Shown: positions 1 through 64,000 of the stretch, piece by piece
Position numbering within the stretch: position 1 is the first letter of the stretch
Layout of the letters: every line of letters begins with the position of its first letter
Origin: Pseudomonas sp. RC10
GTDB lineage: Bacteria > Pseudomonadota > Gammaproteobacteria > Pseudomonadales > Pseudomonadaceae
NCBI RefSeq assembly: GCF_038397775.1
Contig: NZ_CP151650.1
Span: 2,666,001-2,730,000, forward strand
Length of the DNA: 64,000 nt
Direction: 5' to 3'
Notes under the pieces: model-generated
Told to the model about the DNA's origin: nothing
The model's database searches: none
What the model saw: the letters and a program-made list of their open reading frames with translations, nothing else
Made by a program: the position numbers and the translations under genes

Positions 1-1
1 G

Positions 2-3000
2 GGTCTGCTCGATGATTTCACCGGGTCCTTGATCGCTTTTTGGGATCGTGCGGGTGCAGACGGCGCCACGCCCTGTACCCGCTTGGCGAATGCCTTGGCT
101 CAGCGGCGCCCGGAAAACACTGACGCGAGCGTTTTCGAACAGCAGGCGCTGGCGATACTTGATGCGCAACTCGCCGATCTTCAGGCCATTCCCTCGCTTG
201 GCCTGAATGACTTCGACGAGATCGAGCGCTACGTGGCCAAGACCACGGACATCCTGCCGTGGCTGAGCGACGCACAAGACGCCGCGATTGCCCGGCACCT
301 GTCACGGATCGAGCAGGTGCCGGGCTGGTTGAGCCGTGCCTCGTCCGCCGACCGTCTCGATTTCAGCCGCCGACTCGCGGCTTTGGCGGTCGTGAACGCG
401 CGAGCGGCGGGACGCTGCTGGGACGATGACGTGCCGCCGCTGCTCGATTACGCGCGCAAGACCCTGCAAGACCTGATGCGTGGCGATCACCCGGACGTCA
501 CCTGGCTGACACTGGACGACGTCACGGTGCACATCGACAAGGTGGTAGCCGTCCCTGTGCCGTCGGCGGGGCAGTTCATTCCCATTGGCAGCATCGAACA
601 TCAGCGCATGAGCGTGGCCCACTTTGCGTTGGGCAACCTGTGCAGTGTTCCCAGCGGCACGATCGTATTGTCGTTGCGCGATGGCGGACCGCTGCCGCGA
701 TGGCTGACGATCGACTACCTTAAGCAGTTGGTGGTGCGGGCTGACATCGGCCGTGCGTATCCGACGTTGGTGCGTCAGTATTTGATGACTGACCCTGTAG
801 AGGTGTCGCGACGGCAACGGCTGTTCGGCGACCAACTGCGTGTGCAACTGCCGCTGAAGGCGCTGGAGCAGAAACTCCGTGGCGAAGGTGGGCTGACGGA
901 CGCGGGCTATCGGCGGGTCTGTTCGCTGTTTGGGCGTTCTGCTGCACACCTTGGCAGCGACACGGTGTTGCGCCCGCTGGCGTGGGTGGCGCAGCCGGGC
1001 GCCGTGGCGGATGACGTCTGCAACCAGTTCGTGATCGGTGCGTCGGATACCGCTGTGGGTCCGTTCGTGTTGTATCGACCCTTGGCGCCGATGCCGCTGA
1101 TGGAGTTTGCCACGTGGCTGGAACTGCGCAGTGCCATTGCCAGGACAGGCGAACTGCAAGACGACGCGCTCGTCTGGATGACCGATCATGGGCGGCAGCG
1201 CTACGCCAACGGCGGCTTCGATCAACCTCACATCGTCCGTTTCGGGCTGGGCTCCGATTTCACGCCGATCGAGAACCCCGCACCGGCGCAACTGGCGGTC
1301 GCCAACGTGGACGGTGACGTGCTCGTTGCCCTGTTCAATGCGAACGCCCGGGCGCTGGTGGAGCTCGCGGATCGCGACTCCGTATCCAATGCCGAAAGCC
1401 GCTGGGCCATGATTCAGCGGGCAGGCTGGCTCGGGCTGGACCTGGTGATGCCGTTTCTGTCGGGCGCGGTCGGCAACGCGTTGTGGCTCGTGCAGCTGAT
1501 GAGTGCCGTGGATCAAGTGCTGGTGGCGCGCAAGCGTGCGGTCGGTCACCCGGAGCGGCAAGCGTGGACGGCGCTGTTGCTGACGGTGTCCATGATGCTT
1601 ATGCACGAAGGATTCGTGCCCCGCCTGCGAACGCCCCGAGCCGAAGTCGCGGAGGGGGAGGCGACGCGGGCAGGGCATGGGCCCACCGAAGCGCCGGAGA
1701 CGGTGGTCGGCGAGTCGCAGGCGACTGTCCTGACACCCTTGCTGGATTTTTCCTGGTCCAGCGTGCGGCATCGGCTGACCCCGGCACAGGCCCGAGACCT
1801 TGAACGTCTGAAAGTCATGCCTGAGCCGGACTTGGGTGCGCTGTCGGCGGAACCGGGCAGGGAAGGCCTGTACTTGCACGACGGACAGTGGCACGCCCGG
1901 CTGGACAGCGGCGTGTACCGCGTGGCGTTCAGGGATGAAAACGTGCGAGTGATCGACCCTCGGTCCTCGGCAATCGTGGGTCCCAGGCTACGGCGCACAG
2001 GCGGGCGGTGGACACTGGATCTGTCCCTCGGCTTGCGGGGCGGAGGTCCGAAACGTAACGCCCGACAGGTTGCCTTGGAAAACGCCGCAAAGCTCAAGGC
2101 GGTGACTGAGCGTGAAGCGGTGCTGGATCAGCACCAGGTCGTGCTGTTTCGACGGTTCGTCGGCTGGAACAAAACGTGTCGAGGTGCGAAAACGCAGCTG
2201 CCCGGCACCTTGTACGACCTGATCGAAACCGACCTGAACGAACTGAAAGCCATCGTTGAGGAACGCCAGCGCTTACAGGCTTCCTTGCGACCCGCCGACC
2301 GAGCACCCGAGACGACCGTGGCCAAAGACCTTCAGGCGCTGGTCCGACGTATCGCGTTTTACGAGGGCGTGTTGCTGCAAAACCTCGTCAAGCTGGCGCG
2401 CAACCAAATGGACCGGCTTGAAGCGGTTTCAGTGTCGGCGGTGACGCAAGAGAACGTGGACGGCTACGTGGCGCTGTTCGAAGACATGTTGCAGATCGAA
2501 GAGCGGGGGACCCAGTGGTCCGGACTCAGGGAAAGCCTGTGGCAGCAACTGCGGGACGTGCCCAAGGTGGGCGAAAAAATCTGGCATGACGAGGTGCTGG
2601 ATCTGGTCCGCAGCAATGTGTTTACCCAGTTGGACTGGCGGGCGACGCGTTTGTGGTCGCTGTTGGAACTAAGCTTCAGCAAGGATGTGATTCTGTCCAA
2701 ACAGGGCAGCCTGGAGCTCAAATCATTGCGCACGGACGACCGCCTCCATGCGGCGGTCAGTTCTCAGATCGAGCTGGAAAAACCCAACGATTACACCCTC
2801 GCCGAGCAGATCGACGTGCTTGAAAGCTCGTTGCGTGAATACGATCGAGGCATCCTTATCGCTGTGTGCGCCCAGCAAAGCGTGCCCGAAGCGTTCGACC
2901 CGGTGCGATTCACCCGTTTTCTGGAGGAGTTTGGCTGGATCGCCGACCGGGCGGAAAAACGCTTGTCGGATCTGATCCGTGAAAGCACCGAGCCTGTGGC

Positions 3001-3874
3001 GCGTCCTGTGGATTACGCGCCACGCGTTCGGCAGCCGCGCAAACGGGTGTTCAAGACCCGCGCCCACCGCACGTTGGTGGGGCAGTTGCGCGAAGGCGAA
3101 CCCGATATGCCGGGTGCGGTGGTCGATGTCACGCAATCCATGGGCAACACCGTGATCGAGACGTACCACCTGCATGAGAACGGGGAGTGGGTCGAGGTTG
3201 AAACGGTCGCGCCTGCTCAACCTGAAAAGCCCGTGCCTGTGGTGGCACTGGCGGAACTCAAACGTCAGGCCACCTCGTTGTTGGAGCGCGTCGAGGCAGA
3301 CATTGCCAACGCCCGGCGTCAGTCGAAAAAGGCGGATGAGCCTGCGGACATGCAGGACATCCTGACCCACAAGGCCGACCGGCTGACGGCGCTCGCGGAA
3401 AAGCTCACGAGCACGACGGACAGTGACGAAGCGGCTCAGGTTCAGGTGAGCGCGTTGCGGGCGTCGGCCTCCCGGCTGGTGGAGGAGGGACGGACCTTGC
3501 GCATCGAGATGATCAAGGCGCAACCGCCGACGGCGGGACGTCTCGCCTGGTTGGCTCAGGAGCGTGAGGTGGACATCGCCCGGTTCGAGGGGCGCAAGAA
3601 TGTGTCAGGCGCCAAACGAAACGATTTCCTGCAGGAATACGTGATCCGTGACACGGATCAGCGGGTGCTGTGGTGGGCGCATTTTCATTACGCCAGTGAA
3701 AACGCGGCAGCCGAGGCGTTCACCGCTGCTCACCTGAAACTCCCGGAGCAGCGGTTTGTGGGGTACAAGGCGCAGGTCAAGGCGGCGAAGGAGAGCAAGG
3801 ACGTGATTCGCGTGTACCGCAGCGCCATCGGCAAGGAGATCGCGCAGCGGTTGTTTCTGAGCCTCGCGGGCTAG
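2..3874 (+). CDS. Giant toxin-like protein (DUF6543 type), 3' part
   Basis: The frame is already open at the left edge of the window, so the true start lies outside and about 1,290 C-terminal residues are visible. By general resemblance (an FWDRAGADG-type stretch, then a long helical region with a YARKTLQDL segment) I assign it to the very large Pseudomonas proteins annotated as dermonecrotic-toxin-like or DUF6543. There is one hydrophobic patch near the middle (around LGLDLVMPFLSGAVGNALWL), typical of these proteins, and long charged helical stretches toward the C-terminus. No catalytic motif is recognisable in the visible part. It converges on the next gene with one base between stop codons. 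The family call is from memory of sequence style; an unrelated large effector or adhesin is possible. Confidence 0.55.
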   Translation, partial: GLLDDFTGSLIAFWDRAGADGATPCTRLANALAQRRPENTDASVFEQQALAILDAQLADLQAIPSLGLNDFDEIERYVAKTTDILPWLSDAQDAAIARHLSRIEQVPGWLSRASSADRLDFSRRLAALAVVNARAAGRCWDDDVPPLLDYARKTLQDLMRGDHPDVTWLTLDDVTVHIDKVVAVPVPSAGQFIPIGSIEHQRMSVAHFALGNLCSVPSGTIVLSLRDGGPLPRWLTIDYLKQLVVRADIGRAYPTLVRQYLMTDPVEVSRRQRLFGDQLRVQLPLKALEQKLRGEGGLTDAGYRRVCSLFGRSAAHLGSDTVLRPLAWVAQPGAVADDVCNQFVIGASDTAVGPFVLYRPLAPMPLMEFATWLELRSAIARTGELQDDALVWMTDHGRQRYANGGFDQPHIVRFGLGSDFTPIENPAPAQLAVANVDGDVLVALFNANARALVELADRDSVSNAESRWAMIQRAGWLGLDLVMPFLSGAVGNALWLVQLMSAVDQVLVARKRAVGHPERQAWTALLLTVSMMLMHEGFVPRLRTPRAEVAEGEATRAGHGPTEAPETVVGESQATVLTPLLDFSWSSVRHRLTPAQARDLERLKVMPEPDLGALSAEPGREGLYLHDGQWHARLDSGVYRVAFRDENVRVIDPRSSAIVGPRLRRTGGRWTLDLSLGLRGGGPKRNARQVALENAAKLKAVTEREAVLDQHQVVLFRRFVGWNKTCRGAKTQLPGTLYDLIETDLNELKAIVEERQRLQASLRPADRAPETTVAKDLQALVRRIAFYEGVLLQNLVKLARNQMDRLEAVSVSAVTQENVDGYVALFEDMLQIEERGTQWSGLRESLWQQLRDVPKVGEKIWHDEVLDLVRSNVFTQLDWRATRLWSLLELSFSKDVILSKQGSLELKSLRTDDRLHAAVSSQIELEKPNDYTLAEQIDVLESSLREYDRGILIAVCAQQSVPEAFDPVRFTRFLEEFGWIADRAEKRLSDLIRESTEPVARPVDYAPRVRQPRKRVFKTRAHRTLVGQLREGEPDMPGAVVDVTQSMGNTVIETYHLHENGEWVEVETVAPAQPEKPVPVVALAELKRQATSLLERVEADIANARRQSKKADEPADMQDILTHKADRLTALAEKLTSTTDSDEAAQVQVSALRASASRLVEEGRTLRIEMIKAQPPTAGRLAWLAQEREVDIARFEGRKNVSGAKRNDFLQEYVIRDTDQRVLWWAHFHYASENAAAEAFTAAHLKLPEQRFVGYKAQVKAAKESKDVIRVYRSAIGKEIAQRLFLSLAG

Positions 3875-3875
3875 C

Positions 3876-4442
3876 TTATTTAAGCAGGGCCTCGCGCAGG
3901 TCAGTCGACAGACCGTCCGGCGCCAGCCAGATCGCGAAATACACCTTTGCCAGCTCAGGGTCGGGGCTGGCAAAGATCACCTTGCCATTGCGCGTCAGGT
4001 TCAAGCCATCGGTGCGGTCCCAGGTCAGGTCGTAACGGTCGCCTTTGACGATGTTCTGGAAGCTTTGGTGCAGGCGGTCGAGTTCGGGTTTCAAGCGAAC
4101 GAGGGTGTCTTGCGGCTGTTGTTTTTCGAGGGCCGCGTTGGCGGCCTTGATCACGTCCTGGCGGTCGATGTCCCGAAAATAATACAGCTCAAGTTTCTGG
4201 GGTGACTGGGTGAACGCAGCCTGTTTGGCGCTGATTGAAGGCTCGGCATAAAAGGCGGCGGCGTAAACGTCGGTCCAGAGGTAGGTGAGGATCGCCTGGT
4301 TCTTGCGCTCCAGCGCCGGGGAATGGCCGTCGAGCCGGGCAGGGAAGTTGGCCTGCTTGAGCAAGTCCGCCTGAGACGCCATGGCCATCGGGCTGGCGAA
4401 CGCGGCAAGCAGGAGCATCCAGTGAATGAGGCGGTGGCGCAT
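3876..4442 (-). CDS. Chalcone isomerase-like periplasmic protein
   Basis: The 188-residue protein begins with a clear Sec signal peptide (MRHRLIHWMLLLAAFASPMAMA, cleavage likely after AMA-SQ), so the mature protein should be periplasmic. The body (LYYFRDIDRQDVIKAANAAL, then TWDRTDGLNLTRNGKVIF) matches the bacterial chalcone-isomerase-like family. Members have the chalcone isomerase fold, but an enzymatic role in bacteria is generally not established. It is a single gene, convergent with the giant protein gene and divergent from sthA. Confidence 0.7.
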   Translation of the reverse strand: MRHRLIHWMLLLAAFASPMAMASQADLLKQANFPARLDGHSPALERKNQAILTYLWTDVYAAAFYAEPSISAKQAAFTQSPQKLELYYFRDIDRQDVIKAANAALEKQQPQDTLVRLKPELDRLHQSFQNIVKGDRYDLTWDRTDGLNLTRNGKVIFASPDPELAKVYFAIWLAPDGLSTDLREALLK

Positions 4443-4949
4443 GAGGGTGTCTTCTGTGGCGAGGGGGTGAGGTAAGGGTATGACATTTTTAGCGGTGCGC
4501 GGTGCGGCGGGGTATGCAAACGGCCTACGCTATTCGCACAGACATGGCGGTGCATCTCCAGCGACCGATAGATTTTTCGCGAATAAATTCGCTCCCACAG
4601 TGAAGACCGCATCCTGCCTGATGCCGAGTCGCGCCGTCGAATCCCTGTAGTTGTACGGCAAAAAACGCCCTCCACGCCTCAACCCCACAAAAAATGCAGC
4701 TTTTATTGGGATTCCCCCCACCAACACATTTATCATCCGCACCCATTGGGCATTTTCCGCGCCTCACCAGGGTGACGAGTGTCACGTAACGCAGACAAAA
4801 TTGGCCTGCGACGCGACCAAGGGTTAATGTTCCCCGCGACGCCGGACGATTAGACTGCGCCGCGAGTTTCGATTCTTCATGCCGCCAGGCGCGGCATGGG
4901 TTAGCCAGAGACGCCAGAGTGGCGCCTCGGCCTGTTCTAAGGAGTACGC
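4443..4949. other. Gene-free interval upstream of sthA
   Basis: About 500 bases separate the divergent chalcone-isomerase-like gene and sthA. I see one single-copy REP element (4573-4600) and otherwise no supported gene; short frames here have no ribosome binding site or recognisable product. The promoters of both flanking genes must lie here. The sthA ribosome binding site is the AAGGAG at about 4938-4943. Confidence 0.6.
4573..4600 (-). repeat. Single REP element
   Basis: TTTTTCGCGAATAAATTCGC followed by TCCCACAG is a Pseudomonas REP unit of the same family as the copies at 14.9 and 19.4 kb. It has no inverted partner nearby. Confidence 0.75.
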
Positions 4950-6344
4950 ATGGCTGTCTACAACTACGACGTAGTGGTACTGGGTTCCGGCCCAGCTGGA
5001 GAAGGCGCGGCAATGAACGCCGCCAAGGCTGGGCGCAAGGTAGCCATGGTCGACAGCCGTCGGCAGGTCGGCGGCAACTGCACCCACCTGGGCACGATCC
5101 CGTCCAAGGCGTTGCGTCACTCGGTCAAGCAGATCATCCAGTTCAACACCAACCCGATGTTCCGGGCCATTGGCGAGCCGCGCTGGTTTTCGTTCCCGGA
5201 CGTGCTGAAAAGCGCTGAAAAAGTCATCAACAAACAGGTCGCATCCCGCACTGGCTACTACGCCCGCAATCGCGTCGACGTGTTCTTCGGCACCGGCAGC
5301 TTTGCCGACGAGCGCACCGTTGACGTGGTCTGCGACACCGGCGTCGTGGAAAAGCTGGTCGCCAACCAGATCATCATCGCCACCGGCTCACGGCCTTATC
5401 GCCCAGCGGATATCGACTTTTCCCACAAGCGTATCTACGACAGCGACACCATCCTCAGCATCAGCCACACCCCGCGCAAGCTGATCATTTACGGGGCTGG
5501 CGTGATCGGTTGCGAATACGCGTCGATCTTCAGCGGTCTGGGCGTGGACGTCGAGCTGATCGACAACCGTGACCAGTTGCTGAGCTTCCTCGACGCCGAA
5601 ATCTCCCAAGGCCTGAGCTATCACTTCAGCAACAACAACGTGATGGTGCGCCACAACGAAGAGTACGAGCGCGTCGAAGGCCTCGAAAACGGCGTGATCC
5701 TGCACCTCAAGTCCGGCAAGAAAGTGAAGGCCGACGCCTTGCTGTGGTGCAACGGTCGGACCGGCAACACCGACAGACTGGGTCTGGAAAACGTCGGCAT
5801 CAAGGCCAACGGCCGTGGCCAGATCGAAGTCGACGAGGAGTACCGCACCAGCAAGCCCAACATTTTTGGCGCGGGCGACGTGATTGGCTGGCCGAGTCTG
5901 GCGAGTGCAGCGTACGACCAGGGGCGTTCGGCGTCGGGCAAGGCGGTGGACAACGGCACCTGGCGCTTCGTCAACGACGTGCCGACTGGCATTTACACCA
6001 TCCCGGAAATCAGCTCGATCGGTCAGAACGAACACGACCTGACCCAGGCCAAGGTGCCGTACGAAGTGGGCAAGGCATTCTTCAAAAGCATGGCCCGTGC
6101 GCAGATCTCCAACGAGCCAGTGGGCATGTTGAAGATCCTGTTCCACCGCGAAACCCTGCAGATTCTCGGCGTGCATTGCTTCGGCGACCAGGCGTCGGAG
6201 ATCGTGCACATCGGTCAGGCGATCATGAGCCAGCCCGGCGAGGCGAATACCCTCAAGTATTTCGTCAATACCACGTTCAACTACCCGACCATGGCCGAAG
6301 CCTATCGGGTCGCGGCATACGACGGCCTCAACCGGCTTTTTTGA
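4950..6344 (+). CDS. sthA: Soluble pyridine nucleotide transhydrogenase
   Basis: The 464-residue cytosolic flavoprotein transfers hydride between NADPH and NAD+ and balances reducing power. The N-terminal FAD site is [17 protein letters not shown]. The sequence [15 protein letters not shown] replaces the usual CxxxxC redox disulfide of dihydrolipoamide-dehydrogenase relatives; having only the first cysteine is a hallmark of SthA. A second dinucleotide fold begins at [13 protein letters not shown], the FAD-binding [10 protein letters not shown] motif follows, and the C-terminal dimerisation domain is complete. Length is normal for the family. Start ATG follows AAGGAG at good spacing. Confidence 0.97.
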
Positions 6345-6386
6345 GCGGCTCCGGCCGGTGGCCTGAGCCGGCCGGGGAGACCGATT

Positions 6387-7109
6387 TCAGTAATTCCCGA
6401 GGGTGGCGCTGGCCAAACCGGGAAAGTCTGTAATCAGGCTGTCAACGCCGAAGTCGGCGAGTCTGCGCATCAGCGCGGGCTCGTTGACGGTCCAGACGGA
6501 CACATGCAGGCCCAGGGTCTGTGCTTTCTTCAGGCGCTCGGGCGTGCAGTGCGTCCAGTTCAGCGCCAGAATCTCGCAGCCATAGCTCGTGGCGACCTTC
6601 AACGGGTCGAGCCACGCGTATTCCGCCACCAGCCCTCGCGACAGGTCCGGGGTCAGCTCCAGCGCCGCCTTGAGCACTTCCCGCGAACTCGACGTAATGG
6701 TGACCCTGTCCAGCAGACCGTGACGTTGCGCCATCTCGCGGATCGCCAATACGGTCGTGGCCGCTCGGGTGCGTGACGCGCTCTTGACTTCCAGTTGCCA
6801 GTGGTCGAAATCGCATTTCTCGAACAGCTCTTCCAGGCGCGGAATCGGGCACGGATTGACCCAGCCCGGGCCGCCCTTGCGCGCGTCGTAGGTCACCAGG
6901 TCCTTCGCATCATGCTCGACCACTTTGCCGCGCCGGTCGGTGGTGCGTTTCAGGGTCGGGTCGTGGATGACCATCAGTTCGCCGTCACGGGACAGGTGCA
7001 GGTCCAGTTCACAACGCTTGACCCCGTGCTTCAGGCATTCCTGAAAGCTGGTGAGGGTGTTTTCCGGTGCTTCGCCTTTAGCGCCGCGGTGGCCATAGAT
7101 AAGGGTCAC
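6387..7109 (-). CDS. Glycerophosphodiester phosphodiesterase
   Basis: The product hydrolyses glycerophosphodiesters to glycerol-3-phosphate and an alcohol, recycling phospholipid head groups. The TIM-barrel GDPD domain spans the whole protein: it begins YGHRGAKGEAPENT (catalytic His and Arg, metal-binding Glu), then CELDLHLSRDGELMVIHD supplies the metal ligands and second histidine. I start it at the GTG at 7107-7109, 240 residues, because AAGGAGT sits just upstream and family members begin directly at this point. A longer frame to 7244 would overlap the neighbouring PilZ gene. No signal peptide, so cytosolic. Confidence 0.92.
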   Translation of the reverse strand: MTLIYGHRGAKGEAPENTLTSFQECLKHGVKRCELDLHLSRDGELMVIHDPTLKRTTDRRGKVVEHDAKDLVTYDARKGGPGWVNPCPIPRLEELFEKCDFDHWQLEVKSASRTRAATTVLAIREMAQRHGLLDRVTITSSSREVLKAALELTPDLSRGLVAEYAWLDPLKVATSYGCEILALNWTHCTPERLKKAQTLGLHVSVWTVNEPALMRRLADFGVDSLITDFPGLASATLGNY

Positions 7110-7149
7110 AAATACTCCTTGAATTACGAAGGCGCCTACAGGCTCAAAA

Positions 7150-7737
7150 TCAGGATGGATCAGGGGTGTTTTGCTCTCGGGCCAGGCGTCGTTGCGCGGC
7201 TTGTCGTTGCAGGATGTGTCTGGCCAGAAGCTGTCGCTGGGCATCGCTCAGCTCGACCCACTCGGTGCCGATCTCGAAATCGCCAAGGGTGAGGGACTGG
7301 GATTGCGTGACCCTGGCCCGCAGCATCATCCCGGACGCCTGGGGCATGAGCACCATTTTGACCGACAACAGGCTGCCGACGGGGAAGGGCTGGTGAGCGT
7401 TGAATTGCAGGCCGCCCTCGGACATGATCACTTTTTGCGGAGCGCCGAGCTTGCCTAGAACCGTCTGAGCCACCACTTGACCGAGCAAATCGATTCGTTT
7501 GCTCATGGCCCGCAGGAAGCTGTTGGTGGTACGGTCGCGGTCGTCGAGCTGGCGCAGCAGATGCTGCGATTCGAACTCGGCGACGTGCAACTCGCTCAGC
7601 AGATCGAAGAGGGTCGAGGTGTCCCGATGAGCGAGCTCATCGACCGAGCCGGACGCTGGAATGCGTTGAATTTCCAGTGCGACGCTGTCCTCGATACGGT
7701 AGTATTCGCGGCGTTCTTCTTCATCTAATGTCGACAT
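7150..7737 (-). CDS. PilZ domain protein
   Basis: The 195-residue cytosolic protein begins with EERREYYRIEDSVALEI, the RxxxR-type entry of a PilZ domain that would contact cyclic di-GMP. A helical segment follows (about residues 35-100), then a second beta region with MSEGGLQFNAHQPFPVGSLL, which fits the D/NxSxxG half of PilZ with changes. The usual strict DxSxxG is not present, so c-di-GMP binding is not certain. It lies upstream of the phosphodiesterase gene on the same strand, 40 bases apart. Confidence 0.75.
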   Translation of the reverse strand: MSTLDEEERREYYRIEDSVALEIQRIPASGSVDELAHRDTSTLFDLLSELHVAEFESQHLLRQLDDRDRTTNSFLRAMSKRIDLLGQVVAQTVLGKLGAPQKVIMSEGGLQFNAHQPFPVGSLLSVKMVLMPQASGMMLRARVTQSQSLTLGDFEIGTEWVELSDAQRQLLARHILQRQAAQRRLAREQNTPDPS

Positions 7738-7863
7738 GGCGAACCCATGGTAGCGGCGGTTGTCAGAGTGATTGCTCTCGTTTGCGACTCAGCGATTCGA
7801 GTGTAAAGCCGCAGGCCCAGGCCCGCCACAAGGACGTTCCCATTCCTCCGAACAAGCCCCTAC

Positions 7864-9114
7864 ATGTTCAGACCTCTTTTTGTATTTATCGGCACGCGTT
7901 ACACCCGTGCAAAACGCCGTAATCATTTTGTCTCCTTCATTTCCCTGACGTCGATGATCGGTCTCGCCCTGGGCGTCGTGGTGATGATAGTCGTGTTATC
8001 GGTCATGAACGGTTTCGATCATGAGATGCGCACCCGCGTCCTTGGCATGGTGCCCCACGCGACCATCGAATCCGGCGAGCCGATCAGCGACTGGCAAAGC
8101 CTCGCGGCGAAGGTCAAGCAGAACCCTCAGGTTGAAGCCATTGCGCCGTTCACCCAGATGCAGGGCCTGCTGACCAACAACGGCAATGTGCAGAAAATCC
8201 TGCTCAATGCCATCGACCCGGTTCAGGAACGCAAAGTTTCGATTATCGATGGCTTCATGAAACAGGGCCGACTTGACGACCTCGTGTCAGGCGGCTTCGG
8301 CGTAGTCATCGGCGACAAGGCCGCGACCAAGCTGGGCGTCGGCATCGGCGACAAAGTCACTTTCGTCTCGCCTGAAGTCACGGTCACGCCCGCCGGGATG
8401 TTCCCGCGCATGAAGCGCTTCACCGTGGTCGGCATCTTCCACGTCGGCGCGGGCGAACTCGACGGCTACCTCGGCGTGACCAACCTTCAGGACCTGGCCC
8501 GTCTGCACCGCTGGAAGCCTGATCAAGTGCAGGGGCTGCGCCTGAAATTCACCGACCTGTTCAAGGCACCGCGCACGGCTTACGACATCGCCCAGAGCCT
8601 CGGCGATCACCAGTATTACTCCCGGGACTGGACCCGCACCCACGGCAACCTGTATCAGGCCATCGGCATGGAGAAATCCATCATTGGCCTGCTCTTGCTG
8701 CTGATCGTGGCGGTGGCGGCGTTCAACATCATTTCGACGCTGGTGATGGTGGTCAACGACAAGCGTGGCGACATCGCGATCTTGCGCACGCTGGGGGCGA
8801 CGCCAGGGCAGATCATGGCGATCTTCATGGTGCAGGGCACGGTGATCGGTGTGGTCGGCACGGCGATTGGCGCGGCCGTCGGCACTCTTGCTGCACTGAA
8901 CGTCAGTGCCGCGATCTCGGCGCTGGAAGGCCTGATCGGGCACAAGTTTCTCAACGCGGATGTCTATTTCATCGACTATCTGCCTTCGCAATTGATGACC
9001 AGTGACGTGCTGATGGTATGCGGCGCGGCCCTGGTCCTGAGTTTCCTCGCCACCTTGTATCCCGCCTGGCGTGCCGCGCGCACCCAGCCGGCGGAGGCGC
9101 TACGTTATGAGTGA
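7864..9114 (+). CDS. lolC: Lipoprotein-releasing ABC permease LolC
   Basis: This 416-residue inner-membrane protein is one of two permease subunits of the LolCDE complex, which extracts mature lipoproteins from the inner membrane and hands them to LolA. One N-terminal membrane helix (around residues 20-45), a large periplasmic domain and three C-terminal FtsX-type helices (near 270-300, 320-350 and 375-400) are visible. The N-terminal signature [18 protein letters not shown] is shared with the downstream paralog. It overlaps lolD by eight bases, indicating translational coupling. Confidence 0.95.
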
Positions 9115-9805
9115 GTCGCGCATGAGTGATAAAGCTGTACTGAGTTGCCGCAACCTGGGCAAATCCTACGAGGAAGGCCCGGAATCCGTGGTCGTGCTGT
9201 CGGGCCTGCAACTGGAGTTGCACCCTGGCGAACGCGTGGCGATTGTCGGCAGTTCCGGCTCCGGCAAAAGTACCTTGCTCAACCTGTTGGGCGGCCTGGA
9301 CACGCCGACCGAGGGCAGCGTATGGCTCGCTGGCGAAGAGCTGTCCGCGTTGAATGAAAAGGCCCGTGGCCTGCTGCGCAACCGGGCACTGGGTTTCGTG
9401 TATCAGTTTCACCATTTGCTGCCAGAGTTCACCGCGCTGGAGAACGTCTGCATGCCGCTCCTGATCGGCAAGACCCCGATCCCGGAAGCCCGTCAGCGCG
9501 CCACCGCGTTGCTGGAGCGGGTAGGGCTCAAGCACCGCCTGGCGCACAAACCGTCCGAGCTGTCCGGTGGCGAACGCCAGCGGGTGGCCATTGCCCGGGC
9601 GCTGGTGAATCAGCCGGGTCTGGTGATGCTCGACGAACCGACCGGCAACCTCGATTCCCACACGGCCCAAGGCATTCAGGACCTGATGCTGGAGCTCAGC
9701 ACCTCGTCGCGCACCGCGTTTCTGGTGGTGACCCACGACCTGTCGCTGGCTCGCCAGATGGACCGCGTGTGGCGTCTGGAAGAAGGCCGTCTCGTCGAGG
9801 CGTGA
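9107..9805 (+). CDS. lolD: Lipoprotein-releasing ABC ATPase LolD
   Basis: The 232-residue ATPase subunit powers LolCDE. Walker A is GSSGSGKST, the signature is [15 protein letters not shown], Walker B is [12 protein letters not shown] and the switch histidine is in VVTHDLS. I chose the ATG at 9107, inside the lolC stop region, because the in-frame sequence upstream of it is lolC coding DNA; a second ATG five codons later is also possible. The order permease-ATPase-permease is the classical lol arrangement. Confidence 0.95.
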
Positions 9806-9814
9806 TGCATTGAA

Positions 9815-9840
9815 CCCGACGCCCGCTTCATGGCGTCGGG
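9815..9840 (+). other. Perfect hairpin between lolD and lolE
   Basis: CCCGACGCC and GGCGTCGGG form a perfect nine-base stem around an eight-base loop directly after the lolD stop. There is no strong T tract (GTGTTCCTATTT follows), so it may be a weak attenuator or an RNA-stabilising element lowering or separating lolE expression. Confidence 0.5.
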
Positions 9841-9870
9841 GTGTTCCTATTTAGCTACGGTGCTCCACGA

Positions 9871-11115
9871 ATGTTCAGACCGTTATCCATCTTCATCGGC
9901 ACGCGATACACGCGGGCCAAGCGGCGCAACCACTTCATCTCGTTCATTTCGATGACCTCGATGATCGGGCTGGCGTTGGGCGTGCTGGCGATGATCGTCG
10001 TGCTGTCCGTGATGAACGGCTTTCAGAAGGAAATGAGCTCGCGGATTCTTGGCATGGTGCCCCACGCGGTCATCGACGGGGTCAAGCCGCTGGACGACTG
10101 GAAACCCGCTGCCGACGCCGCGTTGAAAAACCCCCAAGTCACGGCGGCCGTGCCGTTCACGCAAATGGACGGCATGCTGTCGTACAAGGGTTCGATGCAG
10201 CCGATCGAGATCAACGGCGTGGACCCGGCGCTGGAATCCCAGGTCTCCATCGTCACCCAGCACATCGTTCAGGGCCGCCTGCAGGACTTGAAGGCTGGCG
10301 AGTTTGGCGTGGTCATCGGTGAAATCACGGCGCGGCGCTTCCGCCTGAACGTGGGCGACAAAATCACCCTGATCGTCCCGGAAATCAGCAGCGATCCGGG
10401 CGGTATCACCCCGCGCCTGCAACGCCTGACCGTGGTCGGCGTGTTCAAGGTCGGCGCCGAGCTTGACGGCTCCATGGCGCTGGTCAACGTGGCCGATGCC
10501 GCGGCGATCCAGCGCTGGCAGCCGAACCAGGTGCAGGGCGTTCGTCTGGCGCTGACCGACCTGTACGCGGCGCCGCAGGTCTCGACCGCCATCGCGGGCA
10601 GTCTCGGCGCGGACTACAAGGCCGATGACTGGACCCACACACAGGGCAGTCTGTTCAGCGCGATGAAAATGGAAAAGACCATGATCGGTCTGTTGTTGCT
10701 GATGATCGTCGCTGTCGCGGCCTTCAACATCATCGCCACGCTGATCATGGTGGTGAACGACAAGGGCGCCGACATCGCAATCCTGCGCACTATTGGCGCG
10801 ACGCCTCGTCAGATCATGACCATCTTCATGGTGCAAGGCTCGGTGATCGGCGTGATCGGCACGATCATCGGCGGCGTATTGGGCGTGATCGCCGCGATCA
10901 ACGTCAGTCAGTTGGTGGGCTGGGTCGAGCGCGTGACCGGCCAGCACATTTTCACCTCGGACGTGTACTTCATCAGCAACCTGCCATCGCAACTGGAAGG
11001 CAGTGACGTGGTGATGATCTGTGCGGCGGGGTTGATCCTGAGCTTTCTGGCGACGATCTACCCAGCGTATCGCGCCTCGCAGATTCAGCCGGCCCATGCG
11101 TTGCGGTATGAATGA
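9871..11115 (+). CDS. lolE: Lipoprotein-releasing ABC permease LolE
   Basis: A 414-residue paralog of lolC, with the same N-terminal [18 protein letters not shown] signature, one N-terminal membrane helix, a periplasmic domain and three C-terminal FtsX-type helices. It completes the LolCDE lipoprotein exporter. The ATG at 9871 is chosen because it aligns with the lolC start; a frame starting ten codons earlier lacks family similarity. An REP pair immediately downstream closes the operon. Confidence 0.93.
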   Translation: MFRPLSIFIGTRYTRAKRRNHFISFISMTSMIGLALGVLAMIVVLSVMNGFQKEMSSRILGMVPHAVIDGVKPLDDWKPAADAALKNPQVTAAVPFTQMDGMLSYKGSMQPIEINGVDPALESQVSIVTQHIVQGRLQDLKAGEFGVVIGEITARRFRLNVGDKITLIVPEISSDPGGITPRLQRLTVVGVFKVGAELDGSMALVNVADAAAIQRWQPNQVQGVRLALTDLYAAPQVSTAIAGSLGADYKADDWTHTQGSLFSAMKMEKTMIGLLLLMIVAVAAFNIIATLIMVVNDKGADIAILRTIGATPRQIMTIFMVQGSVIGVIGTIIGGVLGVIAAINVSQLVGWVERVTGQHIFTSDVYFISNLPSQLEGSDVVMICAAGLILSFLATIYPAYRASQIQPAHALRYE

Positions 11116-11131
11116 TCCGTTGAGTCACATT

Positions 11132-11221
11132 CTGTAGGAGCGCGCTTGCCCGCGATGGCGGTCTGTCTGCACCGATTCTGTGTCTGACAGATGGTAATCG
11201 CGGGCAAGCGCGCTCCTACAG
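11132..11221. repeat. Inverted REP pair after lolE
   Basis: A 25-base arm at 11132-11156 (CTGTAGGAGCGCGCTTGCCC and onward) has a perfect inverted copy at 11197-11221, with 40 bases between. This is a BIME-like REP doublet of the GCGGGCAAGCGCGCTCCTACA type and lies between the convergent lolE and copS genes. Confidence 0.9.
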
Positions 11222-11235
11222 GTGGCGTGTCGATT

Positions 11236-12597
11236 TCAAACAGGCAATTCAATCAAAAACCGCGTCACACCCTCCTGCGATTCACAGCGGATCGTCCCGC
11301 CATGGGCCTTGATGATCGACTGGGTGATCGCCAGCCCCAGGCCCGCATGTTCACTGCTGCCCTCATGACGTGCCGGATCAGCGCGATAAAACCGGTCAAA
11401 GAGCCGTGGCAGCACCTCGGCCGGAATGGTCGGGCCCGTGTTTTCAATGCCAATTCGCACGCGCTGGACGGACGATTCCAGTTTCACCGACACCCGACCC
11501 TGAACAGGGGTGAAGCGCAGTGCATTGTCCAGCAGGTTGGACAGGGCGCGGCGCAGCATGTGGCGATCGCCTTCCACGACGGCCTCGCCCTCACGGCTCA
11601 GCGCCACGTGCGCGTCCTCGGCGACGGGCAGGAAAAACTCCAGCAAGGCATCGACGTCTTCACCCAGCGCCAGACGCTCGCGGTTCGGGTTCAATAACCC
11701 ATGCTCGGCCTTGGCGAGAAACAGCATGTCGTTGACCATCTGCGCCATCCCTTGCAGCTCCTCCAGATTGCCCAGCAACGCTTCGCGGTACTCCGCCACA
11801 TCGCGGGGGCGGGTGAGGGTGACCTGCGTGTGGGTCAGCAGATTCGACAGAGGCGTACGCAGTTCATGGGCGATGTCGGCGGAAAATGCAGACAGGCGCT
11901 GAAACGCATCATCGAGACGACCCAGCATGGCGTTGAAAGCCTGACTCAGTTCGGCCAGCTCGCTGGGCATCTCGGCGTGCGGCAGGCGTGTCGTCAGCGA
12001 ACTGGCGGACACGCTGGCCGCGACCTCACTCATTCGACGCAAGGGCCGCAAACCGCTGCGTGCCGCCCAGGCGCCCAGCACGGCAGTGGCCAGTGCTGAC
12101 AGGCCGACGGTCAGCCAGATCAGGTGTTGCATGCGTTCCAGAAAGTGCTGGTGATGGGTGATGTCCAGCAGCAGGGTCAGTTGCGGCGTGCCTGGCTGAT
12201 CAGGTTGCAGGGGCACGGTGTAAGCGCGGTAAGCCGTGCCGTTGTCGGTCAGGGTGTGCAGACCTTCATGGGCTGCAGGTGTCGGGATTGAAGGGGAAAG
12301 GCTGTCGAACCACAGCGCGCCATCAGGGCTGCGAAGCTGCAAGGCCAGGTCCGGCGAGTGGGCCAGCTCCCTCATCAACGTCGGACGGCGCTGGTTCAGT
12401 TGCTCCGCGCTGGTTACATCCTTCAAGGCATCGCGCACGGTTGGCAGTTTGCTGTCCAGCAGTTGCTGATCCAGCTCCATGAAATGGCTTTCACTGGCCT
12501 GATTGAACAGCACGCCCGCCGTCAACGACACCACCGCCGTGCAGGCGGCGAACAGCAGGGCCAGTCGGCTGCCCAGGGAAATCCGCCCGAACATCAC
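11236..12597 (-). CDS. copS: Heavy-metal sensor histidine kinase (CopS/CusS type)
   Basis: The 453-residue inner-membrane sensor kinase partners the overlapping response regulator. It has an N-terminal membrane helix (about 10-32), a periplasmic sensor region, a second helix (about 158-180), a HAMP linker, the dimerisation helix with the phosphorylated histidine in [15 protein letters not shown], and an ATPase domain with [10 protein letters not shown] and [16 protein letters not shown]. It is most likely a copper sensor, because a cupredoxin gene stands on the other side of the pair; silver or cadmium cannot be excluded. Confidence 0.85.
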
Positions 12598-13274
12598 AGG
12601 CTGCGCTCTTCGAGGACGTAACCCATGCCGCGCACGGTGTGGATGAGCTTGTTCGGGTAATCGTCATCGACTTTGAGGCGCAGGCGGCGGATGGCGACTT
12701 CGATCACGTTGGTGTCGCTGTCGAAGTTCATGTCCCAGACCTGGGAGGCGATCAGCGATTTGGGCAGCACCTCGCCCTGGCGTCGCAGCATCAGCTCCAG
12801 CAGGGCGAACTCCTTGGCAGTCAGGTCGATGCGCTGGCCATTGCGCTCGACGCGACGGCGTAACAGGTCCAGTCGCAGGTCGGCCAGCTGCAGGTGGGTT
12901 TCCGGGCTGGCGCTGCCGCCCCGACGCAACAGGCTGCGCACCCGGGCCAGCAGTTCGGAGAAGGCGAAAGGCTTGACCAGATAATCATCCGCGCCCAATT
13001 CCAGGCCGCGCACCCGGTCCTCGACGGCGTCGCGGGCGGTCAGGAACAGTACCGGCGTGTCGAGGCCCGCGCTGCGCACGGCCTGCAGGATTTGCCAGCC
13101 ATCCCGCCCCGGCAGCATGACGTCCAGAATCAGCAGCGCGTAGTCCCCGGTCAGCGCCAGATGCTGGCCGCTGGTGCCGTCGGCGACCAGTTCCGTGGTG
13201 AACCCGGCTTCGGACAGGCCTTGGCGCAGGTAGTGGCCGGTTTTCGCTTGATCTTCGATGATCAGTAATTTCAT
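12594..13274 (-). CDS. copR: Response regulator (CopR/CusR type)
   Basis: This 226-residue OmpR-family DNA-binding regulator has a receiver domain with the acidic pocket EDQ, phosphoacceptor Asp51 in [10 protein letters not shown] and the conserved lysine in DDYLVKPF, followed by a winged-helix domain ([17 protein letters not shown] to [11 protein letters not shown]). It overlaps the kinase gene by four bases. I start it at MKLLIIEDQ (13274), as family members do, although an in-frame ATG ten codons upstream exists and the Shine-Dalgarno sequence of the chosen start is weak (GGAAG). Confidence 0.9.
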
Positions 13275-13347
13275 GGGTGATCGGTCGCTTCCAGTGACGC
13301 TCATTCGTTGCGCTTTATAACGTGAGCGGGGCGAGCAGGGGCCAAGC

Positions 13348-13361
13348 TTACAAAGTTGTAA
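13348..13361. promoter_or_regulatory. Candidate CopR box
   Basis: TTACAAAGTTGTAA is a perfect 6-2-6 palindrome in the short divergent region between copR and the cupredoxin gene. It resembles the TTGTAA-containing boxes bound by CopR/CusR-type regulators, so it could control both directions. Assignment to CopR is inferred from position and similarity. Confidence 0.6.
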
Positions 13362-13434
13362 TCTTGCGGTCAGCTGATTGCCAGTGGCGGGAGCCTACCT
13401 TAAGGTCATCGATTGTCGTTTGCTGGAGATTCCC

Positions 13435-13941
13435 ATGTTCGCTCGTTTTGTCGCTGCCGCCGTATTGCTGGGTGTGAGTCTTTCGTCTCAGGCTTCCCCC
13501 GGCGAGCACTTTGATTTTGGTCACCCGGCCAAGGCCGATCAGGCGACCCGCACGGTCGAGCTGACGCTGGGCGACATGTATTTCGAACCCAAGGCCCTCG
13601 ACGTCAAAGAGGGCGAGACCGTGCACTTCGTGCTGGTGAACAAGGGCCAACTGCTGCACGAGTTCAATCTGGGAGACGCCGCCATGCACGCGGCCCATCA
13701 GCAGGAAATGCTCAAGATGGTCGCCAGCGGCATGTTGACGTCGACCGGCATGAAGCATGACATGGCCGGGATGGATCACAGTGCGATGAAGCACGACGAT
13801 GCCAACAGCGTGCTGGTGGAGCCGGGCAAGACGGCCGAGTTGACGTGGACGTTCGCCAAGGCCACCAACCTGGAATTCGCCTGCAATCTGCCGGGTCACT
13901 ACCAGGCGGGCATGGTCGGCAAGGTATCGATCGCCGAGTAA
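13435..13941 (+). CDS. Secreted cupredoxin, copper-binding
   Basis: The 168-residue protein has a Sec signal peptide (MFARFVAAAVLLGVSLSSQA) and a single cupredoxin domain. Type-1 copper ligands are visible: His in LLHEFNL and the Cys-His-Met cluster in FACNLPGHYQAGM. A Met/His-rich insertion (MKHDMAGMDHSAMKHDD) lies between the strands and looks like an additional Cu(I)/Cu(II) binding arm. It is divergent from copRS and probably belongs to the copper-response regulon, acting in the periplasm as a copper carrier or electron carrier. Start ATG 13435 follows GGAG. Confidence 0.88.
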   Translation: MFARFVAAAVLLGVSLSSQASPGEHFDFGHPAKADQATRTVELTLGDMYFEPKALDVKEGETVHFVLVNKGQLLHEFNLGDAAMHAAHQQEMLKMVASGMLTSTGMKHDMAGMDHSAMKHDDANSVLVEPGKTAELTWTFAKATNLEFACNLPGHYQAGMVGKVSIAE

Positions 13942-14026
13942 TCGCTGAAAAAGCGGGACAAAACCTATAAACTCGGCGGTCAGGATTTCACTTCCGCCTT
14001 CTTTTTATACGTTTTCAGGTCCCGCC

Positions 14027-14857
14027 ATGCATCCCGCAGCCGAACACTCGCCCTTGGGCAAGTCCAGTGAATACATTGCCACCTACACGCCGTCCCTGCT
14101 GTTTCCCATTCCGCGCACCGCCAAGTGGGCCGAGCTGGGGCTGACCGCCGAGACGCTGCCATATCAGGGTGTCGATTTCTGGAATTGCTACGAACTGTCG
14201 TGGCTGCTGCCGTCGGGCAAGCCGGTGGTGGCGATTGGCGAGTTCAGCATTCCTGCCGATTCGCCGAACATCATCGAATCCAAATCCTTCAAGCTTTACC
14301 TCAACTCGCTGAACCAGACGCCGTTCGCGTCGCAGGCCGAGCTGGTCAGTGTGTTAGAGAGAGATTTGTCGGCCGCCGCTGGCAAGCCCGTGGGTGTGCG
14401 CATTCGTTCCCTGAAGGACATCGAAGCCGATGGCATCGTGGCGGTGCCGGGCGTCTGCGTCGACGGTCTGGACGTGAGCATCAACAGCTACGACCGCCCG
14501 CAGCCTGAGCTGCTGCGTTGCGACGAGTCGCGGGTGATCGAAGAGGCGCTGCACAGCCACCTGCTGAAATCCAACTGCCCAGTTACCAGCCAGCCGGACT
14601 GGGGCAGCGTTGCCGTGGCCTATCGCGGTGCAGCGCTGGATCACGCCAGCTTCCTGGCCTACATCGTCAGCTTTCGCCAGCATTCGGACTTCCATGAGCA
14701 GTGCGTCGAACGCATCTTCATGGACCTGAAACGACTGCTGAGACCGGAAAAGCTAACGGTCTCCGCGCGTTATGTGCGCCGTGGCGGGCTGGACATCAAC
14801 CCGTACCGCAGCACTGAGACGCTGACGCTGGACAACGGGCGGTTGGCGCGGCAATAG
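14027..14857 (+). CDS. queF: NADPH-dependent preQ0 reductase QueF
   Basis: QueF reduces the nitrile 7-cyano-7-deazaguanine (preQ0) to preQ1 in queuosine tRNA-modification synthesis. The 276-residue length fits the two-domain YqcD-type QueF. The NADPH-binding QueF motif is [11 protein letters not shown] (about residues 84-94) and the nucleophilic cysteine is Cys184 in [14 protein letters not shown], followed by the conserved Asp. I looked for a preQ1 riboswitch in the 85 bases upstream and saw no convincing one. A GGCGG/CCGCC stem with TTCTTTTT at about 13976-14008 may terminate the cupredoxin transcript. Confidence 0.96.
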
Positions 14858-14885
14858 CCCGATGTCGGGGCGCTGAACAATGTCC

Positions 14886-14974
14886 GTGTGGGAGCGAATT
14901 CATTCGCGAAAAGGGGTACAGGCGATGGAGATGTATGGGCCGTAGCGCCCCTTCGCCAATGAATTCACTTACAG
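14886..14974. repeat. REP pair with one decayed arm
   Basis: GTGTGGGAGCGAATTCATTC followed by GCGAA starts the first arm at 14886. A degenerate inverted copy (TTCGCCAATGAATTCACTTA then CAGG) ends at 14974. It lies between queF and the convergent DUF4404 gene. Confidence 0.75.
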
Positions 14975-14999
14975 GTGTTCGTGCATCAGTCGATTCGAC

Positions 15000-15263
15000 T
15001 TAAATCCCGATGTTCCCCAACGTCAGCACAATGTTGCGCAACGTGCCGGCGATGGTGGGGTGTTCGACTTCGAAGCGTTCGACTGCCAGGTTCACACCAT
15101 CGGCCAGATTGTTGTCGGGGGTGGCGTTTTCGACGGCGATCTCGGCCTGGATCTGCGCCATCAGCGTATGCAGGTCTTCGCGTTCTTCTTGGGTCAGCGG
15201 CGGGTTCTGCTCCAGTTGCTCGCGCAGTGCATTGAGTTGTACTTCCAGTTCGCGGGCGGGCAT
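15000..15263 (-). CDS. DUF4404 family protein
   Basis: The 87-residue protein is predicted to be cytosolic and almost entirely helical: LEVQLNALREQLEQNPPLTQ, then EEREDLHTLMAQIQAEI, and a C-terminal amphipathic helix ERFEVEHPTIAGTLRNIV. This pattern matches the DUF4404 family, common in Pseudomonas, whose function is unknown. AAAGGGAGC gives a strong ribosome binding site at the ATG. Confidence 0.8.
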   Translation of the reverse strand: MPARELEVQLNALREQLEQNPPLTQEEREDLHTLMAQIQAEIAVENATPDNNLADGVNLAVERFEVEHPTIAGTLRNIVLTLGNIGI

Positions 15264-15371
15264 AGGGTGCTCCCTTTATGAGTAGTCTCTGCATGGACCT
15301 CAGCGCGTCGGCAAAGGTCCTTTGTCGGTAAGACTAATCCACACCGGGCCTTTCTGCATGACCCTGATCAA

Positions 15372-16007
15372 TCAGGGCTTTTCGGCCTTCATGCGGCGCA
15401 GGGAAATGTCCGCCAGGCAGGATTCCAGATCGGCCAGATGATCGATCACCGAGTGCGCGCCCGTCGCGTACAGCTCCAGGGTGGCGCGGCCTCGTAGGCG
15501 CTCACGCTCCAGGTCGCTCAGGGCGTCCCAATGAGCCGGTGACAGCCCGCACAACGGTCCACAGGACGCGAGGCCCACGGTCCACAGCCCCGCATTGAGC
15601 CCAGCAGTCAGCAGACGAGGATCGCCGCTGACCAGCACGCAGCCGTCGAGTTGGGCGACATTCAGGCTCATCAAGGCCTGCCAGCAGGCATCCGGCGCAG
15701 GCCAGTGGTTGTTCGGGCTTGGGGTGGGGTGCACCAGACCGGCGAGCGGAGACGCCAGCTGCTCGGTGATCGCGGCGGGGTATTCATCGATCCACGCGCA
15801 GGGGATGCCTTGCTGCTTGAGGCTTCTCAAGGCCACCATCGCGCCGGGCGTTGGGTGGGAGAAGGGGGTGGCGTCGTGTGAGTCAAACGATTGGCCATCG
15901 CGGCTGCGCAAGGTCCGCACCTGCGCGCCGAAATCGACCAGGCAGCCGCTTAGTCCAAAAAGCACGGCGGTGAACGAAGGGGCGGGCACGGCGACCGGGG
16001 CAAGCAT
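15372..16007 (-). CDS. HAD-fold protein lacking the nucleophile Asp
   Basis: The 211-residue protein is closest to phosphonoacetaldehyde-hydrolase-like HAD proteins: AVLFGLSGCLVDFGA aligns with the family's AVxxDxAGTxVDFG entry. The nucleophilic aspartate is glycine here, so normal phosphoaspartyl chemistry should be impossible. The second conserved block CVLVSGDPRLLTAGLNAG is retained. A Pseudomonas-restricted HAD subfamily with this loss is known, so this is probably a lineage feature and not recent decay. The ATG at 16007 is preceded by GAGGGA; an earlier start five codons upstream has none. Confidence 0.82.
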   Translation of the reverse strand: MLAPVAVPAPSFTAVLFGLSGCLVDFGAQVRTLRSRDGQSFDSHDATPFSHPTPGAMVALRSLKQQGIPCAWIDEYPAAITEQLASPLAGLVHPTPSPNNHWPAPDACWQALMSLNVAQLDGCVLVSGDPRLLTAGLNAGLWTVGLASCGPLCGLSPAHWDALSDLERERLRGRATLELYATGAHSVIDHLADLESCLADISLRRMKAEKP

Positions 16008-16211
16008 GAAATTCCCTCTCAAATGCCCAAGACGCTAAGGGAGTTTCATGACAGTGCGATGACCGAAGGGTGACATTGTGAGCGGATGTTTAAAGATCAG
16101 CACATTCCGTCAGTGTTCGGCGACGTAAATAGTGACAGAACGCTTTATACTCTCGCCTTTGGTTGGGGGGCGTAGCGCCCGCTTCATCACTTTTGACTGG
16201 GAGTCTTTGCT

Positions 16212-16913
16212 ATGCCCGTGACCGGTGCAGGCTTTATCAATCGTCTGGCTCGAACGTGTTTCTGGGCCGGTCTGGCCCTGGTGCCGATGGCCGCTCAGGC
16301 CGCTGAAGATGATCCGTGGGAAGGCGTCAACCGTGCGATCTTCCGTTTCAACGACACTGTCGACACTTACGCGCTGAAGCCCATCGCCCAAGGCTATGAC
16401 TTCATTACGCCGCAGTTTCTCGAAGACGGCATCCATAACATGTTCAAGAACGTCGGTGAGGTGACCAACTTCGCCAACGATGTCCTGCAAGCCAAGCCTC
16501 AGGCTGCTGGCGTGGACACTGCCCGCTTGATCATCAACACCACGTTCGGTCTGCTGGGCTTCTTCGACGTCGGCACCAAGATGGGCCTGCAACGCAACGA
16601 CGAAGACTTCGGCCAGACCCTGGGCCACTGGGGCGTGGGCAGCGGGCCTTTCGTAATGCTGCCGTTCTTCGGTCCGAGCACCGTGCGTGATGCCTTCGCT
16701 AAATACCCTGACACCTACACCCAGCCGTACCGCTACATCGACCACGTGCCGACCCGCAACACGGCGTTTGGCGTGAGCGTGGTGGACACCCGTGCCAGCC
16801 TGTTGTCGGCTGAAAAACTGGTCAACGGCGACAAATACATCTTCATCCGTAACGCCTACTTGCAAAACCGCGAGTTCAAGGTCAAGGATGGCAAGGTCGT
16901 CGACGATTTTTAA
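16212..16913 (+). CDS. mlaA: Outer-membrane phospholipid transport protein MlaA
   Basis: MlaA removes mislocalised phospholipids from the outer leaflet of the outer membrane and passes them to the Mla retrograde pathway. The 233-residue protein carries the family core: DDPWEGVNRAIFRFND after the signal sequence, then FLEDGIHNMFKNVGEVTNF and GVGSGPFVMLPFFGPST. The signal region ends AAQAAEDD, a type I cleavage site; I see no lipobox cysteine, unlike the E. coli lipoprotein. Otherwise full length, with an intrinsic terminator directly after it. Confidence 0.93.
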   Translation: MPVTGAGFINRLARTCFWAGLALVPMAAQAAEDDPWEGVNRAIFRFNDTVDTYALKPIAQGYDFITPQFLEDGIHNMFKNVGEVTNFANDVLQAKPQAAGVDTARLIINTTFGLLGFFDVGTKMGLQRNDEDFGQTLGHWGVGSGPFVMLPFFGPSTVRDAFAKYPDTYTQPYRYIDHVPTRNTAFGVSVVDTRASLLSAEKLVNGDKYIFIRNAYLQNREFKVKDGKVVDDF

Positions 16914-16938
16914 TCGCGACTGACTGTTGCGCAGATGC

Positions 16939-16970
16939 AAAAAAGGCGACTTCCGAGTCGCCTTTTTTTT
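16939..16970 (+). terminator. Intrinsic terminator of mlaA
   Basis: AAGGCGACT and AGTCGCCTT pair around a TCCG-type loop and run into eight Ts; the As on the left arm make it usable on the opposite strand for the convergent PilZ gene. Confidence 0.92.
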
Positions 16971-17024
16971 CGTATTTTTTCGTAATTCTTTTTGCCGAAT
17001 CTGTGAAGCGGTTCCGTTTTGATA

Positions 17025-17324
17025 TCACTTCATGGTCAAAATGGTCAGCCCCAGTTTCTGCTCGTCACCTTCGACGTCGGCGATCCAGACCACCTCGGTG
17101 TCGGCTTCCAGGCCTTTGAGCGCGGCGTGTTCGGACTCGATTCGGACGCTGATCCGGTCACCGACCTTGAACGACCGAGGCGCCTGTATCTGCATGCCGG
17201 AGCTGGATAAATCCACGCACACGGCGGGGATGATCTGGCCTGCGTAGATCAGGCTGATGTCCGCGTCGACACGCATGCGGATGTAGTCTCGTTTCTCTGC
17301 ATAGTCGCGATCGATCTGACCCAT
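17025..17324 (-). CDS. Single-domain PilZ protein
   Basis: The 99-residue protein is one PilZ domain, a cyclic di-GMP receptor module. RDYIRMRVDADISL supplies an RxxxR-like entry (RDYIRMR) and VDLSSSGMQIQAP is the canonical D/NxSxxG motif, here DLSSSG. It stands upstream of and divergent from rssB, so it may connect c-di-GMP with that phosphatase switch, but this link is inference only. AAGGATG precedes the start. Confidence 0.88.
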   Translation of the reverse strand: MGQIDRDYAEKRDYIRMRVDADISLIYAGQIIPAVCVDLSSSGMQIQAPRSFKVGDRISVRIESEHAALKGLEADTEVVWIADVEGDEQKLGLTILTMK

Positions 17325-17530
17325 GGTGCATCCTTCATTTTTGTTGCTGATTTAGGGGTTCTTATAACTCCGGGCGATTTGAGATGTAAAGACGCCGACC
17401 GACCACTGGAGCGAGCTTGAAACGCCCGGCGGATGGGAGTACCGTCTGCGCCTTGAAGGGCACCTCTGACGACTGAAGCGTTTGACCAAAAGTCCGCTGC
17501 CACCGTACAGAGAGGCTAGAAGCGAATCCA

Positions 17531-17561
17531 GTAAGCGGCCTGACAGAATCCGACCGCTTAC
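17531..17561. other. Inverted repeat upstream of rssB
   Basis: GTAAGCGG and CCGCTTAC are perfect eight-base arms 15 bases apart, ending 29 bases before the rssB start codon. It could be an operator or a leader hairpin; the rest of the 266-base gap shows nothing else I can support. Confidence 0.4.
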
Positions 17562-17590
17562 GCCAACCTGATCTGGCGCCGTTTGCCCAC

Positions 17591-18772
17591 ATGCAAAAAA
17601 CCAGTGCCACGCTGCTGATTATCGATGACGACGAAGTGGTGCGCGCGAGCCTCGCGGCCTACTTGGAAGACAGTGGGTTCAGCGTCTTGCAGGCCAGCAA
17701 TGGCAAGCAAGGTCTGGAATCCTTCGAGAAAAACACGCCTGATCTCGTGATCTGCGATCTGCGCATGCCTCAAGTTGGAGGCCTGGAGCTGATTCGTCAG
17801 GTCACCAGCCTGTCGCCGGACACTCCGGTGATCGTGGTCTCCGGCGCGGGTGTCATGAGCGATGCTGTCGAAGCATTGCGTCTTGGCGCGGCCGACTACC
17901 TGATCAAACCGCTGGAAGACCTTGCAGTGCTTGAGCACTCCGTCAAGCGGGCACTGGATCGCGCGCGCCTCCTTCAGGAAAACCAGCTCTACCGTCAGAA
18001 GCTTGAGACCGCCAACCGCGAACTCGAAGCCAGCCTGCATCTGCTGCAGGAAGACCAGGATGCCGGTCGCCAGGTTCAGATGAACATGCTGCCGACCAAC
18101 CCGTGGGCGATTGACTCGTTCGAATTCGAACATGAGATCATCCCGTCGCTGTACCTGTCCGGTGACTTCGTCGATTATTTCCGCGTCGATGAGCGCCGCG
18201 TCGCATTCTATCTCGCCGACGTGTCGGGCCATGGTGCGTCATCGGCTTTCATCACCGTGTTGCTGAAATTCATGACCACGCGCCTGTTGTTCGAGTCCAA
18301 GCGCGGCGGCACGCTGCCCGAGTTCAAGCCTTCCGAGGTGCTGGGCCACATCAACCGGGGTCTGATCAGCTGCAAGCTGGGCAAGCACGTGACGATGGTG
18401 GGCGGTGTGATCGACGAGCAAAGCGGTAAATTGACTTACAGCGTTGGCGGACATTTGCCGTTGCCGGTGCTGTATACGCCGACAGAAACCCGCTACCTTG
18501 AAGGGCGCGGCCTGCCGGTGGGGTTGTTCAACGAAGCAACGTATTCGGACCATGTGCTGGACCTGCCGGAGTCCTTTAGTCTGACCCTGCTGTCTGATGG
18601 CATTCTGGACCTGTTGCCAGGTGATACACTCAAAGAGAAAGAGGCCAACTTGCCTGAATTGGTGAAGTCGGCGGGCGGCAGCCTGGATGGTCTGCGTCGT
18701 AAGTTTGGATTGGCCACGCTCGGGGAGATGCCGGATGATATCGCCTTGTTAGTGTTGAGCAGGAACCTTTAA
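17591..18772 (+). CDS. rssB: Response regulator with PP2C-type phosphatase domain (RssB)
   Basis: The 393-residue cytosolic switch protein has an N-terminal receiver domain (phosphoacceptor Asp56 in DLVICDLRMPQ, conserved lysine in DYLIKPLED), a coiled-coil linker (about 120-155) and a C-terminal PPM/PP2C phosphatase domain with FYLADVSGHGASSAF and LLSDGILDLLPGD. In Pseudomonas this protein dephosphorylates the STAS antagonist encoded next to it and thereby tunes sigma-S activity. The stop codon overlaps the rssC start (TAATG), indicating coupled translation. Confidence 0.92.
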   Translation: MQKTSATLLIIDDDEVVRASLAAYLEDSGFSVLQASNGKQGLESFEKNTPDLVICDLRMPQVGGLELIRQVTSLSPDTPVIVVSGAGVMSDAVEALRLGAADYLIKPLEDLAVLEHSVKRALDRARLLQENQLYRQKLETANRELEASLHLLQEDQDAGRQVQMNMLPTNPWAIDSFEFEHEIIPSLYLSGDFVDYFRVDERRVAFYLADVSGHGASSAFITVLLKFMTTRLLFESKRGGTLPEFKPSEVLGHINRGLISCKLGKHVTMVGGVIDEQSGKLTYSVGGHLPLPVLYTPTETRYLEGRGLPVGLFNEATYSDHVLDLPESFSLTLLSDGILDLLPGDTLKEKEANLPELVKSAGGSLDGLRRKFGLATLGEMPDDIALLVLSRNL

Positions 18773-19254
18773 TGAGTACCGGTAGAATCCAGTTTGCCGA
18801 GCAAGATGGCACCTTCGTCCTGAAGTTCGTGGGAGAAGTGCGCCTGACCCTCTGTTCGGCGTTGGATGCGACGATTGAGCGGATCTTCACCTCGAGGAAT
18901 TTTTCGACCGTGGTGATCGATCTGACCGAAACGCGCAGCATTGACAGCACGACCCTCGGCCTGTTGGCCAAGTTGTCGATCCTGTCCCGTCAGAAAGCGG
19001 GTCTGTTGCCCACCGTCGTGACCACTCACGAGGACATTACGCGCCTGTTGCAGTCGATGGGCTTCGATCAGGTGTTCAACATCGTCGGTCGTCCAATTCC
19101 CCGTCCCGAAGCGCTGAGCGACTTGCCGTCGCAGGATCAGTGCGAAGATGTGGTGAAAGCCAAGGTGCTGGAAGCGCACAAGATTCTGATGGGCTTGAAT
19201 GACTCCAATCGCGAAGCCTTTCGTGATCTGGTGAATGCGCTCGAACACCAATAA
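18772..19254 (+). CDS. rssC: STAS-domain anti-sigma factor antagonist (RssC)
   Basis: The 160-residue protein is a SpoIIAA-type STAS domain with a C-terminal helical extension. The phosphorylatable serine is expected in RSIDSTTLGLLAKL (Ser59). It is the substrate of the neighbouring RssB phosphatase in a partner-switching module acting on the general stress sigma factor. The extension after residue 110 (EDVVKAKVLEAHKILMGL) is longer than in minimal RsbV-type proteins. Confidence 0.9.
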   Translation: MSTGRIQFAEQDGTFVLKFVGEVRLTLCSALDATIERIFTSRNFSTVVIDLTETRSIDSTTLGLLAKLSILSRQKAGLLPTVVTTHEDITRLLQSMGFDQVFNIVGRPIPRPEALSDLPSQDQCEDVVKAKVLEAHKILMGLNDSNREAFRDLVNALEHQ

Positions 19255-19348
19255 GCGGTTTCGAATGTTCGCTGAGGCCTAAGCGGCCTCACCTCTGTCA
19301 CCGTGCTGCTACAGGGTTGCACCCACATCGACCCAAGCATCCGATCTC

Positions 19349-19441
19349 CCTGTAGGAGCGAATTCATTCGCGAAGGGCCGGTGCAGCCAACACATCCCCA
19401 TCGCCTGACCCATTTTTCGCGAATGAATTCGCTCCTACAGG
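19349..19441. repeat. Inverted REP pair between rssC and tal
   Basis: CCTGTAGGAGCGAATTCATT with CGCGAA (19349-19374) is mirrored perfectly by TTCGCGAATGAATTCGCTCC with TACAGG (19416-19441). It lies in the intergenic region between convergent rssC and tal. Confidence 0.9.
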
Positions 19442-19499
19442 GGGGCTGCGGTGAGCCGTCCGGTTTGCTGCTAAAAAAACCATTCCAAACCCCAGGCAC

Positions 19500-19535
19500 A
19501 AAAAAAGGCGGCACCCAATGGGCGCCGCCTTTTTT
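19500..19535. terminator. Bidirectional terminator, rssC/tal
   Basis: AAAAAAGGCGGC on one side and GCCGCCTTTTTT on the other form a stem with A and T tracts on both flanks, so it can end both the rssC and the tal transcripts. Confidence 0.9.
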
Positions 19536-19551
19536 ACGAGTGGCCGGTGCT

Positions 19552-20478
19552 TTACGCCTTGGCGCGCAGCAGTGCCTCAAGCTTTTCCTGGTCACGGGCG
19601 AACTGACGAATACCCTCGGCCAGTTTCTCGGTGGCCATGGCGTCTTCGTTGGACGCCCAGCGGAATTGGCTTTCGTTCAGGGTCTGACGCGGTTCGCCGC
19701 CATTGCCTGGCTTGAGCTTCTGCGTCAGCGTGCCGTTGTCTTCCGAGAGCTTTTGCAGCAGGTCCGGGCTGATGGTCAGGCGGTCGCAGCCGGCCAGTTC
19801 TTCGATCTGGCTCAGGTTGCGGAAGCTGGCGCCCATGACCACGGTCTTGTAGTCATTGGCCTTGTAGTAGTTGTAAATGCGGGTCACGGACTTCACGCCC
19901 GGGTCTTCCGCACCGACGTAGTCCTTGCCTTCTGCCTTCTTGTACCAATCGTAGATGCGGCCCACGAACGGTGAAATCAGGAACACACCGGCGTCAGCGC
20001 AGGCTTGAGCCTGGGCGAAGGAGAACAGCAGGGTCAGGTTGCACTGAATGCCTTTCTTTTCCAGCTGCTCAGCAGCCTTGATACCTTCCCAGGTTGAGGC
20101 CAGCTTGATCAGAATGCGGTCGCGACCAATGCCAAATTCTTCATACAAGCCCACCAGACGTTCAGCACGTGCGATACAGGCTTGAGTGTCGAACGAGATT
20201 CGGGCGTCGACTTCGGTCGACACGCGGCCCGGCACGACTTTAAGAATTTCACGGCCAATGGCGACGGCAAAACGGTCGCTGGCCAGATTGATGTCATCGT
20301 TGCTGCCGCTGAACGCTTCTTTCAGGCGGTCGGCGTTACTGTCGCTCGAGCCAGCTTTCAGCAGCAGGGAAGGGTTGGTGGTGGCGTCCACCGGTTTGAG
20401 CTTTTCAATCGCAGCGAAATCGCCGGTATCGGCAACGACGGTGGTGATTTTTTTGAGTTGTTCCAGCTTGGAAGTCAT
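19552..20478 (-). CDS. tal: Transaldolase
   Basis: Transaldolase exchanges a dihydroxyacetone unit between sedoheptulose-7-phosphate and glyceraldehyde-3-phosphate in the pentose phosphate pathway. The 308-residue length fits the TalB type. The N-terminal [20 protein letters not shown] and [12 protein letters not shown] are classical, and the Schiff-base lysine is in [18 protein letters not shown] start at 20478, where TalB proteins begin, not at the in-frame codon 25 residues upstream. Confidence 0.96.
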
Positions 20479-20783
20479 GAGCGTGCTCTGTCCTGTGGGT
20501 TTGATGACATTACCCGAGCGCCGCCGGTCACTCAAGGGCGTAAACCGCAACAAACACGCTGACTTAGAGGCCTGCGTTTGCGCAAACAGCAGGTCTGTAC
20601 ACCAGCCACGAACCGGGTTCTCGCAGACGTTTTTTGGTCTGTAGGGTTCATGTTCGTCGGTTCACGAGGAGGGCGGAGACTCGATCCAGACAGGTTGGAG
20701 CACGAAGGGCGGCAGTCGTTCCTTGCGCGGGCCTCGATGGAATGGGCATCAGGCGTTATTCGTCCTGATGCCATAGCGAAAGG

Positions 20784-20789
20784 CTTACA
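20784..20789 (+). promoter_or_regulatory. GacA-type upstream half-site
   Basis: CTTACA is the right arm of the TGTAAG-N6-CTTACA element that GacA uses to activate rsm small-RNA genes. The left arm (CATAGC) is poorly conserved. It lies about 60 bases before the inferred RNA start, and TACATT at 20834-20839 could serve as the -10 box. Confidence 0.5.
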
Positions 20790-20845
20790 CGCTATCCAGC
20801 GAAAACGCCCTTCCAAAGCCACACGCCGAGGATTACATTGGATCC

Positions 20846-20967
20846 ATCAACTCGAGCAAAGGAACCGCTTCGGAGATCAAGGATGATCAGCCATTGCGCG
20901 GAGCGCTACCGACAGGATGTTGGAATGGCCATGACCTGAAAACAACCCGCTTCGGCGGGTTTTTTTT
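20846..20967 (+). ncRNA. rsmX: RsmX-type RsmA/CsrA-sequestering small RNA
   Basis: Six GGA triplets occur in about 100 bases, and three sit in tight hairpin loops: GATCA-AGGA-TGATC (20875-20888), GCGC-GGA-GCGC (20896-20906) and CCGACA-GGA-TGTTGG (20909-20923, one G-U pair). A further GGA is in the loop of GAGC-AAAGGAACC-GCTT. A strong terminator ends it at 20967. Loop-exposed GGA motifs plus a terminator in a gene-free region are the defining design of RsmX/RsmY/RsmZ RNAs, which titrate the translational repressor RsmA under Gac control. Length near 120 and the upstream CTTACA support the RsmX branch. The 5' end is inferred from the putative -10 box. Confidence 0.8.
20944..20967 (+). terminator. 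Intrinsic terminator of the RsmX-like RNA
   Basis: AACCCGC-TTCG-GCGGGTT is a perfect seven-base stem with a UUCG tetraloop and a run of Ts. Confidence 0.92.
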
Positions 20968-21036
20968 GCCTTCGAAAAAGCTCAGGGGCTCGGTGGCGTC
21001 GACTCGGGTGGCCATCCGGGATCTGATCACTGTGGT

Positions 21037-21291
21037 TCAGCGTCCCAACAAGGTGTCGAGGTGGCCGCCCCGGTCCAGTGACGCCATGTCATGAAAATCA
21101 CCAATGTGATGCATCCCGATGAAAATCTGCGGCACGGTGCGCTGCCCGACCTTCGCCATCAGATCGCGCATCTGCTCAGGATCGTCTTCTACGTTAATTT
21201 CAAACGTTCGAATGCCCTTTGAGTTCAGGAGCTGCGTGGACTTATGACATGAAGGGCAGACCGTGCCGGTGTAGATGATGACGTCGTTCAT
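21037..21291 (-). CDS. Glutaredoxin
   Basis: The 84-residue protein has the thioredoxin fold of class I glutaredoxins: Cys12-Pro-Ser-Cys15 near the N-terminus, the cis-proline block TVPQIFIGMHHIGDFHDM and a C-terminal helix. It would reduce disulfides with glutathione. The motif is CPSC, where GrxC-type proteins usually have CPYC or CPFC. GGAGTGAAG precedes the ATG. It stands alone beside the sRNA gene. Confidence 0.88.
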   Translation of the reverse strand: MNDVIIYTGTVCPSCHKSTQLLNSKGIRTFEINVEDDPEQMRDLMAKVGQRTVPQIFIGMHHIGDFHDMASLDRGGHLDTLLGR

Positions 21292-21691
21292 GGTGGCTTC
21301 ACTCCAGAAGTGGCTAGAACAATCGGGTTGATCTGACGCCGCAGTGACGATGTGCAGGCAGGTTCATGATGCAGCAGGAAACGTCATGAATGGCTGCTTT
21401 TAAACCGAAAAATGATGCTGATCGTCTAATTCTCCCTGGCCGAGGAATCAGTAACGGGCCAAACCGTCTGCCTTTGCCTCGGAACAGCTCGGCAGGTGTG
21501 AGGGCGTTGATCGGGTGATTCGACCGGCCAGCGGCACAGGAGGTTGATGAGGAAGGGAGCCCAGCGTCGAAGCGCACGTTTCTGGAAGCAGAACCAGCGG
21601 GAATGGCTACTGTTGAGCTCGACCGGGTGCGCAGCGAGTTGTGCAGACACCTGAGTCGCCATCGTTTACCACATTGCCCTAAGGACGTTTG
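21292..21691. other. Gene-free interval
   Basis: Divergent promoter region of the glutaredoxin gene and the gcvH-like gene. Short frames on both strands have no ribosome binding site or recognisable product. I see no repeat or terminator in it. Confidence 0.5.
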
Positions 21692-22072
21692 ATGACCAAC
21701 ATTCCGATCTCGTTACGCTATGCAGAAACTCATGAATGGGCTCGACGAGAGTCCGACGGTACGGTGACCGTCGGGGTTTCAGACCACGCACAAGACAGTT
21801 TGGGTGAAATCGTGGTGATTGAATTTCCCCTGGTAGGCCATGAGTACAGGGCGGGGGATCCCGTGGCGGTTGTGGAGTCATCGAAGTCTGCGTCTGATGT
21901 ACACGCCCCTGTTTCGGGTTTTGTGATAGCCATTAACACTGACCTGATTAATCGACCCTCAGACGTGAATGTGCGCCCCTACGAACATTGGCTTTTCAAA
22001 ATAAATCCCACCGACCTGGATGAGTATTACTTGTTGCTCACGCCTGAAGACTATGCCGTGAAAACAGGCTAA
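21692..22072 (+). CDS. gcvH: Orphan glycine cleavage H-like lipoyl protein
   Basis: The 126-residue protein is a complete H-protein: YAETHEWARRESDGTVTVGV at the start, the lipoylated lysine (Lys65) in VAVVESSKSASDVHAP, and the closing WLFKINPTDLDEYYLLLTPE. H-protein normally shuttles the aminomethyl group between GcvP and GcvT, but neither is nearby, so it is an orphan copy. It may serve another GcvP/T set, act in lipoyl relay, or have a separate role. I start at ATG 21692; AAGGACG lies upstream. Confidence 0.88.
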   Translation: MTNIPISLRYAETHEWARRESDGTVTVGVSDHAQDSLGEIVVIEFPLVGHEYRAGDPVAVVESSKSASDVHAPVSGFVIAINTDLINRPSDVNVRPYEHWLFKINPTDLDEYYLLLTPEDYAVKTG

Positions 22073-22091
22073 CTGCCTCGCTCGATGCAGG

Positions 22092-22121
22092 GAATCAAGT
22101 GTGATGTTTCGCTCTTGATTC
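22092..22121 (+). terminator. Probable terminator of gcvH
   Basis: GAATCAAG and CTTGATTC form an eight-base stem with a 14-base loop, followed within ten bases by TTATTCTTTTT. Confidence 0.6.
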
Positions 22122-22319
22122 TGAGCGTTATTCTTTTTGACGCGCAAAAAAATGAGAGGTAAGCCAGCAACCCTCTCACAAAATAGATGAGTCTTGGGGG
22201 CATAAAGCAGGTGTTCAGTCCCGGCTGCACACACCTCGCGATAGGTTCCTGACGATCATCTCCCCATGTTTAGCAACGCTGGCTTTATGGAGTCTCCACC
22301 TCAGTCAAGGAGCCCCTCC

Positions 22320-22601
22320 ATGTTAGCAACGGTGACCGAATCGGAATTTCAGAAATATGCGCTTCTTGATCTAACGTATTCCGGGGTAGCAACGGGATTG
22401 CTGAGTGTACTTAATGATCAACCGCGTCCAGTTGCCTGCGGGGAGGGGTTGTATTTTTGCAAGTCGCCTTGCGGAGATAGGGGGATCAGGTATTGGAATA
22501 GCTCGCCGATAGGTTGCTTGTACTTTCAACTATTACAAGGCCGGCTCGCCGCACTGTTGTATGCGTCCTCGCCGCTGCCACTCTCCGCCAGCCGACTCTG
22601 A
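22320..22601 (+). CDS. Hypothetical small protein
   Basis: A 93-residue frame starts at an ATG with a good Shine-Dalgarno (AAGGAG, nine bases upstream) and ends 25 bases before the chemoreceptor gene. The product (MLATVTESEFQKYALLDLTY onward) has four cysteines, two in FCKSPCGDRG, and matches no family I know. It could be a real accessory gene or chance. Confidence 0.35.
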   Translation: MLATVTESEFQKYALLDLTYSGVATGLLSVLNDQPRPVACGEGLYFCKSPCGDRGIRYWNSSPIGCLYFQLLQGRLAALLYASSPLPLSASRL

Positions 22602-22626
22602 CGACGGCCTCGCCAGGTGACCTACT

Positions 22627-24318
22627 ATGAGTGTTTTGAAAAATATCAAGTTAAAGACCAAGGTGGTGCTTCTCTCCTTGGGGCCCGCTTTTTTTCTTGC
22701 CATTGCGTTCAGTGTCGTTTCGATCGCTGTACTTTACCGAGTGGCTCAAGATGAAATTGAGCAGACCAGAAGCTTGCTCATGAAAGAGCGCTCTGTTTCG
22801 CTTGAAAATCATGTACAGATGGCGATCTCTTCGGTGAAGTCCATCTACGACGCCTCGGCACCTGGAGACAATGAGGCGAGAGACCGAGCCATCCAGATCC
22901 TGCGCAAGCTCTCGTACGACAAGCAAGGTTATTTCTTTGGTTACGACAGGCATAACATCCGGCTGTTTTGGGCCGACAAAGAGGAAGGGATTGGTAACAG
23001 TTACAACGATGTGCAGGATGCGAATGGCGTGTATGCCATCCGGGAGTTGAATATTCTGGCGCATGCCGGCAAGCATTACCTTCGCTATAACTGGCCTGTT
23101 CCCGGAAGCGAAAAGCCTGTTCCCAAACTCGGGTATTCGGCGTTGTTCGAGAAGTGGGACATGATGATCGGCACCGCCGTCAATCTGGATGATATAGACA
23201 CGGAGGTCGCCAATATTGAACAGGCGCAATACGCGCGTATCAAGAGCATCATCACCGCGTTGCTGGTGGCCGACGTTATTCTCCTCATTGTCGTGGGTCT
23301 GGTCGCAGGCTTGCTGGGCAAGTCGATTATTCATCCTATTGCCCTTATTCAAGCGAACCTCAATGAGATTGCTTCCGGGGACGGGGATCTGACAAAACGG
23401 CTTCCCATCACCAGTCGCGATGAGATCGGGGCACTCGCGAACGCTTTCAACTTGTTTGTGGGCCGTATTCACGATTTGGTAAGGCAGATCGCCGAAGCCA
23501 CTCAGCAATTGGCGGTCCATTCCAGCAGCATGAACGAACAGGCGCATCAATCTGAACGCGCGATGGATCGTCAGCGTCAGGAAACGGATCAGGTCGCTAC
23601 GGCAGTCCATGAAATGTCGGCCGCCGCCCATGAGATCGCGCGAAGTGCACAGGCTGCCGCGACCGCCGCGAAAGAGACTGATGATGTCGGCGGTTCGGCG
23701 CGCAACGTTGTCAATAACGGGATTTCCAGTATCCACGCACTCATTGATGAAGTGCGGGCAACCAGCGATTCGCTCGACAAGCTTCAGGAAGACGCCAACT
23801 CGATCGTCAGCGTGCTGGACGTCATACGGTCGATTGCAGAGCAAACGAACCTTCTGGCCCTCAATGCCGCCATTGAAGCCGCGCGAGCAGGGGATGCAGG
23901 CCGGGGCTTCGCGGTCGTTGCAGATGAGGTGCGAGCGTTGGCAAGCCGAACGCAGCACAGCACCCGAGAGATTCAAGAGACGATCAGTAAACTCCAATCA
24001 GGTACCGGCGACGCGGTGAGTGCGATGCTCCGTTCCAGTGACAAGGGAAAAGTTTCAGGGGTGCAGGCAAACGAGGCCGGAAAGTCGCTGGACACCATGA
24101 CGGAGCTGGTCGCTTCCATCAACGCCATGACAGCTCAGATTGCCAGCGCGGCCGAGGAACAGACCGCTGTTGCCGAAGAGATCAACCAGAGCATGACCAA
24201 AATCGCCCAGTCAGCGGACTCGGTCGCTCAAGACACCCAGAAGGGGGCCGCCACGGCCCGCAGCGTTGCCGACCTTGGCAATCGTCTGGGAGACCTGATC
24301 AAGCAGTTCAAGGTCTGA
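22627..24318 (+). CDS. Methyl-accepting chemotaxis protein with single-Cache sensor
   Basis: This 563-residue inner-membrane chemoreceptor has an N-terminal membrane helix (about 12-36) and a periplasmic domain with [20 protein letters not shown], typical of sCache_2 domains that bind small carboxylates. A second helix (about 210-232), a HAMP domain (about 233-287) and the signalling domain with [20 protein letters not shown] follow. The C-terminus ends LIKQFKV without a CheR-tethering pentapeptide. Ligand unknown. AGGTGA precedes the start. Confidence 0.93.
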
Positions 24319-24328
24319 CGGTCAGACC

Positions 24329-24357
24329 GGATACGGCCGACAACCTCGGCCGTATCC
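24329..24357 (+). terminator. Perfect 12-bp hairpin after the chemoreceptor
   Basis: GGATACGGCCGA and TCGGCCGTATCC pair perfectly around CAACC, 11 bases after the stop codon. There is no T tract, so it may stabilise the 3' end or need Rho. Confidence 0.6.
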
Positions 24358-24609
24358 GCCTGCCAAGGCGATGGTGATTGCCATCACGATCTTGTCAGGC
24401 GCCGACCGGGACCGATGAATGATCGAATCGCATGTTTCTGATAGAGCGCCGGACCCGCACCCGCTAGCCTGCCGGTGTTGAGCTTTTCCCCAGATGATTC
24501 ATTTTCCACGGATATCAGATCGCCGTTCAGCGTGCGCGGGAACCTCCCGGTGGAACACACCGGGGGCGTTCCACGTTTGCCACCTGACGTGAGCCAAGGG
24601 CGGAACGCA

Positions 24610-25509
24610 ATGGGACCAGACTCATTGAATTGGGACGACTTGAGGGTCTTTCTGCACGTTGCGCGCTTCGAAAATCTTTCACGCGCTGCGAAACAATTGA
24701 GAGTTGACACGTCCACGGTCAGTAGACGAATCAGCCAGCTCGAATATACGTTGGGGTTCAGCGTATTCGAGCGCAGTACAGGCGGTGTCAGCCTGAACGA
24801 ACAGGGCAGGAGGCTGCTCTCTCGGGTGGAGGTCATGGGCGCGGGATTCGCCGATCTGCTCGATGAGCTCGCAGAAGGCACTAACGCGCATTCGGGTCTG
24901 GTACGCGTTGGAACGATGGAAGGCCTCGCCTCACTCTACCTGACGCGACACTTGCTGAAGATACAAAAGCGCCACCCCAACATTACCCTGGAGTTAGTGA
25001 CTTCGACGCAACAACTCCAAGTGACACGGCGCGAAGCAGATATCTTCCTCGGTTTTTTTAAACCGACAGGCGAGGGCTTTGACAGTGAGCGACTCGGTAG
25101 CTTCAACGTGCACATGTATGCGTCGGAGCGGTATTTGCTTGAGCGGGATCTGCCGACGCTGGAGACTTTAAACACCCATCATTTCGTCAGCTACATTGAT
25201 GAGCTGATTCAAATCGATGCCGTTCGGTGGTTAACCGAAGTCCTGAACAACCCGCTTGTGAAATTTCATTCAAACAGCATGATCGCGCAACTGTTCGCGG
25301 CAGCGGCGGGCGTTGGCATCGTCATGCTTCCTGAGTTTGTGGAAGCGCAAAAGTTTGGGCTGGTTAGAGTGTTGGAGCAAGAGGTGGTGATCAGTCGAGA
25401 ACTGTGGTTGAGCGTGCATCGAGAATTGCGATACACCGCACGTATAAAAGCGGTGACAGAGTTTCTTCGTGAGTTGTTCACACGCGGCGGCGCTGTTTAT
25501 GCCCATTGA
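24610..25509 (+). CDS. LysR-family regulator
   Basis: The 299-residue protein has the N-terminal winged helix (LNWDDLRVFLHVARFENLSR, with RRISQLEYTLGFSVFER) and the periplasmic-binding-protein-like effector domain. The ATG at 24610 is chosen because LysR similarity begins there and AAGGGCGG lies upstream; a longer in-frame start at 24475 has no family similarity. It reads in the same direction as the SDR gene 136 bases downstream, unusual for LysR genes, which usually face their target. Confidence 0.9.
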   Translation: MGPDSLNWDDLRVFLHVARFENLSRAAKQLRVDTSTVSRRISQLEYTLGFSVFERSTGGVSLNEQGRRLLSRVEVMGAGFADLLDELAEGTNAHSGLVRVGTMEGLASLYLTRHLLKIQKRHPNITLELVTSTQQLQVTRREADIFLGFFKPTGEGFDSERLGSFNVHMYASERYLLERDLPTLETLNTHHFVSYIDELIQIDAVRWLTEVLNNPLVKFHSNSMIAQLFAAAAGVGIVMLPEFVEAQKFGLVRVLEQEVVISRELWLSVHRELRYTARIKAVTEFLRELFTRGGAVYAH

Positions 25510-25645
25510 GTATCGGCCTTTGGACCTCACGTCGGGCAGGGCTCACCACGCCTGATCAGAGCGTTTCATGTATTCAAGCCCTTTCTGCACAGGTTTCAAA
25601 CAAAACGTTGATAGCGACTCCACGCTTTATTGTTGAGGAAGAAAA

Positions 25646-26356
25646 ATGAGCAAGGTCAAGAAGGTTGTCGTGGTGACAGGCGGGTCTCAAGGCATAGGGG
25701 CGGGCGTGGTTGATGCATTCCGCCAACAAGGTCATCAGGTTATCGCCACATCCCGGTCAATTATGCCGTCTGAAGACGCGGATTTCGTCACCGTGCCGGG
25801 CGACATTGCCGATCCCGATACCGCGAAGCGCGTCATTGATAAGGCAATCGCGCACTTTGGGCGAGTCGATACCCTGATCAACAATGCCGGTGTCTTTGTC
25901 GCCAAGCCCTTTACGAGCTACACCTACGACGATTTTTCCCGGATGTCCGGAATAAACGTAAACGGTTTTTTTTATATCACTCAGTTGGCAATCGCACAGA
26001 TGGAAAAGCAGGGAAGTGGGCATGTGGTCAACATCACGACCACGCTGGCCGAACAGGCTGTCCAGGGCGTCCCTTCCGTATTGGCATCACTGACCAAGGG
26101 TGGCCTCAATGCCGCAACCAAATCGTTGGCCATCGAATATGCGTCCAGGGGCATTCGCGTCAATGCGGTTTCACCAGGGGTCATAAAAACGCCCATGCAC
26201 AGTCGGGATAAGTATGAAGCGTTGGGAAAACTGCACCCCGTTGGGCGCATAGGGGAGATTGATGACATCGTCCAGGCCATTCTTTATTTAGATAACGCTC
26301 CCTTTGTGACGGGAGAAATTCTCCATGTCGACGGTGGCAGAAGTGCAGGCCATTGA
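25646..26356 (+). CDS. SDR-family protein lacking the catalytic tyrosine
   Basis: The 236-residue Rossmann protein keeps the NAD(P)-binding TGGSQGIGAG, the NNAG motif and the VSPGVIKTPMH segment after the active site. When the catalytic lysine (SLTKGGL) is aligned with the intact SDR at 36184-36912 (SYAAAKAG), the tyrosine position is alanine (ASLTK), and the preceding serine region reads NITTT. Classical hydride-transfer chemistry therefore looks impaired. It may be a divergent enzyme type or a nucleotide-binding pseudo-enzyme. The GAGGAAG before the start is strong. Confidence 0.85.
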   Translation: MSKVKKVVVVTGGSQGIGAGVVDAFRQQGHQVIATSRSIMPSEDADFVTVPGDIADPDTAKRVIDKAIAHFGRVDTLINNAGVFVAKPFTSYTYDDFSRMSGINVNGFFYITQLAIAQMEKQGSGHVVNITTTLAEQAVQGVPSVLASLTKGGLNAATKSLAIEYASRGIRVNAVSPGVIKTPMHSRDKYEALGKLHPVGRIGEIDDIVQAILYLDNAPFVTGEILHVDGGRSAGH

Positions 26357-26570
26357 TAGACAGCCGTCGCGCCGGTCTTTGATCCCTGTGCGTGTGTACC
26401 CAGTGACTTCAATTCGCAGCGTGGTATTTCTACGCACTAACGGCCGTGCTTACACGCATGGCCGTCTTCGTTGGCGATCCGCTTGAGGTGGCCTGGGATG
26501 ATGCAACCACGGCCACCATGTTAACGGTGATTGATCCGTCGTTGAGCAGTGAGAAACCCCACGTCCCCGC

Positions 26571-26786
26571 TTACTTGGCCTGTTTGGCTTGCTCTTTTCT
26601 TATTTCTGTCATGGTCGTGCCTTGCCATCCCCAGTTATCGGTCTCCACTTCATCAATCACCACGAAGGTAGAAAGTGAGGGTTTGCCGAGGACCCGCTCA
26701 AGCAACTCGGTAGTGCCGGCGATCAACGCTTTTTTTTGTTCGGCAGTGACGCCTTCTTTTGTGACCCGGATATTGACGTATGGCAT
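26571..26786 (-). CDS. 4-oxalocrotonate tautomerase-family protein
   Basis: The 71-residue protein begins MPYVNIRVTKEGVTAEQKKA; removal of Met exposes the catalytic Pro1 of the tautomerase superfamily. The rest (LIAGTTELLERVLGKP, then VVIDEVETDNWGWQG) matches the small 4-OT-like subunits that form hexamers and isomerise enol/keto acids from aromatic catabolism. No meta-cleavage genes are adjacent, so its substrate is unknown. Upstream lies an inverted repeat at 26815-26838. Confidence 0.88.
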   Translation of the reverse strand: MPYVNIRVTKEGVTAEQKKALIAGTTELLERVLGKPSLSTFVVIDEVETDNWGWQGTTMTEIRKEQAKQAK

Positions 26787-26814
26787 TGTTGTTTTCCTTA
26801 GAGAGCAATGTTAG

Positions 26815-26838
26815 TGATAAACCGCGTGTAATTTATCA
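26815..26838. promoter_or_regulatory. Inverted repeat upstream of the tautomerase gene
   Basis: TGATAAA and TTTATCA are perfect seven-base arms ten bases apart, 29-52 bases before the tautomerase start. Position and AT-rich composition fit an operator; the regulator is unknown. Confidence 0.45.
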
Positions 26839-27046
26839 TGCCGGAACAACGCGTTGATCTATCAGCGGCCGACGTGCCGGTGGTAGTCACACTGAAGTCG
26901 TAAAGAGACCGGTGTCCAAGATCAGTTGATCGAAAGGCCTATATAAGTTTGGAATAAGTGGGCGAAAGGTCCTGCCCCGATCGCATCGCTTCAAGGCTTA
27001 GGCAGCGTCGCTTTAATCGAGGATAAATACCCTGAATAACAGGAGA

Positions 27047-28126
27047 TCATCGCTTGAGCGAGGCTTCCAGCCTCAGGAGTTCGCTTTTTCGTTCCAGGCC
27101 CCACGGGTAGGCCGCGTATCGGCCATCTTTGCGGAGAACTCGATGACAGGGTATGACCACTGCAAGAGGATTCGCACGGCAGGCTTGCTCCACTGCACGA
27201 ACCGATTTAGGCGCACCTATTGTGTTTGCGAGTTCTATGTAACTGACCGTGGAGCCTGGCGGAACCTGACGCAGCGCGTGCCACACTTTCTTCTGAAAGG
27301 CCGTGCCGCGAATATCTAACGCCAGCTCCACTTCGATACCCGGTGCTTCAATGAAGCTCACCACGCAATCAATCAAGTCTTTGGACTCGTCAAAGTTGGC
27401 AATCCGTTGTGCGTGTGGGAATTGACGCCGGAAATCACCGAGCACGGCCTGGCAACTGTCTCCCAATGAGATGGCAGTTATACCTTTGGGGCTGCGTGCC
27501 ACTAATAAAAAACCCAGTGCACAGGCACTCATGGCGAACTGAATGCTGTCGTCGCCCTTATCAAGAGGTGCGTGGCCTGTGGACTGTCCCGATGCGGTCA
27601 CAACGGCCATCGAGTGCCGCTGATTTGAAGGGGCTCTCAGCAGAGGGTCATCTGGCGTGCTGCTGCATTCTTGCGAGCGGGGCGTTTGAACTCGACGTGC
27701 ATGACACGCCATTGCAAACGCTCGGGGTGATAATCCCGTCGCAGCCTTGAAGATGCGATGAAAATGAAAGGGGCTGACATTCAGTTGCTGCGCAAGGTTC
27801 GTTAGCGTCGTGGTTTCAATGGCGTCTTCAAGAATTCGGCACGCTGTCGCGACTAACTGCGCACGATGCTCGGCGACCATTATTTGATCCGCCGCTCGTT
27901 TACCCAGACGATACCCTGCAGCCTCGGCGTCTGCGGGTGAGTCGAAAAATTCGATGTTCTTCAGTAATGGAAGTTTGGAAGGCGTACTGGGCTGGCAGTA
28001 GAGGCCAGTGGTTTTTACACCATAAACAAACGAGCCGTCGGCCGATGCGTCTCGGCTGAGTACTGCGATCCATCGCGGGTCTTCCGCCTCTCGGCGGTTA
28101 TCGACAGGGGAGGGCACTTTGCTCAT
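27047..28126 (-). CDS. ada: Ada-like protein, methyltransferase intact, Zn/HTH part degenerate
   Basis: The 359-residue protein has the Ada layout: N-terminal methylphosphotriester domain, AraC-type helix-turn-helix, C-terminal O6-alkylguanine transferase. The transferase looks intact (RGTAFQKKVWHALRQVPPG, acceptor cysteine in AVVIPCHRVLRKDG). In the N-terminal domain only the first zinc cysteine survives (TTGLYCQP); the other three of the usual pattern are Thr, Gly and Ala (PSTPSK, YRLGKRAAD). The first HTH is good (PFHFHRIFKAATGLSP) but the second is replaced by unrelated sequence (about residues 150-190). It probably repairs O6-methylguanine but cannot sense phosphotriesters as Ada does. 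Confidence 0.88.
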   Translation of the reverse strand: MSKVPSPVDNRREAEDPRWIAVLSRDASADGSFVYGVKTTGLYCQPSTPSKLPLLKNIEFFDSPADAEAAGYRLGKRAADQIMVAEHRAQLVATACRILEDAIETTTLTNLAQQLNVSPFHFHRIFKAATGLSPRAFAMACHARRVQTPRSQECSSTPDDPLLRAPSNQRHSMAVVTASGQSTGHAPLDKGDDSIQFAMSACALGFLLVARSPKGITAISLGDSCQAVLGDFRRQFPHAQRIANFDESKDLIDCVVSFIEAPGIEVELALDIRGTAFQKKVWHALRQVPPGSTVSYIELANTIGAPKSVRAVEQACRANPLAVVIPCHRVLRKDGRYAAYPWGLERKSELLRLEASLKR

Positions 28127-28313
28127 ATCAAATCCTCAGTGATACCGCTATCCATCCTTGGGCAGGACGCTGGCGGGCATGTGGATCATGCTGACGTCAA
28201 GCATTACTTAACGTGGAAACAGATTATTCCAAGAAAGTGCGGTTCCTCTTGAAAATAGCCACTGAGGTTCAGGCCTGTTCGTGCCATTTATCGACAGGCG
28301 TACACCGCTGTTT

Positions 28314-29255
28314 TTAAAAATACAGTTCTCGATATTGCCCTGGGGTGATGCCCACACATTGCTTGAAGGCCGTTGTGAAGTGTGATTGTGAGCTGAATCC
28401 ACATTCATGGGATATCTGGGCCAAACTGGTATTTGTCTCCGCAAGTAAATATTCGGAACGACGCAGCCTTCTTTCAAGTATGTACGTGTGGGGCGATTGA
28501 CCGGTGCGGGCTTTAAATGTTCGCGTGAAATGAAACTGGCTCTGCGAGGCGATGCTGGCAAGCTCACCCACGTGAAGGGTGGAGGACAGTTTTTGCTCGA
28601 TGTATCGAGAGACTTTCGCAAAACGGGGCTCGGACAACCTGAGTTTGGGCGACTGTTTATCCAATGCAAAACTCCCAGGCCTGCGTGTCTTCAGCATCAT
28701 CGCAATGATGAAGCGTGCAATGGCAGGGCAGTGGTAACCGCTTCTCACCAGGCTCGCATGTATCCCGGCGACACTGGCTATTTTCTCGCTAAGTCGATTC
28801 GCCAGGCTTACGAAGTCTGCTTCTTGCCCGTAGTGATAAAACAGTGACAACGGGCAAGGTTTGGGTAGGCCCAATGACTCATGGATGGCCAAAAAAAGAG
28901 CGTTATCTAATGTGATCTCTATGAAGGTGTTGGCTGCAGACCACGTGGCGCGACGTCGATTGCCAGGGCCGGTCAGGATAAAACTCGTTCCACGCGTAAT
29001 AGGCACTCGCCTTGTTTCGTTGCACATCTCCAGGCAGAGCTCACCGTATTCGGACAGAAAAATAACCAGTACAGTCTGTCCTTCTCTTTCGTAGTAGCTG
29101 CACGCGTTCTCATTATGTACGGTGCGTGCACTCACCACGACATAAGAAGAGTCGCTGGCACGCGGGTTGACCGTACGAGTCTTGGGGCGATAAGCAGGGG
29201 GCGCTTTGAACCCGCGGTGAGTGCTCGGCGCTTTGGTAGGGATATAAATGTCCAT
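28314..29255 (-). CDS. AraC-family regulator
   Basis: The 313-residue protein has an effector-binding N-terminal half and a C-terminal double helix-turn-helix: LHVGELASIASQSQFHFTR, then SLAQISHECGFSSQSHFTTA and the closing VGITPGQYRELYF. The start codon lies one base after the stop of a small upstream frame and has no ribosome binding site of its own, suggesting translational coupling. The target is unknown; neighbours on the same strand are Ada-like and CMD-like genes. Confidence 0.88.
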   Translation of the reverse strand: MDIYIPTKAPSTHRGFKAPPAYRPKTRTVNPRASDSSYVVVSARTVHNENACSYYEREGQTVLVIFLSEYGELCLEMCNETRRVPITRGTSFILTGPGNRRRATWSAANTFIEITLDNALFLAIHESLGLPKPCPLSLFYHYGQEADFVSLANRLSEKIASVAGIHASLVRSGYHCPAIARFIIAMMLKTRRPGSFALDKQSPKLRLSEPRFAKVSRYIEQKLSSTLHVGELASIASQSQFHFTRTFKARTGQSPHTYILERRLRRSEYLLAETNTSLAQISHECGFSSQSHFTTAFKQCVGITPGQYRELYF

Positions 29256-29256
29256 A

Positions 29257-29445
29257 TCAAGACTGAGCTGGTTGTTTGAGTACGTACGCCAGTGTTATGT
29301 AAGGGCGCGGTGCATGGAGGAATGCGCTATCACTGAAGGCCCCATAAGATGGCGGCAAGCCGTTTTCAAGGAGCCAGGAAGTATCATGGGTAATCACTGA
29401 AAAAGCGGATGGCGATGTCAAGGTGTGGCGGGTCTGTGATTTCAT
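29257..29445 (-). CDS. Small leader-type ORF coupled to araC-like gene
   Basis: The 62-residue frame (MKSQTRHTLTSPSAFSVITH onward) has a good ribosome binding site (TTGGAGATG) and stops one base before the AraC-type start codon, which itself lacks one. This arrangement makes it a likely translated leader peptide or small protein that couples translation into the regulator gene. It matches no family I recognise. The region 29446-29682 upstream has no other gene I can support. Confidence 0.42.
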   Translation of the reverse strand: MKSQTRHTLTSPSAFSVITHDTSWLLENGLPPSYGAFSDSAFLHAPRPYITLAYVLKQPAQS

Positions 29446-29682
29446 ATTCATCTCCAAGCTGTGCAGTAACCCCCTCGATCCATGATCTTTATGTCAGTCG
29501 ACTCGTTCCGTTGAGGCGTCAGTTTATGTGCGAGACGAAGATGTACCGAAAAATGATGCCAATAATATTCGGTCATGTGCGTGTCGGCAGAATCACTGAT
29601 GACGATGCAGACTAGACCAGCACGCGCCATATCGATTACACAATCCTGCGCTCTTTCAGGTTGCGCCATTGAAGAAATCTAT

Positions 29683-30219
29683 TTAATCGGTTTGCGGGTA
29701 ATCCAATTTCGTATCATTCACCCGGTTGACCAAGTCGATGAAGGTGGTTGACGCGATCGCCAGCATGACCTCAATGATGTTTTGTTCCGAATAGCCTGCC
29801 TGTAAGGCCGCATCCAGAATATCTGCCTTGACCAGCCCTTTGGAACTCACCAGATGCCTTACGAATGTAAGCAGCGCGTCCAGTTTTGGAATACCTGTCT
29901 CGTGCTCCGCTTTGATTGCCTTCACCGCCGATGTAGACAGGCCCGAAAATTTGGCGAGAAAAGCATGGGCAGTGATGCCGTAGTTGCACCCCGAATTTGT
30001 ACTAACGACCAGCCGGACCGCCTGTATTTCGGACTTGGTCAAGGTGCTGCATTCCACCACTTCGTCTAGGTTCAGCGCTGCGGCCAACCCGTTTGGGCTA
30101 TGTGTGCCAATGGTCAAATAGCAATTAGGGATCATGCCGGCAGTCTGTTTAAGTGCGCGAAAAATTTCCGCAGAGTGCCCTGTTGCGTCTGTCGGGTTGA
30201 TTGTGAACAAGCGAGACAT
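29683..30219 (-). CDS. Carboxymuconolactone decarboxylase-family protein, CxxC incomplete
   Basis: The 178-residue all-helical protein belongs to the AhpD-like CMD family. The family's redox pair plus histidine (CxxCxxxH) reads CNYGITAH here: the second cysteine is glycine, while the paralogs in this window have CDYCETAH and CHYCMAGH. The rest of the domain is conserved (KTAGMIPNCYLTIG-like start, AFLAKFSGLS, closing NRVNDTKLDYP). Disulfide chemistry should be lost; a structural or ligand-binding role or decay is possible. GAGGTG precedes the ATG. Confidence 0.86.
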   Translation of the reverse strand: MSRLFTINPTDATGHSAEIFRALKQTAGMIPNCYLTIGTHSPNGLAAALNLDEVVECSTLTKSEIQAVRLVVSTNSGCNYGITAHAFLAKFSGLSTSAVKAIKAEHETGIPKLDALLTFVRHLVSSKGLVKADILDAALQAGYSEQNIIEVMLAIASTTFIDLVNRVNDTKLDYPQTD

Positions 30220-30366
30220 CTAACACCTCATGATGGCGCATTGGCTGCTGATAAAAGAGTGGCGCAGTAGGCCGTCTGTACCGATGTGTCTTAGATCAGG
30301 GTTGTCCCTCCATGGGTAATGGTCGCCCATTATTCCATGCCGAACTAGGTGTCGAGGGCGGATAAG

Positions 30367-30389
30367 ATTAATGCGGTCTGTGCATTAAT
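30367..30389. promoter_or_regulatory. ATTAATGC inverted repeat
   Basis: ATTAATGC and GCATTAAT are perfect eight-base arms seven bases apart, 148-170 bases upstream of the CMD-like gene start and just after the ABM gene. It could be an operator for the CMD gene or a small terminator hairpin; there is no T tract. Confidence 0.4.
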
Positions 30390-30428
30390 GGGGTTGGGCC
30401 TTATTTCGGAGGCAGCCGTTGAACAGTG

Positions 30429-31139
30429 TTACTGCCGTTTGGGCAAGTCCCATTCAATGGATGAGGGGTCGGAAAGCATCGCGTCTGGAAAGTATTGCGG
30501 TGACTCGCGTCGATCAAACTTTCCGTAGTCACGAATTATTCTAACCCGTTGAACTCTGGCTCCCTCAGGCAAAACGGTTTCGTACTCGAATTTCTTTGCG
30601 TCAGCTTCATCGCCCCACAGGATGATGAACAGTAGCCTTCCCGGTTCATCCACTGATTCGAATAGCTTCCACTCAACCAATCCGGGTGCGTTGATGTCCA
30701 GGCCCATCCAGCCGGCAATTGCGGCAGTGGCATTGCGCACCGTCAGATGAGGAGGAAGGCTCGCATGAATCTGGGTGAACGTAGTTCCTCGGCCTACTTC
30801 GGTTTCGTCCAGGCGTTGCTCTTGGATTTTGTAACCCTGTGGAGGTTGTGTATCCCGGGTTATTTGGCCCACACGCACACGGTAGTCATCAAACCAACGC
30901 TGGCGTCCTGTTGACTGCGCTGTGAAATGCAGGGGGTGCGTTCTCCACCGGACCAAGGACTTCTCGTCACCCCAGGTCGAAAGAACTAACGTGCCGTTTG
31001 TGCTGTTCAGCGCTCGGAAACACGTGTGCCCTATATAGCCCTCGATGTTTCGGAGCGCCACGGATAAACGTTTGATATCGGTCAGGTAAGCCCGTTTATT
31101 GAGTTCGTCGGAAAACGTTTCAAACGAAACAGAAAACAT
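30429..31139 (-). CDS. ABM-domain protein
   Basis: The product (236 residues from the ATG at 31139) carries an antibiotic-biosynthesis-monooxygenase-like ferredoxin fold in its first half: FSVSFETFSDELNKRAYLTD, then SLVRWRTHPLHFTAQSTGRQ and FDDYRVRVGQ. The second half (TTFTQIHASLPPHLTVRNAT) looks like a second divergent copy of the same fold. ABM proteins are cofactor-free oxygenases or heme/quinone-binding proteins; the substrate is unknown. A GTG 23 codons upstream (31208) would add a CPRC motif and is an alternative start. Confidence 0.7.
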   Translation of the reverse strand: MFSVSFETFSDELNKRAYLTDIKRLSVALRNIEGYIGHTCFRALNSTNGTLVLSTWGDEKSLVRWRTHPLHFTAQSTGRQRWFDDYRVRVGQITRDTQPPQGYKIQEQRLDETEVGRGTTFTQIHASLPPHLTVRNATAAIAGWMGLDINAPGLVEWKLFESVDEPGRLLFIILWGDEADAKKFEYETVLPEGARVQRVRIIRDYGKFDRRESPQYFPDAMLSDPSSIEWDLPKRQ

Positions 31140-31379
31140 CGTGTTCACCGCCAAGTTAAGAGGTTGAGGCTGACAGCGCGGGCACCCGTGAGGATTGTTA
31201 TTTAACACGGTAGTGCGATCCTCAAGCCGTAGTTGTTTATCCGCGCGTCCGCGCCAGCGTGACTGACGAGCGCAACACTAGCTGATTGACGGCGGGTGCG
31301 ATTTCAAAAACGTGCGATCCTCCCCGGCTGCCGCGCGGGTCTGGAGCGAATGCTTGAGGTTCGCGCCGACACGCAGCCC

Positions 31380-32477
31380 TTATTCTTTTCTGGCGTCGAA
31401 GAAGAGGTCATTTTTGACGCGTATCGGGCTGGTGTAAGTGGCATCAGCCACTAAAGACCTGTCCATGAAGTCCCTAATAAAGCCTGCCGTTTCTCGGGCG
31501 TGCGTTTCCAGCACAAACCGCCCGGTGTCGAGCAGCCTGACTTCAGAGTGAGGCATATTGCGCACATAGGCCTCTACGCCGAAGAGACTGAAGAACGTAT
31601 CATGACGTCCCCAGATAATAAGCAAAGGGGGCCGCTTATCACTGAGGTACTTTTGCACCGTCGGGTAATCCGTCAGCAGGTTTTTATAGTCCCTTATCAG
31701 GTCTAACTGGATGTCCCTCGCCCGGGGTAGCGACAAATAGTAATTATCCAGGTTGTAACCGTCGGGTGGAAGTTGTCCCGATTCGGTGTCCGCGCCGTAA
31801 TGTTGCTTTCTGATATTTTCCGGCAGTAACGACGTCGCACATACTTCACGGTTATGCGCGGTGGGGCTCTCCCAGTACGCCTGCCAAGGGGATAACGAAG
31901 CGCCCAGGCCCTCTTTATAAAGGTTGCCGTTTTGACCGATGAGGGTGTTCACCTTATCGGGGTACATCATGGCCAGTTTAAAAGCGATTGAACAGCCGTA
32001 GTCGAAACCATAAATGGACAGTTTGTCGAGTTTCAGCGCGCTGATAAAATCAGCCATGGTATTGACGATGTTTTCATAGCTGTATGTATAGTCGTCGGCA
32101 CTCAATGGCCGTGAATTACCGAAGCCGGGCAGGTCGGGGGCAATCAGGTGGTACCTCGTGGCGAGGAGTGGAAACAGATTGCGGAACATGTGGCTGGCTG
32201 ACGGAAATCCGTGCAAAAGCAAAATCGTCGGGCCATTCCGGGGCCCGACCTCCCGATAAAATATATCGACACTGCCGATCCGTCGGGTGCAAAACGCTAC
32301 CCTGAGTGACTCGTCAAATGGGAGGCGCGGCACCACCGGCACATAATGTTGGTTCAGTTCCCGTGCGGAGGTAAGGCTGTAGCCCGCCGCGCCGACCGCG
32401 CACGCCGTTGATGCAATTAAAAAAGTTCGCCGATTGAATGCGCTGGCGTTTCCGTAAGTCGGGCTTTCTTCATTCAT
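31380..32477 (-). CDS. Exported alpha/beta hydrolase, catalytic His replaced
   Basis: The protein (365 residues from ATG 32477) has a Tat-type signal (NRRTFLIASTACAVGAAGYS), then an epoxide-hydrolase/haloalkane-dehalogenase-like fold: oxyanion motif LLHGFPSASH, PDLPGFGNS, nucleophile elbow GFDYGCS with Asp, and acid residue in WGRHDTFF. The catalytic histidine block reads LLDTGRFVLETHA; in the paralog at 42.4 kb the same block is LLDTGHFALETHA, so His is Arg. Hydrolysis of the covalent ester intermediate should fail. The gap to the old-yellow-enzyme gene is a shared divergent promoter. Confidence 0.86.
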   Translation of the reverse strand: MNEESPTYGNASAFNRRTFLIASTACAVGAAGYSLTSARELNQHYVPVVPRLPFDESLRVAFCTRRIGSVDIFYREVGPRNGPTILLLHGFPSASHMFRNLFPLLATRYHLIAPDLPGFGNSRPLSADDYTYSYENIVNTMADFISALKLDKLSIYGFDYGCSIAFKLAMMYPDKVNTLIGQNGNLYKEGLGASLSPWQAYWESPTAHNREVCATSLLPENIRKQHYGADTESGQLPPDGYNLDNYYLSLPRARDIQLDLIRDYKNLLTDYPTVQKYLSDKRPPLLIIWGRHDTFFSLFGVEAYVRNMPHSEVRLLDTGRFVLETHARETAGFIRDFMDRSLVADATYTSPIRVKNDLFFDARKE

Positions 32478-32965
32478 TGTGATATCCCACACTTTGGCAT
32501 GGCAGATAATTAATCGCTAAACCTAAGCCGGCTTGCTGGGGCCGATGAAAAAACGAATAAGGGTGCCGATGCATCCACCTCTCAACTTAGGGTCAAGTCA
32601 CGGATACGTTGGGAATGGCAGCGCGTTTACTCAGCTGCGCGAAGAGTAGTTTTTTCCCCTGACACGGGTATTGCAAAAACTTGCGATCTCGATTCGAGGA
32701 CAGGCGCACATTTCTGTAATCCGCTTGCAGGCCGACGGCTCACGTTGGCATTCCTGCACGGAATTTGTCATATCACCCTCAGCCGTCTACTTGGCCGTCC
32801 CTCTCCCTGAGAGCATTTCTCCCAACTTCACGAAGCCATCAGGCGCCCCGTCGGAAGGCTTCGCTTGTCCGCGATGGGGTCGCCGGTCTGTTGAACCGCC
32901 TGCACGGGTTTTTCAGGCTTCACCCATCTGAATGTATTGATCCTTGCCCACCTTTGGAGATTTCG
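32478..32965. other. Divergent promoter region, no gene
   Basis: The 488 bases between the hydrolase and old-yellow-enzyme genes hold no supported coding sequence; the frame running into the OYE gene from 32765 has no ribosome binding site and no family similarity before 32966. I see no strong inverted repeat here. Confidence 0.5.
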
Positions 32966-34081
32966 ATGAGCGACATACTGTTCACCAAGACGCACGTTGG
33001 CCCTTACGAATTAGAGCATCGAGTGGCGTTGGCACCCTTGACCCGGATGAGATCGGAACCCGGTGATACCCCCGGTGATTTGATGGTCGAATACTATTCC
33101 CAGCGTGCCACGGCTGGCGGGTTGATCGTCGCTGAAGCCACATCGGTATCGACGACCGGCATTGCTTATGCCAATGCGCCAGGCGTGTATGCCGATGCGC
33201 AAGTCGATGGATGGAGGCGTGTAGTGGATGCGGTGCACGCCAAGGGCGGGCGGATTTTCCTGCAGCTTTGGCACGCCGGGCGGCAGGCACACCCGGACAA
33301 CACGAAGGGTGTGCATCCGGTCGCGCCCTCCGAGCTGGCATCCGAGGAAAAAGCCGTCACTCGGGACGCCCAAGGTCAGTTCGTCGAGTCGGATTTACTC
33401 GTGCCCCGAGCGCTGGAGTTGCACGAGATTCCCTTGATCATTGAAGAGTTTCGACTCGGCGCACTCCGCGCCAAGGCCGCAGGTTTTGATGGGGTTGAGC
33501 TGCACGCTGCCAATGGCTATCTGCCTGATCAATTCCTTCAGGACGGTACGAATAAACGTACCGACGAATACGGCGGCTCTATCAGCAATCGTGCGCGTTT
33601 CTTGATCGAGGCGGTCGAGGCACTGGTCTCCGTTTGGGGAGGAAACAGAGTGGCGGTCCGCATTTCGCCCAGCGGGCAGTTCGGCACAATGTTCGACAGT
33701 GACCCCTCGGCCACTTTCGGTTATGTGGCCGAGCAACTGAATAGATTCAATCTTGCCTATCTTCACGTCATTGAGCCCCGCATCAAGGGGGTGGTGGAAA
33801 TCGAAGACAATGCCCCGGCGACTGCGTCCAAAAACCTGCGAACTATTTTTCATGGGCCCATCGTTGCCGCCGGTGGTTTTGATCGTGAGTCAGCCATTGC
33901 GATTCTGGAGGAAGGTGACGCCGATATTGTTGCGTTTGGACGCCACTACATTTCGAATCCTGATTTGCCCGAACGCCTGCGTCACAACTTTCCGTTGACG
34001 CCTTATGACCGCAGCACCTTTTACGGTGGGGACCATAAAGGCTACAGCGACTATCCGGTGTATGCGCATCTGGACAGCTGA
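32966..34081 (+). CDS. Old yellow enzyme, NemA/XenB-like alkene reductase
   Basis: This 371-residue FMN-dependent TIM-barrel reductase uses NAD(P)H to reduce activated C=C bonds of electrophiles such as maleimides, enones or nitro compounds. Family landmarks are APLTRMRSEPGD, LQLWHAGRQAHPDN, the substrate-binding His-Asn pair and active-site Tyr in GVELHAANGYLPDQFL, DEYGGSISNRARFL, and the closing FGRHYISNPDLPERL. TTTGGAG precedes the ATG. It probably forms a detoxification unit with the peroxiredoxin-like gene 103 bases downstream. Confidence 0.94.
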   Translation: MSDILFTKTHVGPYELEHRVALAPLTRMRSEPGDTPGDLMVEYYSQRATAGGLIVAEATSVSTTGIAYANAPGVYADAQVDGWRRVVDAVHAKGGRIFLQLWHAGRQAHPDNTKGVHPVAPSELASEEKAVTRDAQGQFVESDLLVPRALELHEIPLIIEEFRLGALRAKAAGFDGVELHAANGYLPDQFLQDGTNKRTDEYGGSISNRARFLIEAVEALVSVWGGNRVAVRISPSGQFGTMFDSDPSATFGYVAEQLNRFNLAYLHVIEPRIKGVVEIEDNAPATASKNLRTIFHGPIVAAGGFDRESAIAILEEGDADIVAFGRHYISNPDLPERLRHNFPLTPYDRSTFYGGDHKGYSDYPVYAHLDS

Positions 34082-34184
34082 GCCGTCGAATGATGTTTCT
34101 CAACGGGCTGGCTGGCGCAGAGACCGTCCGCGAATGTCGGCCCCCCATGGTCATTGTCGCTATCAACTACAGTCGGTGAACACT

Positions 34185-34892
34185 GTGTCATTACAATCAA
34201 TGTTGGATATTTTCAAACAGGAACTCCAAGCCGGAGAGCCCTCTCCGCGCAGTAAGGCGGACATCACAGCGCTGATCGAAGAAGCCACTAACAGGTTGGT
34301 GGCATCAGGGGCGGGCAAGCACGCCTTGAAGGTAGGGGATCGCGCACCCGATTTCGAATTGAGTGATGCCGATTGCAATCCCATCAGGTCGTCGGATTTA
34401 TTGGCCCGGGGAGCGCTGGTGTTGCAGTTCCATCGAGGGGCATGGTGCCCCTATTGCAATTTCGAGCTTCAGTCTCTCCAGAGCTTCGTGCCCTTGTTCC
34501 GAAACCTCAGGGCAAACGTGGTGGCGATTTCGCCACAAACGCCTACCACCAGTCGAAAGTCGATTCAGGAAAACGCGGTGACGTTTCCTATCCTCAGTGA
34601 CTTGAAAAACGTGGTCGCGGGCCAGTTCGGTTTGAATCAGGCAATCCCCGAGTACCTCCATGAGCTCTACCACATGCTGGATGTCTCACCGTTTGCCGAA
34701 GTGGGATCGCACAGCAATGTCCTGCCTATACCCGCGCGCTATGTCATCGCCGAAGACGGTGTGATCGTCCACGCTGACATCAATCCGGGATACACACAGC
34801 GGATCGAGTTACTGGACCTGCTGCCAGCTCTGTGTCAGGCGGCCACGCGCTCTCGACTTGCGCCCTGGCAGAATTCCCCCGTTGCCGGTTAG
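34185..34892 (+). CDS. AhpC/TSA-type peroxiredoxin-like protein
   Basis: The 235-residue protein has a helical N-terminal extension followed by a thioredoxin-fold domain beginning VGDRAPDFELSDADC. The active-site loop is FHRGAWCPYCNFELQ, the RGxWCPYC form of peroxiredoxin-like proteins, with both cysteines present. I start at the GTG at 34185 because family members begin MSLQxxLDxFK; the ATG at 34200 and a GTG at 34176 are alternatives and none has a good ribosome binding site. Confidence 0.82.
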   Translation: MSLQSMLDIFKQELQAGEPSPRSKADITALIEEATNRLVASGAGKHALKVGDRAPDFELSDADCNPIRSSDLLARGALVLQFHRGAWCPYCNFELQSLQSFVPLFRNLRANVVAISPQTPTTSRKSIQENAVTFPILSDLKNVVAGQFGLNQAIPEYLHELYHMLDVSPFAEVGSHSNVLPIPARYVIAEDGVIVHADINPGYTQRIELLDLLPALCQAATRSRLAPWQNSPVAG

Positions 34893-35007
34893 CCTGTTTG
34901 AGCTTTCACCCTCTGGGCGGCGAGCATGAAAGCCATCGCGTGATGCTGTCGTGGATGGATAGAATCGCCGCTCATTATTCACCCGACCCGTTTTCCGAGG
35001 AGTCAAC

Positions 35008-35925
35008 ATGGATCGCATGGCCGCGATGCAGGCGTTCATTTACGTTGTCGAAACAGGTTCGTTTTCTTCCGCTGCCCGTCGCCTTGGGATTGGTCAACCT
35101 GCCGTCTCGAAGATCATTGCCCAGTTGGAGCAGAATCTGTCTGTCCGATTGCTGATCCGCTCCACCCGTGGTCTCACACCCACGGAGGCCGGGAGGGCTT
35201 TTTACGAAGGGTCCAAGCGATCTGTCGATGAGGCCAATGAGGCAGAAGTTGCGGCGCGGGGGGCCGGGGCTGGCCTCTCGGGCAGACTGAGGGTGTGTGC
35301 TGCCGTTACCTTTGCAAGTCTGCACGTCCTGCCGCATTTGGGCACTTTTCTGGAGCAGAACCCGGCGCTCGAAATAGACATTGTTCTGGATGATCGTAAC
35401 GTTGACCTCGTTGAAGAAGGCATCGATGTCGCGCTTCGCATGGGCGTTCTGGCCGACTCGGCACTCACTGCACGGAAGATTGCAGAAGGCCGCCGTCGCA
35501 TCATGGCCACGCCGTCTTATCTGCAACGTGTCGGAGTGCCCGAGTCGCCCGCCGAGCTGATACATCACCAGGCGATCGTGTATAGCCAGGCCGGGGGTGG
35601 AAGCAGCTGGACGCTGAAGAAAGAGGGTGAAGACCAGGTGATTGACGTGAATGGGCGTGTGCGCGTTTCTGCCGCTCAAGGTGTCAGGGCGGCGGTGCTC
35701 GCTGATCTGGGGATCGCAATGGCGTCCGAATGGATGTTTCTTCCTGAATTGGAAAATGGTTCTGTGGTGACTGTGCTCGACGATTGGCGGTTGCCGGACA
35801 TCGATCTCTGGGCCGTTTTCCCGGCAGGGCGTTTAGTGAGTTCTAAAACACGAGCGTTCGTTGATTTCGTGACCAGCCTGATGCTGGGTCATCCTTCGGC
35901 CAATCAGCGTGGGCTCGATGGCTAG
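35008..35925 (+). CDS. LysR-family regulator (twin A)
   Basis: The 305-residue regulator has a typical LysR HTH (MDRMAAMQAFIYVVETGSFS, LGIGQPAVSKIIAQLEQ) and effector domain of the AaeR/DmlR-like branch. It is closely similar along its whole length to the regulator at 38130-39059, including VCAAVTFASLHVLPHL and AAQGVRAAVLADLGIA. The strong GAGGAG upstream fixes the start. It reads in the same direction as the downstream SDR gene. Confidence 0.93.
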   Translation: MDRMAAMQAFIYVVETGSFSSAARRLGIGQPAVSKIIAQLEQNLSVRLLIRSTRGLTPTEAGRAFYEGSKRSVDEANEAEVAARGAGAGLSGRLRVCAAVTFASLHVLPHLGTFLEQNPALEIDIVLDDRNVDLVEEGIDVALRMGVLADSALTARKIAEGRRRIMATPSYLQRVGVPESPAELIHHQAIVYSQAGGGSSWTLKKEGEDQVIDVNGRVRVSAAQGVRAAVLADLGIAMASEWMFLPELENGSVVTVLDDWRLPDIDLWAVFPAGRLVSSKTRAFVDFVTSLMLGHPSANQRGLDG

Positions 35926-36183
35926 CGCAATCGGGCATTGGCCGCCCCGTGGCGTCATTCTGAAAGGGAATATTTCTTATGCTCCCTGCCTCTCTACTCC
36001 GTCAGGATGTTTTAGCCGAATCTCTCATTGCGGCAACCACGCTGTGACCCGTTCAAACGAAGCGCGGCATGCCATGCCAGCGCCACTTGAGCCGTTCACA
36101 TCAAATCTGTTGTTCGCTATCAGCGATTAATGACGTGTGAGGACCGGCATCTGTGTGGCGGTCTTTCTTTCGGAGGCGGTGCG

Positions 36184-36912
36184 ATGTCCATGACCAAACG
36201 AACATTTCTTATTACCGGTGCGAGCAAGGGAATCGGTCGCGCGTTATCTGACCGCTTGAGTGCTGCCGGGCATCACGTGGTCGGCATCGCGCGCAGTGCG
36301 GATGACCCTTCTTTTCCGGGTGAGCTCGTTGCATTGGATTTAGGCGATCGGGATCGTACCGCTGAAGTCCTCAAACAGTTGACCGAGCGGTATGTGTTCG
36401 ACGGTTTGGTCAACAATGTGGGGTTGGTGAAGCCACAGCTGCTGGGGGAGGTGGACCTGGACGATTTCAACGACGTGATCGCGCTGAACCTGCGCTCGGC
36501 GCTGCAGGCTGTCCAGGCGATTCTGCCGCAGATGAGGGCGAATGGTTGGGGGCGCGTGGTGAACATCGCGAGCCTGACGGTATTGGGGGTCACCCATAGA
36601 ACGTCCTACGCGGCGGCCAAGGCGGGACTTGTCAGCTTCACGCGGTCCTGGGCTCTGGAGCTGGCGAAAACCGGGATTACAGTCAACTGTGTGGCGCCAG
36701 GTCCCACTGAAACGGTGCTGTTTCGAGAAAACAACCCTATCGGCAGTGAGGGCGAGCAACGCTATCTGTCGACCGTGCCCGTGGGGCGTTTCGGTCAGGC
36801 GGATGAAATTGCCGCGGCCATCGCCTTCCTGCTGTCTGAGGACAGCGGTTTCATCACCGGGCAGTCGCTCTTTGTCGATGGAGGCGCTTCAATCGGCAAA
36901 GCTTCGATGTAA
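36184..36912 (+). CDS. Short-chain dehydrogenase/reductase, intact
   Basis: The 242-residue enzyme has all classical SDR landmarks: ITGASKGIGRAL for NAD(P) binding, NNVG in place of NNAG, the catalytic Ser in NIASLTVLG and the Tyr-Lys pair in SYAAAKAG, and CVAPGPTET. It probably oxidises or reduces a small alcohol/ketone. The ATG at 36184 follows GGAGGCGG; a second ATG two codons later is possible. It ends in a hairpin shared with the convergent GST gene. Confidence 0.92.
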   Translation: MSMTKRTFLITGASKGIGRALSDRLSAAGHHVVGIARSADDPSFPGELVALDLGDRDRTAEVLKQLTERYVFDGLVNNVGLVKPQLLGEVDLDDFNDVIALNLRSALQAVQAILPQMRANGWGRVVNIASLTVLGVTHRTSYAAAKAGLVSFTRSWALELAKTGITVNCVAPGPTETVLFRENNPIGSEGEQRYLSTVPVGRFGQADEIAAAIAFLLSEDSGFITGQSLFVDGGASIGKASM

Positions 36913-36964
36913 GTGAGGGGAGGCATGCAGGCTGTCTCCCCCGGCGTCGCATCGCGGATCCCCG

Positions 36965-36997
36965 ACACTCCCCATTTCTCGCCGAAACGGGGAGTGT
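36965..36997. other. Hairpin between convergent SDR and GST genes
   Basis: ACACTCCCC and GGGGAGTGT are perfect nine-base arms with a 15-base loop. No T tract on either side; probably a transcription-end or mRNA-stability structure. Confidence 0.5.
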
Positions 36998-37039
36998 TGC
37001 CATGGCTCAACATAATGGGTCAGTTAAGCCTATGCCACT

Positions 37040-37678
37040 TCACGTTGCGGGGATTAACGCCTCCGCTTTCGCTATCGCTTTTACAATGGCTGGACGCTCT
37101 GACAGAGTCTGATACCAGCGGGCGACGTTCGGGCTGCTGCTGAAATCAATCCCGGCGAACTCACGACGCCACAGCCAGCCGAAATGCGCAATGTCTGCGA
37201 TCGTATACTCCGAGCCAGCAACAAACGGGCTGTTTGCCAGCACGCCTTCCAGAAGGGCCAGGTTACGTTTCGCTTCTGTGTGAAACCGATCAATTGCCAC
37301 CTGGATCGGCTCACCTGGCAGTCTCAGAAAAAAACCCGATTGACCAAATGCGGGGCCCAAGCCCGATCCGTGAAAGAACAATTGCTCGAACACGCGCGCG
37401 CGTTTTTGTGCGTTGAGTGGCAGTAACTGACCTTCTCGCTCTGCCAGGTGCACGAGAATCGCCGCAGACTCGGTGAGGGTGAACGGATGGTGTGGATCGA
37501 CGGCGTCATCAATCAACACAGGCACCTTTCCATTGGGGTTTATGGAAAGAAAGTCGGCAGATTTCTGTTCCCCTTTCCTGACGTTTACTGATTTCACTTG
37601 ATACTCAAGACCGAGCTCTTCAAGAGCGATGAGCACCTTGATGCTATTAGGCGTCGCAAAAGCATGAACGATTAACAT
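37040..37678 (-). CDS. Glutathione S-transferase, YfcG/nu-class-like
   Basis: The 212-residue protein has a thioredoxin-fold domain (TPNSIKVLIALEELGLEYQV, NPNGKVPVLIDD, TESAAILVHLAE) and a helical C-terminal domain with GLGPAFGQSGFF, a pattern of YfcG/Ure2-like GSTs that act as disulfide reductases or peroxidases. The ATG at 37678 follows AGGAAAT and is where family similarity starts; upstream in-frame sequence is unrelated. It is divergent from the LysR twin B gene, its likely regulator. Confidence 0.9.
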   Translation of the reverse strand: MLIVHAFATPNSIKVLIALEELGLEYQVKSVNVRKGEQKSADFLSINPNGKVPVLIDDAVDPHHPFTLTESAAILVHLAEREGQLLPLNAQKRARVFEQLFFHGSGLGPAFGQSGFFLRLPGEPIQVAIDRFHTEAKRNLALLEGVLANSPFVAGSEYTIADIAHFGWLWRREFAGIDFSSSPNVARWYQTLSERPAIVKAIAKAEALIPAT

Positions 37679-38129
37679 CGATGATTTCCTGTGAGGTCCG
37701 TGAAAGCCTCGACTCTGCCTGACGCCAGGGTGAAGCGGCAGGCCGCTGACCGACATATCTTTTATTCTGATAAGGCATAACGCGAACTTCCCGTCGCTTA
37801 CACCGCTTCCATTTGCGTGCCTTCGGGTCTTGCATCCAAACGCCCAAAACAGCTGCCCGCTGACCTGAGAATGGGCGTTGCGCTCTACAGTCGCTCGCCG
37901 TCCGAACAGCCCGATCAAGCGCGGCTTTTCAAGATCCTGCGCTTCGAAAAAGTAACCAGAATCCTCGACTATAGTAGGGTTAGCCGATGGTCAGGCACGT
38001 TGAGTCATGCCTGTTACCCCAAGAATGAAATGCTGGAAAAGCATCATCTCGTGCGTCAAAGGCGTGGGCGACGCGCGGGCATGGGCGACACGAACGCCTG
38101 TATTCGGCAATGACGATTGGAGGGGAGAA
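37679..38129. other. Divergent promoter region GST/LysR, no gene
   Basis: About 450 bases without supported coding sequence. Small frames in all directions lack ribosome binding sites. CTATAG-type AT-rich sequence near 37969 could be a promoter for the LysR gene. Confidence 0.45.
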
Positions 38130-39059
38130 TTGGACAGATTGATCGCGATGCAGACGTTTGTGTGTGTGGTTGAAACAGGTTCTTTTACGGCTGCGGCCCG
38201 CCGACTCAAGATTGGGCAACCGGCGGTTTCCAAAGCGGTTGCTCAATTGGAATCACAGATGTCGGTCCGATTGCTGCTGAGGTCCACACGAGGCCTGATG
38301 CCCACAGAAGCCGGGGCAGCGTTTTATGAAGGCGCCAGGCGAGCCGTGCAGGAGGCCGACCTCGCCGAGCTGGCTGCGCGAGGTGTGGGTGCAGGCTTCA
38401 CCGGCCGTCTGCGGGTGTGTGCCGCCGGTACGTTCGCGAGCCTTCATGTCTTGCCGTACATGGGGCCGTTCATGAGGCAGCACCCCGACTTGAAAGTCGA
38501 ATTCGTGCTGGATGACCGGCACATCGACCTGGTTGAAGAGGGCATCGACGTCGCCCTGAGAATGGGCAGGCTTTGCGACTCCTCGGCAACTGCAAAAAAG
38601 ATCGGCCAGGCGAGACGCTTGCTGGTGGCGACCCCGCGCTATCTGGACGCGTTCGGGTGCCCGTGGGGGCCTGACGAAGTTGCTTCACATCGTTCGATCG
38701 TCTATTCCCAGCCAGGGGGTGGAGATGTCTGGACAGTGCGGCAACGGGGAGTTGAGGCATCCATCGTTCTGAGCGGGCCTTTGTACAGCACTGCTGCTCA
38801 GGGTGTCAGGGCCGCCGTTCTTGCACACATGGGCCTGGCCGTTGGGTCAGAGTGGATGTTCGCGCCGGAGCTCGAATCCGGAGAAGTCAGGCAAGTGCTT
38901 CAAGACTGGGAGTTGCCTGGCATTGACCTTTGGGCGGTGTTCCCCACGGGGCGGTTGGCGAACGCGAGAACGCGCGCATTTATCGAGTACGCTTCACACC
39001 TTCTGGAGCCGCGTAGCCACTGCCGCGAAACACGCTCGTATGAGTTCGCCAGTGCCTGA
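38130..39059 (+). CDS. LysR-family regulator (twin B)
   Basis: The 309-residue regulator aligns residue by residue with the LysR at 35008-35925 (LDRLIAMQTFVCVVETGSFT versus MDRMAAMQAFIYVVETGSFS). I use the TTG at 38130, which aligns with the twin's ATG and has AGGGGAG just upstream; ATG 38148 is the alternative. Divergent orientation to the GST gene suggests that is its target. Confidence 0.9.
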   Translation: MDRLIAMQTFVCVVETGSFTAAARRLKIGQPAVSKAVAQLESQMSVRLLLRSTRGLMPTEAGAAFYEGARRAVQEADLAELAARGVGAGFTGRLRVCAAGTFASLHVLPYMGPFMRQHPDLKVEFVLDDRHIDLVEEGIDVALRMGRLCDSSATAKKIGQARRLLVATPRYLDAFGCPWGPDEVASHRSIVYSQPGGGDVWTVRQRGVEASIVLSGPLYSTAAQGVRAAVLAHMGLAVGSEWMFAPELESGEVRQVLQDWELPGIDLWAVFPTGRLANARTRAFIEYASHLLEPRSHCRETRSYEFASA

Positions 39060-39152
39060 GGATCGCTGCACTTATGGAGGCGTGCGCCAAGTATTAGTGG
39101 GAGGGTGCTTGAAAACAGAGTGACACTCAAAGAAGCCTGTGCGGAGCATGAT

Positions 39153-39371
39153 ATGCATAACAAGACAGAGAGTGTGTACAGTCAAACCCTGGTCGCGGTG
39201 TTTGAGGCTGCGCTCGCGCTGGGCATCGATACCCAGATGTTGGCACTTCAAACCAAGTTGGAAATCAACGGATATGACGAGTGGCTTCCGTTGGATTTAC
39301 GTCATAACGCTTCACGCATCATTGATGAGTCTGTCGCCGTGGCGAAAATCCTCTTTGTGAATAAATCCTGA
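39153..39371 (+). CDS. Hypothetical small protein with own terminator
   Basis: A 72-residue frame (MHNKTESVYSQTLVAVFEAA onward) with a GCGGAG upstream and a strong terminator 26 bases after its stop. It is helical and acidic with no recognised domain. A longer in-frame start at 39105 exists. Composition matches neighbours. Function unknown; the terminator argues that the region is transcribed, though it could also end the LysR transcript. Confidence 0.45.
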   Translation: MHNKTESVYSQTLVAVFEAALALGIDTQMLALQTKLEINGYDEWLPLDLRHNASRIIDESVAVAKILFVNKS

Positions 39372-39396
39372 TCGAGGGATGATTGGAGCTACCGCG

Positions 39397-39433
39397 ATAA
39401 GTCCCTGGGTTGATCAGGGACTTATTCATTTTT
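39397..39433 (+). terminator. Intrinsic terminator
   Basis: ATAAGTCCCTG and CAGGGACTTAT form a perfect 11-base stem with a seven-base loop, followed by TCATTTTTCC. It ends the rightward transcript and sits against the end of the leftward CMD gene. Confidence 0.85.
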
Positions 39434-39435
39434 CC

Positions 39436-39999
39436 TTATCGAGTGGCCGCGGGTTTGGTCCACTCATTTCCTGCCATGAAGGCATCCAGTTCGGTATGCA
39501 CAATATGGTTTGTGTAGTTACTCATGACTTTAGTGGCGACGCCCAGTACAACTTCAAGGACATTTTTGCGCGTGTAACCGGCCGCCAGGAACGCGTCAAC
39601 CGCCGCATCGCCCGCAAACCCGCGTTCCCGAACCACGAGGGCCGTGAACTGACGCAATGCCTCTAGACGAGCATCCGGGATAGCAGTGCCGGCCCGCAGC
39701 GCTTCGATGACTGCGGCTTCCATTCCGATCATCTTCGCGAGGGTGGTATGGCCAGCCATACAGTAGTGGCAGTTATTCTCAAAGTTGGAGGTCAAGTAGA
39801 CCACTTGTTGTTCCTGAGCGGTCAGTGAACTCTTGGAAAACAAATCCCACAACGCGGAATAGCCCGCCAACAGTTCTGGAGATTCAGCCATGTTCGATTG
39901 CAGATTGGGCACGAATCCGAAGGCGCCTTTAACCGCTTTCAAAACAGGTTTCGAGGCGTCCGGTGCGTTATCCAGTGTGTAAGTAGTGAAGGTGGTCAT
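39436..39999 (-). CDS. Carboxymuconolactone decarboxylase-family protein
   Basis: This 187-residue AhpD-like helical protein has the complete redox motif CHYCMAGH and GFVPNLQSNMAESPELLAGY at the N-terminus. It probably acts as a small peroxidase/disulfide reductase in the cytosol. It is one of three CMD proteins in the window and is closer to the uncharacterised YciW/AhpD-like branch than to true decarboxylases. It is on the same strand as the CGNR gene to its right. Confidence 0.9.
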   Translation of the reverse strand: MTTFTTYTLDNAPDASKPVLKAVKGAFGFVPNLQSNMAESPELLAGYSALWDLFSKSSLTAQEQQVVYLTSNFENNCHYCMAGHTTLAKMIGMEAAVIEALRAGTAIPDARLEALRQFTALVVRERGFAGDAAVDAFLAAGYTRKNVLEVVLGVATKVMSNYTNHIVHTELDAFMAGNEWTKPAATR

Positions 40000-40225
40000 T
40001 GCAGTGCCTGCTCAATGTGGTGGGTAAGTGAGGCCATACTGCGCCACATTGATTAGTCAGAGAACGCAGGTGCGAAGCATAGTCGTTATGCCTGGATGGA
40101 ATAGAGGTGTTGCGCCGCTGCTCACCCGTATGACTGTTCGGCTCCCTGTAACTTCTTACTGCAAAGGCGTGATACGTCGCGCCAATGACTCCTGGCATTA
40201 ACGGGTTGAGCGGCGTTGGCAGGCG

Positions 40226-40858
40226 CTATTCGCTCGTAGTGCCTTTTTTGCGCTCACGATGGGCTGCAGCCTTCGCTCGATTACCGCAGACCGCCATGCT
40301 GCACCAACGCCTTTTCTTGCCGCGCGTGTGATCGACGAACGTCAGCGTGCAAGCCGCCCCTTCACAATGCTTGATGTCCGTAAAATCTTCAGAACAGATA
40401 AAGTTTGCCAGTATTTCAGCGACAGGCAGGAGCAATGCGTTAGGGGTCGGCCAGCGTCTAACCAGTTGAGCCTGGAATGGCTGGGTCGCTTCTGGGGCCA
40501 GGCTCACTTGCATGAATTGATCATCTCTTTCGAGCAGACGATTCAGTGCCGTGAGATCGCCGAATGCCTCAGCCCCTAGAGGCTGGCCTCGATATTTCGA
40601 GACAAAATCACGAAACCAGTCTCTCAGTGTCCTGGCTTGGGCTGCGATCGTGTCGAGTTCTCCAGGCATCGCCCGAGCCTGGATGTGTGCGAGCACTTTT
40701 GGCTCGACCCAGCCCGTTTGGGCAAGCCAGTCGACCCAGCCTGCCCCGTCTTCAAGCCAATCTACATGCCTGCCGCCCGGACTGGCGACGGAATTCAGGA
40801 AATCCAGAGCCGGCGCGTCCGCCACGAACATCGCTGGGCCCCGCAGAGAATCGGACAT
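40226..40858 (-). CDS. CGNR zinc-finger regulator 1
   Basis: The 210-residue protein has an N-terminal ABATE ligand-binding-like domain (APALDFLNSVASPGGRHVDW) and a C-terminal CGNR zinc finger with paired cysteines in HCEGAACTLTF and WCSMAVCGNRAKAAAHR. These are stress-linked transcription regulators. A paralog is at 45249-45968, and both genes share promoter architecture. Likely targets are nearby: the leftward CMD gene is downstream on the same strand, 226 bases away. Confidence 0.9.
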   Translation of the reverse strand: MSDSLRGPAMFVADAPALDFLNSVASPGGRHVDWLEDGAGWVDWLAQTGWVEPKVLAHIQARAMPGELDTIAAQARTLRDWFRDFVSKYRGQPLGAEAFGDLTALNRLLERDDQFMQVSLAPEATQPFQAQLVRRWPTPNALLLPVAEILANFICSEDFTDIKHCEGAACTLTFVDHTRGKKRRWCSMAVCGNRAKAAAHRERKKGTTSE

Positions 40859-40894
40859 GGATACATCACCCTGGCTTCGAATTTGTCAGCAAGG

Positions 40895-40938
40895 GTAACC
40901 ATTCACCTGTACCTTGACAAGTTACGCCTGGAGTAACC
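40895..40938 (-). promoter_or_regulatory. CGNR1 promoter with repeated GGTTAC half-sites
   Basis: Read on the minus strand: GGTTAC, seven bases, GTAACTTGTCAA, 13 bases, GGTTAC. TTGTCA fits a -35 box and TACCCT lies 17 bases downstream at the -10 position. The GTAACTTGTCAA-N13-GGTTA block recurs at 45181-45211 with identical spacing, suggesting a common operator. Confidence 0.65.
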
Positions 40939-41009
40939 TTCTGGCATATATTGGTCGGGTTATGCCGGTTAACGCGTTTTGCTCCAGAGGCGATCCTTGA
41001 ACAGTCAAT

Positions 41010-41924
41010 CTAATGAGAGGCGTCCAAGTCATGGGCGGTGTGAAATACGTTCTGGGTAATGAAGTGCTCAACGAACGCTTTTGCAGCGGGCTTGGCCGCG
41101 GCGCCTCCCGGGAATATTGCGTATACCGTCACGGTTGCCAGCGACCAGTCGCTGAGCACCTCAACGAGTGTTCCGTCCGCCCGCTCTTTCTTGCAGGCCC
41201 AGCAACTGGTCATCGCGATCCCCAGGCCATGTATCGCCGCGCTCATCGCTACGTCGTTGATGTTCACTGCAATCTTGGGTTCGATGCGTACCGTCTGCTG
41301 GTTGCCGTCTTTTTCAAAACTCCAGGAGCCCGCGGTAAGACCCGGCGGCCCACCGATCATCGTGTGATGCAGCAGGTCGCGGGGAGACTTGGGGAGTCCG
41401 TGTGCTTTAACGTAGTCGGGGGAGGCCACTAACATGCGGCGGGCGGCACCCACGACCCGGGTGGTCGCTGTCGAATCGGCCAACGGCCCGCACCGAATCG
41501 CGACATCAACACCGTCTTTAATCAAATCCTGTCGTGCATCGTCCAGCACCAGGTTTACGCAAAGAGAAGGGTGTTGCTCTCGAAAATTCGACAACATCGG
41601 CACCACTTCGCGCAACGCCATGCCCGAGGTAAGACCGATTCGCAGCGTTCCGCAGAGCTCACCGTTGCCTTTGACCGCTTGATTGGCATCCTCGAACTGC
41701 ACGATGAGAGGCTCGATACGCTGCAGGTATTCATGACCCGCTTCGGTGAGTTCGACGGCGCGCGTGGTTCGAATAAAAAGCTTGGCGCCGATGTCGTGCT
41801 CCAGTGACGCAATGATGCGCGAAACAGATGATTGTGCTAACCCGACTTCTTTGGCAGCCACCGAAAAACTTTTGTGCCGTGCGACACACAAGAAGAGCTT
41901 ATAGGTGAGTAGGAATGTATTCAT
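41010..41924 (-). CDS. LysR-family regulator
   Basis: This 304-residue protein has a standard LysR HTH (MNTFLLTYKLFLCVARHKSF, VGLAQSSVSRIIASLEH) and a DmlR/AaeR-like effector domain (VNLVLDDARQDLIKDGVDVA). It is clearly less similar to the twin LysR proteins than they are to each other. A 12-base perfect inverted repeat lies 39 bases upstream of its start. The gene transcribed away from its 5' side is missing, because the right-hand gap holds only an orphan promoter-like block. Confidence 0.92.
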   Translation of the reverse strand: MNTFLLTYKLFLCVARHKSFSVAAKEVGLAQSSVSRIIASLEHDIGAKLFIRTTRAVELTEAGHEYLQRIEPLIVQFEDANQAVKGNGELCGTLRIGLTSGMALREVVPMLSNFREQHPSLCVNLVLDDARQDLIKDGVDVAIRCGPLADSTATTRVVGAARRMLVASPDYVKAHGLPKSPRDLLHHTMIGGPPGLTAGSWSFEKDGNQQTVRIEPKIAVNINDVAMSAAIHGLGIAMTSCWACKKERADGTLVEVLSDWSLATVTVYAIFPGGAAAKPAAKAFVEHFITQNVFHTAHDLDASH

Positions 41925-41962
41925 GCCACTGACGTCATATCTTGCCGCTCGATTGGACTGAT

Positions 41963-41990
41963 CTATAAGGCTACCGCTGTAGCCTTATAG
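41963..41990. promoter_or_regulatory. Perfect 12-bp inverted repeat upstream of LysR
   Basis: CTATAAGGCTAC and GTAGCCTTATAG flank CGCT, 39-66 bases before the LysR start. It is a candidate operator (autoregulation) or a leader hairpin. Confidence 0.55.
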
Positions 41991-42107
41991 CACCGTTGTG
42001 CCTGCCGGGTGTTTAAGAGCGGCAATATTTATTCCCCTCAGGCATGACTGACGCTCTCAGACTCATACTAAGTTGTCTAAAAGCGAACGGAATTTGCCAT
42101 ATTGTGG

Positions 42108-42138
42108 CTAACCTGTCAAAAGCATTTCATCGGGTTGT
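42108..42138 (+). promoter_or_regulatory. Third copy of the CGNR-type promoter block
   Basis: CTAACCTGTCAA, 13 bases, GGTTGT aligns with GTAACTTGTCAA-N13-GGTTAT at 45181-45211, and the spacer also matches (AAGCATTT versus ATGCATTT). No gene follows it rightward before the 3' end of the leftward hydrolase gene at 42434. Confidence 0.55.
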
Positions 42139-42433
42139 TTTAAATGGTAGAAGTGCATGAATATTTATAATGTAACCCGGTAAGGCTTTTTATTTAGGTT
42201 ATTCCTGCCGGGGTTGGCAGGTGCGGGCGCCGTCAGGCCTGAATGACTGCATCAGACGGCTTTAATAAGTAGGCTTGGATAAGTAACGGTACGAAGTATC
42301 AAGGGCGACACGGTGAGTACGCCTGTCAGCGAAGGCGGCAGAGCATGAAGGCAGCGCCGCGTTAAAGGGCTTGGTCTGACCGGATTGGCCTCTCAACGCA
42401 GCGCCGCGAATAAAACAGCGAGAAAAGGATTTA

Positions 42434-43336
42434 TCAGTTAATGAGTAATTCTTCGGGGGCCGCACCAAACACTTCAATAATACGGTTTGCGATGTGCTCG
42501 GCATGGGTTTCCAAAGCAAAGTGTCCGGTGTCCAGCAGTTCAACGATTGCGTTTGGATTATCTCGTTTGAATGCCTCTGCTCCCGGAGGGATGAAGAAAG
42601 GATCGTTCTTTCCCCAAATGGCAAGGATGGGCAGCTTTGACGTTCTAAAGTATTCCTGGAAGGCAGGGTAGAGCGTCAAGTTATTTGCATAGTCCAGGAA
42701 AAGATCGAGCTGGATGTCTTTATTTCCGGGGCGGTCCATCAGTAAGGCATCGAGGGTATAAGACTCAGGCGCGATGGATTCAAGGGCATGGACACCGTGT
42801 TCGTACTGCCATTTGGTTCCGGCCAGGTGCAAAATCGCGTCAGCGATAGCGTTCCTGTTCTCGGCAGACGGCGTTTCCCAATACGCCCGGATGGGCGCCC
42901 AGGCGTCCCCCAGTCCTTCAAGATAAGCATTGCCGTTTTGTGTGACCAGACCGGTCACCCGTTCCGGATGCTTCAATGCCAGCCTCAGGCCTGTGGGGGC
43001 GCCATAGTCGAACACGTACATTGCGTAGCTTTCCAGACCTACTGCATTCACGAACTCGCCGAGGGTATGCGCCAGTGCGTCGAATGTGTAGGTGTAGTTC
43101 CTTTCAGCGGGTACCTCGGTGAAACCAAAGCCTGGCAGATCCGGCGCAATAATATGAAAGTTATCCGCCAGCAATGGAATCAAGTTGCGGAACTGGTGGG
43201 ATGAACTGGGAAAACCGTGAAGCAACAGCAGGGTCGGGAAAGACGGCTCACCCGCTTCCCGATAAAAAACACGCACGCCGTCGGCGTCAGCGAATTTATA
43301 GTGAGTGGTGGTGATGTTGCTGCTTGGAAAATGCAT
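42434..43336 (-). CDS. Alpha/beta hydrolase, epoxide-hydrolase-like, intact triad
   Basis: The 300-residue cytosolic enzyme has oxyanion motif LLHGFPSSSH, PDLPGFGFTEV, nucleophile Asp in VFDYGAPTG, acid Asp in WGKNDPFF and catalytic His in LLDTGHFALETHA. The Asp nucleophile places it with epoxide hydrolases and haloalkane dehalogenases. AAAGGAG precedes the ATG at 43336; the longer frame to 43498 is not needed. It is the third gene of a leftward group with the NTF2-fold gene and another hydrolase. Confidence 0.91.
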   Translation of the reverse strand: MHFPSSNITTTHYKFADADGVRVFYREAGEPSFPTLLLLHGFPSSSHQFRNLIPLLADNFHIIAPDLPGFGFTEVPAERNYTYTFDALAHTLGEFVNAVGLESYAMYVFDYGAPTGLRLALKHPERVTGLVTQNGNAYLEGLGDAWAPIRAYWETPSAENRNAIADAILHLAGTKWQYEHGVHALESIAPESYTLDALLMDRPGNKDIQLDLFLDYANNLTLYPAFQEYFRTSKLPILAIWGKNDPFFIPPGAEAFKRDNPNAIVELLDTGHFALETHAEHIANRIIEVFGAAPEELLIN

Positions 43337-43525
43337 GGGTTTTACTCCTTTGACCGTGGGTGGAGTGGGTCCGAACGGGCAGCCTCCAGCGCGCTGGAAA
43401 GTTGCCCGTCCATGGTGGGTATATCGTTGATCGTTCCGTCGGGGCGTAAACGTATTGCTCGCACGGGGGCTTGAAACAAATACACTTTCTTCGCCCATCA
43501 GGCGCGGTACGTGCCTTGCGAGGTG

Positions 43526-43945
43526 TTAGTGCATGGCCTCAAGCACCTTCGCGGTATCCGTGTACATCACAAAACTTGAAAGTTTGCCGTCTGTGACGTT
43601 CCAAAGATGCGCAAACGGTGCAGACATGTATTTGCCTGTCGCTTTGTAAGTGCCGGAATAAACCCCGAACGACACCACCCGTGATCCCTGCACAATGAAA
43701 TCGTCGGCGGTGGCTGCAAAGTCTGTCCAGTCGGTGGCCAATCGCTTGAGCAAATTATCCAGTACGGCCTGAGGGCCGACCCACGTTCCGCTGTAATAAG
43801 GAAAGCGCTCAGCTTCTGTCCATTGCACCTGGTCATGAAGGAGGCTGAGTACGGCCGGCACATCCCCGCGTCCCAAGGCGTTATAAAAACCACGCACTGT
43901 TTCTGAGGGGCTAACGTCGTTATCTGCGCTCTGAATATTTGACAT
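43526..43945 (-). CDS. NTF2-fold (SnoaL-like) protein
   Basis: The 139-residue protein has the conical NTF2/ketosteroid-isomerase-like fold: VRGFYNALGRGDVPAVLSLL, then VQWTEAERFPYYSGTWVGPQ and PFAHLWNVTDGKLSSFVMYT. Members include SnoaL cyclases and limonene-epoxide hydrolases, but catalysis cannot be read from this sequence. The ATG at 43945 has GGAGGA upstream. It lies between two Asp-nucleophile hydrolases on the same strand, suggesting a shared pathway. Confidence 0.85.
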   Translation of the reverse strand: MSNIQSADNDVSPSETVRGFYNALGRGDVPAVLSLLHDQVQWTEAERFPYYSGTWVGPQAVLDNLLKRLATDWTDFAATADDFIVQGSRVVSFGVYSGTYKATGKYMSAPFAHLWNVTDGKLSSFVMYTDTAKVLEAMH

Positions 43946-44023
43946 GTCATCCTCCAACTGAAAGGGCTCAATGCCCTGCATCACGTTTATCCCGCGGCTG
44001 TCTCCACGCACACCTGTGACGCC

Positions 44024-45121
44024 TTACTTGAGTGTGCGGTGAAGGAAGTGTTTGACCAGGCGAGAGATTTCTTCAGGGTCGTCCTGGATCGCAAAGTGGC
44101 CCGCGTCAAGAATGTGCGCCTCGGCTTTCGGGACGTCACGTTGAAAGGCAGCCACCTCATCCACCTGGAATGAGGGGTCGTACTTGCCCCACAGGATCAA
44201 GGTTCGAGGCTGATGTTCCCGCAACCAGGCGCCCCATGCAGGGTAACTGGCGACGTTAGTGCGGTAGTCGTAGAAGAGGTCCGTCTGAATATCGGCCTGC
44301 CCTGGTCGTGACAGAAAACCGAACTCGTCCACCCAGCGATCAGGATCGACCGACTCAGGGTTGGGGTTGGAGCCGATATGGCGTTGCTTTGTTGTCGCCA
44401 GTGAAAGGAATGCCCCGCGTAGCGCCTGCTCGTTTGCTGCGCGATTGGCCCAGAATTCGCGACGCTTGACCCACAGTGGGCCAAGTCCTTCCTCATGAGA
44501 CACGGCGTTCTGAACGATGATTGCCTGGACGCGCTCCGGATGAGCGACGGCGAGGCGCATGCCGATTGGACCGCCGTAGTCCTGCATGACAAGCACGTAA
44601 CGTTTCAGGCCGAGCGTCTCAGTGAAGTGCTCCACGATGGTGGCGAGATGATCGAACGTGTATTGGAAGGCGCTTGCGCTGGGGGCGTCGCTGTGACCGA
44701 AGCCTGGGTAATCCGGCGCAATGACGTGGTATTGAGTCGACAGGCTTCTCAATAAAGGCTCGTACATTCGTGACGACGATGGAAATCCATGCAGCATCAG
44801 CAGTGTAGGCGCGTTACTTGGACCGGATTCACGGTAAAAGATCGAGAGTCCGTCCACCTGCACCGTGCGGTAGTGGACGGGGTTTGTTTCCGCGTTGGTT
44901 GCTGCATGGCTGGAGTCACTGAGGGACATGGCTGCAATCACCCCTAGGGCGCAAAGAAAGGTATGAAAGACAGAGCGGAGCGTGGACCGCTGTCGCGTTG
45001 GTTTTGCATGAAACAAGGATAGAACGCGTGGGCTAAACCCATGTGGGCGACGGTGTGAGCGGTACGGTTCACACCCATTCGCAAGGACTGGAACGGAAAG
45101 GACAGGATTGGCATGCATCAT
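44024..45121 (-). CDS. Exported alpha/beta hydrolase, epoxide-hydrolase/dehalogenase-like
   Basis: The 365-residue protein has a long basic N-region and a hydrophobic segment (SVFHTFLCALGVIAAMSL, about residues 50-67) ending near SHAAT, consistent with export. The hydrolase fold has LMLHGFPSSSRM, PDYPGFGHS, nucleophile Asp in VMQDYGGPIG, acid Asp in WGKYDPSF and His in LDAGHFAIQDD, so the triad is complete. It is divergent from CGNR2 with overlapping regulatory sequence between them, making CGNR2 its likely regulator. A shorter start closer to the hydrophobic segment is possible. Confidence 0.88.
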   Translation of the reverse strand: MMHANPVLSVPVLANGCEPYRSHRRPHGFSPRVLSLFHAKPTRQRSTLRSVFHTFLCALGVIAAMSLSDSSHAATNAETNPVHYRTVQVDGLSIFYRESGPSNAPTLLMLHGFPSSSRMYEPLLRSLSTQYHVIAPDYPGFGHSDAPSASAFQYTFDHLATIVEHFTETLGLKRYVLVMQDYGGPIGMRLAVAHPERVQAIIVQNAVSHEEGLGPLWVKRREFWANRAANEQALRGAFLSLATTKQRHIGSNPNPESVDPDRWVDEFGFLSRPGQADIQTDLFYDYRTNVASYPAWGAWLREHQPRTLILWGKYDPSFQVDEVAAFQRDVPKAEAHILDAGHFAIQDDPEEISRLVKHFLHRTLK

Positions 45122-45137
45122 GGGTTCCTCTTGGCTT

Positions 45138-45214
45138 GGTAACCTCTAAATTTGTGTCAGTGAGGTTATCTTCTGGTTGAGTAACTTGTCAAATGCATTT
45201 GGTGAGGTTATATT
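45138..45214. promoter_or_regulatory. Divergent hydrolase/CGNR2 promoter-operator region
   Basis: For CGNR2 on the plus strand, TTGTCA (45186-45191) and TATATT (45209-45214), 17 bases apart, form a good sigma-70 promoter. It is framed by GTAACTTGTCAA and, 13 bases on, GGTTAT. Further half-sites GGTAACCTC (45138-45146) and GAGGTTAT (45162-45169) lie on the hydrolase side. Confidence 0.7.
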
Positions 45215-45248
45215 TTCCACCCATATGTACAGCATTAAGGGCAGGGTG

Positions 45249-45968
45249 ATGGTTATTCCGCAAAATACGACGACGGACAGCGCAACTGCTGATATCCGTT
45301 ATGACGGTCCTGTAGAGGTTACGTCTTGGGCCGTGGCCCCCGTGCTTGCGGAGTCCACTGCCCTGGATTTTCTGAACACCTCCCTGTACTCCACCGGGCG
45401 GCAGATTGATTGGCTCGGAAGTGGCGCGGCTCTGGTTGACTGGTTGCAACAAGTCCAGTTGTTGAGTGAGCAGGAGGCGCTTGAAGTGCGTCGAATGGCT
45501 CGCCTGGAAGAGCTTGATACGGTGGCTGCGGGAGCGAGGCAGCTCAGGGACTGGTTTCGCTCCTTTGTCCTTCGATATCACGGACAAGCTCTGACGGGTG
45601 ACGCGCTTCATGACTTGGCTCCAATCAATGATCTGTTGCGCGCCGATGCGCTTCATCTTCAGATTCACGTTCGCCCCCCACCCTCAGATGTCGGCTCGAC
45701 GGTCAGTCCGTTGCACGGTGTCTGGAAACGGCGCGAGATCTCTTCTGGCGCGTTGATGTACGTGTTGGGCGAGGCGGTGGCACATGCCATCGCCTCGCTG
45801 AGCTTTGCGAATATCAAGTACTGCCAGGGCCGCAACTGTTCGCTGGTATTCCTCGATAAAACATCTCGCCTTTCTCGACGCTGGTGCAGCATGGCCACGT
45901 GCGGCAATCGAGCAAAGCAGGCCTCCCATCGCAAAAAACAGCAAAAAAACCCGCCTCACGCGTCGTGA
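45249..45968 (+). CDS. CGNR zinc-finger regulator 2
   Basis: The 239-residue paralog of the 40.2 kb regulator has an ABATE domain (STALDFLNTSLYSTGRQIDW) and CGNR zinc finger (YCQGRNCSLVF, WCSMATCGNRAKQASHR). I start at ATG 45249, preceded by AAGGGCAGGG; an in-frame start at 45177 would lie upstream of the promoter -10 box and is unlikely. It probably controls the divergent hydrolase/NTF2-fold/hydrolase group and itself. It converges on the chemoreceptor gene with one base between stops. Confidence 0.9.
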   Translation: MVIPQNTTTDSATADIRYDGPVEVTSWAVAPVLAESTALDFLNTSLYSTGRQIDWLGSGAALVDWLQQVQLLSEQEALEVRRMARLEELDTVAAGARQLRDWFRSFVLRYHGQALTGDALHDLAPINDLLRADALHLQIHVRPPPSDVGSTVSPLHGVWKRREISSGALMYVLGEAVAHAIASLSFANIKYCQGRNCSLVFLDKTSRLSRRWCSMATCGNRAKQASHRKKQQKNPPHAS

Positions 45969-45969
45969 C

Positions 45970-47607
45970 TCATAACTTGAACTTGCTCACCATGGCGTTG
46001 AGATTTGCGGCGATGGTCATGAGTTTTTGGCTCGACGCTGTGGTTTGATTCGCCCCGACGGCGGTTCTTTCCGAGAGCGTCTGGATGTTCACCAGATTAC
46101 GGTCGACTTCCCGGGCGACTTGCGCCTGTTCTTCTGACGCGGAGGCAATCACCAGATTGCGCTCGTTGATCCTGGAGACACCTTGGGTGATGGCTTCTAA
46201 AGCAGATCCGGCAAGGCGGGCCTGATCTTGCGTATTGGCTGCCACGGTCAGGGTTTTGTTCATCGCCTGCACGGCGCTCTCGGCATCGTTTTTTGCCGAT
46301 CCGATCATGTGTTCGATTTCAACGGTGGAGGCCTGAGTCCGGTGCGCCAACGCTCGGACTTCGTCCGCGACCACCGCGAAGCCGCGGCCCTGTTCCCCGG
46401 CGCGCGCCGCCTCGATTGCCGCATTCAGGGCGAGTAAATTGGTCTGCTCGGCGATGCTTCTGATCACGTCCAGCACGGAGCTGATGTCCCGCACACGCTT
46501 TGCCAGTTCCGCCACCACCAGGGTGGACGCTTCAATGTCGCTCAACATCGTATTGATACCTGCAACGGTGGATTCGACCTGATTGCGTCCTTCCTCAGCT
46601 TTTCCCGTCGCGTCACGGGAAGCATCAGAGGTCGAGACTGCGTTGCGCGCCACTTCCTCAACCGCCGCCGTCATTTGGCTGACCGCAGTAGCGGCCTGTT
46701 GAATCTCGCCGTTTTGTCGGGACAGGCTTTGAGTGCTTTCATCGGTGACCAAATTCAGTTCTCCTGCGGCCAGACCGAGCTGTTCTGCCGCCCTGGTGAT
46801 ATCCGTTAACGTGGACTTCAAGCTCGATTGCATATTGCCCAGCGCGTTCAGTAGCTGACCGGCTTCATCCGAACGGTCTGTTTCAATGCGCTGAGCCAGA
46901 TCACCGGCGGCGATCCTTTCTGCGTTCGAAACCGCCTCTGAAAGGGGGCGAGTGATCATGCGAGTCATCATCAACCCGATACCTATCGCCGCTAAAAAGG
47001 CGATGGCGATTCCGACCCCGAGCTGAACATAAACGCTGTTTTTCAACGCAATGGCACGGGCGGATGCATCGCGAATCTCGTCGTTATTTGCGGTGACCAA
47101 GCTTCGGAGATTGTCACGCAATCCCCTGTATGCGATCAGGTTGCCCGAGTTGATCTGAGCATCCGACTGGTCGAGGTTATTTGCATCGGCGAGGGCAATG
47201 ACGTTGTTGGAGGAGGCCACATAGTCTGGCCAGATGATGCGTAACTGGGCCAGCTCCGTTTCCGCCAGGGATTGATTCAGGCGTTGATAGGTGCCGAGTG
47301 CGGATTCAGCGCTCGCCAGTGTGTTGGCAAGTTCCGTGTGTATTTTTTCAAGGTCGGTAGAAGGGGCATTGGTTTTTTTTGCCGCCAACAGACGATAAAG
47401 CGTTCGGTTATGCGCCGTCACGCTACTGAGTACTTCCGATGCGGAGGCGATGGCAACCAGATTGGTGTTAAAGGCGGTGGACAATGCACGGGCGAGCGTG
47501 CCACTTCCGAGTATCCCGATCACCCCGACGGACAGAGTAATGAAGGCGCACAGTAAGAAAGCGCTCAAAAGTTTTACGGAGAATCGGAGGTGTGTAAGAA
47601 CGAGCAT
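45970..47607 (-). CDS. Methyl-accepting chemotaxis protein with 4HB sensor
   Basis: This 545-residue chemoreceptor has membrane helices at about 9-33 and 190-212 flanking a four-helix-bundle periplasmic domain ([20 protein letters not shown] onward), then a HAMP domain and signalling domain with [20 protein letters not shown]. It ends NAMVSKFKL. The sensor class differs from the single-Cache receptor at 22.6 kb, so different ligands are expected. No adaptor genes are nearby. Confidence 0.94.
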
Positions 47608-47708
47608 CGGGCATCCTATCGAGTGCTGTTTTCAATGGGCGGTGGGCATAAGTTGTTATCGTGCAGGGCGTCGCTCAAGCGGGTGACCGAAAGTTCGCTG
47701 ATGGCACT

Positions 47709-47727
47709 AAGTCCTCTGTCAGGACTT
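47709..47727. other. AAGTCCT inverted repeat
   Basis: AAGTCCT and AGGACTT flank CTGTC, 102-120 bases upstream of the chemoreceptor start. Possible operator or small hairpin in the 241-base gap to the RclC-like gene. Confidence 0.35.
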
Positions 47728-47787
47728 TAGCTGGCTGAGGGGGGAATTTGTTTCGAAAACGTGCGCTCATGGCGAGCGTTGTCGGCC

Positions 47788-47814
47788 AAAAGGCCCTCTG
47801 CGATGTCGAGGGCC
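47788..47814 (-). terminator. Terminator of the RclC-like gene
   Basis: On the minus strand GGCCCTC and GAGGGCC pair around nine bases and are followed by TTTT, 35 bases after the stop codon. Confidence 0.65.
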
Positions 47815-47848
47815 CAAGGCGTCGTGGGTGCATCATGCTTCAGGGTCG

Positions 47849-48364
47849 TTAGCCCCTCTCTTTCTCGAGCGCGGTGAGTGAAGTGCCCGCAACGAAGATA
47901 GAGGCGGCCAGCAAACCCAGGTCTTTCAGCAGGAACTGACCAGGCACTACGGAGATGGCAGGGAAGCCCAGCGACGGTTCAAAGACCCCCGGTGTCGTCA
48001 GCATGAACGACAACGTTGTGATAAAGAGGCCTGCCGACAAAACTCCGCCAAGGATGGACAGTTTGGGAGAGAGGAGTCGCCCGGCGATCAGTACGCCAAC
48101 GGAAATCTCCAGCACGCCGAGAAAGTTTGAAAAGCCCTGAATGCTCATGAAACTGTACATCCACGAGAGCAAAGGACTGTTGCTGACAAAACCGTGAATG
48201 CCGTTCGCTTCATACCCTGAAAACTTCATGCCGCCAAACCAGAGGTAGATAACGGTCATGGCGAAATAGATCGCGCCTACACCAAATTTTGTCACCTTGT
48301 CGCCGAGACCTTTCTTGAAAATACTTTCAGTGTTAAAGCCAGTTCCTGTTGTGGAAGTGTTCAT
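47849..48364 (-). CDS. rclC: RclC/YkgB-like inner-membrane protein (DUF417)
   Basis: The 171-residue integral membrane protein has about four helices and the DUF417 landmarks seen in E. coli RclC: WFGGMKFSGYEANGI, FVSNSPLLSWMYSF, GFSNFLGVLEISVGVLIAG and TLSFMLTTPGVFEPSLGF, then GQFLLKDLGLLAASI. RclC belongs to the reactive-chlorine resistance response; its biochemical role is unclear. ATG 48364 follows AAGGTGAAG. The divergent AraC-type gene is its likely regulator. Confidence 0.82.
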   Translation of the reverse strand: MNTSTTGTGFNTESIFKKGLGDKVTKFGVGAIYFAMTVIYLWFGGMKFSGYEANGIHGFVSNSPLLSWMYSFMSIQGFSNFLGVLEISVGVLIAGRLLSPKLSILGGVLSAGLFITTLSFMLTTPGVFEPSLGFPAISVVPGQFLLKDLGLLAASIFVAGTSLTALEKERG

Positions 48365-48545
48365 TTTTTCTTCACCTTTAGTTGAGTTAGTTGGCCCGCT
48401 CAGCGTAGTCCAGGCGGGCATTACTTCATTTCATAAACGTGCGATGTTTAACGTTGAGTACGGTGCCATAGTGCAACGAAAGTGGTTCGTATCGGAGGCA
48501 ATGAGTCGATGATATGCTGCAGATCGTCCAAACCGGAGAAAGCCC

Positions 48546-49385
48546 ATGGATCGACTGTCAACGCTGTTAACGTTGTTTGGGGTGCGCGCCAACCTGTTCT
48601 ACAGCGGCGAGCTATGCGGTGTGAGCGTGTTCGATGGGGCTGACCAACGAGGGCACATTCATCTTCTGCAGGCTGGAGCAATCAGGCTTGCGCTTCCGGG
48701 CCGTCCTGATCAGGTGTTCAGTGAGCCCACGCTGATCTTTGTGCCTCGGCCAAGCAAGCATCAATTGGTGAGCGGAGAGGCAGGCGGTGCCGTGCTGCAA
48801 TGTGCATCACTAGAGTTTGCCGGGGGCGTGAACAACCCCCTGGCCGCGTCGTTACCTGACCTCATTGTTCTGCCGCTGGCGCAACTGCCAATGCTCGCCG
48901 ATCTCATCAAGTGGCTGTTCAATGAGGCCGCGGCTGATCACTGTGGTAGGCACGCGGCACTGGATCGGCTGTTTGAGCTGGTCGTCATTCAGCTCTTGCG
49001 ATACCTGCTCGACCATCAAGCGCTCAAGTCAGGAATGATGGCCGGGCTGGCCGACGCACGTCTGGCCAAATCTCTCGTGAAGGTGCATGACCAGCCCCAC
49101 CACCCCTGGTCCATTTCCGAATTGGCTGCCGAGTCCAACATGTCGCGTGCCAGCTACGCGGCTCACTTCAAAGAGGTCGTGGGTCAGACGCCCGCCGAAT
49201 ACGTGTTGAGCTGGCGTATCAGTCTGGCTCAAAAGCTGCTGCGTGAAGGCCGGCCCATCGCGTTGATTGCCGACCAGGTGGGCTACGAAAGTCCCTCGGC
49301 ATTGGCAAGGGCTTTCAGGCGCAGAACGGGCCTGAATCCGCGTGACTGGACGAAGGCCTCGACCACCGAGGCGCAGGGCGGCTGA
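48546..49385 (+). CDS. RclR-like AraC-family regulator
   Basis: The 279-residue protein has a cupin_6-type N-terminal domain and a C-terminal double HTH (WSISELAAESNMSRASYAAH, ALIADQVGYESPSALARAFR). Cys24 and Cys86 are placed close to the two redox cysteines by which E. coli RclR senses hypochlorous acid (Cys21 and Cys89). Divergent orientation to the RclC-like gene supports an RclR role. The same cupin_6 architecture occurs in the next AraC protein, so the redox function is inferred. Confidence 0.82.
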   Translation: MDRLSTLLTLFGVRANLFYSGELCGVSVFDGADQRGHIHLLQAGAIRLALPGRPDQVFSEPTLIFVPRPSKHQLVSGEAGGAVLQCASLEFAGGVNNPLAASLPDLIVLPLAQLPMLADLIKWLFNEAAADHCGRHAALDRLFELVVIQLLRYLLDHQALKSGMMAGLADARLAKSLVKVHDQPHHPWSISELAAESNMSRASYAAHFKEVVGQTPAEYVLSWRISLAQKLLREGRPIALIADQVGYESPSALARAFRRRTGLNPRDWTKASTTEAQGG

Positions 49386-49401
49386 GCCTGCCGGGCGAGG
49401 C

Positions 49402-50367
49402 TCAGGTGAGCGTGGTCTGGTATTTGCGCCATTGTGCTGGGCTCATGCCTACATGCAGTTTGAAGGTTTTTTGAAATGCCGATATCGATTGGTAGCCCAC
49501 GCGCTCGGCGACTGATTCCGTAGAGTTCGACGGGTTCTTCAGTTCGTTGATCGCCAGGGTCATTCGGACATCTGTGAGCAACTCACTCGTCGTGCAGCCG
49601 ATGCGCTCTTTAAAGTGTCGGGCCAGTGTTGCGCGAGACATGTTGCACAGCTCGGCCAGGTTTTCGAGCGTCCACGGATGCGCGGGCTCACGCATGATGC
49701 CGTTGAGGGCGGGCGCCAGGCGAGGGTGACCTGCCATTGCCAGAAGACCGAACGATGCGTTTTCGTTCTCGCCTGCCAGGCGCAACGCCAAGGTAAAAAG
49801 AGCCGCAGACAATGCGCCCAGCATGGCGTGTGCACCCAACGTCGGGCTTGCCGACTCATGACGCATCAAATCAATGAGGTTGGTCAGCTGCCGGGCGGTT
49901 GAGGGCGGCTGATCAGGGTCGGCGTCATGGTTTGCCCGCACGATCAATCGTGGGGGAAGGTATGAGCGCAGGAGTCTGTCATAAGGCGGTTTCACGATGA
50001 AACGGCCGCATAGCATGTCCAGACGCTCACCCGTTTCGGTGTTCTCGCTGACGACGAAATTCAATTCCTGTTTGAAACTCGCCACCCCCGGAGAGTGGGC
50101 GCTGCCATCGTGAAGGACATGCGCCGACCCATCGGCAAAAAGAATGATGTCGCCCTCGTGCAGTCGTTCTGCCGGGGCGTCTCCTTGCGCATCCACAATC
50201 GCCGATCCTTTGAGCACGATGTGATACGGCATCTCCCCCGGTGGCGAAGGCTCGTAGGTGATCTGCCAGGGCGCACCGTAAAAGCACCGGGTGTCCAGGC
50301 GTCCGGATACAGGAAGCATGGCGAGCAGCTGACTCAGCCAGTCTAAAGGTGGGGACATGGAGGGCAT
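49402..50367 (-). CDS. AraC-family regulator with cupin_6 domain
   Basis: The 321-residue regulator has a cupin sensor domain (MPYHIVLKGSAIVDAQGDAP, DIILFADGSAHVLHDG) and a C-terminal HTH pair (WTLENLAELCNMSRATLARH, SVAERVGYQSISAFQKTF). It is divergent from the intact CMD gene at 50481, so it probably regulates that gene. It converges on the RclR-like gene with 16 bases between stops. Confidence 0.9.
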   Translation of the reverse strand: MPSMSPPLDWLSQLLAMLPVSGRLDTRCFYGAPWQITYEPSPPGEMPYHIVLKGSAIVDAQGDAPAERLHEGDIILFADGSAHVLHDGSAHSPGVASFKQELNFVVSENTETGERLDMLCGRFIVKPPYDRLLRSYLPPRLIVRANHDADPDQPPSTARQLTNLIDLMRHESASPTLGAHAMLGALSAALFTLALRLAGENENASFGLLAMAGHPRLAPALNGIMREPAHPWTLENLAELCNMSRATLARHFKERIGCTTSELLTDVRMTLAINELKNPSNSTESVAERVGYQSISAFQKTFKLHVGMSPAQWRKYQTTLT

Positions 50368-50480
50368 CCGTTGAATGAGACGATAAAGGTCATTAGTGAG
50401 CTTATTCGATCTTACGCGTATCGCTAAGTTTTCTTAAAGTAACCCCACACCCATTAACGATCCACCCTTGGAGAAACAAC

Positions 50481-51026
50481 ATGAGCCGCATTCAAATCCC
50501 TGCAATCGAAACCGCAACTGGCGCAACCGCTGAACTGTACGGCAACATCAAAAAAGCGGTAGGCATGGTTCCGAACACCTACGCTGCAATCGGTGCTCTG
50601 GCCCCGGCTGGTCTGGGTGCCATCCTTGGCGCTGACGGCGCGTTGGCTGGCGGTACGCTGAGCAAGCAGGATCAGGAAGTCATCAAACTGCTGGTGAGCA
50701 ACCTGACAGGTTGTGACTACTGCGAAACCGCACATTTCATGCTCGCCAAAATGACCGGCCTGACCGTTGAGGTTTTGCAAAATGTGCGTGCCGGTCGCCC
50801 GACCGGTGATGCGAAGCGTGATGCCCTGATCGCCTTTGTCACCCTGTTGGTGAAAACCTCCGGAACCGTGAGCGAGCAGGCTTTTGCCGCGATCAAAGCC
50901 GCCGGTTACACCGATGTTCAGTTGGCGGAAATCAGCCTCGCCATCTCGATCATCATGTTCACCAACCTGTTCAACCGTGTGAACGACACTGCGATTGACT
51001 TCCCTGCGATCCCTGCAGCGGTCTGA
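50481..51026 (+). CDS. Carboxymuconolactone decarboxylase-family protein, AhpD-like
   Basis: The 181-residue helical protein has the complete CDYCETAH redox motif and IETATGATAELYGNIKKAVG at the N-terminus. It is the nearest intact relative in the window of the degenerate CMD protein at 29683-30219; both end NRVNDT(A/K)xDxP. Expected role: peroxidase or disulfide reductase in the cytosol. A strong ribosome binding site (TTGGAG) and terminator flank it. Confidence 0.91.
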   Translation: MSRIQIPAIETATGATAELYGNIKKAVGMVPNTYAAIGALAPAGLGAILGADGALAGGTLSKQDQEVIKLLVSNLTGCDYCETAHFMLAKMTGLTVEVLQNVRAGRPTGDAKRDALIAFVTLLVKTSGTVSEQAFAAIKAAGYTDVQLAEISLAISIIMFTNLFNRVNDTAIDFPAIPAAV

Positions 51027-51075
51027 GTCTTCTCTGCTGTGGACGAGGCGTAAGCTGTCCGTCCACTGTCAACAG

Positions 51076-51099
51076 AAACGGCGCCTGATGGCGCCGTTT
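51076..51099. terminator. Bidirectional-type terminator hairpin
   Basis: AAACGGCGCC and GGCGCCGTTT form a ten-base stem with a TGAT loop between the convergent CMD and serine-hydrolase genes. Confidence 0.8.
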
Positions 51100-51101
51100 G
51101 T

Positions 51102-52616
51102 CTATCTGCGCTGACGCTTGCCCCGAAGTGCGGGGTGCCGCAACCGTCCACTGTTAACGTTCGTGTTGCGCTCATAGCGAAGCGTGTCTTCCGTGAAGGT
51201 GCACACCACGGTGTCGCGAAACGCACAGCCGGGGTATATCCATTGCAGCTGCAAGGTGGCGTCATCCATCCAGCACCCGCCGGCAATCACCTCGGCATTG
51301 TCGAGTGCGTATCCATGATGAAGATCCTGGCCGGGCATGCTGGTGGTGCCGTGATGCCATCGATCAATGCCTGCCACGACAACGTGCTCACCCGTGGCGT
51401 CATGCACCACGACTTCGATGGTGTCGTTCTCGAATGCAAAGCCGAGGGTTCGGACACCCAGTTCGTTATCGTCGATTTCAAAGTAGAGCGTCGCAGGCGA
51501 TTGCAGGCGGCCCCTGGCTTGAGAGGTCAGCACCGGCACACGGCCCATGGCTTCCAGCCGACGGGTCAGACGTTGATCGGCCGCAACTGCCGGTTGGCAC
51601 ACTCCGGTCAGGGCTTCGGGAAAGTGACGCTCGATGTGGGGACGGATCTGCGCCGAGTTTTTCATGGCGCCCACCAGCACCAGTGTGGCGCCGTGTTGCG
51701 CGTAGACGATCGACATCTGCACGAACACCCCGACCGCGCAGTAGGCATCCTTGGGCTTTATTGCCCAGTGATACCCGTACTGGCTGTCACTGCCACCTTG
51801 CGGTTGCGTCGCGCGGTCGATCCAGTCCTCCGGCAGGATGCGCTGTCCTTCCCACATTCCTCGCTGGGCATGAAGCATGCCCAGCTTGAGCATGGCCGAA
51901 GGGGGCGCCGTCAGGCCGTTGCCGCCGGGGTTAATCCCGTCCGGCCCGACTTCCCAATGGTCATCATGGATGCCCAACGGCATAAACAGGCGAGGTCGCA
52001 GGTATTGATGCAGGGTCAGGCCTGTGAGTCGGGTGATGATCGCCGAGAGCATGTAGCTGGCCGCACTGGTGTAGACATAATGTTCGCCCGGCTCATAAAC
52101 CAACGGAATCTTGAAAAACTCGGCAATCCAGCTGGTCTGGATCTGACGCCACACGGCCCCGGACGTATTGGACGCGTGACCCGTGCGCATGGTCAGCAGG
52201 TGCTCCACCGTCATGCGCGAGAGCCTGTCGTGGACATCGGCGGGCAGATGTTCGGGAAAAAAAGAGACGACCTTGTCGCTCAATTGCATCAGGCCTTCGC
52301 TGACCGCAAAGCCGATGGCGCACGCAGTGAAGCTTTTCGCGACCGAGTGCAGGACGCGGGGTTTCTCGGCAGAGTAGGGCCATTTCCACCCTTCGGCGAT
52401 CACGCTGCCGTGACGTTGCAGTATGAGCCCATGAAGGTCCAGCCCGGCGTCTTCGACGTCGTCCAGAAAACTGACGATCCGGTCGGGGTCGACGCCAAGC
52501 TGACTGGGCGAACCGCGTTGCAACGCTTCGAATCTCGACGAAGGAGGGACGGCTGGGGGCGGATCGGCGCAAACAGGCATGGAAGTGTCCGACAAGTGAA
52601 GGAATGGGAGGACCAC
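51102..52616 (-). CDS. Serine hydrolase, beta-lactamase/class C family
   Basis: The 504-residue protein has the beta-lactamase-type catalytic motif SxxK in LHSVAKSFTACAIG and the Tyr-x-Ser in EHYVYTSAASYML. A C-terminal extension (after about residue 340) forms a beta-rich domain as in some D-aminopeptidases and esterases of this family. I see no clear signal peptide. It is on the same strand as, and 21 bases downstream of, the LysR gene that faces the ABC-importer operon, so it may process the imported compound. M13 (52580) is an alternative start. Confidence 0.85.
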   Translation of the reverse strand: MVLPFLHLSDTSMPVCADPPPAVPPSSRFEALQRGSPSQLGVDPDRIVSFLDDVEDAGLDLHGLILQRHGSVIAEGWKWPYSAEKPRVLHSVAKSFTACAIGFAVSEGLMQLSDKVVSFFPEHLPADVHDRLSRMTVEHLLTMRTGHASNTSGAVWRQIQTSWIAEFFKIPLVYEPGEHYVYTSAASYMLSAIITRLTGLTLHQYLRPRLFMPLGIHDDHWEVGPDGINPGGNGLTAPPSAMLKLGMLHAQRGMWEGQRILPEDWIDRATQPQGGSDSQYGYHWAIKPKDAYCAVGVFVQMSIVYAQHGATLVLVGAMKNSAQIRPHIERHFPEALTGVCQPAVAADQRLTRRLEAMGRVPVLTSQARGRLQSPATLYFEIDDNELGVRTLGFAFENDTIEVVVHDATGEHVVVAGIDRWHHGTTSMPGQDLHHGYALDNAEVIAGGCWMDDATLQLQWIYPGCAFRDTVVCTFTEDTLRYERNTNVNSGRLRHPALRGKRQRR

Positions 52617-52637
52617 AACGGTAAAAAGGGGAGGGCA

Positions 52638-53555
52638 TCAGGCCGTCGGGCGGTGAATCAGCCGGGAGTATGAGATCAACATACTGGTCAGCTCCTGAGT
52701 GATCGGGGTGAACGGCGATGCGCGACGACTGATCAGGCACACGTTCCTAGAGGCCAGCGGTTCGCGGATCGGGATGGCGATCAAGGACGATGAGAACAGT
52801 TTCATGCTGGGCAGCATGCGCGGCTCGATGGTCAGATAGTCCGATTCAGAGACAATGTGCAGCGTCTCCAGCAACGAGTCTGCGGTGATGGCGATCTTGG
52901 GAGGCGGCAGGCGCTCGGCCTTGAACAGTTCGATCAAGCGGTTTTCCGCACCGCCGACCACGCCTGCGGGCCGGACACTGATCCACTGGCAATCCGTCAG
53001 TTCTCGCACGGTACGCGCGTCCGCGTGAGGGTGTCCCTTGCGCGCGATGATGCTGGCCTCGGAGCTGTACAGGCGCTCGATGGCCAGGTCGATGTCGCTC
53101 ACGTTGGAAGCCAATGGGCACATGGCGAAATCGAGCCGCCCATCCCGAATCTTCTCGATCAGGCCTTTCGCCGCGCCACTGGCGACGTGCACCTGCACCT
53201 TGGGAAATCGTTGGGTGAAGCTGCTGAATACCGGCATCAATAATTCCGCCAGCGGCTCTGACGTCACACCTAGCGCGATCTGGCCCTCCGGCTCTCCTTT
53301 CCACTGCTGGACGTCTTGCAGGGCGCGGTCGCAGTCGAGGGTAATTGACCGGGCCCGGATCAGAAAGCTATCACCCGCCGGCGTAAGGTTGATGCCTTGG
53401 TTGGTGCGAGCGAGCAATGTCACACCCAGCTCTTTTTCCAGGCTTTGAATGGATTGCGTCAACGTGCTCTGCGCCACCCCGAGTTGCCGGGCTGCGGCCC
53501 TGAAGCTGCCTTTGTCCACAACGGAACAGAACGCGCGTAGATGTACCAGTGTCAT
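52638..53555 (-). CDS. LysR-family regulator
   Basis: The 305-residue regulator has a LysR HTH (MTLVHLRAFCSVVDKGSFRA, LGVAQSTLTQSIQSLEK) and effector domain (GQIALGVTSEPLAELLMPVF) of the CynR/nac-like branch. I use ATG 53555, which leaves AGGA at nine bases; ATG 53564 three codons earlier is close to that AGGA. It is divergent from the ABC-importer operon 441 bases away and upstream of the serine hydrolase, so it is the probable regulator of both. Confidence 0.9.
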   Translation of the reverse strand: MTLVHLRAFCSVVDKGSFRAAARQLGVAQSTLTQSIQSLEKELGVTLLARTNQGINLTPAGDSFLIRARSITLDCDRALQDVQQWKGEPEGQIALGVTSEPLAELLMPVFSSFTQRFPKVQVHVASGAAKGLIEKIRDGRLDFAMCPLASNVSDIDLAIERLYSSEASIIARKGHPHADARTVRELTDCQWISVRPAGVVGGAENRLIELFKAERLPPPKIAITADSLLETLHIVSESDYLTIEPRMLPSMKLFSSSLIAIPIREPLASRNVCLISRRASPFTPITQELTSMLISYSRLIHRPTA

Positions 53556-53996
53556 GTGGCTCATTCCTGTCAGACCAGGCTTGGATGGGGAGAGCTTATC
53601 TGATCGATTGCGCGAAAAGCCTATCGGTTTAAGTGATCGCGATCGCAATAACCGATCGTAACGATGATGTGCGCTCTTCTGAAACCCTTGATGTAGAGGG
53701 GGTGATTCGACGTTTCGTTGTAAAAGGGCTTGAGTGGCCGGAATAACCGAACGCGATCATTCGGTACGTTCTTCTCAACGTCCTCGCGGTGCTCTTAAGA
53801 TCGGTCAAGGCTGATGTAACGAGCCTGTGACGCTGTGTCGTTCCCAAAGAACGACTCAAGAACAAAAACGACACGACAGCGATGCCTCACTGCGAGATCA
53901 GAGGGTTGAGGCACTAAAACAAGAAATCATGATGCGTTCGGACGAACCTCGTCCTTGAGATCTGCCAACGTCCGAACGGTTACCAAAGGGTCTTCG
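53556..53996. other. Divergent control region LysR/ABC operon
   Basis: No gene is supported. The interval holds an inverted repeat GTCGTTC-N5-GAACGAC at 53837-53855 and a weaker CCGAA-N8-TTCGG at about 53747-53764, both plausible LysR contact regions. Confidence 0.5.
53837..53855. promoter_or_regulatory. GTCGTTC inverted repeat
   Basis: GTCGTTC and GAACGAC are perfect seven-base arms separated by CCAAA, about 140-160 bases before the binding-protein gene. Candidate operator; the binding factor is unknown. Confidence 0.45.
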
Positions 53997-55562
53997 ATGA
54001 TGAACAAAGCGTTATTTCTGGCGAGCGGACTGTCGGCGCTGATGTCCGGCAGTGCCTGGGCGGACAATTCCCTGACCGTTGCCCTGAATGCTGATATTCG
54101 CAGTACAGAGCCAGGGGTCAACCGCGACACCAATTCCGATGCCGTCATGCTTCATCTCACGGAAGGGTTGGTGGCGTTTCGCGAGGATGCGACTGTCGGG
54201 CCGCTGCTGGCCGAGCGTGTGCAAGTGTCAGAGGATGGTCTTCGTTACACGTTCCATCTGCGCCAAGGTGTGAAGTTTCAGAACGGCGCAACGCTCACGG
54301 CGGCAGATGTCGTCTGGACCTGGCGGCGCTATCTTGATCCGAAAACCCAATGGCGCTGTCTCGGGGCTTTCGACGGGCACACGGGCGCTAAAGTCGTGGA
54401 CATTTCTGCTCCTGATCCTCTCACCGTCACCTTCACGCTGGATCAACCCAACGGTCTGTTCTTGGCGAGCACTGCGCTTCCCGAGTGCGGCGCCAGCGGG
54501 ATTCTGCACCCCGATTCCGTGGTCGATGGCGTGTGGAAGGCCCCGATCGGTACAGGCCCGTTCAAGCTGGGTGAGTGGAAGCCCGCCCAGTCGATCGAGC
54601 TGGTGCGGTTCAACGACTACACGCCGCGCAGTGAGGCCGGTCCTGATGGCTACACGGGAAACAAGACGGCCAGGCTTGATCGGATCAAGCTGATGGTGAT
54701 CCCGGACCCTGCGGCGGCGAAGGCGGCGCTGCTCTCGCGAAACGTCGACATGCTGATAGACGTCACCCCGATTGACGCTGATGAGTTGGCGCAAGTGAAG
54801 GGCGTGAAGATTGCCTCCAGCGGCACGATGTCCGTGAGCGCGCTGTTGTTCCAGACACGTGACCCTTTGCTCAAGGATGTGCGGCTGCGCCAGGCCATCG
54901 CCTACTCGCTGGACACCTCCCAGATCGTCGCGGCGCTGACCGAGAACAGGTCCAGGGCGAATCCGTCGATGGTCGCTCTGGGCAGCAAGTACCATCAGGC
55001 CGCTGAAGACCAGGGATACGGGTACGACCCCGTCAAGGCCCGACGGCTGTTGGCGGAGGCCGGCTACAAAGGGCAACCGATCAAATTACTCGTCAACAAA
55101 CGCTACCCCAGCATTTTTGACATGGGCGTATTCGTCCAGGCAATGGCCAGGGAAAGCGGCATTAATCTGGAGCTGGAAACCCTGGAGTGGGGTACGCAGC
55201 TGGAGCGCTATCAGAGCGGCAACTACCAGATCATGGCGTTCCCTTACTCCGAGCGCCTGGACCCTGCACTGAGCTTTGATTCCGTGAGCGGAAACAAAGA
55301 CAAGGAGCCGAGAAAGGTGTGGGATAACCCGCAGGCACTTCAACTGTTGGCCGAGGTCACCCGTGAAGCGGACCCTGACAAACGCCAGGCGCTTTTCGAT
55401 CAACTCCACGCGCTGATGATCAAAGACGTTCCGCTGATCGCGATGTACAACGGTAATTCGATTGCCGCGCATCGTGATTACGTCCAGGGGGTAAAACCCT
55501 GGCCGGTGTCCAAGCCACGGTTCTGGACCGTTGAGCTGCAAGCCGGGAGGCCGGGAGCATGA
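53997..55562 (+). CDS. ABC transporter substrate-binding protein (SBP_bac_5)
   Basis: The 521-residue periplasmic receptor has a Sec signal (MMNKALFLASGLSALMSGSA, cleavage after AWA-DN) and the family-5 fold of DppA/OppA/opine-binding proteins: ADNSLTVALNADIRSTEP, LRQGVKFQNGATLTAADVVW and KDVRLRQAIAYSLDTSQIV. It delivers a di- or oligopeptide-like or opine-like compound to the permeases. AAAGGG precedes the ATG at 53997; ATG 54000 is also possible. The stop overlaps the next start. Confidence 0.93.
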   Translation: MMNKALFLASGLSALMSGSAWADNSLTVALNADIRSTEPGVNRDTNSDAVMLHLTEGLVAFREDATVGPLLAERVQVSEDGLRYTFHLRQGVKFQNGATLTAADVVWTWRRYLDPKTQWRCLGAFDGHTGAKVVDISAPDPLTVTFTLDQPNGLFLASTALPECGASGILHPDSVVDGVWKAPIGTGPFKLGEWKPAQSIELVRFNDYTPRSEAGPDGYTGNKTARLDRIKLMVIPDPAAAKAALLSRNVDMLIDVTPIDADELAQVKGVKIASSGTMSVSALLFQTRDPLLKDVRLRQAIAYSLDTSQIVAALTENRSRANPSMVALGSKYHQAAEDQGYGYDPVKARRLLAEAGYKGQPIKLLVNKRYPSIFDMGVFVQAMARESGINLELETLEWGTQLERYQSGNYQIMAFPYSERLDPALSFDSVSGNKDKEPRKVWDNPQALQLLAEVTREADPDKRQALFDQLHALMIKDVPLIAMYNGNSIAAHRDYVQGVKPWPVSKPRFWTVELQAGRPGA

Positions 55563-56500
55563 TGCGTTTTGTTATCCAGCGTTTGGCAATGGCCCTGCCC
55601 ACGCTGTTCCTGATTTCGTTGATGGTGTTTGCCATCATCCGCCTGGTGCCGGGAGACCCTGCGCTGCTGATGCTCGGTGATATGGCTGACGCTCACAGTC
55701 TGGCGGTGACCCGCGAAGCGTTGGGCCTCGACCGGCCCATGGCGCTGCAATTCCTGATCTGGCTGAAGGCTGTTCTGAGTGGTGATCTGGGAATGTCCAT
55801 CACCACCAGTCAACCCGTTCTGCCGCTGATCCTGGACCGCTTCAGTGTGAGCGCCAGTATTGTCCTCGTTTCGGTCCTGGTGGCGGCAATGGTCGCCGTC
55901 CCGCTGGGGCTGCTGGCTGCCTGGAAGCAAAATAGCCCGTTGGACTTCGGCGTCGTGGCCGGCGCGACGCTGCTGCTGTCCATCCCCGGTTTCTGGCTGG
56001 GATTGCTCCTGCTTTATGCCTTCGGCATCAAGCTGGGCTGGCTGCCGGTGGTGGGGTATGTCTCGTTCAGTGAGGCGCCCTGGCAGGCGCTGAGTTACAT
56101 CGTGCTCCCCATCGTGACGCTGACGCTGGTGGAATTTGGCGCGATCACGCGCATGGCGAGGGCCAGTGCCATTGAAGTCCTGCGACTGGAATACATCACT
56201 CACGCCCGGGCCAAAGGCTTGTCTGAGGGCGCCGTGCTTTGGCGGCATGCCTTGCGAAACGCCTTCGCGCCAACGTTGACCCTGATCGGTTTGATTCTGG
56301 GCAACCTGCTCAGCGGTATTGCGGTACTTGAAACCGTTTTCACGCTGCCCGGCATCGGTCGCCTCATGGTCGACGCCATTTATGCACGGGACTATCCCGT
56401 TCTGCAGGGATGCCTGTTGCTGGTGACGTTTGTGTATGTGCTCGTCAACCTGCTCGTCGACCTGCTGTATCCGCTCTTCGATCCAAGGGTCAAGCTATGA
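55559..56500 (+). CDS. ABC transporter permease (DppB type)
   Basis: The 313-residue inner-membrane permease has six helices, the N-terminal MMRFVIQRLAMALPTLFLIS of DppB proteins and the EAA-type loop RASAIEVLRLEYITHARAKG that contacts the ATPase. It overlaps the binding-protein gene by four bases (ATGA) and the next permease by four. Confidence 0.94.
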   Translation: MMRFVIQRLAMALPTLFLISLMVFAIIRLVPGDPALLMLGDMADAHSLAVTREALGLDRPMALQFLIWLKAVLSGDLGMSITTSQPVLPLILDRFSVSASIVLVSVLVAAMVAVPLGLLAAWKQNSPLDFGVVAGATLLLSIPGFWLGLLLLYAFGIKLGWLPVVGYVSFSEAPWQALSYIVLPIVTLTLVEFGAITRMARASAIEVLRLEYITHARAKGLSEGAVLWRHALRNAFAPTLTLIGLILGNLLSGIAVLETVFTLPGIGRLMVDAIYARDYPVLQGCLLLVTFVYVLVNLLVDLLYPLFDPRVKL

Positions 56501-57375
56501 ACAAGCCTCTTACAAAAGACGCGGTGTTGAGGGTTCCGCCCGTTTGCGCCGCTCGACGCAGCCGGCGCCTGCTGCCACTGAACGGCATCATTGGCACCAC
56601 GTTGCTGGTGCTCCTGTTGATGACCGCGTTGGTGGGGTTGGTGTGGACTCCCTCGGACCCTCTGGCCTTGAACCTGCTGGCGCGTCTGAAGGCGCCATCC
56701 GTGCAGCACTGGCTTGGCACGGATGAATACGGCCGTGATGTCCTCAGTCGCCTCATGATCGGTGCGCACACCAGCCTGTGGATCAGCGCCCTCACGGTCA
56801 CTCTGGCGGTCATCGCGGGAACGTTCCTGGGCCTGATCGCGGGCTTCTTCCGGGGATGGTTCGACCGCATCCTGATGATGATCAACGATGCACTGCTGGC
56901 ATTCCCCGGAATTCTTCTGGCGCTTGGGATCATGGCGATCATTGGCCCGAGTCTCTACGGAATCGTGTTTGCGCTGAGTCTTGCCTACACCCCGTCCGTG
57001 GTGAGGGTGGTGCGTGGCACCGCCTTGTCGCTGCGGGAAAAAGAGTTCGTCGAAGCGTCTCGGGTCATTGGCAACTCGGAGCTGTACACGATGTTCCGTC
57101 ACGTCGCGCCGAACTGTGTCGCGCCCATCTGCGTGCTGGCGACGAGCATGTTCGGGTGGGCCATCCTCGCCGAAAGCTCTCTCAGTTTTCTGGGGCTTGG
57201 CGTGCCGCCTCCGGCTGCGACCTGGGGCAACATGCTCGCGGCCAGTCGTCCCTACATCGCCACGGCGAGCTGGCTCGGGGTGTTTCCGGGGGTGTGCATC
57301 GCCTTGTCGCTGTTGGCTTTCAATCTTTCCGGCGATGCGTTGCGCGATCGTCTCGACCCACGGATGAGGAAGTGA
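56497..57375 (+). CDS. ABC transporter permease (DppC type)
   Basis: The 292-residue partner permease has HWLGTDEYGRDVLSRLMIGA and ALSLREKEFVEASRVIGNS typical of DppC/OppC proteins, with six helices. The ATG lies inside the DppB-type stop (ATGA). The ATPase gene begins two bases after its stop. A frame extending upstream to 56410 overlaps dppB coding and is not needed. Confidence 0.94.
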   Translation: MNKPLTKDAVLRVPPVCAARRSRRLLPLNGIIGTTLLVLLLMTALVGLVWTPSDPLALNLLARLKAPSVQHWLGTDEYGRDVLSRLMIGAHTSLWISALTVTLAVIAGTFLGLIAGFFRGWFDRILMMINDALLAFPGILLALGIMAIIGPSLYGIVFALSLAYTPSVVRVVRGTALSLREKEFVEASRVIGNSELYTMFRHVAPNCVAPICVLATSMFGWAILAESSLSFLGLGVPPPAATWGNMLAASRPYIATASWLGVFPGVCIALSLLAFNLSGDALRDRLDPRMRK

Positions 57376-57377
57376 GC

Positions 57378-59021
57378 ATGACGTCATCCCATGTTTTGTT
57401 GGCAGTGGAAAACCTTCAGATTCGAGTGGGCCTGGATGGACATCTGGCGGTCGATGACCTCAGTTTTACCGTCGCCCCGGGGGAGATCGTCGCCCTGGTG
57501 GGAGAGTCCGGCAGTGGCAAGACGATGGCGGCCCGCGCCGCCATTGGCTTGCTGCCACCGCCGTTGGAACAGGTCGGCGGCGCCGTGCGTTTCGAAGGGC
57601 GAGACCTTGCGGGACTGCGACCTGAACAGCTTCGCCAGATCAGAGGCGCGAAGATCGGCATGGTGTTCCAGGAACCGATGGTCTCCCTCAATCCGTCGCT
57701 GACCATCGGCCAGCAGATGGCTGAAGGCCTGCGATTGCACACCGACCTCAATGAGGAAGACATTCGGCTGCGCAGTCTGAAGATGCTGGAGCACATTGGC
57801 ATTGCTGACGCCGAGAGATGCCTTCGTGCCTATCCGCATGAGTTCTCGGGTGGTATGCGTCAACGCATCATGCTCGCGTCGGTCATGCTGCTGCGCCCCG
57901 CGTTGCTGATCGCCGATGAACCGACGACGGCACTGGACTGCCTCGCGCAGCTTGACGTGCTCAAGTTGATGCTGGGGCTGGCGCGGGAAGAGGGCACCGC
58001 CATTTTGTTCATCAGTCATGACCTGTCGCTCGTGGCGCGCTATGCGCACAAAGTCGTGGTGATGCGTAACGGCAAGGCGATCGAGCAGGGCACGACTGAA
58101 CGGATTCTGTTATCGCCGCAGGCGGAATACACCCGGCAGCTGCTTGAGGCATTGCCGCGGCGCGGTGTGCTGGTGCCACTGCCGCCCAGCGAGCGTCCAG
58201 TGCTGGAAGTCGAAGGCGTCAGCATCGAGCACCCCGGACCACGCAGTTTCTGGGGCCGTGCCGCGCACAAACGTGTGGTGCACGGCGCCAGTCTGTCCAT
58301 CGCCCCTGGCGAAACCCTCGCCTTGGTGGGGGGCAGTGGCTCAGGCAAAACAACGTTGGGGCGGGCTGTGGTCGGCCTCGTCAAACCCCGGGAAGGTGCG
58401 ATCCGGTTTCAAGGGGTCGATATCCTTCAAGCCGCCAATCGCGAGCATCGTCTTCAGTGCCAGATGATCTTTCAGGACCCTTATTCGTCACTCGACCCAC
58501 GCATGAAAATCGGCGAGATCCTCGCCGAGCCCTTGCGTCACGAACCGTCACTCGACGCAGCGGAAAAACGCGAGCGGGTGCGCAAGACCCTCATTGATGT
58601 GGGCCTGACGGAGCAGTTCGTTGATCGTTTTCCCCATCAGCTCTCTGGCGGTCAGCGGCAGCGAGTGGCCATTGGCAGGGCGCTCGTCAGGCACCCCCGA
58701 CTGGTCATTGCCGACGAGCCTATTTCTGCCCTGGACATGACCATTCAAAAACAGATTCTGGAACTGTTCGAAAGGCTGCAGGCGCAGTACGGCTTTGCCT
58801 GCCTGTTCATCTCCCACGACCTGGCGGCGGTTGAAAGAATCGCTCACCGCGTCGCCGTCATGAGTGAGGGCAAGCTGGTGGAAATGGGGTCCCGAGAAGA
58901 GATATTCGATCACCCTCGGCATCCCTACACGCGCAAGCTGCTGGCCGCTGCCAGTCCGCTGGAAAAACTTGAAAGCGGTGGCTACCGCATAAGACCCGGA
59001 CCTGTCGCCATCGCCCTGTAA
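57378..59021 (+). CDS. Fused double ABC ATPase (DppD-DppF type)
   Basis: One 547-residue protein carries two ATPase domains that are separate subunits in classical Dpp systems. First domain: Walker A GESGSGKT (about residue 40), signature FSGGMRQRIM, Walker B LLIADEPTTALD. Second domain: Walker A GGSGSGKT (about residue 318), signature LSGGQRQRVAIGRAL, Walker B LVIADEPISALD. The frame is open upstream for 200 codons, but those overlap dppC and lack similarity, so the ATG at 57378 is the start. It energises the importer. Confidence 0.94.
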   Translation: MTSSHVLLAVENLQIRVGLDGHLAVDDLSFTVAPGEIVALVGESGSGKTMAARAAIGLLPPPLEQVGGAVRFEGRDLAGLRPEQLRQIRGAKIGMVFQEPMVSLNPSLTIGQQMAEGLRLHTDLNEEDIRLRSLKMLEHIGIADAERCLRAYPHEFSGGMRQRIMLASVMLLRPALLIADEPTTALDCLAQLDVLKLMLGLAREEGTAILFISHDLSLVARYAHKVVVMRNGKAIEQGTTERILLSPQAEYTRQLLEALPRRGVLVPLPPSERPVLEVEGVSIEHPGPRSFWGRAAHKRVVHGASLSIAPGETLALVGGSGSGKTTLGRAVVGLVKPREGAIRFQGVDILQAANREHRLQCQMIFQDPYSSLDPRMKIGEILAEPLRHEPSLDAAEKRERVRKTLIDVGLTEQFVDRFPHQLSGGQRQRVAIGRALVRHPRLVIADEPISALDMTIQKQILELFERLQAQYGFACLFISHDLAAVERIAHRVAVMSEGKLVEMGSREEIFDHPRHPYTRKLLAAASPLEKLESGGYRIRPGPVAIAL

Positions 59022-59136
59022 GCACACCTGACCGTTTCACCGCTCGCGCGAATCCGACATTTGCGCGAAGGGCGAAGCCATGCCTGAAAAACAAGAAAAA
59101 CATGTAATCACCCACATTCTGCCAGGAGCTAACAAC

Positions 59137-60390
59137 ATGAAAAAATCCCTGACTCGACTCGTGACCGGCGTCGGCGTCGTGGGCACAGGCCTCGTGCCAG
59201 CTTTCGCCCAGGCCGAGTTTTTGAAGGACAGTACAGCAACGCTGGACATGAAGAACTACTACTTCAACCGGGACTATCGGGAAGAATCCGCTCAGTCCAT
59301 GCGCAATGAATGGGCGCAAGGGTTCATCCTGGATGTGAAGTCCGGTTTCACCGAGGGGACGGTGGGTTTCGGGCTCGATGCGGTAGGTATGCTGGGTGTC
59401 AAGCTGGACTCCAGCCCTGACCGTTCGGGAACGGGCCTGCTGGATCGGGGCAGCGACAAGCGCGCCGATGACGAGTACTCCAAGCTCGGTGTCACCGGCA
59501 AAGTCCGCCTGGCCAAAAGTGAGCTTCGATTGGGGTATCTGGTGCCCGATCTGCCGACGCTGCAACCCAACACCAGCCGGTTGTTCCCTCAGTCATTCAG
59601 CGGAACTCAACTGGTCTCCAGCGACATCAAGAACCTGACGTTGACGCTTGGCCAGCTCGATCAGGCCAAAGACCGGGACTCCACCGACTATCAGGACATG
59701 CACCTGACCTCACAAAGCAAGGCCTACAAGAGCACCGCGGCCAGCGACCAGTTCCGCTTCGACGGAGGTGACTACAAGCTCACGCCCAACACGACGCTGA
59801 CCTATCACTATGCGCAGCTGGAAGGCCTCTACAACCAGCAATTCGTCGGTGTGAAAAACAGCTTCGGGCTGGGGCCCGGGGTGGTCAAGACCGACGTCAG
59901 GTATTTTGCAGCGGACGAGGACGGCGCAGCGCTGGCGGGCAAAGTCGATAACCGAGCCTTGAGTACGCGAATGATGTGGAACTGGAACGGCCACAGCATC
60001 GGCGGCGGCTACCAGAAACAAATGGGCAGCACACCCTTCACGTACGTGGACGGGACCGTGACGTACCTGTTTACCGAGTACCAGTTGGTCAACTTTTCGC
60101 AGACCAAGGAACGCGCCTGGCACGGCCGTTATGACTATGACTTCGCGGCCCTGGGTGTGCCCGGCCTGAAGTTCTCCGCACGTTACGCGAAGGGGGATCA
60201 GGCAGAAATCATCGGGTTCAACGGCGAAGGGCGTGAATGGGAGCGCGACATGGACATCTCCTACGTGATTCAGGGCGGCCCTTTCAAGAACGTGTCCTTC
60301 CGCTGGCGCAACGCTCAGAACAACGGCAACTACTACAACGACACCAATGAGAACCGAGTGATCATCGGGTACACCCTCGCGCTCTGGTAA
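59137..60390 (+). CDS. OprD-family outer-membrane porin
   Basis: The 417-residue protein has a Sec signal (MKKSLTRLVTGVGVVGTGLV, cleavage after AQA) and the OprD N-terminus EFLKDSTATLDMKNYYFNRD, followed by amphipathic strands and the typical C-terminal strand RVIIGYTLALW ending in an aromatic. OprD channels admit amino acids, peptides and small carboxylates. Its place inside the importer operon suggests it is the outer-membrane gate for the same substrate. AGGAGC precedes the ATG. Confidence 0.94.
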   Translation: MKKSLTRLVTGVGVVGTGLVPAFAQAEFLKDSTATLDMKNYYFNRDYREESAQSMRNEWAQGFILDVKSGFTEGTVGFGLDAVGMLGVKLDSSPDRSGTGLLDRGSDKRADDEYSKLGVTGKVRLAKSELRLGYLVPDLPTLQPNTSRLFPQSFSGTQLVSSDIKNLTLTLGQLDQAKDRDSTDYQDMHLTSQSKAYKSTAASDQFRFDGGDYKLTPNTTLTYHYAQLEGLYNQQFVGVKNSFGLGPGVVKTDVRYFAADEDGAALAGKVDNRALSTRMMWNWNGHSIGGGYQKQMGSTPFTYVDGTVTYLFTEYQLVNFSQTKERAWHGRYDYDFAALGVPGLKFSARYAKGDQAEIIGFNGEGREWERDMDISYVIQGGPFKNVSFRWRNAQNNGNYYNDTNENRVIIGYTLALW

Positions 60391-60544
60391 CCCGTGTGCC
60401 GCAGGAGGTTGGCGAGGTGGAGATGCACCTTGCCGATCGTTTTGGCCTATCAGGATAGCCGGGGCCGCCCTTACTGCCATTCAGGACGGCTCGCTAAGAT
60501 TTCTCTCAGCGTCCGTCCTTTTCAAACGTCGAGAATTTTACCTT

Positions 60545-61663
60545 ATGGAACATCGCGCACACCCTTTGGTGATGGCTACTCCGGGCTGCCACAGGCAAAT
60601 CGACAGCGAGCACTACGGGCCAGTTGGCCAGGGTCGCAAGGTCTACATCCAGGCGGCGCTGCACGCCGATGAAATTCCCGCCATGCTTGTTGCGACACGC
60701 TTGCGCAAACACCTCATCGAGCTGGAAAAAGCCAACCGCCTCCAGCATGAAATCGTGCTGGTGGCCGTGGCCAACCCGGCTGGTCTGGGGCAATTCATCA
60801 TGGGGGCATCGAGCGGTCGTTTCGAGTTGGGAAGTGGTCGGAATTACAACCGAAACTTTCCGGTGCCTCACCGTGAGATTGCTCAGAGCGTCGAAGGCGC
60901 TCTGACCCATGACGCATCTGCCAACCTCACCCTCATTCGCAACGCCTGGCTGAAGAGCCTGAGCGAATGGCAGCCGGCTGACGAGTATGCGTCGATCCAG
61001 CGCACGCTCATGTTGCTGGCTCACGACGCGGACATCGTGCTGGACCTTCATTGCTCCCGCGAAGCCGCCATGCACCTGTACACCGGCGAGGATGTCTGGG
61101 AAGAGGTCGAGCCTCTGTCGCGCTACCTGGGTGCGGAAGTTTCGCTGCTGGCCAATGACTCTCAAGGTTATTCGTTCGACGAGGCTTTGTGCCTGCTCTG
61201 GAGTCACTTGCGCAGCCATTTTGGTGCGAGGTTTCCGATCCCCAACGGTAGCGTGGCGGTGACCATCGAGCACCGTGGCCAGCGGGATGTTTCCTATGAA
61301 ATAGCGGAGCAGGACGCGACTGCGATCCTCGATTACCTCGTGCACCGTGGCGCGATAGCAGGCGTTGCGAACCCCCTCCCACCATTGCGTAATCCCGCGA
61401 CTCCCTTGGCCGGAAGCGAGCAGTTTTACGCCCCGTCGGCCGGCATTCTGGTGCACCGCGTCCCGGCAGGCAGGCGTGTCCAGGCCGGGGATGAGCTGTT
61501 CGACATCGTCGATCCCCTGACGGGAGACGTGCTCACCCTCACCAGCAAAACGTCCGGCGTTCTGTATATGCGCCGGGAGATCAGATTCGTCAGGCCCGGC
61601 GATCCGTTGGGGCGGGTATCGGGCGCTGTGCCTATACGCACCGGGAAACTCCTCGGTGCATGA
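60545..61663 (+). CDS. Aspartoacylase/succinylglutamate desuccinylase-like deacylase
   Basis: This 372-residue zinc-dependent hydrolase of the AstE/AspA type cleaves the acyl group from N-acyl amino acids. Zinc ligands are His and Glu in QAALHADEIPAML and a third His in VLDLHCSREAAM; GRNYNRNFP is the family carboxylate-binding segment, and the catalytic Glu is in VTIEHRGQRDV. The C-terminal barrel-like region after 290 (AGILVHRVPAGRRVQAGDEL) is biotinyl-like, as in family members that bind carboxylic acids. The ribosome binding site is weak; ATG 60572 is an alternative start. Confidence 0.9.
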   Translation: MEHRAHPLVMATPGCHRQIDSEHYGPVGQGRKVYIQAALHADEIPAMLVATRLRKHLIELEKANRLQHEIVLVAVANPAGLGQFIMGASSGRFELGSGRNYNRNFPVPHREIAQSVEGALTHDASANLTLIRNAWLKSLSEWQPADEYASIQRTLMLLAHDADIVLDLHCSREAAMHLYTGEDVWEEVEPLSRYLGAEVSLLANDSQGYSFDEALCLLWSHLRSHFGARFPIPNGSVAVTIEHRGQRDVSYEIAEQDATAILDYLVHRGAIAGVANPLPPLRNPATPLAGSEQFYAPSAGILVHRVPAGRRVQAGDELFDIVDPLTGDVLTLTSKTSGVLYMRREIRFVRPGDPLGRVSGAVPIRTGKLLGA

Positions 61664-61697
61664 GTGCCTTTCGGGGTCATTTATTCAGGAAATCAAG

Positions 61698-62888
61698 ATG
61701 AATGCTGTCACGATGATCGAGCGCGAAAAACGCTTCTGCGCTCACAATTATTCGCCATTGCCGGTTGTGCTTGTCAGAGGGGAAGGGGTGTGGGCAATCG
61801 GGAGCGACGGGACGCGCTACCTGGACATGATGTCGGCCTATTCCGCCGTCAGCCACGGGCATGTCCACCCACGTATTCGAAGTGCCGCCGTCGCGCAGAT
61901 CGACAAGTTGAGCGTGATTTCTCGCGCCTTCTACAGCCAACCGCTGGGCGAATTCCTCGAAGCGCTGTGCCGGATCACCGGATTCGACGGCGCGCTTCCA
62001 ATGAACAGCGGCGCCGAGGCGGTTGAGACGGCTATCAAGGCCGCGCGCCGCTGGGGCTATCGGGTGAAGGGCATTGCGCCCGATCAGGCCGAGATCGTGG
62101 TGGCCGACAGTAACTTTCATGGGCGCACATCCACCATTGTCGGATTCTCCAGCGAGCCTGCATACAGGGCTGATTTCGGGCCTTTCTGTGGGGGCTTCAA
62201 GCAGGCGGGCTTCGGTGATATCGAAAGCTTTCGGCAGGTGATCAACGCCAATACCTGCGCCGTATTGATCGAGCCCATTCAAGGCGAAGCGGGTATTCGC
62301 GTCCCTCCGGCCGGGTTCCTGCGGGAACTTCGGGCCCTCTGCGATCAGACCGGCACGCTGTTGATCCTCGACGAAATTCAATCGGGTCTGGGGCGTACGG
62401 GGAAATGGTTCGCCTTTGAGCACGAGGAGATTCGGCCCGATGCCGTGATCCTGGGCAAGGCACTGGGTGGCGGAATCATGCCGGTCTCCGCCTTCGTCGC
62501 AAGGCGTGAGCTGATCGACCAGTTCAATCCGGGCAGCCACGGGTCAACGTTTGGCGGTAACCCGCTGGCCGCCGCCGTTGGCCTGGAGGCACTCAAGGTG
62601 CTGGAAGAGGAGGGCCTGATTGAAAACAGCGCACGTCAGGGCGAATACCTTAAACAACGTTTGAACACTTTCAAGTGTCCAGCGATTCGAGAGGTGCGTG
62701 GTCGAGGTTTGTGGATCGGTATCGAGTTGGATCGTCCCGCGAAACCTTACTGCGAAGCGCTGCTTCAGGAAGGGGTGCTGACGCGTGAAACCCATGAAAA
62801 TGTATTGCGGATTGCACCTCCGTTGTCGATCACGCGTGATGAGCTGGAATGGGGGCTGGAGCGAATCATCAAGGTGCTGGGGTCCTGA
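61698..62888 (+). CDS. Class III aminotransferase, ornithine aminotransferase-like
   Basis: The 396-residue PLP enzyme resembles RocD-type ornithine aminotransferases: YSPLPVVLVRGEGVWAIGSD near the start, PMNSGAEAVETAIKAARRWG, LLILDEIQSGLGRTGK with the PLP-binding Asp, and the PLP lysine in ILGKALGGGIMPVSAF. It would move the delta-amino group of ornithine (or a related omega-amine) to 2-oxoglutarate. ATG 61698 follows AGGAAATCAAG, 34 bases after the deacylase stop, so the two are co-transcribed. Confidence 0.93.
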   Translation: MNAVTMIEREKRFCAHNYSPLPVVLVRGEGVWAIGSDGTRYLDMMSAYSAVSHGHVHPRIRSAAVAQIDKLSVISRAFYSQPLGEFLEALCRITGFDGALPMNSGAEAVETAIKAARRWGYRVKGIAPDQAEIVVADSNFHGRTSTIVGFSSEPAYRADFGPFCGGFKQAGFGDIESFRQVINANTCAVLIEPIQGEAGIRVPPAGFLRELRALCDQTGTLLILDEIQSGLGRTGKWFAFEHEEIRPDAVILGKALGGGIMPVSAFVARRELIDQFNPGSHGSTFGGNPLAAAVGLEALKVLEEEGLIENSARQGEYLKQRLNTFKCPAIREVRGRGLWIGIELDRPAKPYCEALLQEGVLTRETHENVLRIAPPLSITRDELEWGLERIIKVLGS

Positions 62889-63041
62889 ATCCTGATGTCT
62901 CCCGGTTTGCCGGGCTCACGTGAAACAACCCACCGATGTGAATCGTTTTCTGTGCCTTTTTCGGGTCTTCCTGACCTTCATTTTCGCTTCTTTCCAGGAG
63001 TCTGCCTCGCTGGGAGGGCCCGCAAATAAGGGAATTCGTCT

Positions 63042-63067
63042 ATCAGGATGCTAATTGACATCCTGAT
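63042..63067. promoter_or_regulatory. Inverted repeat over a TTGACA element
   Basis: ATCAGGATG and CATCCTGAT are perfect nine-base arms eight bases apart, and TTGACA at 63055-63060 lies inside it as a -35 box. This is the classical layout of a repressor operator in front of the isomerase gene. The rest of the 237-base gap contains only a small CCCGG-TTTG-CCGGG hairpin near 62900. Confidence 0.6.
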
Positions 63068-63125
63068 TGCGAGCGGATTAGCATGGCCGCTCAACGTCGA
63101 TACCTCCCAAAAAAAGGACAGATCC

Positions 63126-63725
63126 ATGCAGGTTCAATTCGTCTTCGATTACAGAAGTCCCTATTCGTATCTGGCTAACGCTCGTTTGACCGAACTTGAG
63201 CACGGTGTTGAATACCTCCCGGTCGACGTTCTGGCGGTCATGAAGAAGGTCAATAACCAGCCTTCCCCGGCATGCCCTGTAAAAGCCAAATACGCCATGG
63301 AGGATGCGGCGCGATGGGCGAAGGTGTATGACGTGCCGTTGAAACCCAACATGGACCTTTTCAAAGCGCTGCGCACCGCCGATGTGGACGGTTCCCTGTT
63401 TTCCAGGGCAGGCCTTGCCGCACTCAAGACCGGTGTGTTTGAAGCGTTTCACACCGGGCTTTTCCACGCGGTGTGGGCGGGAGAGGATGATTTGGTGAGT
63501 GTCGAGGGGCGCAGTGCGTTTCTGAAGAAGCTTGGGCTGGACGTTGATGTGTGGTCGGTCGCGGACACCGCTGATATTCGCGAGCAAATCGAAGCGCACA
63601 ATGAGTCATCAGCTCATCGTGGCGTTTTTGGCGTCCCGTCCTTCGTTTGCGCCGACGAGCTGTTTTTCGGCAATGATCGGCTGAATTTTGTCATCGCCAA
63701 GCTCAACGCCGCCAAGGAGGCTTGA
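63126..63725 (+). CDS. 2-hydroxychromene-2-carboxylate isomerase-like DsbA-family protein
   Basis: The 199-residue protein has the DsbA-like thioredoxin fold with a serine, not CxxC, at the active position: FDYRSPYSYLANARLTEL. HCCA isomerases of naphthalene catabolism share this motif and use glutathione. Other landmarks are YAMEDAARWAKVYDVP and FGVPSFVCADELFFGNDRLN. AAGGACAG precedes the ATG at 63126. It is followed by an SDR gene two bases after its stop, forming an operon that continues beyond the window. Confidence 0.9.
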   Translation: MQVQFVFDYRSPYSYLANARLTELEHGVEYLPVDVLAVMKKVNNQPSPACPVKAKYAMEDAARWAKVYDVPLKPNMDLFKALRTADVDGSLFSRAGLAALKTGVFEAFHTGLFHAVWAGEDDLVSVEGRSAFLKKLGLDVDVWSVADTADIREQIEAHNESSAHRGVFGVPSFVCADELFFGNDRLNFVIAKLNAAKEA

Positions 63726-63726
63726 T

Positions 63727-64000
63727 ATGGGCGATAGAAAAGTGGCAATCGTCACCGGCGTCGGACCTGGCACCGGCACCGCAATCGTTCGCCAGCTCGC
63801 TGACGCAGGTTTTCAGGTGGCAATGATCGCCCGCAATGCAGAGCGGTTGAGCGCTCTTGCCCATGAGCGGCCGGACGCTCACGCGTTTCCCGCCGACGTC
63901 TCGAATCCTGATGCACTCGATAGCGCACTGGATGCGATACGCGAGCGGCTGGGAGACGCGGACGTTCTCGTCCATAACGCGGTGGGAGGCGCATTCGGCA
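63727..64000 (+). CDS. SDR-family oxidoreductase, 5' part
   Basis: The first 91 codons are visible before the window ends. The N-terminus MGDRKVAIVTGVGPGTGTAI gives a Rossmann NAD(P)-binding glycine motif, and VLVHNAVGG takes the place of the NNAG motif. Co-transcribed with the isomerase-like gene. Catalytic residues lie beyond the edge. Confidence 0.88.
   Translation, partial: MGDRKVAIVTGVGPGTGTAIVRQLADAGFQVAMIARNAERLSALAHERPDAHAFPADVSNPDALDSALDAIRERLGDADVLVHNAVGGAFG

What the first reader, a model, noticed from the sequence alone, without database searches (positions are those of the whole stretch)
40895..45214. Two CGNR regulator genes share a promoter-operator with identical spacing
GTAACTTGTCAA, 13 bases, GGTTA(C/T) occurs upstream of both CGNR genes (minus strand 40895-40925; plus strand 45181-45211). 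TTGTCA in it is a -35 box with a 17-base spacing to a -10 box, so the half-sites flank and overlap the promoter. Extra GGTTAC-type half-sites are present at both loci. CGNR operators are poorly described; this suggests a GTAAC/GGTTAC recognition element and cross-regulation of the paralogs and the divergent hydrolase gene.
Basis: seen in the sequence. Interest (0 to 1): 0.8.

Follow-up and report, generated by a model that had tools for sequence, protein, structure and literature searches.

The report
CGNR regulator operator conserved across phyla
A little-studied family of bacterial zinc-finger regulators appears to recognise a fixed-geometry DNA site found in front of its own genes and of neighbouring hydrolase genes in widely different bacteria, so what these proteins bind and control can now be tested directly.

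Summary
The 'extra half-sites' are a second copy at each locus. Each copy is an inverted repeat, RTAAC-N21-GTTAY (31 bp).

The idea that it is the CGNR operator holds well beyond the window. Of 80 named CGNR loci fetched by protein similarity alone, 78 carry the dyad just upstream and 65 carry two or more. N21 gives 145 hits; every other gap from 8 to 35 gives 0 or 1. Of 24 dyads elsewhere in those loci, 22 lie within 300 bp 5' of an alpha/beta hydrolase or quinone-reductase-like gene.

On a tree of 174 CGNR proteins, 113 of 116 members of one clade have it, 6 of 58 others. Some more distant branches keep a TAAC-N19/20/21-GTTA core (15 of 61), one of them consistently.

Most likely mechanism: a CGNR dimer binds each dyad; one spans the regulator's own -35/-10, the other the divergent hydrolase promoter, so both are repressed until an unknown ligand binds. 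Binding is strongly inferred, repression moderately; no wet data. The papers searched describe no operator (listings partly capped).

The parts
40226..40858 (-). CGNR-A: ABATE domain plus CGNR zinc finger regulator, 210 aa
   Evidence: Pfam PF07336 65.9 bits, PF11706 65.3 bits
40895..40925 (-). Dyad O2-A, GTAACTTGTCAA-N13-GGTTAC, directly upstream of CGNR-A
40915..40920 (-). putative -35 TTGTCA of the CGNR-A promoter
   Evidence: read; inference
40892..40897 (-). putative -10 TACCCT (weak), 17 bp from the -35, overlapping the right half-site
   Evidence: read; inference
40933..40963 (-). Dyad O1-A, ATAACCC..AGGTTAC, 38 bp upstream of O2-A
41010..41924 (-). LysR-family regulator between the dyad groups
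   Evidence: Pfam PF03466, PF00126
42108..42138 (+). degenerate dyad (CTAAC..GTTGT), between hydB 3' end and lysR 5' end
42172..42202 (-). exact dyad RTAAC-N21-GTTAY in the same gap
42434..43336 (-). HydB alpha/beta hydrolase (start at 43336 inferred); relatives of it are frequent partners of this CGNR clade
   Evidence: Pfam PF00561; 77 related genes in the 80 named loci
43526..43945 (-). SnoaL-like protein
   Evidence: PF12680
44024..45121 (-). HydA alpha/beta hydrolase, divergent from CGNR-B
   Evidence: PF00561
45139..45169 (+). Dyad O1-B, GTAACCTC..GAGGTTAT, over the expected start region of the hydA promoter
   Evidence: promoter position is inference
45181..45211 (+). Dyad O2-B, GTAACTTGTCAA-N13-GGTTAT, 42 bp from O1-B
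45186..45191 (+). putative -35 TTGTCA of the CGNR-B promoter; on the minus strand 45192-45187 reads TTGACA, a possible -35 for hydA
   Evidence: read; inference
45209..45214 (+). putative -10 TATATT of CGNR-B, 17 bp from the -35
   Evidence: read; inference
45249..45968 (+). CGNR-B: ABATE plus CGNR zinc finger regulator, 239 aa from the likely ATG
   Evidence: Pfam PF07336 62.3 bits, PF11706 57.4 bits

Best explanation
The block is the operator of the CGNR (ABATE plus CGNR treble-clef zinc finger) regulators themselves. A dimer would bind each 31-bp dyad, one zinc finger per RTAACYKTYAAA-like half-site, 26 bp between half-site centres. Two dyads about four helical turns apart sit in the regulator/hydrolase gap: O2 spans the regulator's -35 (TTGTCA) and -10, O1 lies over the divergent hydrolase promoter, whose -35 (TTGACA) is the other strand of the same TTGTCAA. 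The bound regulator represses itself and the hydrolase; a ligand bound by the ABATE domain, perhaps a hydrolase substrate, releases it. CGNR-A and CGNR-B, with the third paralog at 3.445 Mb, probably bind each other's sites. Shown: site, geometry, conservation and link to a CGNR clade and to target genes. Inferred: binding, promoter positions, repression, ligand, cross-regulation.
For: Own genome: all 7 pattern places with at most 1 mismatch in 6.71 Mb lie in the three CGNR clusters, one of them around a CGNR remnant. Named loci found by protein only: 78 of 80 with a dyad upstream, 65 with two or more; 145 hits at N21 against 0 or 1 at any other gap 8-35, and 6.04 per kb upstream against 0.042 elsewhere in the loci. 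In 70 of 80 loci aligned on the near dyad (picked by its half-sites and YTGTCAA, so fixed there by construction), the second dyad, not used for picking, keeps its RTAAC/GTTAY positions in 60-96% of rows while gaps and flanks mostly stay at 30-50%. Tree: clade of 116 with the dyad in 113; of the 3 others one has a one-mismatch site, one has dyads at its hydrolase-like genes, one is second in a likely operon whose first gene has a one-mismatch dyad. 22 of 24 other dyads lie within 300 bp 5' of hydrolase/ADH genes, while LysR, SDR, AraC, DoxX, CMD and SnoaL relatives in the same loci have 0 of 28. Outside the clade: TAAC-N20-GTTA in 29 of 30 rhizobial loci; equal-sized control windows 1 of 177 and 0 of 179.
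Against: No binding, footprint or expression data. A CGNR of another branch in the same genome (4.908 Mb, CGAKEK helix) has no such site. With the strict pattern 0 of 30 Actinomycetota loci have it, 4 of 30 with the looser core; over all low-scoring proteins 46 of 61 lack even the core. Whole-genome counts of the pattern are not above the tool's backwards control (31 rows against 49 by my tally; 17 against 7; 30 against 14); what is informative is where the matches lie. Activation is not excluded: O1 lies upstream of the regulator's -35. The dyads at 42108 and 42172 are nearest a LysR gene, a class that carries none in the other loci (0 of 8). Spacing between the two dyads at CGNR-A is 38, not 42; 15 of 80 named loci do not show two exact dyads.
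Confidence: 0.8

Rival explanations
1. Same operator, but CGNR acts as an activator (or as repressor of itself and activator of the hydrolase), O1 being an activator site upstream of the regulator's -35.
For: The dyad pair places one site upstream of each -35 in turn; the regular distance (everted pairs N11 46 times, N10 18 times, that is dyads 42 or 41 bp apart) also fits an activator; the -10 box at CGNR-A is weak.
Against: In 70 of 80 loci the near dyad holds YTGTCAA where a -35 would be, with T at the sixth -10 position in 37 of these 70: a site spanning -35 to -10 is a typical repressor position. Single dyads are seen at some hydrolase promoters.
Confidence: 0.2
2. The dyad is bound by another, widespread regulator and CGNR genes are merely its targets.
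For: No binding data exist; LysR and AraC regulators lie nearby in the window (AraC from its place and look, and from relatives named so).
Against: In 12 genomes chosen for having such a CGNR locus the strict site occurs at 24 places, 20 with a CGNR gene within the fetched 3 kb, 3 more beside hydrolase/ADH genes, 1 unlinked. Relatives of the window's LysR and AraC regulators give only 11 hits in the 80 loci; other regulator families were not screened. The site tracks the CGNR clade and, across branches, a CGNR tetrapeptide in the last 90 residues: 129 of 158 with it have the core, 1 of 21 without.
Confidence: 0.06
3. The repeats are conserved only because regulator, gap and hydrolase move together as one recently spread cassette.
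For: The clade occurs in Streptomyces, Nocardia, a Planctomycetales bin and Eremiobacterota bins, which suggests transfer.
Against: The gap inside and the flanks of the second dyad vary while its half-sites do not; the dyad accompanies hydrolase genes that lie in other positions and recurs in a distant rhizobial branch with other inner bases.
Confidence: 0.02

Closest known systems
Jann_2411 / PDB 3h0n (ABATE plus CGNR zinc finger, PF07336 and PF11706)
   Same: Same two-domain family (profile match E 2.3e-14, the only PDB match); likely dimer; predicted DNA binding and ligand sensing (PMC2954205, passages and section 3.2 read).
   Different: The parts read name no DNA site or target ('promoter' occurs 0 times in the text); the suggested context was stress genes, not alpha/beta hydrolases.
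Autoregulated repressors with a divergent target gene (TetR type, recalled; PMC2954205 itself compares with LacI and TetR as ligand-controlled dimers)
   Same: Regulator and target divergent, operators over both promoters, dimer on an inverted repeat (here inferred).
   Different: Treble-clef zinc finger instead of helix-turn-helix; long dyad (31 bp, 21-bp gap); one TTGTCAA/TTGACA stretch as possible -35 for both directions.
CGAKEK/CGSREK branch of zf-CGNR in the window's genus (L003, L030, L033, L036, L038, L041-L045)
   Same: Same Pfam domain, same genus, one copy in the window's own genome.
   Different: CGNR tetrapeptide altered; 0 of 10 have the strict dyad.

Membership tests
ABATE/CGNR regulator family (PF07336 + PF11706) | N-terminal ABATE domain and C-terminal CGNR zinc finger above curated cut-offs | tested here: met
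   Both window proteins
ABATE/CGNR regulator family (PF07336 + PF11706) | Four zinc cysteines and the CGNR motif | tested here: met
   CEGAAC..RRWCSMAVCGNR and CQGRNC..RRWCSMATCGNR, alignment A1
ABATE/CGNR regulator family (PF07336 + PF11706) | Sequence-specific DNA binding | not testable with these tools
   Only inferred from conserved dyads
Operator clade (RTAAC-N20/21-GTTAY) | Regulator falls in the clade of 116 proteins | tested here: met
   L002 (CGNR-A) and L004 (CGNR-B) sit inside it, (quick tree, SH-aLRT 95; L004 has a long branch)
Operator clade (RTAAC-N20/21-GTTAY) | Two dyads about 42 bp apart upstream of the CGNR gene | tested here: met
   B 42 bp; A 38 bp, so only roughly
Autoregulated repressor with divergent target | Operator overlaps core promoter elements of both genes | tested here: inconclusive
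   Promoter elements read by eye; start sites not mapped
Autoregulated repressor with divergent target | Loss of regulator derepresses the target | not testable with these tools
   Needs reporter assays

The most novel reading that the evidence does not exclude
CGNR zinc fingers across deep branches and phyla share one DNA-reading rule: two TAAC-core half-sites as an inverted repeat with a gap of 19 to 21 bp. The branch sets the outer and inner bases (RTAACC in the main clade, MTAACTKG in a rhizobial branch), and loss of the CGNR Asn-Arg goes with loss of the site. This would be a first operator code for a treble-clef zinc-finger family of bacterial regulators, with a hydrolase/oxidoreductase detoxification regulon in the main clade.
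Probability: 0.5. Interest if true: 0.75.

Novelty: new variant of a known kind. Interest (0 to 1): 0.66.

Why it matters
CGNR/ABATE proteins are widespread (zf-CGNR in 25 of 119 genomes of the window's genus; in 42 of 100 genomes of the phylum of a Streptomyces), yet the papers seen in my searches give them neither a DNA site nor a tested target. A precise operator and a recurrent target set make the family's function, ligand and recognition code directly testable, and give a compact two-way promoter that could serve as a sensor.

Tried and rejected
my ORF regex was wrong and found nothing; one search used a better one (10 of 33 loci still without an ORF); one search used crude start choices and mis-framed or missed some rows (for example L022, L089); one search replaced these with a profile search. 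One search picked neighbour genes by ORF length and mis-called some in G+C-rich DNA; one search replaced it by tblastn with the window's own proteins, one hydrolase of L104 and the reductase of L009. One search used a gap one base too long by mistake; kept as an off-by-one control it gives 1 place in 12 genomes, and that place is 42 bp from the exact dyad of the Planctomycetales CGNR locus, so it is probably that locus's O1 with a 22-bp gap; the right gap gives 24 places. (GTAACY-N18/19-GGTTAY over 119 genomes) was too loose: 65 of 119 genomes matched, the backwards control matched often too, and not all matches were listed, so it gives no whole-genome specificity. In one search (stricter pattern, up to 1 mismatch, same 119 genomes) I count 27 distinct places, 14 at CGNR loci (7 of them in the own genome); all 6 mismatch-free places are at CGNR loci or about 2 kb from one; the 13 others look like chance; the backwards control gave more rows than the pattern (49 against 31, my tally); a sequence-blind search for 9-bp perfect arms found more palindromes than shuffles in the low-scoring group but no single preferred length. 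Strict RTAAC made the outside-clade count low (5 of 61); the TAAC core gives 15 of 61. No structure was predicted: a monomer model would not show the half-site distance. I considered that TTGTCAA is only promoter; inner bases are also partly kept in O1, so both roles seem overlaid.
Full report
1. The observation. GTAACTTGTCAA-N13-GGTTAY matches exactly at 40895-40925 (minus) and 45181-45211 (plus); at up to 3 mismatches there are 4 matches in the window against 0.02 expected. Both adjoining genes are ABATE plus CGNR zinc-finger proteins. The extra half-sites build a second dyad at each locus (45139-45169 and 40933-40963). As an inverted repeat the element is RTAAC-N21-GTTAY: 5 exact copies in the window, all between 40895 and 45211, against a mean of 0.03 (largest 1) in 100 first-order random windows.

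2. Own genome. zf-CGNR has 5 hits in the 6.71-Mb genome: the two in the window, one at 3.445 Mb, one at 4.908 Mb and a broken remnant at 1.763 Mb. A pattern drawn from the window sites hits 7 places at up to 1 mismatch, all in the CGNR clusters: upstream of both window CGNR genes (3 places), the gap at 42172, the CGNR gene at 3.445 Mb, a hydrolase about 2 kb from it, and the gap between the remnant and a quinone-reductase-like gene at 1.763 Mb. At 2 mismatches there are 12 distinct places, 10 in these clusters; the backwards control gives 7 rows against 17. The 4.908-Mb gene, whose helix reads CGAKEK, has none. A site that stays intact beside a dead regulator gene suggests that another paralog still uses it (inference).

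3. The genus (taken as Pseudomonas because the nearest named loci L098-L100 are). 25 of 119 genomes have zf-CGNR. In the pattern search over 119 genomes I count 27 distinct places at up to 1 mismatch; 14 are at CGNR loci, 7 of them in the own genome, and all 6 perfect ones are at or near CGNR loci; 13 are unlinked. Total matches do not exceed the backwards control (31 rows against 49, my tally), so the position, not the number, carries the signal. The clearest sites are near-perfect palindromes such as GTAACCTTTAAAGATTGAATTTGAAGGTTAC, which shows the full half-site RTAACYKTYAAA.

4. Beyond the genus. 78 of 80 have a dyad within 300 bp upstream of the CGNR gene; 65 have two or more. The gap is strict: N21 gives 145 hits, each other gap from 8 to 35 gives 0 or 1; the everted distance between dyads is N11 in 46 cases and N10 in 18, that is dyads 42 or 41 bp apart; density is 6.04 per kb upstream against 0.042 elsewhere in the same loci. 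The loci include Rhizobium, Bradyrhizobium, Paraburkholderia, Sphingomonas, Streptomyces, Nocardia, Eremiobacterota and a Planctomycetales bin.

5. Who carries it. By source, the strict dyad (N20 or N21) is found in 3 of 4 own-genome proteins, 18 of 28 in the genus sample, 16 of 30 in the phylum and class sample, 78 of 80 named, 4 of 7 plasmid loci and 0 of 30 Actinomycetota loci; the remnant L005 gave no protein and is not counted. With a profile of 18 CGNR proteins that I chose, 114 of 118 proteins scoring 165 bits or more have it, and 5 of 61 below that. On a quick maximum-likelihood tree of 174 rows most carriers form one clade, 113 of 116 (SH-aLRT 95), against 6 of 58 outside; the label needs 7 changes where shuffled labels need 47 on average (several long branches, so deep placements are unsure). 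The three exceptions inside the clade are instructive: L180 has the site with one mismatch; L167 lacks it at the CGNR gene but has dyads in front of two hydrolase-like genes, 1.0 and 1.9 kb away; L174 has CGNR behind a hydrolase on the same strand, and a one-mismatch dyad lies in front of that hydrolase. L086, outside the clade on the tree, has a one-mismatch site.

6. Targets. In 70 of 80 loci the divergent neighbour within 700 bp is an alpha/beta hydrolase related to the window's HydB (33), another alpha/beta hydrolase type with the motif VLVHGAWADGSSW (34), or a quinone-reductase-like gene (3); 10 have none of these there. Of 24 dyads not directly upstream of a CGNR gene, 22 lie within 300 bp 5' of one of the related hydrolase or reductase genes. 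Of 77 HydB relatives, 50 have their own dyad, 21 lie behind another target in the same direction, 6 neither. LysR (8), SDR (10), AraC (3), DoxX (4), CMD (2) and SnoaL (1) relatives have none, 0 of 28; of 14 reductase genes 3 have one directly. In 12 genomes behind named loci, GTAACY-N19-GGTTAY has 24 distinct places: 20 with a CGNR gene within the fetched 3 kb, 3 more near a hydrolase or reductase gene in one Sphingomonas (one of them directly before an SDR-like gene, by eye), 1 unlinked; 30 rows against 14 of the backwards control. The off-by-one gap gives 1 place, itself next to a CGNR dyad.

7. More distant branches. In a separate rhizobial branch, 29 of 30 loci have a TAAC-N20-GTTA dyad that begins about 38 to 45 bp before the aligned start, most with half-sites TAACTGG or TAACTTG (in the thirtieth the alignment began inside the gene; 4 of the 30 had been seen before, and 25 of 25 new ones have it). 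Across all 179 upstream regions TAAC-N19, N20 and N21-GTTA occur in 3, 33 and 111 regions, gaps N10 and N12 in 7 and 6, any other gap from 10 to 32 in 0 to 2; equal-sized control windows have 1 of 177 and 0 of 179. Four of 30 Actinomycetota loci have the core (L214, L221, L223, L235). Proteins with the letters CGNR in their last 90 residues have the core in 129 of 158 cases, the others in 1 of 21; among the 61 low-scoring proteins alone the split is 15 of 41 against 0 of 20 (many relatives, so these are not independent counts).

8. Mechanism. O2 carries TTGTCA 17 bp from the -10 (TATATT at B, TACCCT at A), so its half-sites overlap both promoter elements; 70 of 80 named loci hold YTGTCAA in the same place. 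TTGTCAA on the other strand is TTGACA, a possible -35 of the divergent hydrolase, whose start region would fall in O1. A dimer on each dyad would shut both promoters. The family member of known structure is a likely dimer with a suggested ligand-sensing ABATE domain (PMC2954205; abstract, passages and section 3.2 read). Direction of control, ligand and cross-talk are inference.

9. Prior knowledge. Searches for CGNR, zf-CGNR, ABATE, DUF1470, PF07336/PF11706 and for GTAAC/GGTTAC operators gave the structure paper and what look like passing mentions, no operator. Apart from PMC2954205 I saw listings only, and some were capped (40 of 46 papers, 12 of 14, 15 of 45); most subscription papers and preprints are not held. 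The only solved relative is 3h0n.

Noticed in passing
G000:C1:1763250-1763506 (L005, L009): A CGNR remnant (finger fragment, one stop, no full open frame) lies beside a quinone-reductase-like gene, with the intergenic dyad still intact.
   Followed up: partly
window 42108-42202: Two dyads (one exact, one degenerate) lie between the 3' end of hydB and the 5' end of a LysR gene; LysR relatives in the 80 named loci have none (0 of 8).
   Followed up: partly
L266-L295: A separate rhizobial CGNR branch has its own palindrome, MTAACTKG-type half-sites with gap N20, right before the start codon.
   Followed up: yes
L040, L085, L088, L219: Other distant CGNR genes have strong upstream palindromes: ATAACAGTCTAA..TTAGACTGTTAT (L040) and ACACCAGT- or ACACCTGT-..ACTGGTGT (L085, L219, L088); these may be further branch-specific operators.
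   Followed up: no
G637 (Sphingomonas): L193, L202, L208: Dyads with no CGNR gene in the fetched 3 kb lie in front of an SDR-like gene, a hydrolase and a reductase-containing region, a hint of a regulon acting in trans (SDR read by eye).
   Followed up: partly
G631 (Nocardia): C3 and C34: Two CGNR/hydrolase loci with identical dyad letters in one genome: a recent duplication or an assembly copy.
   Followed up: no
window 31826-31855: A lone RTAAC-N20-GTTAY match away from the cluster, probably chance.
   Followed up: no
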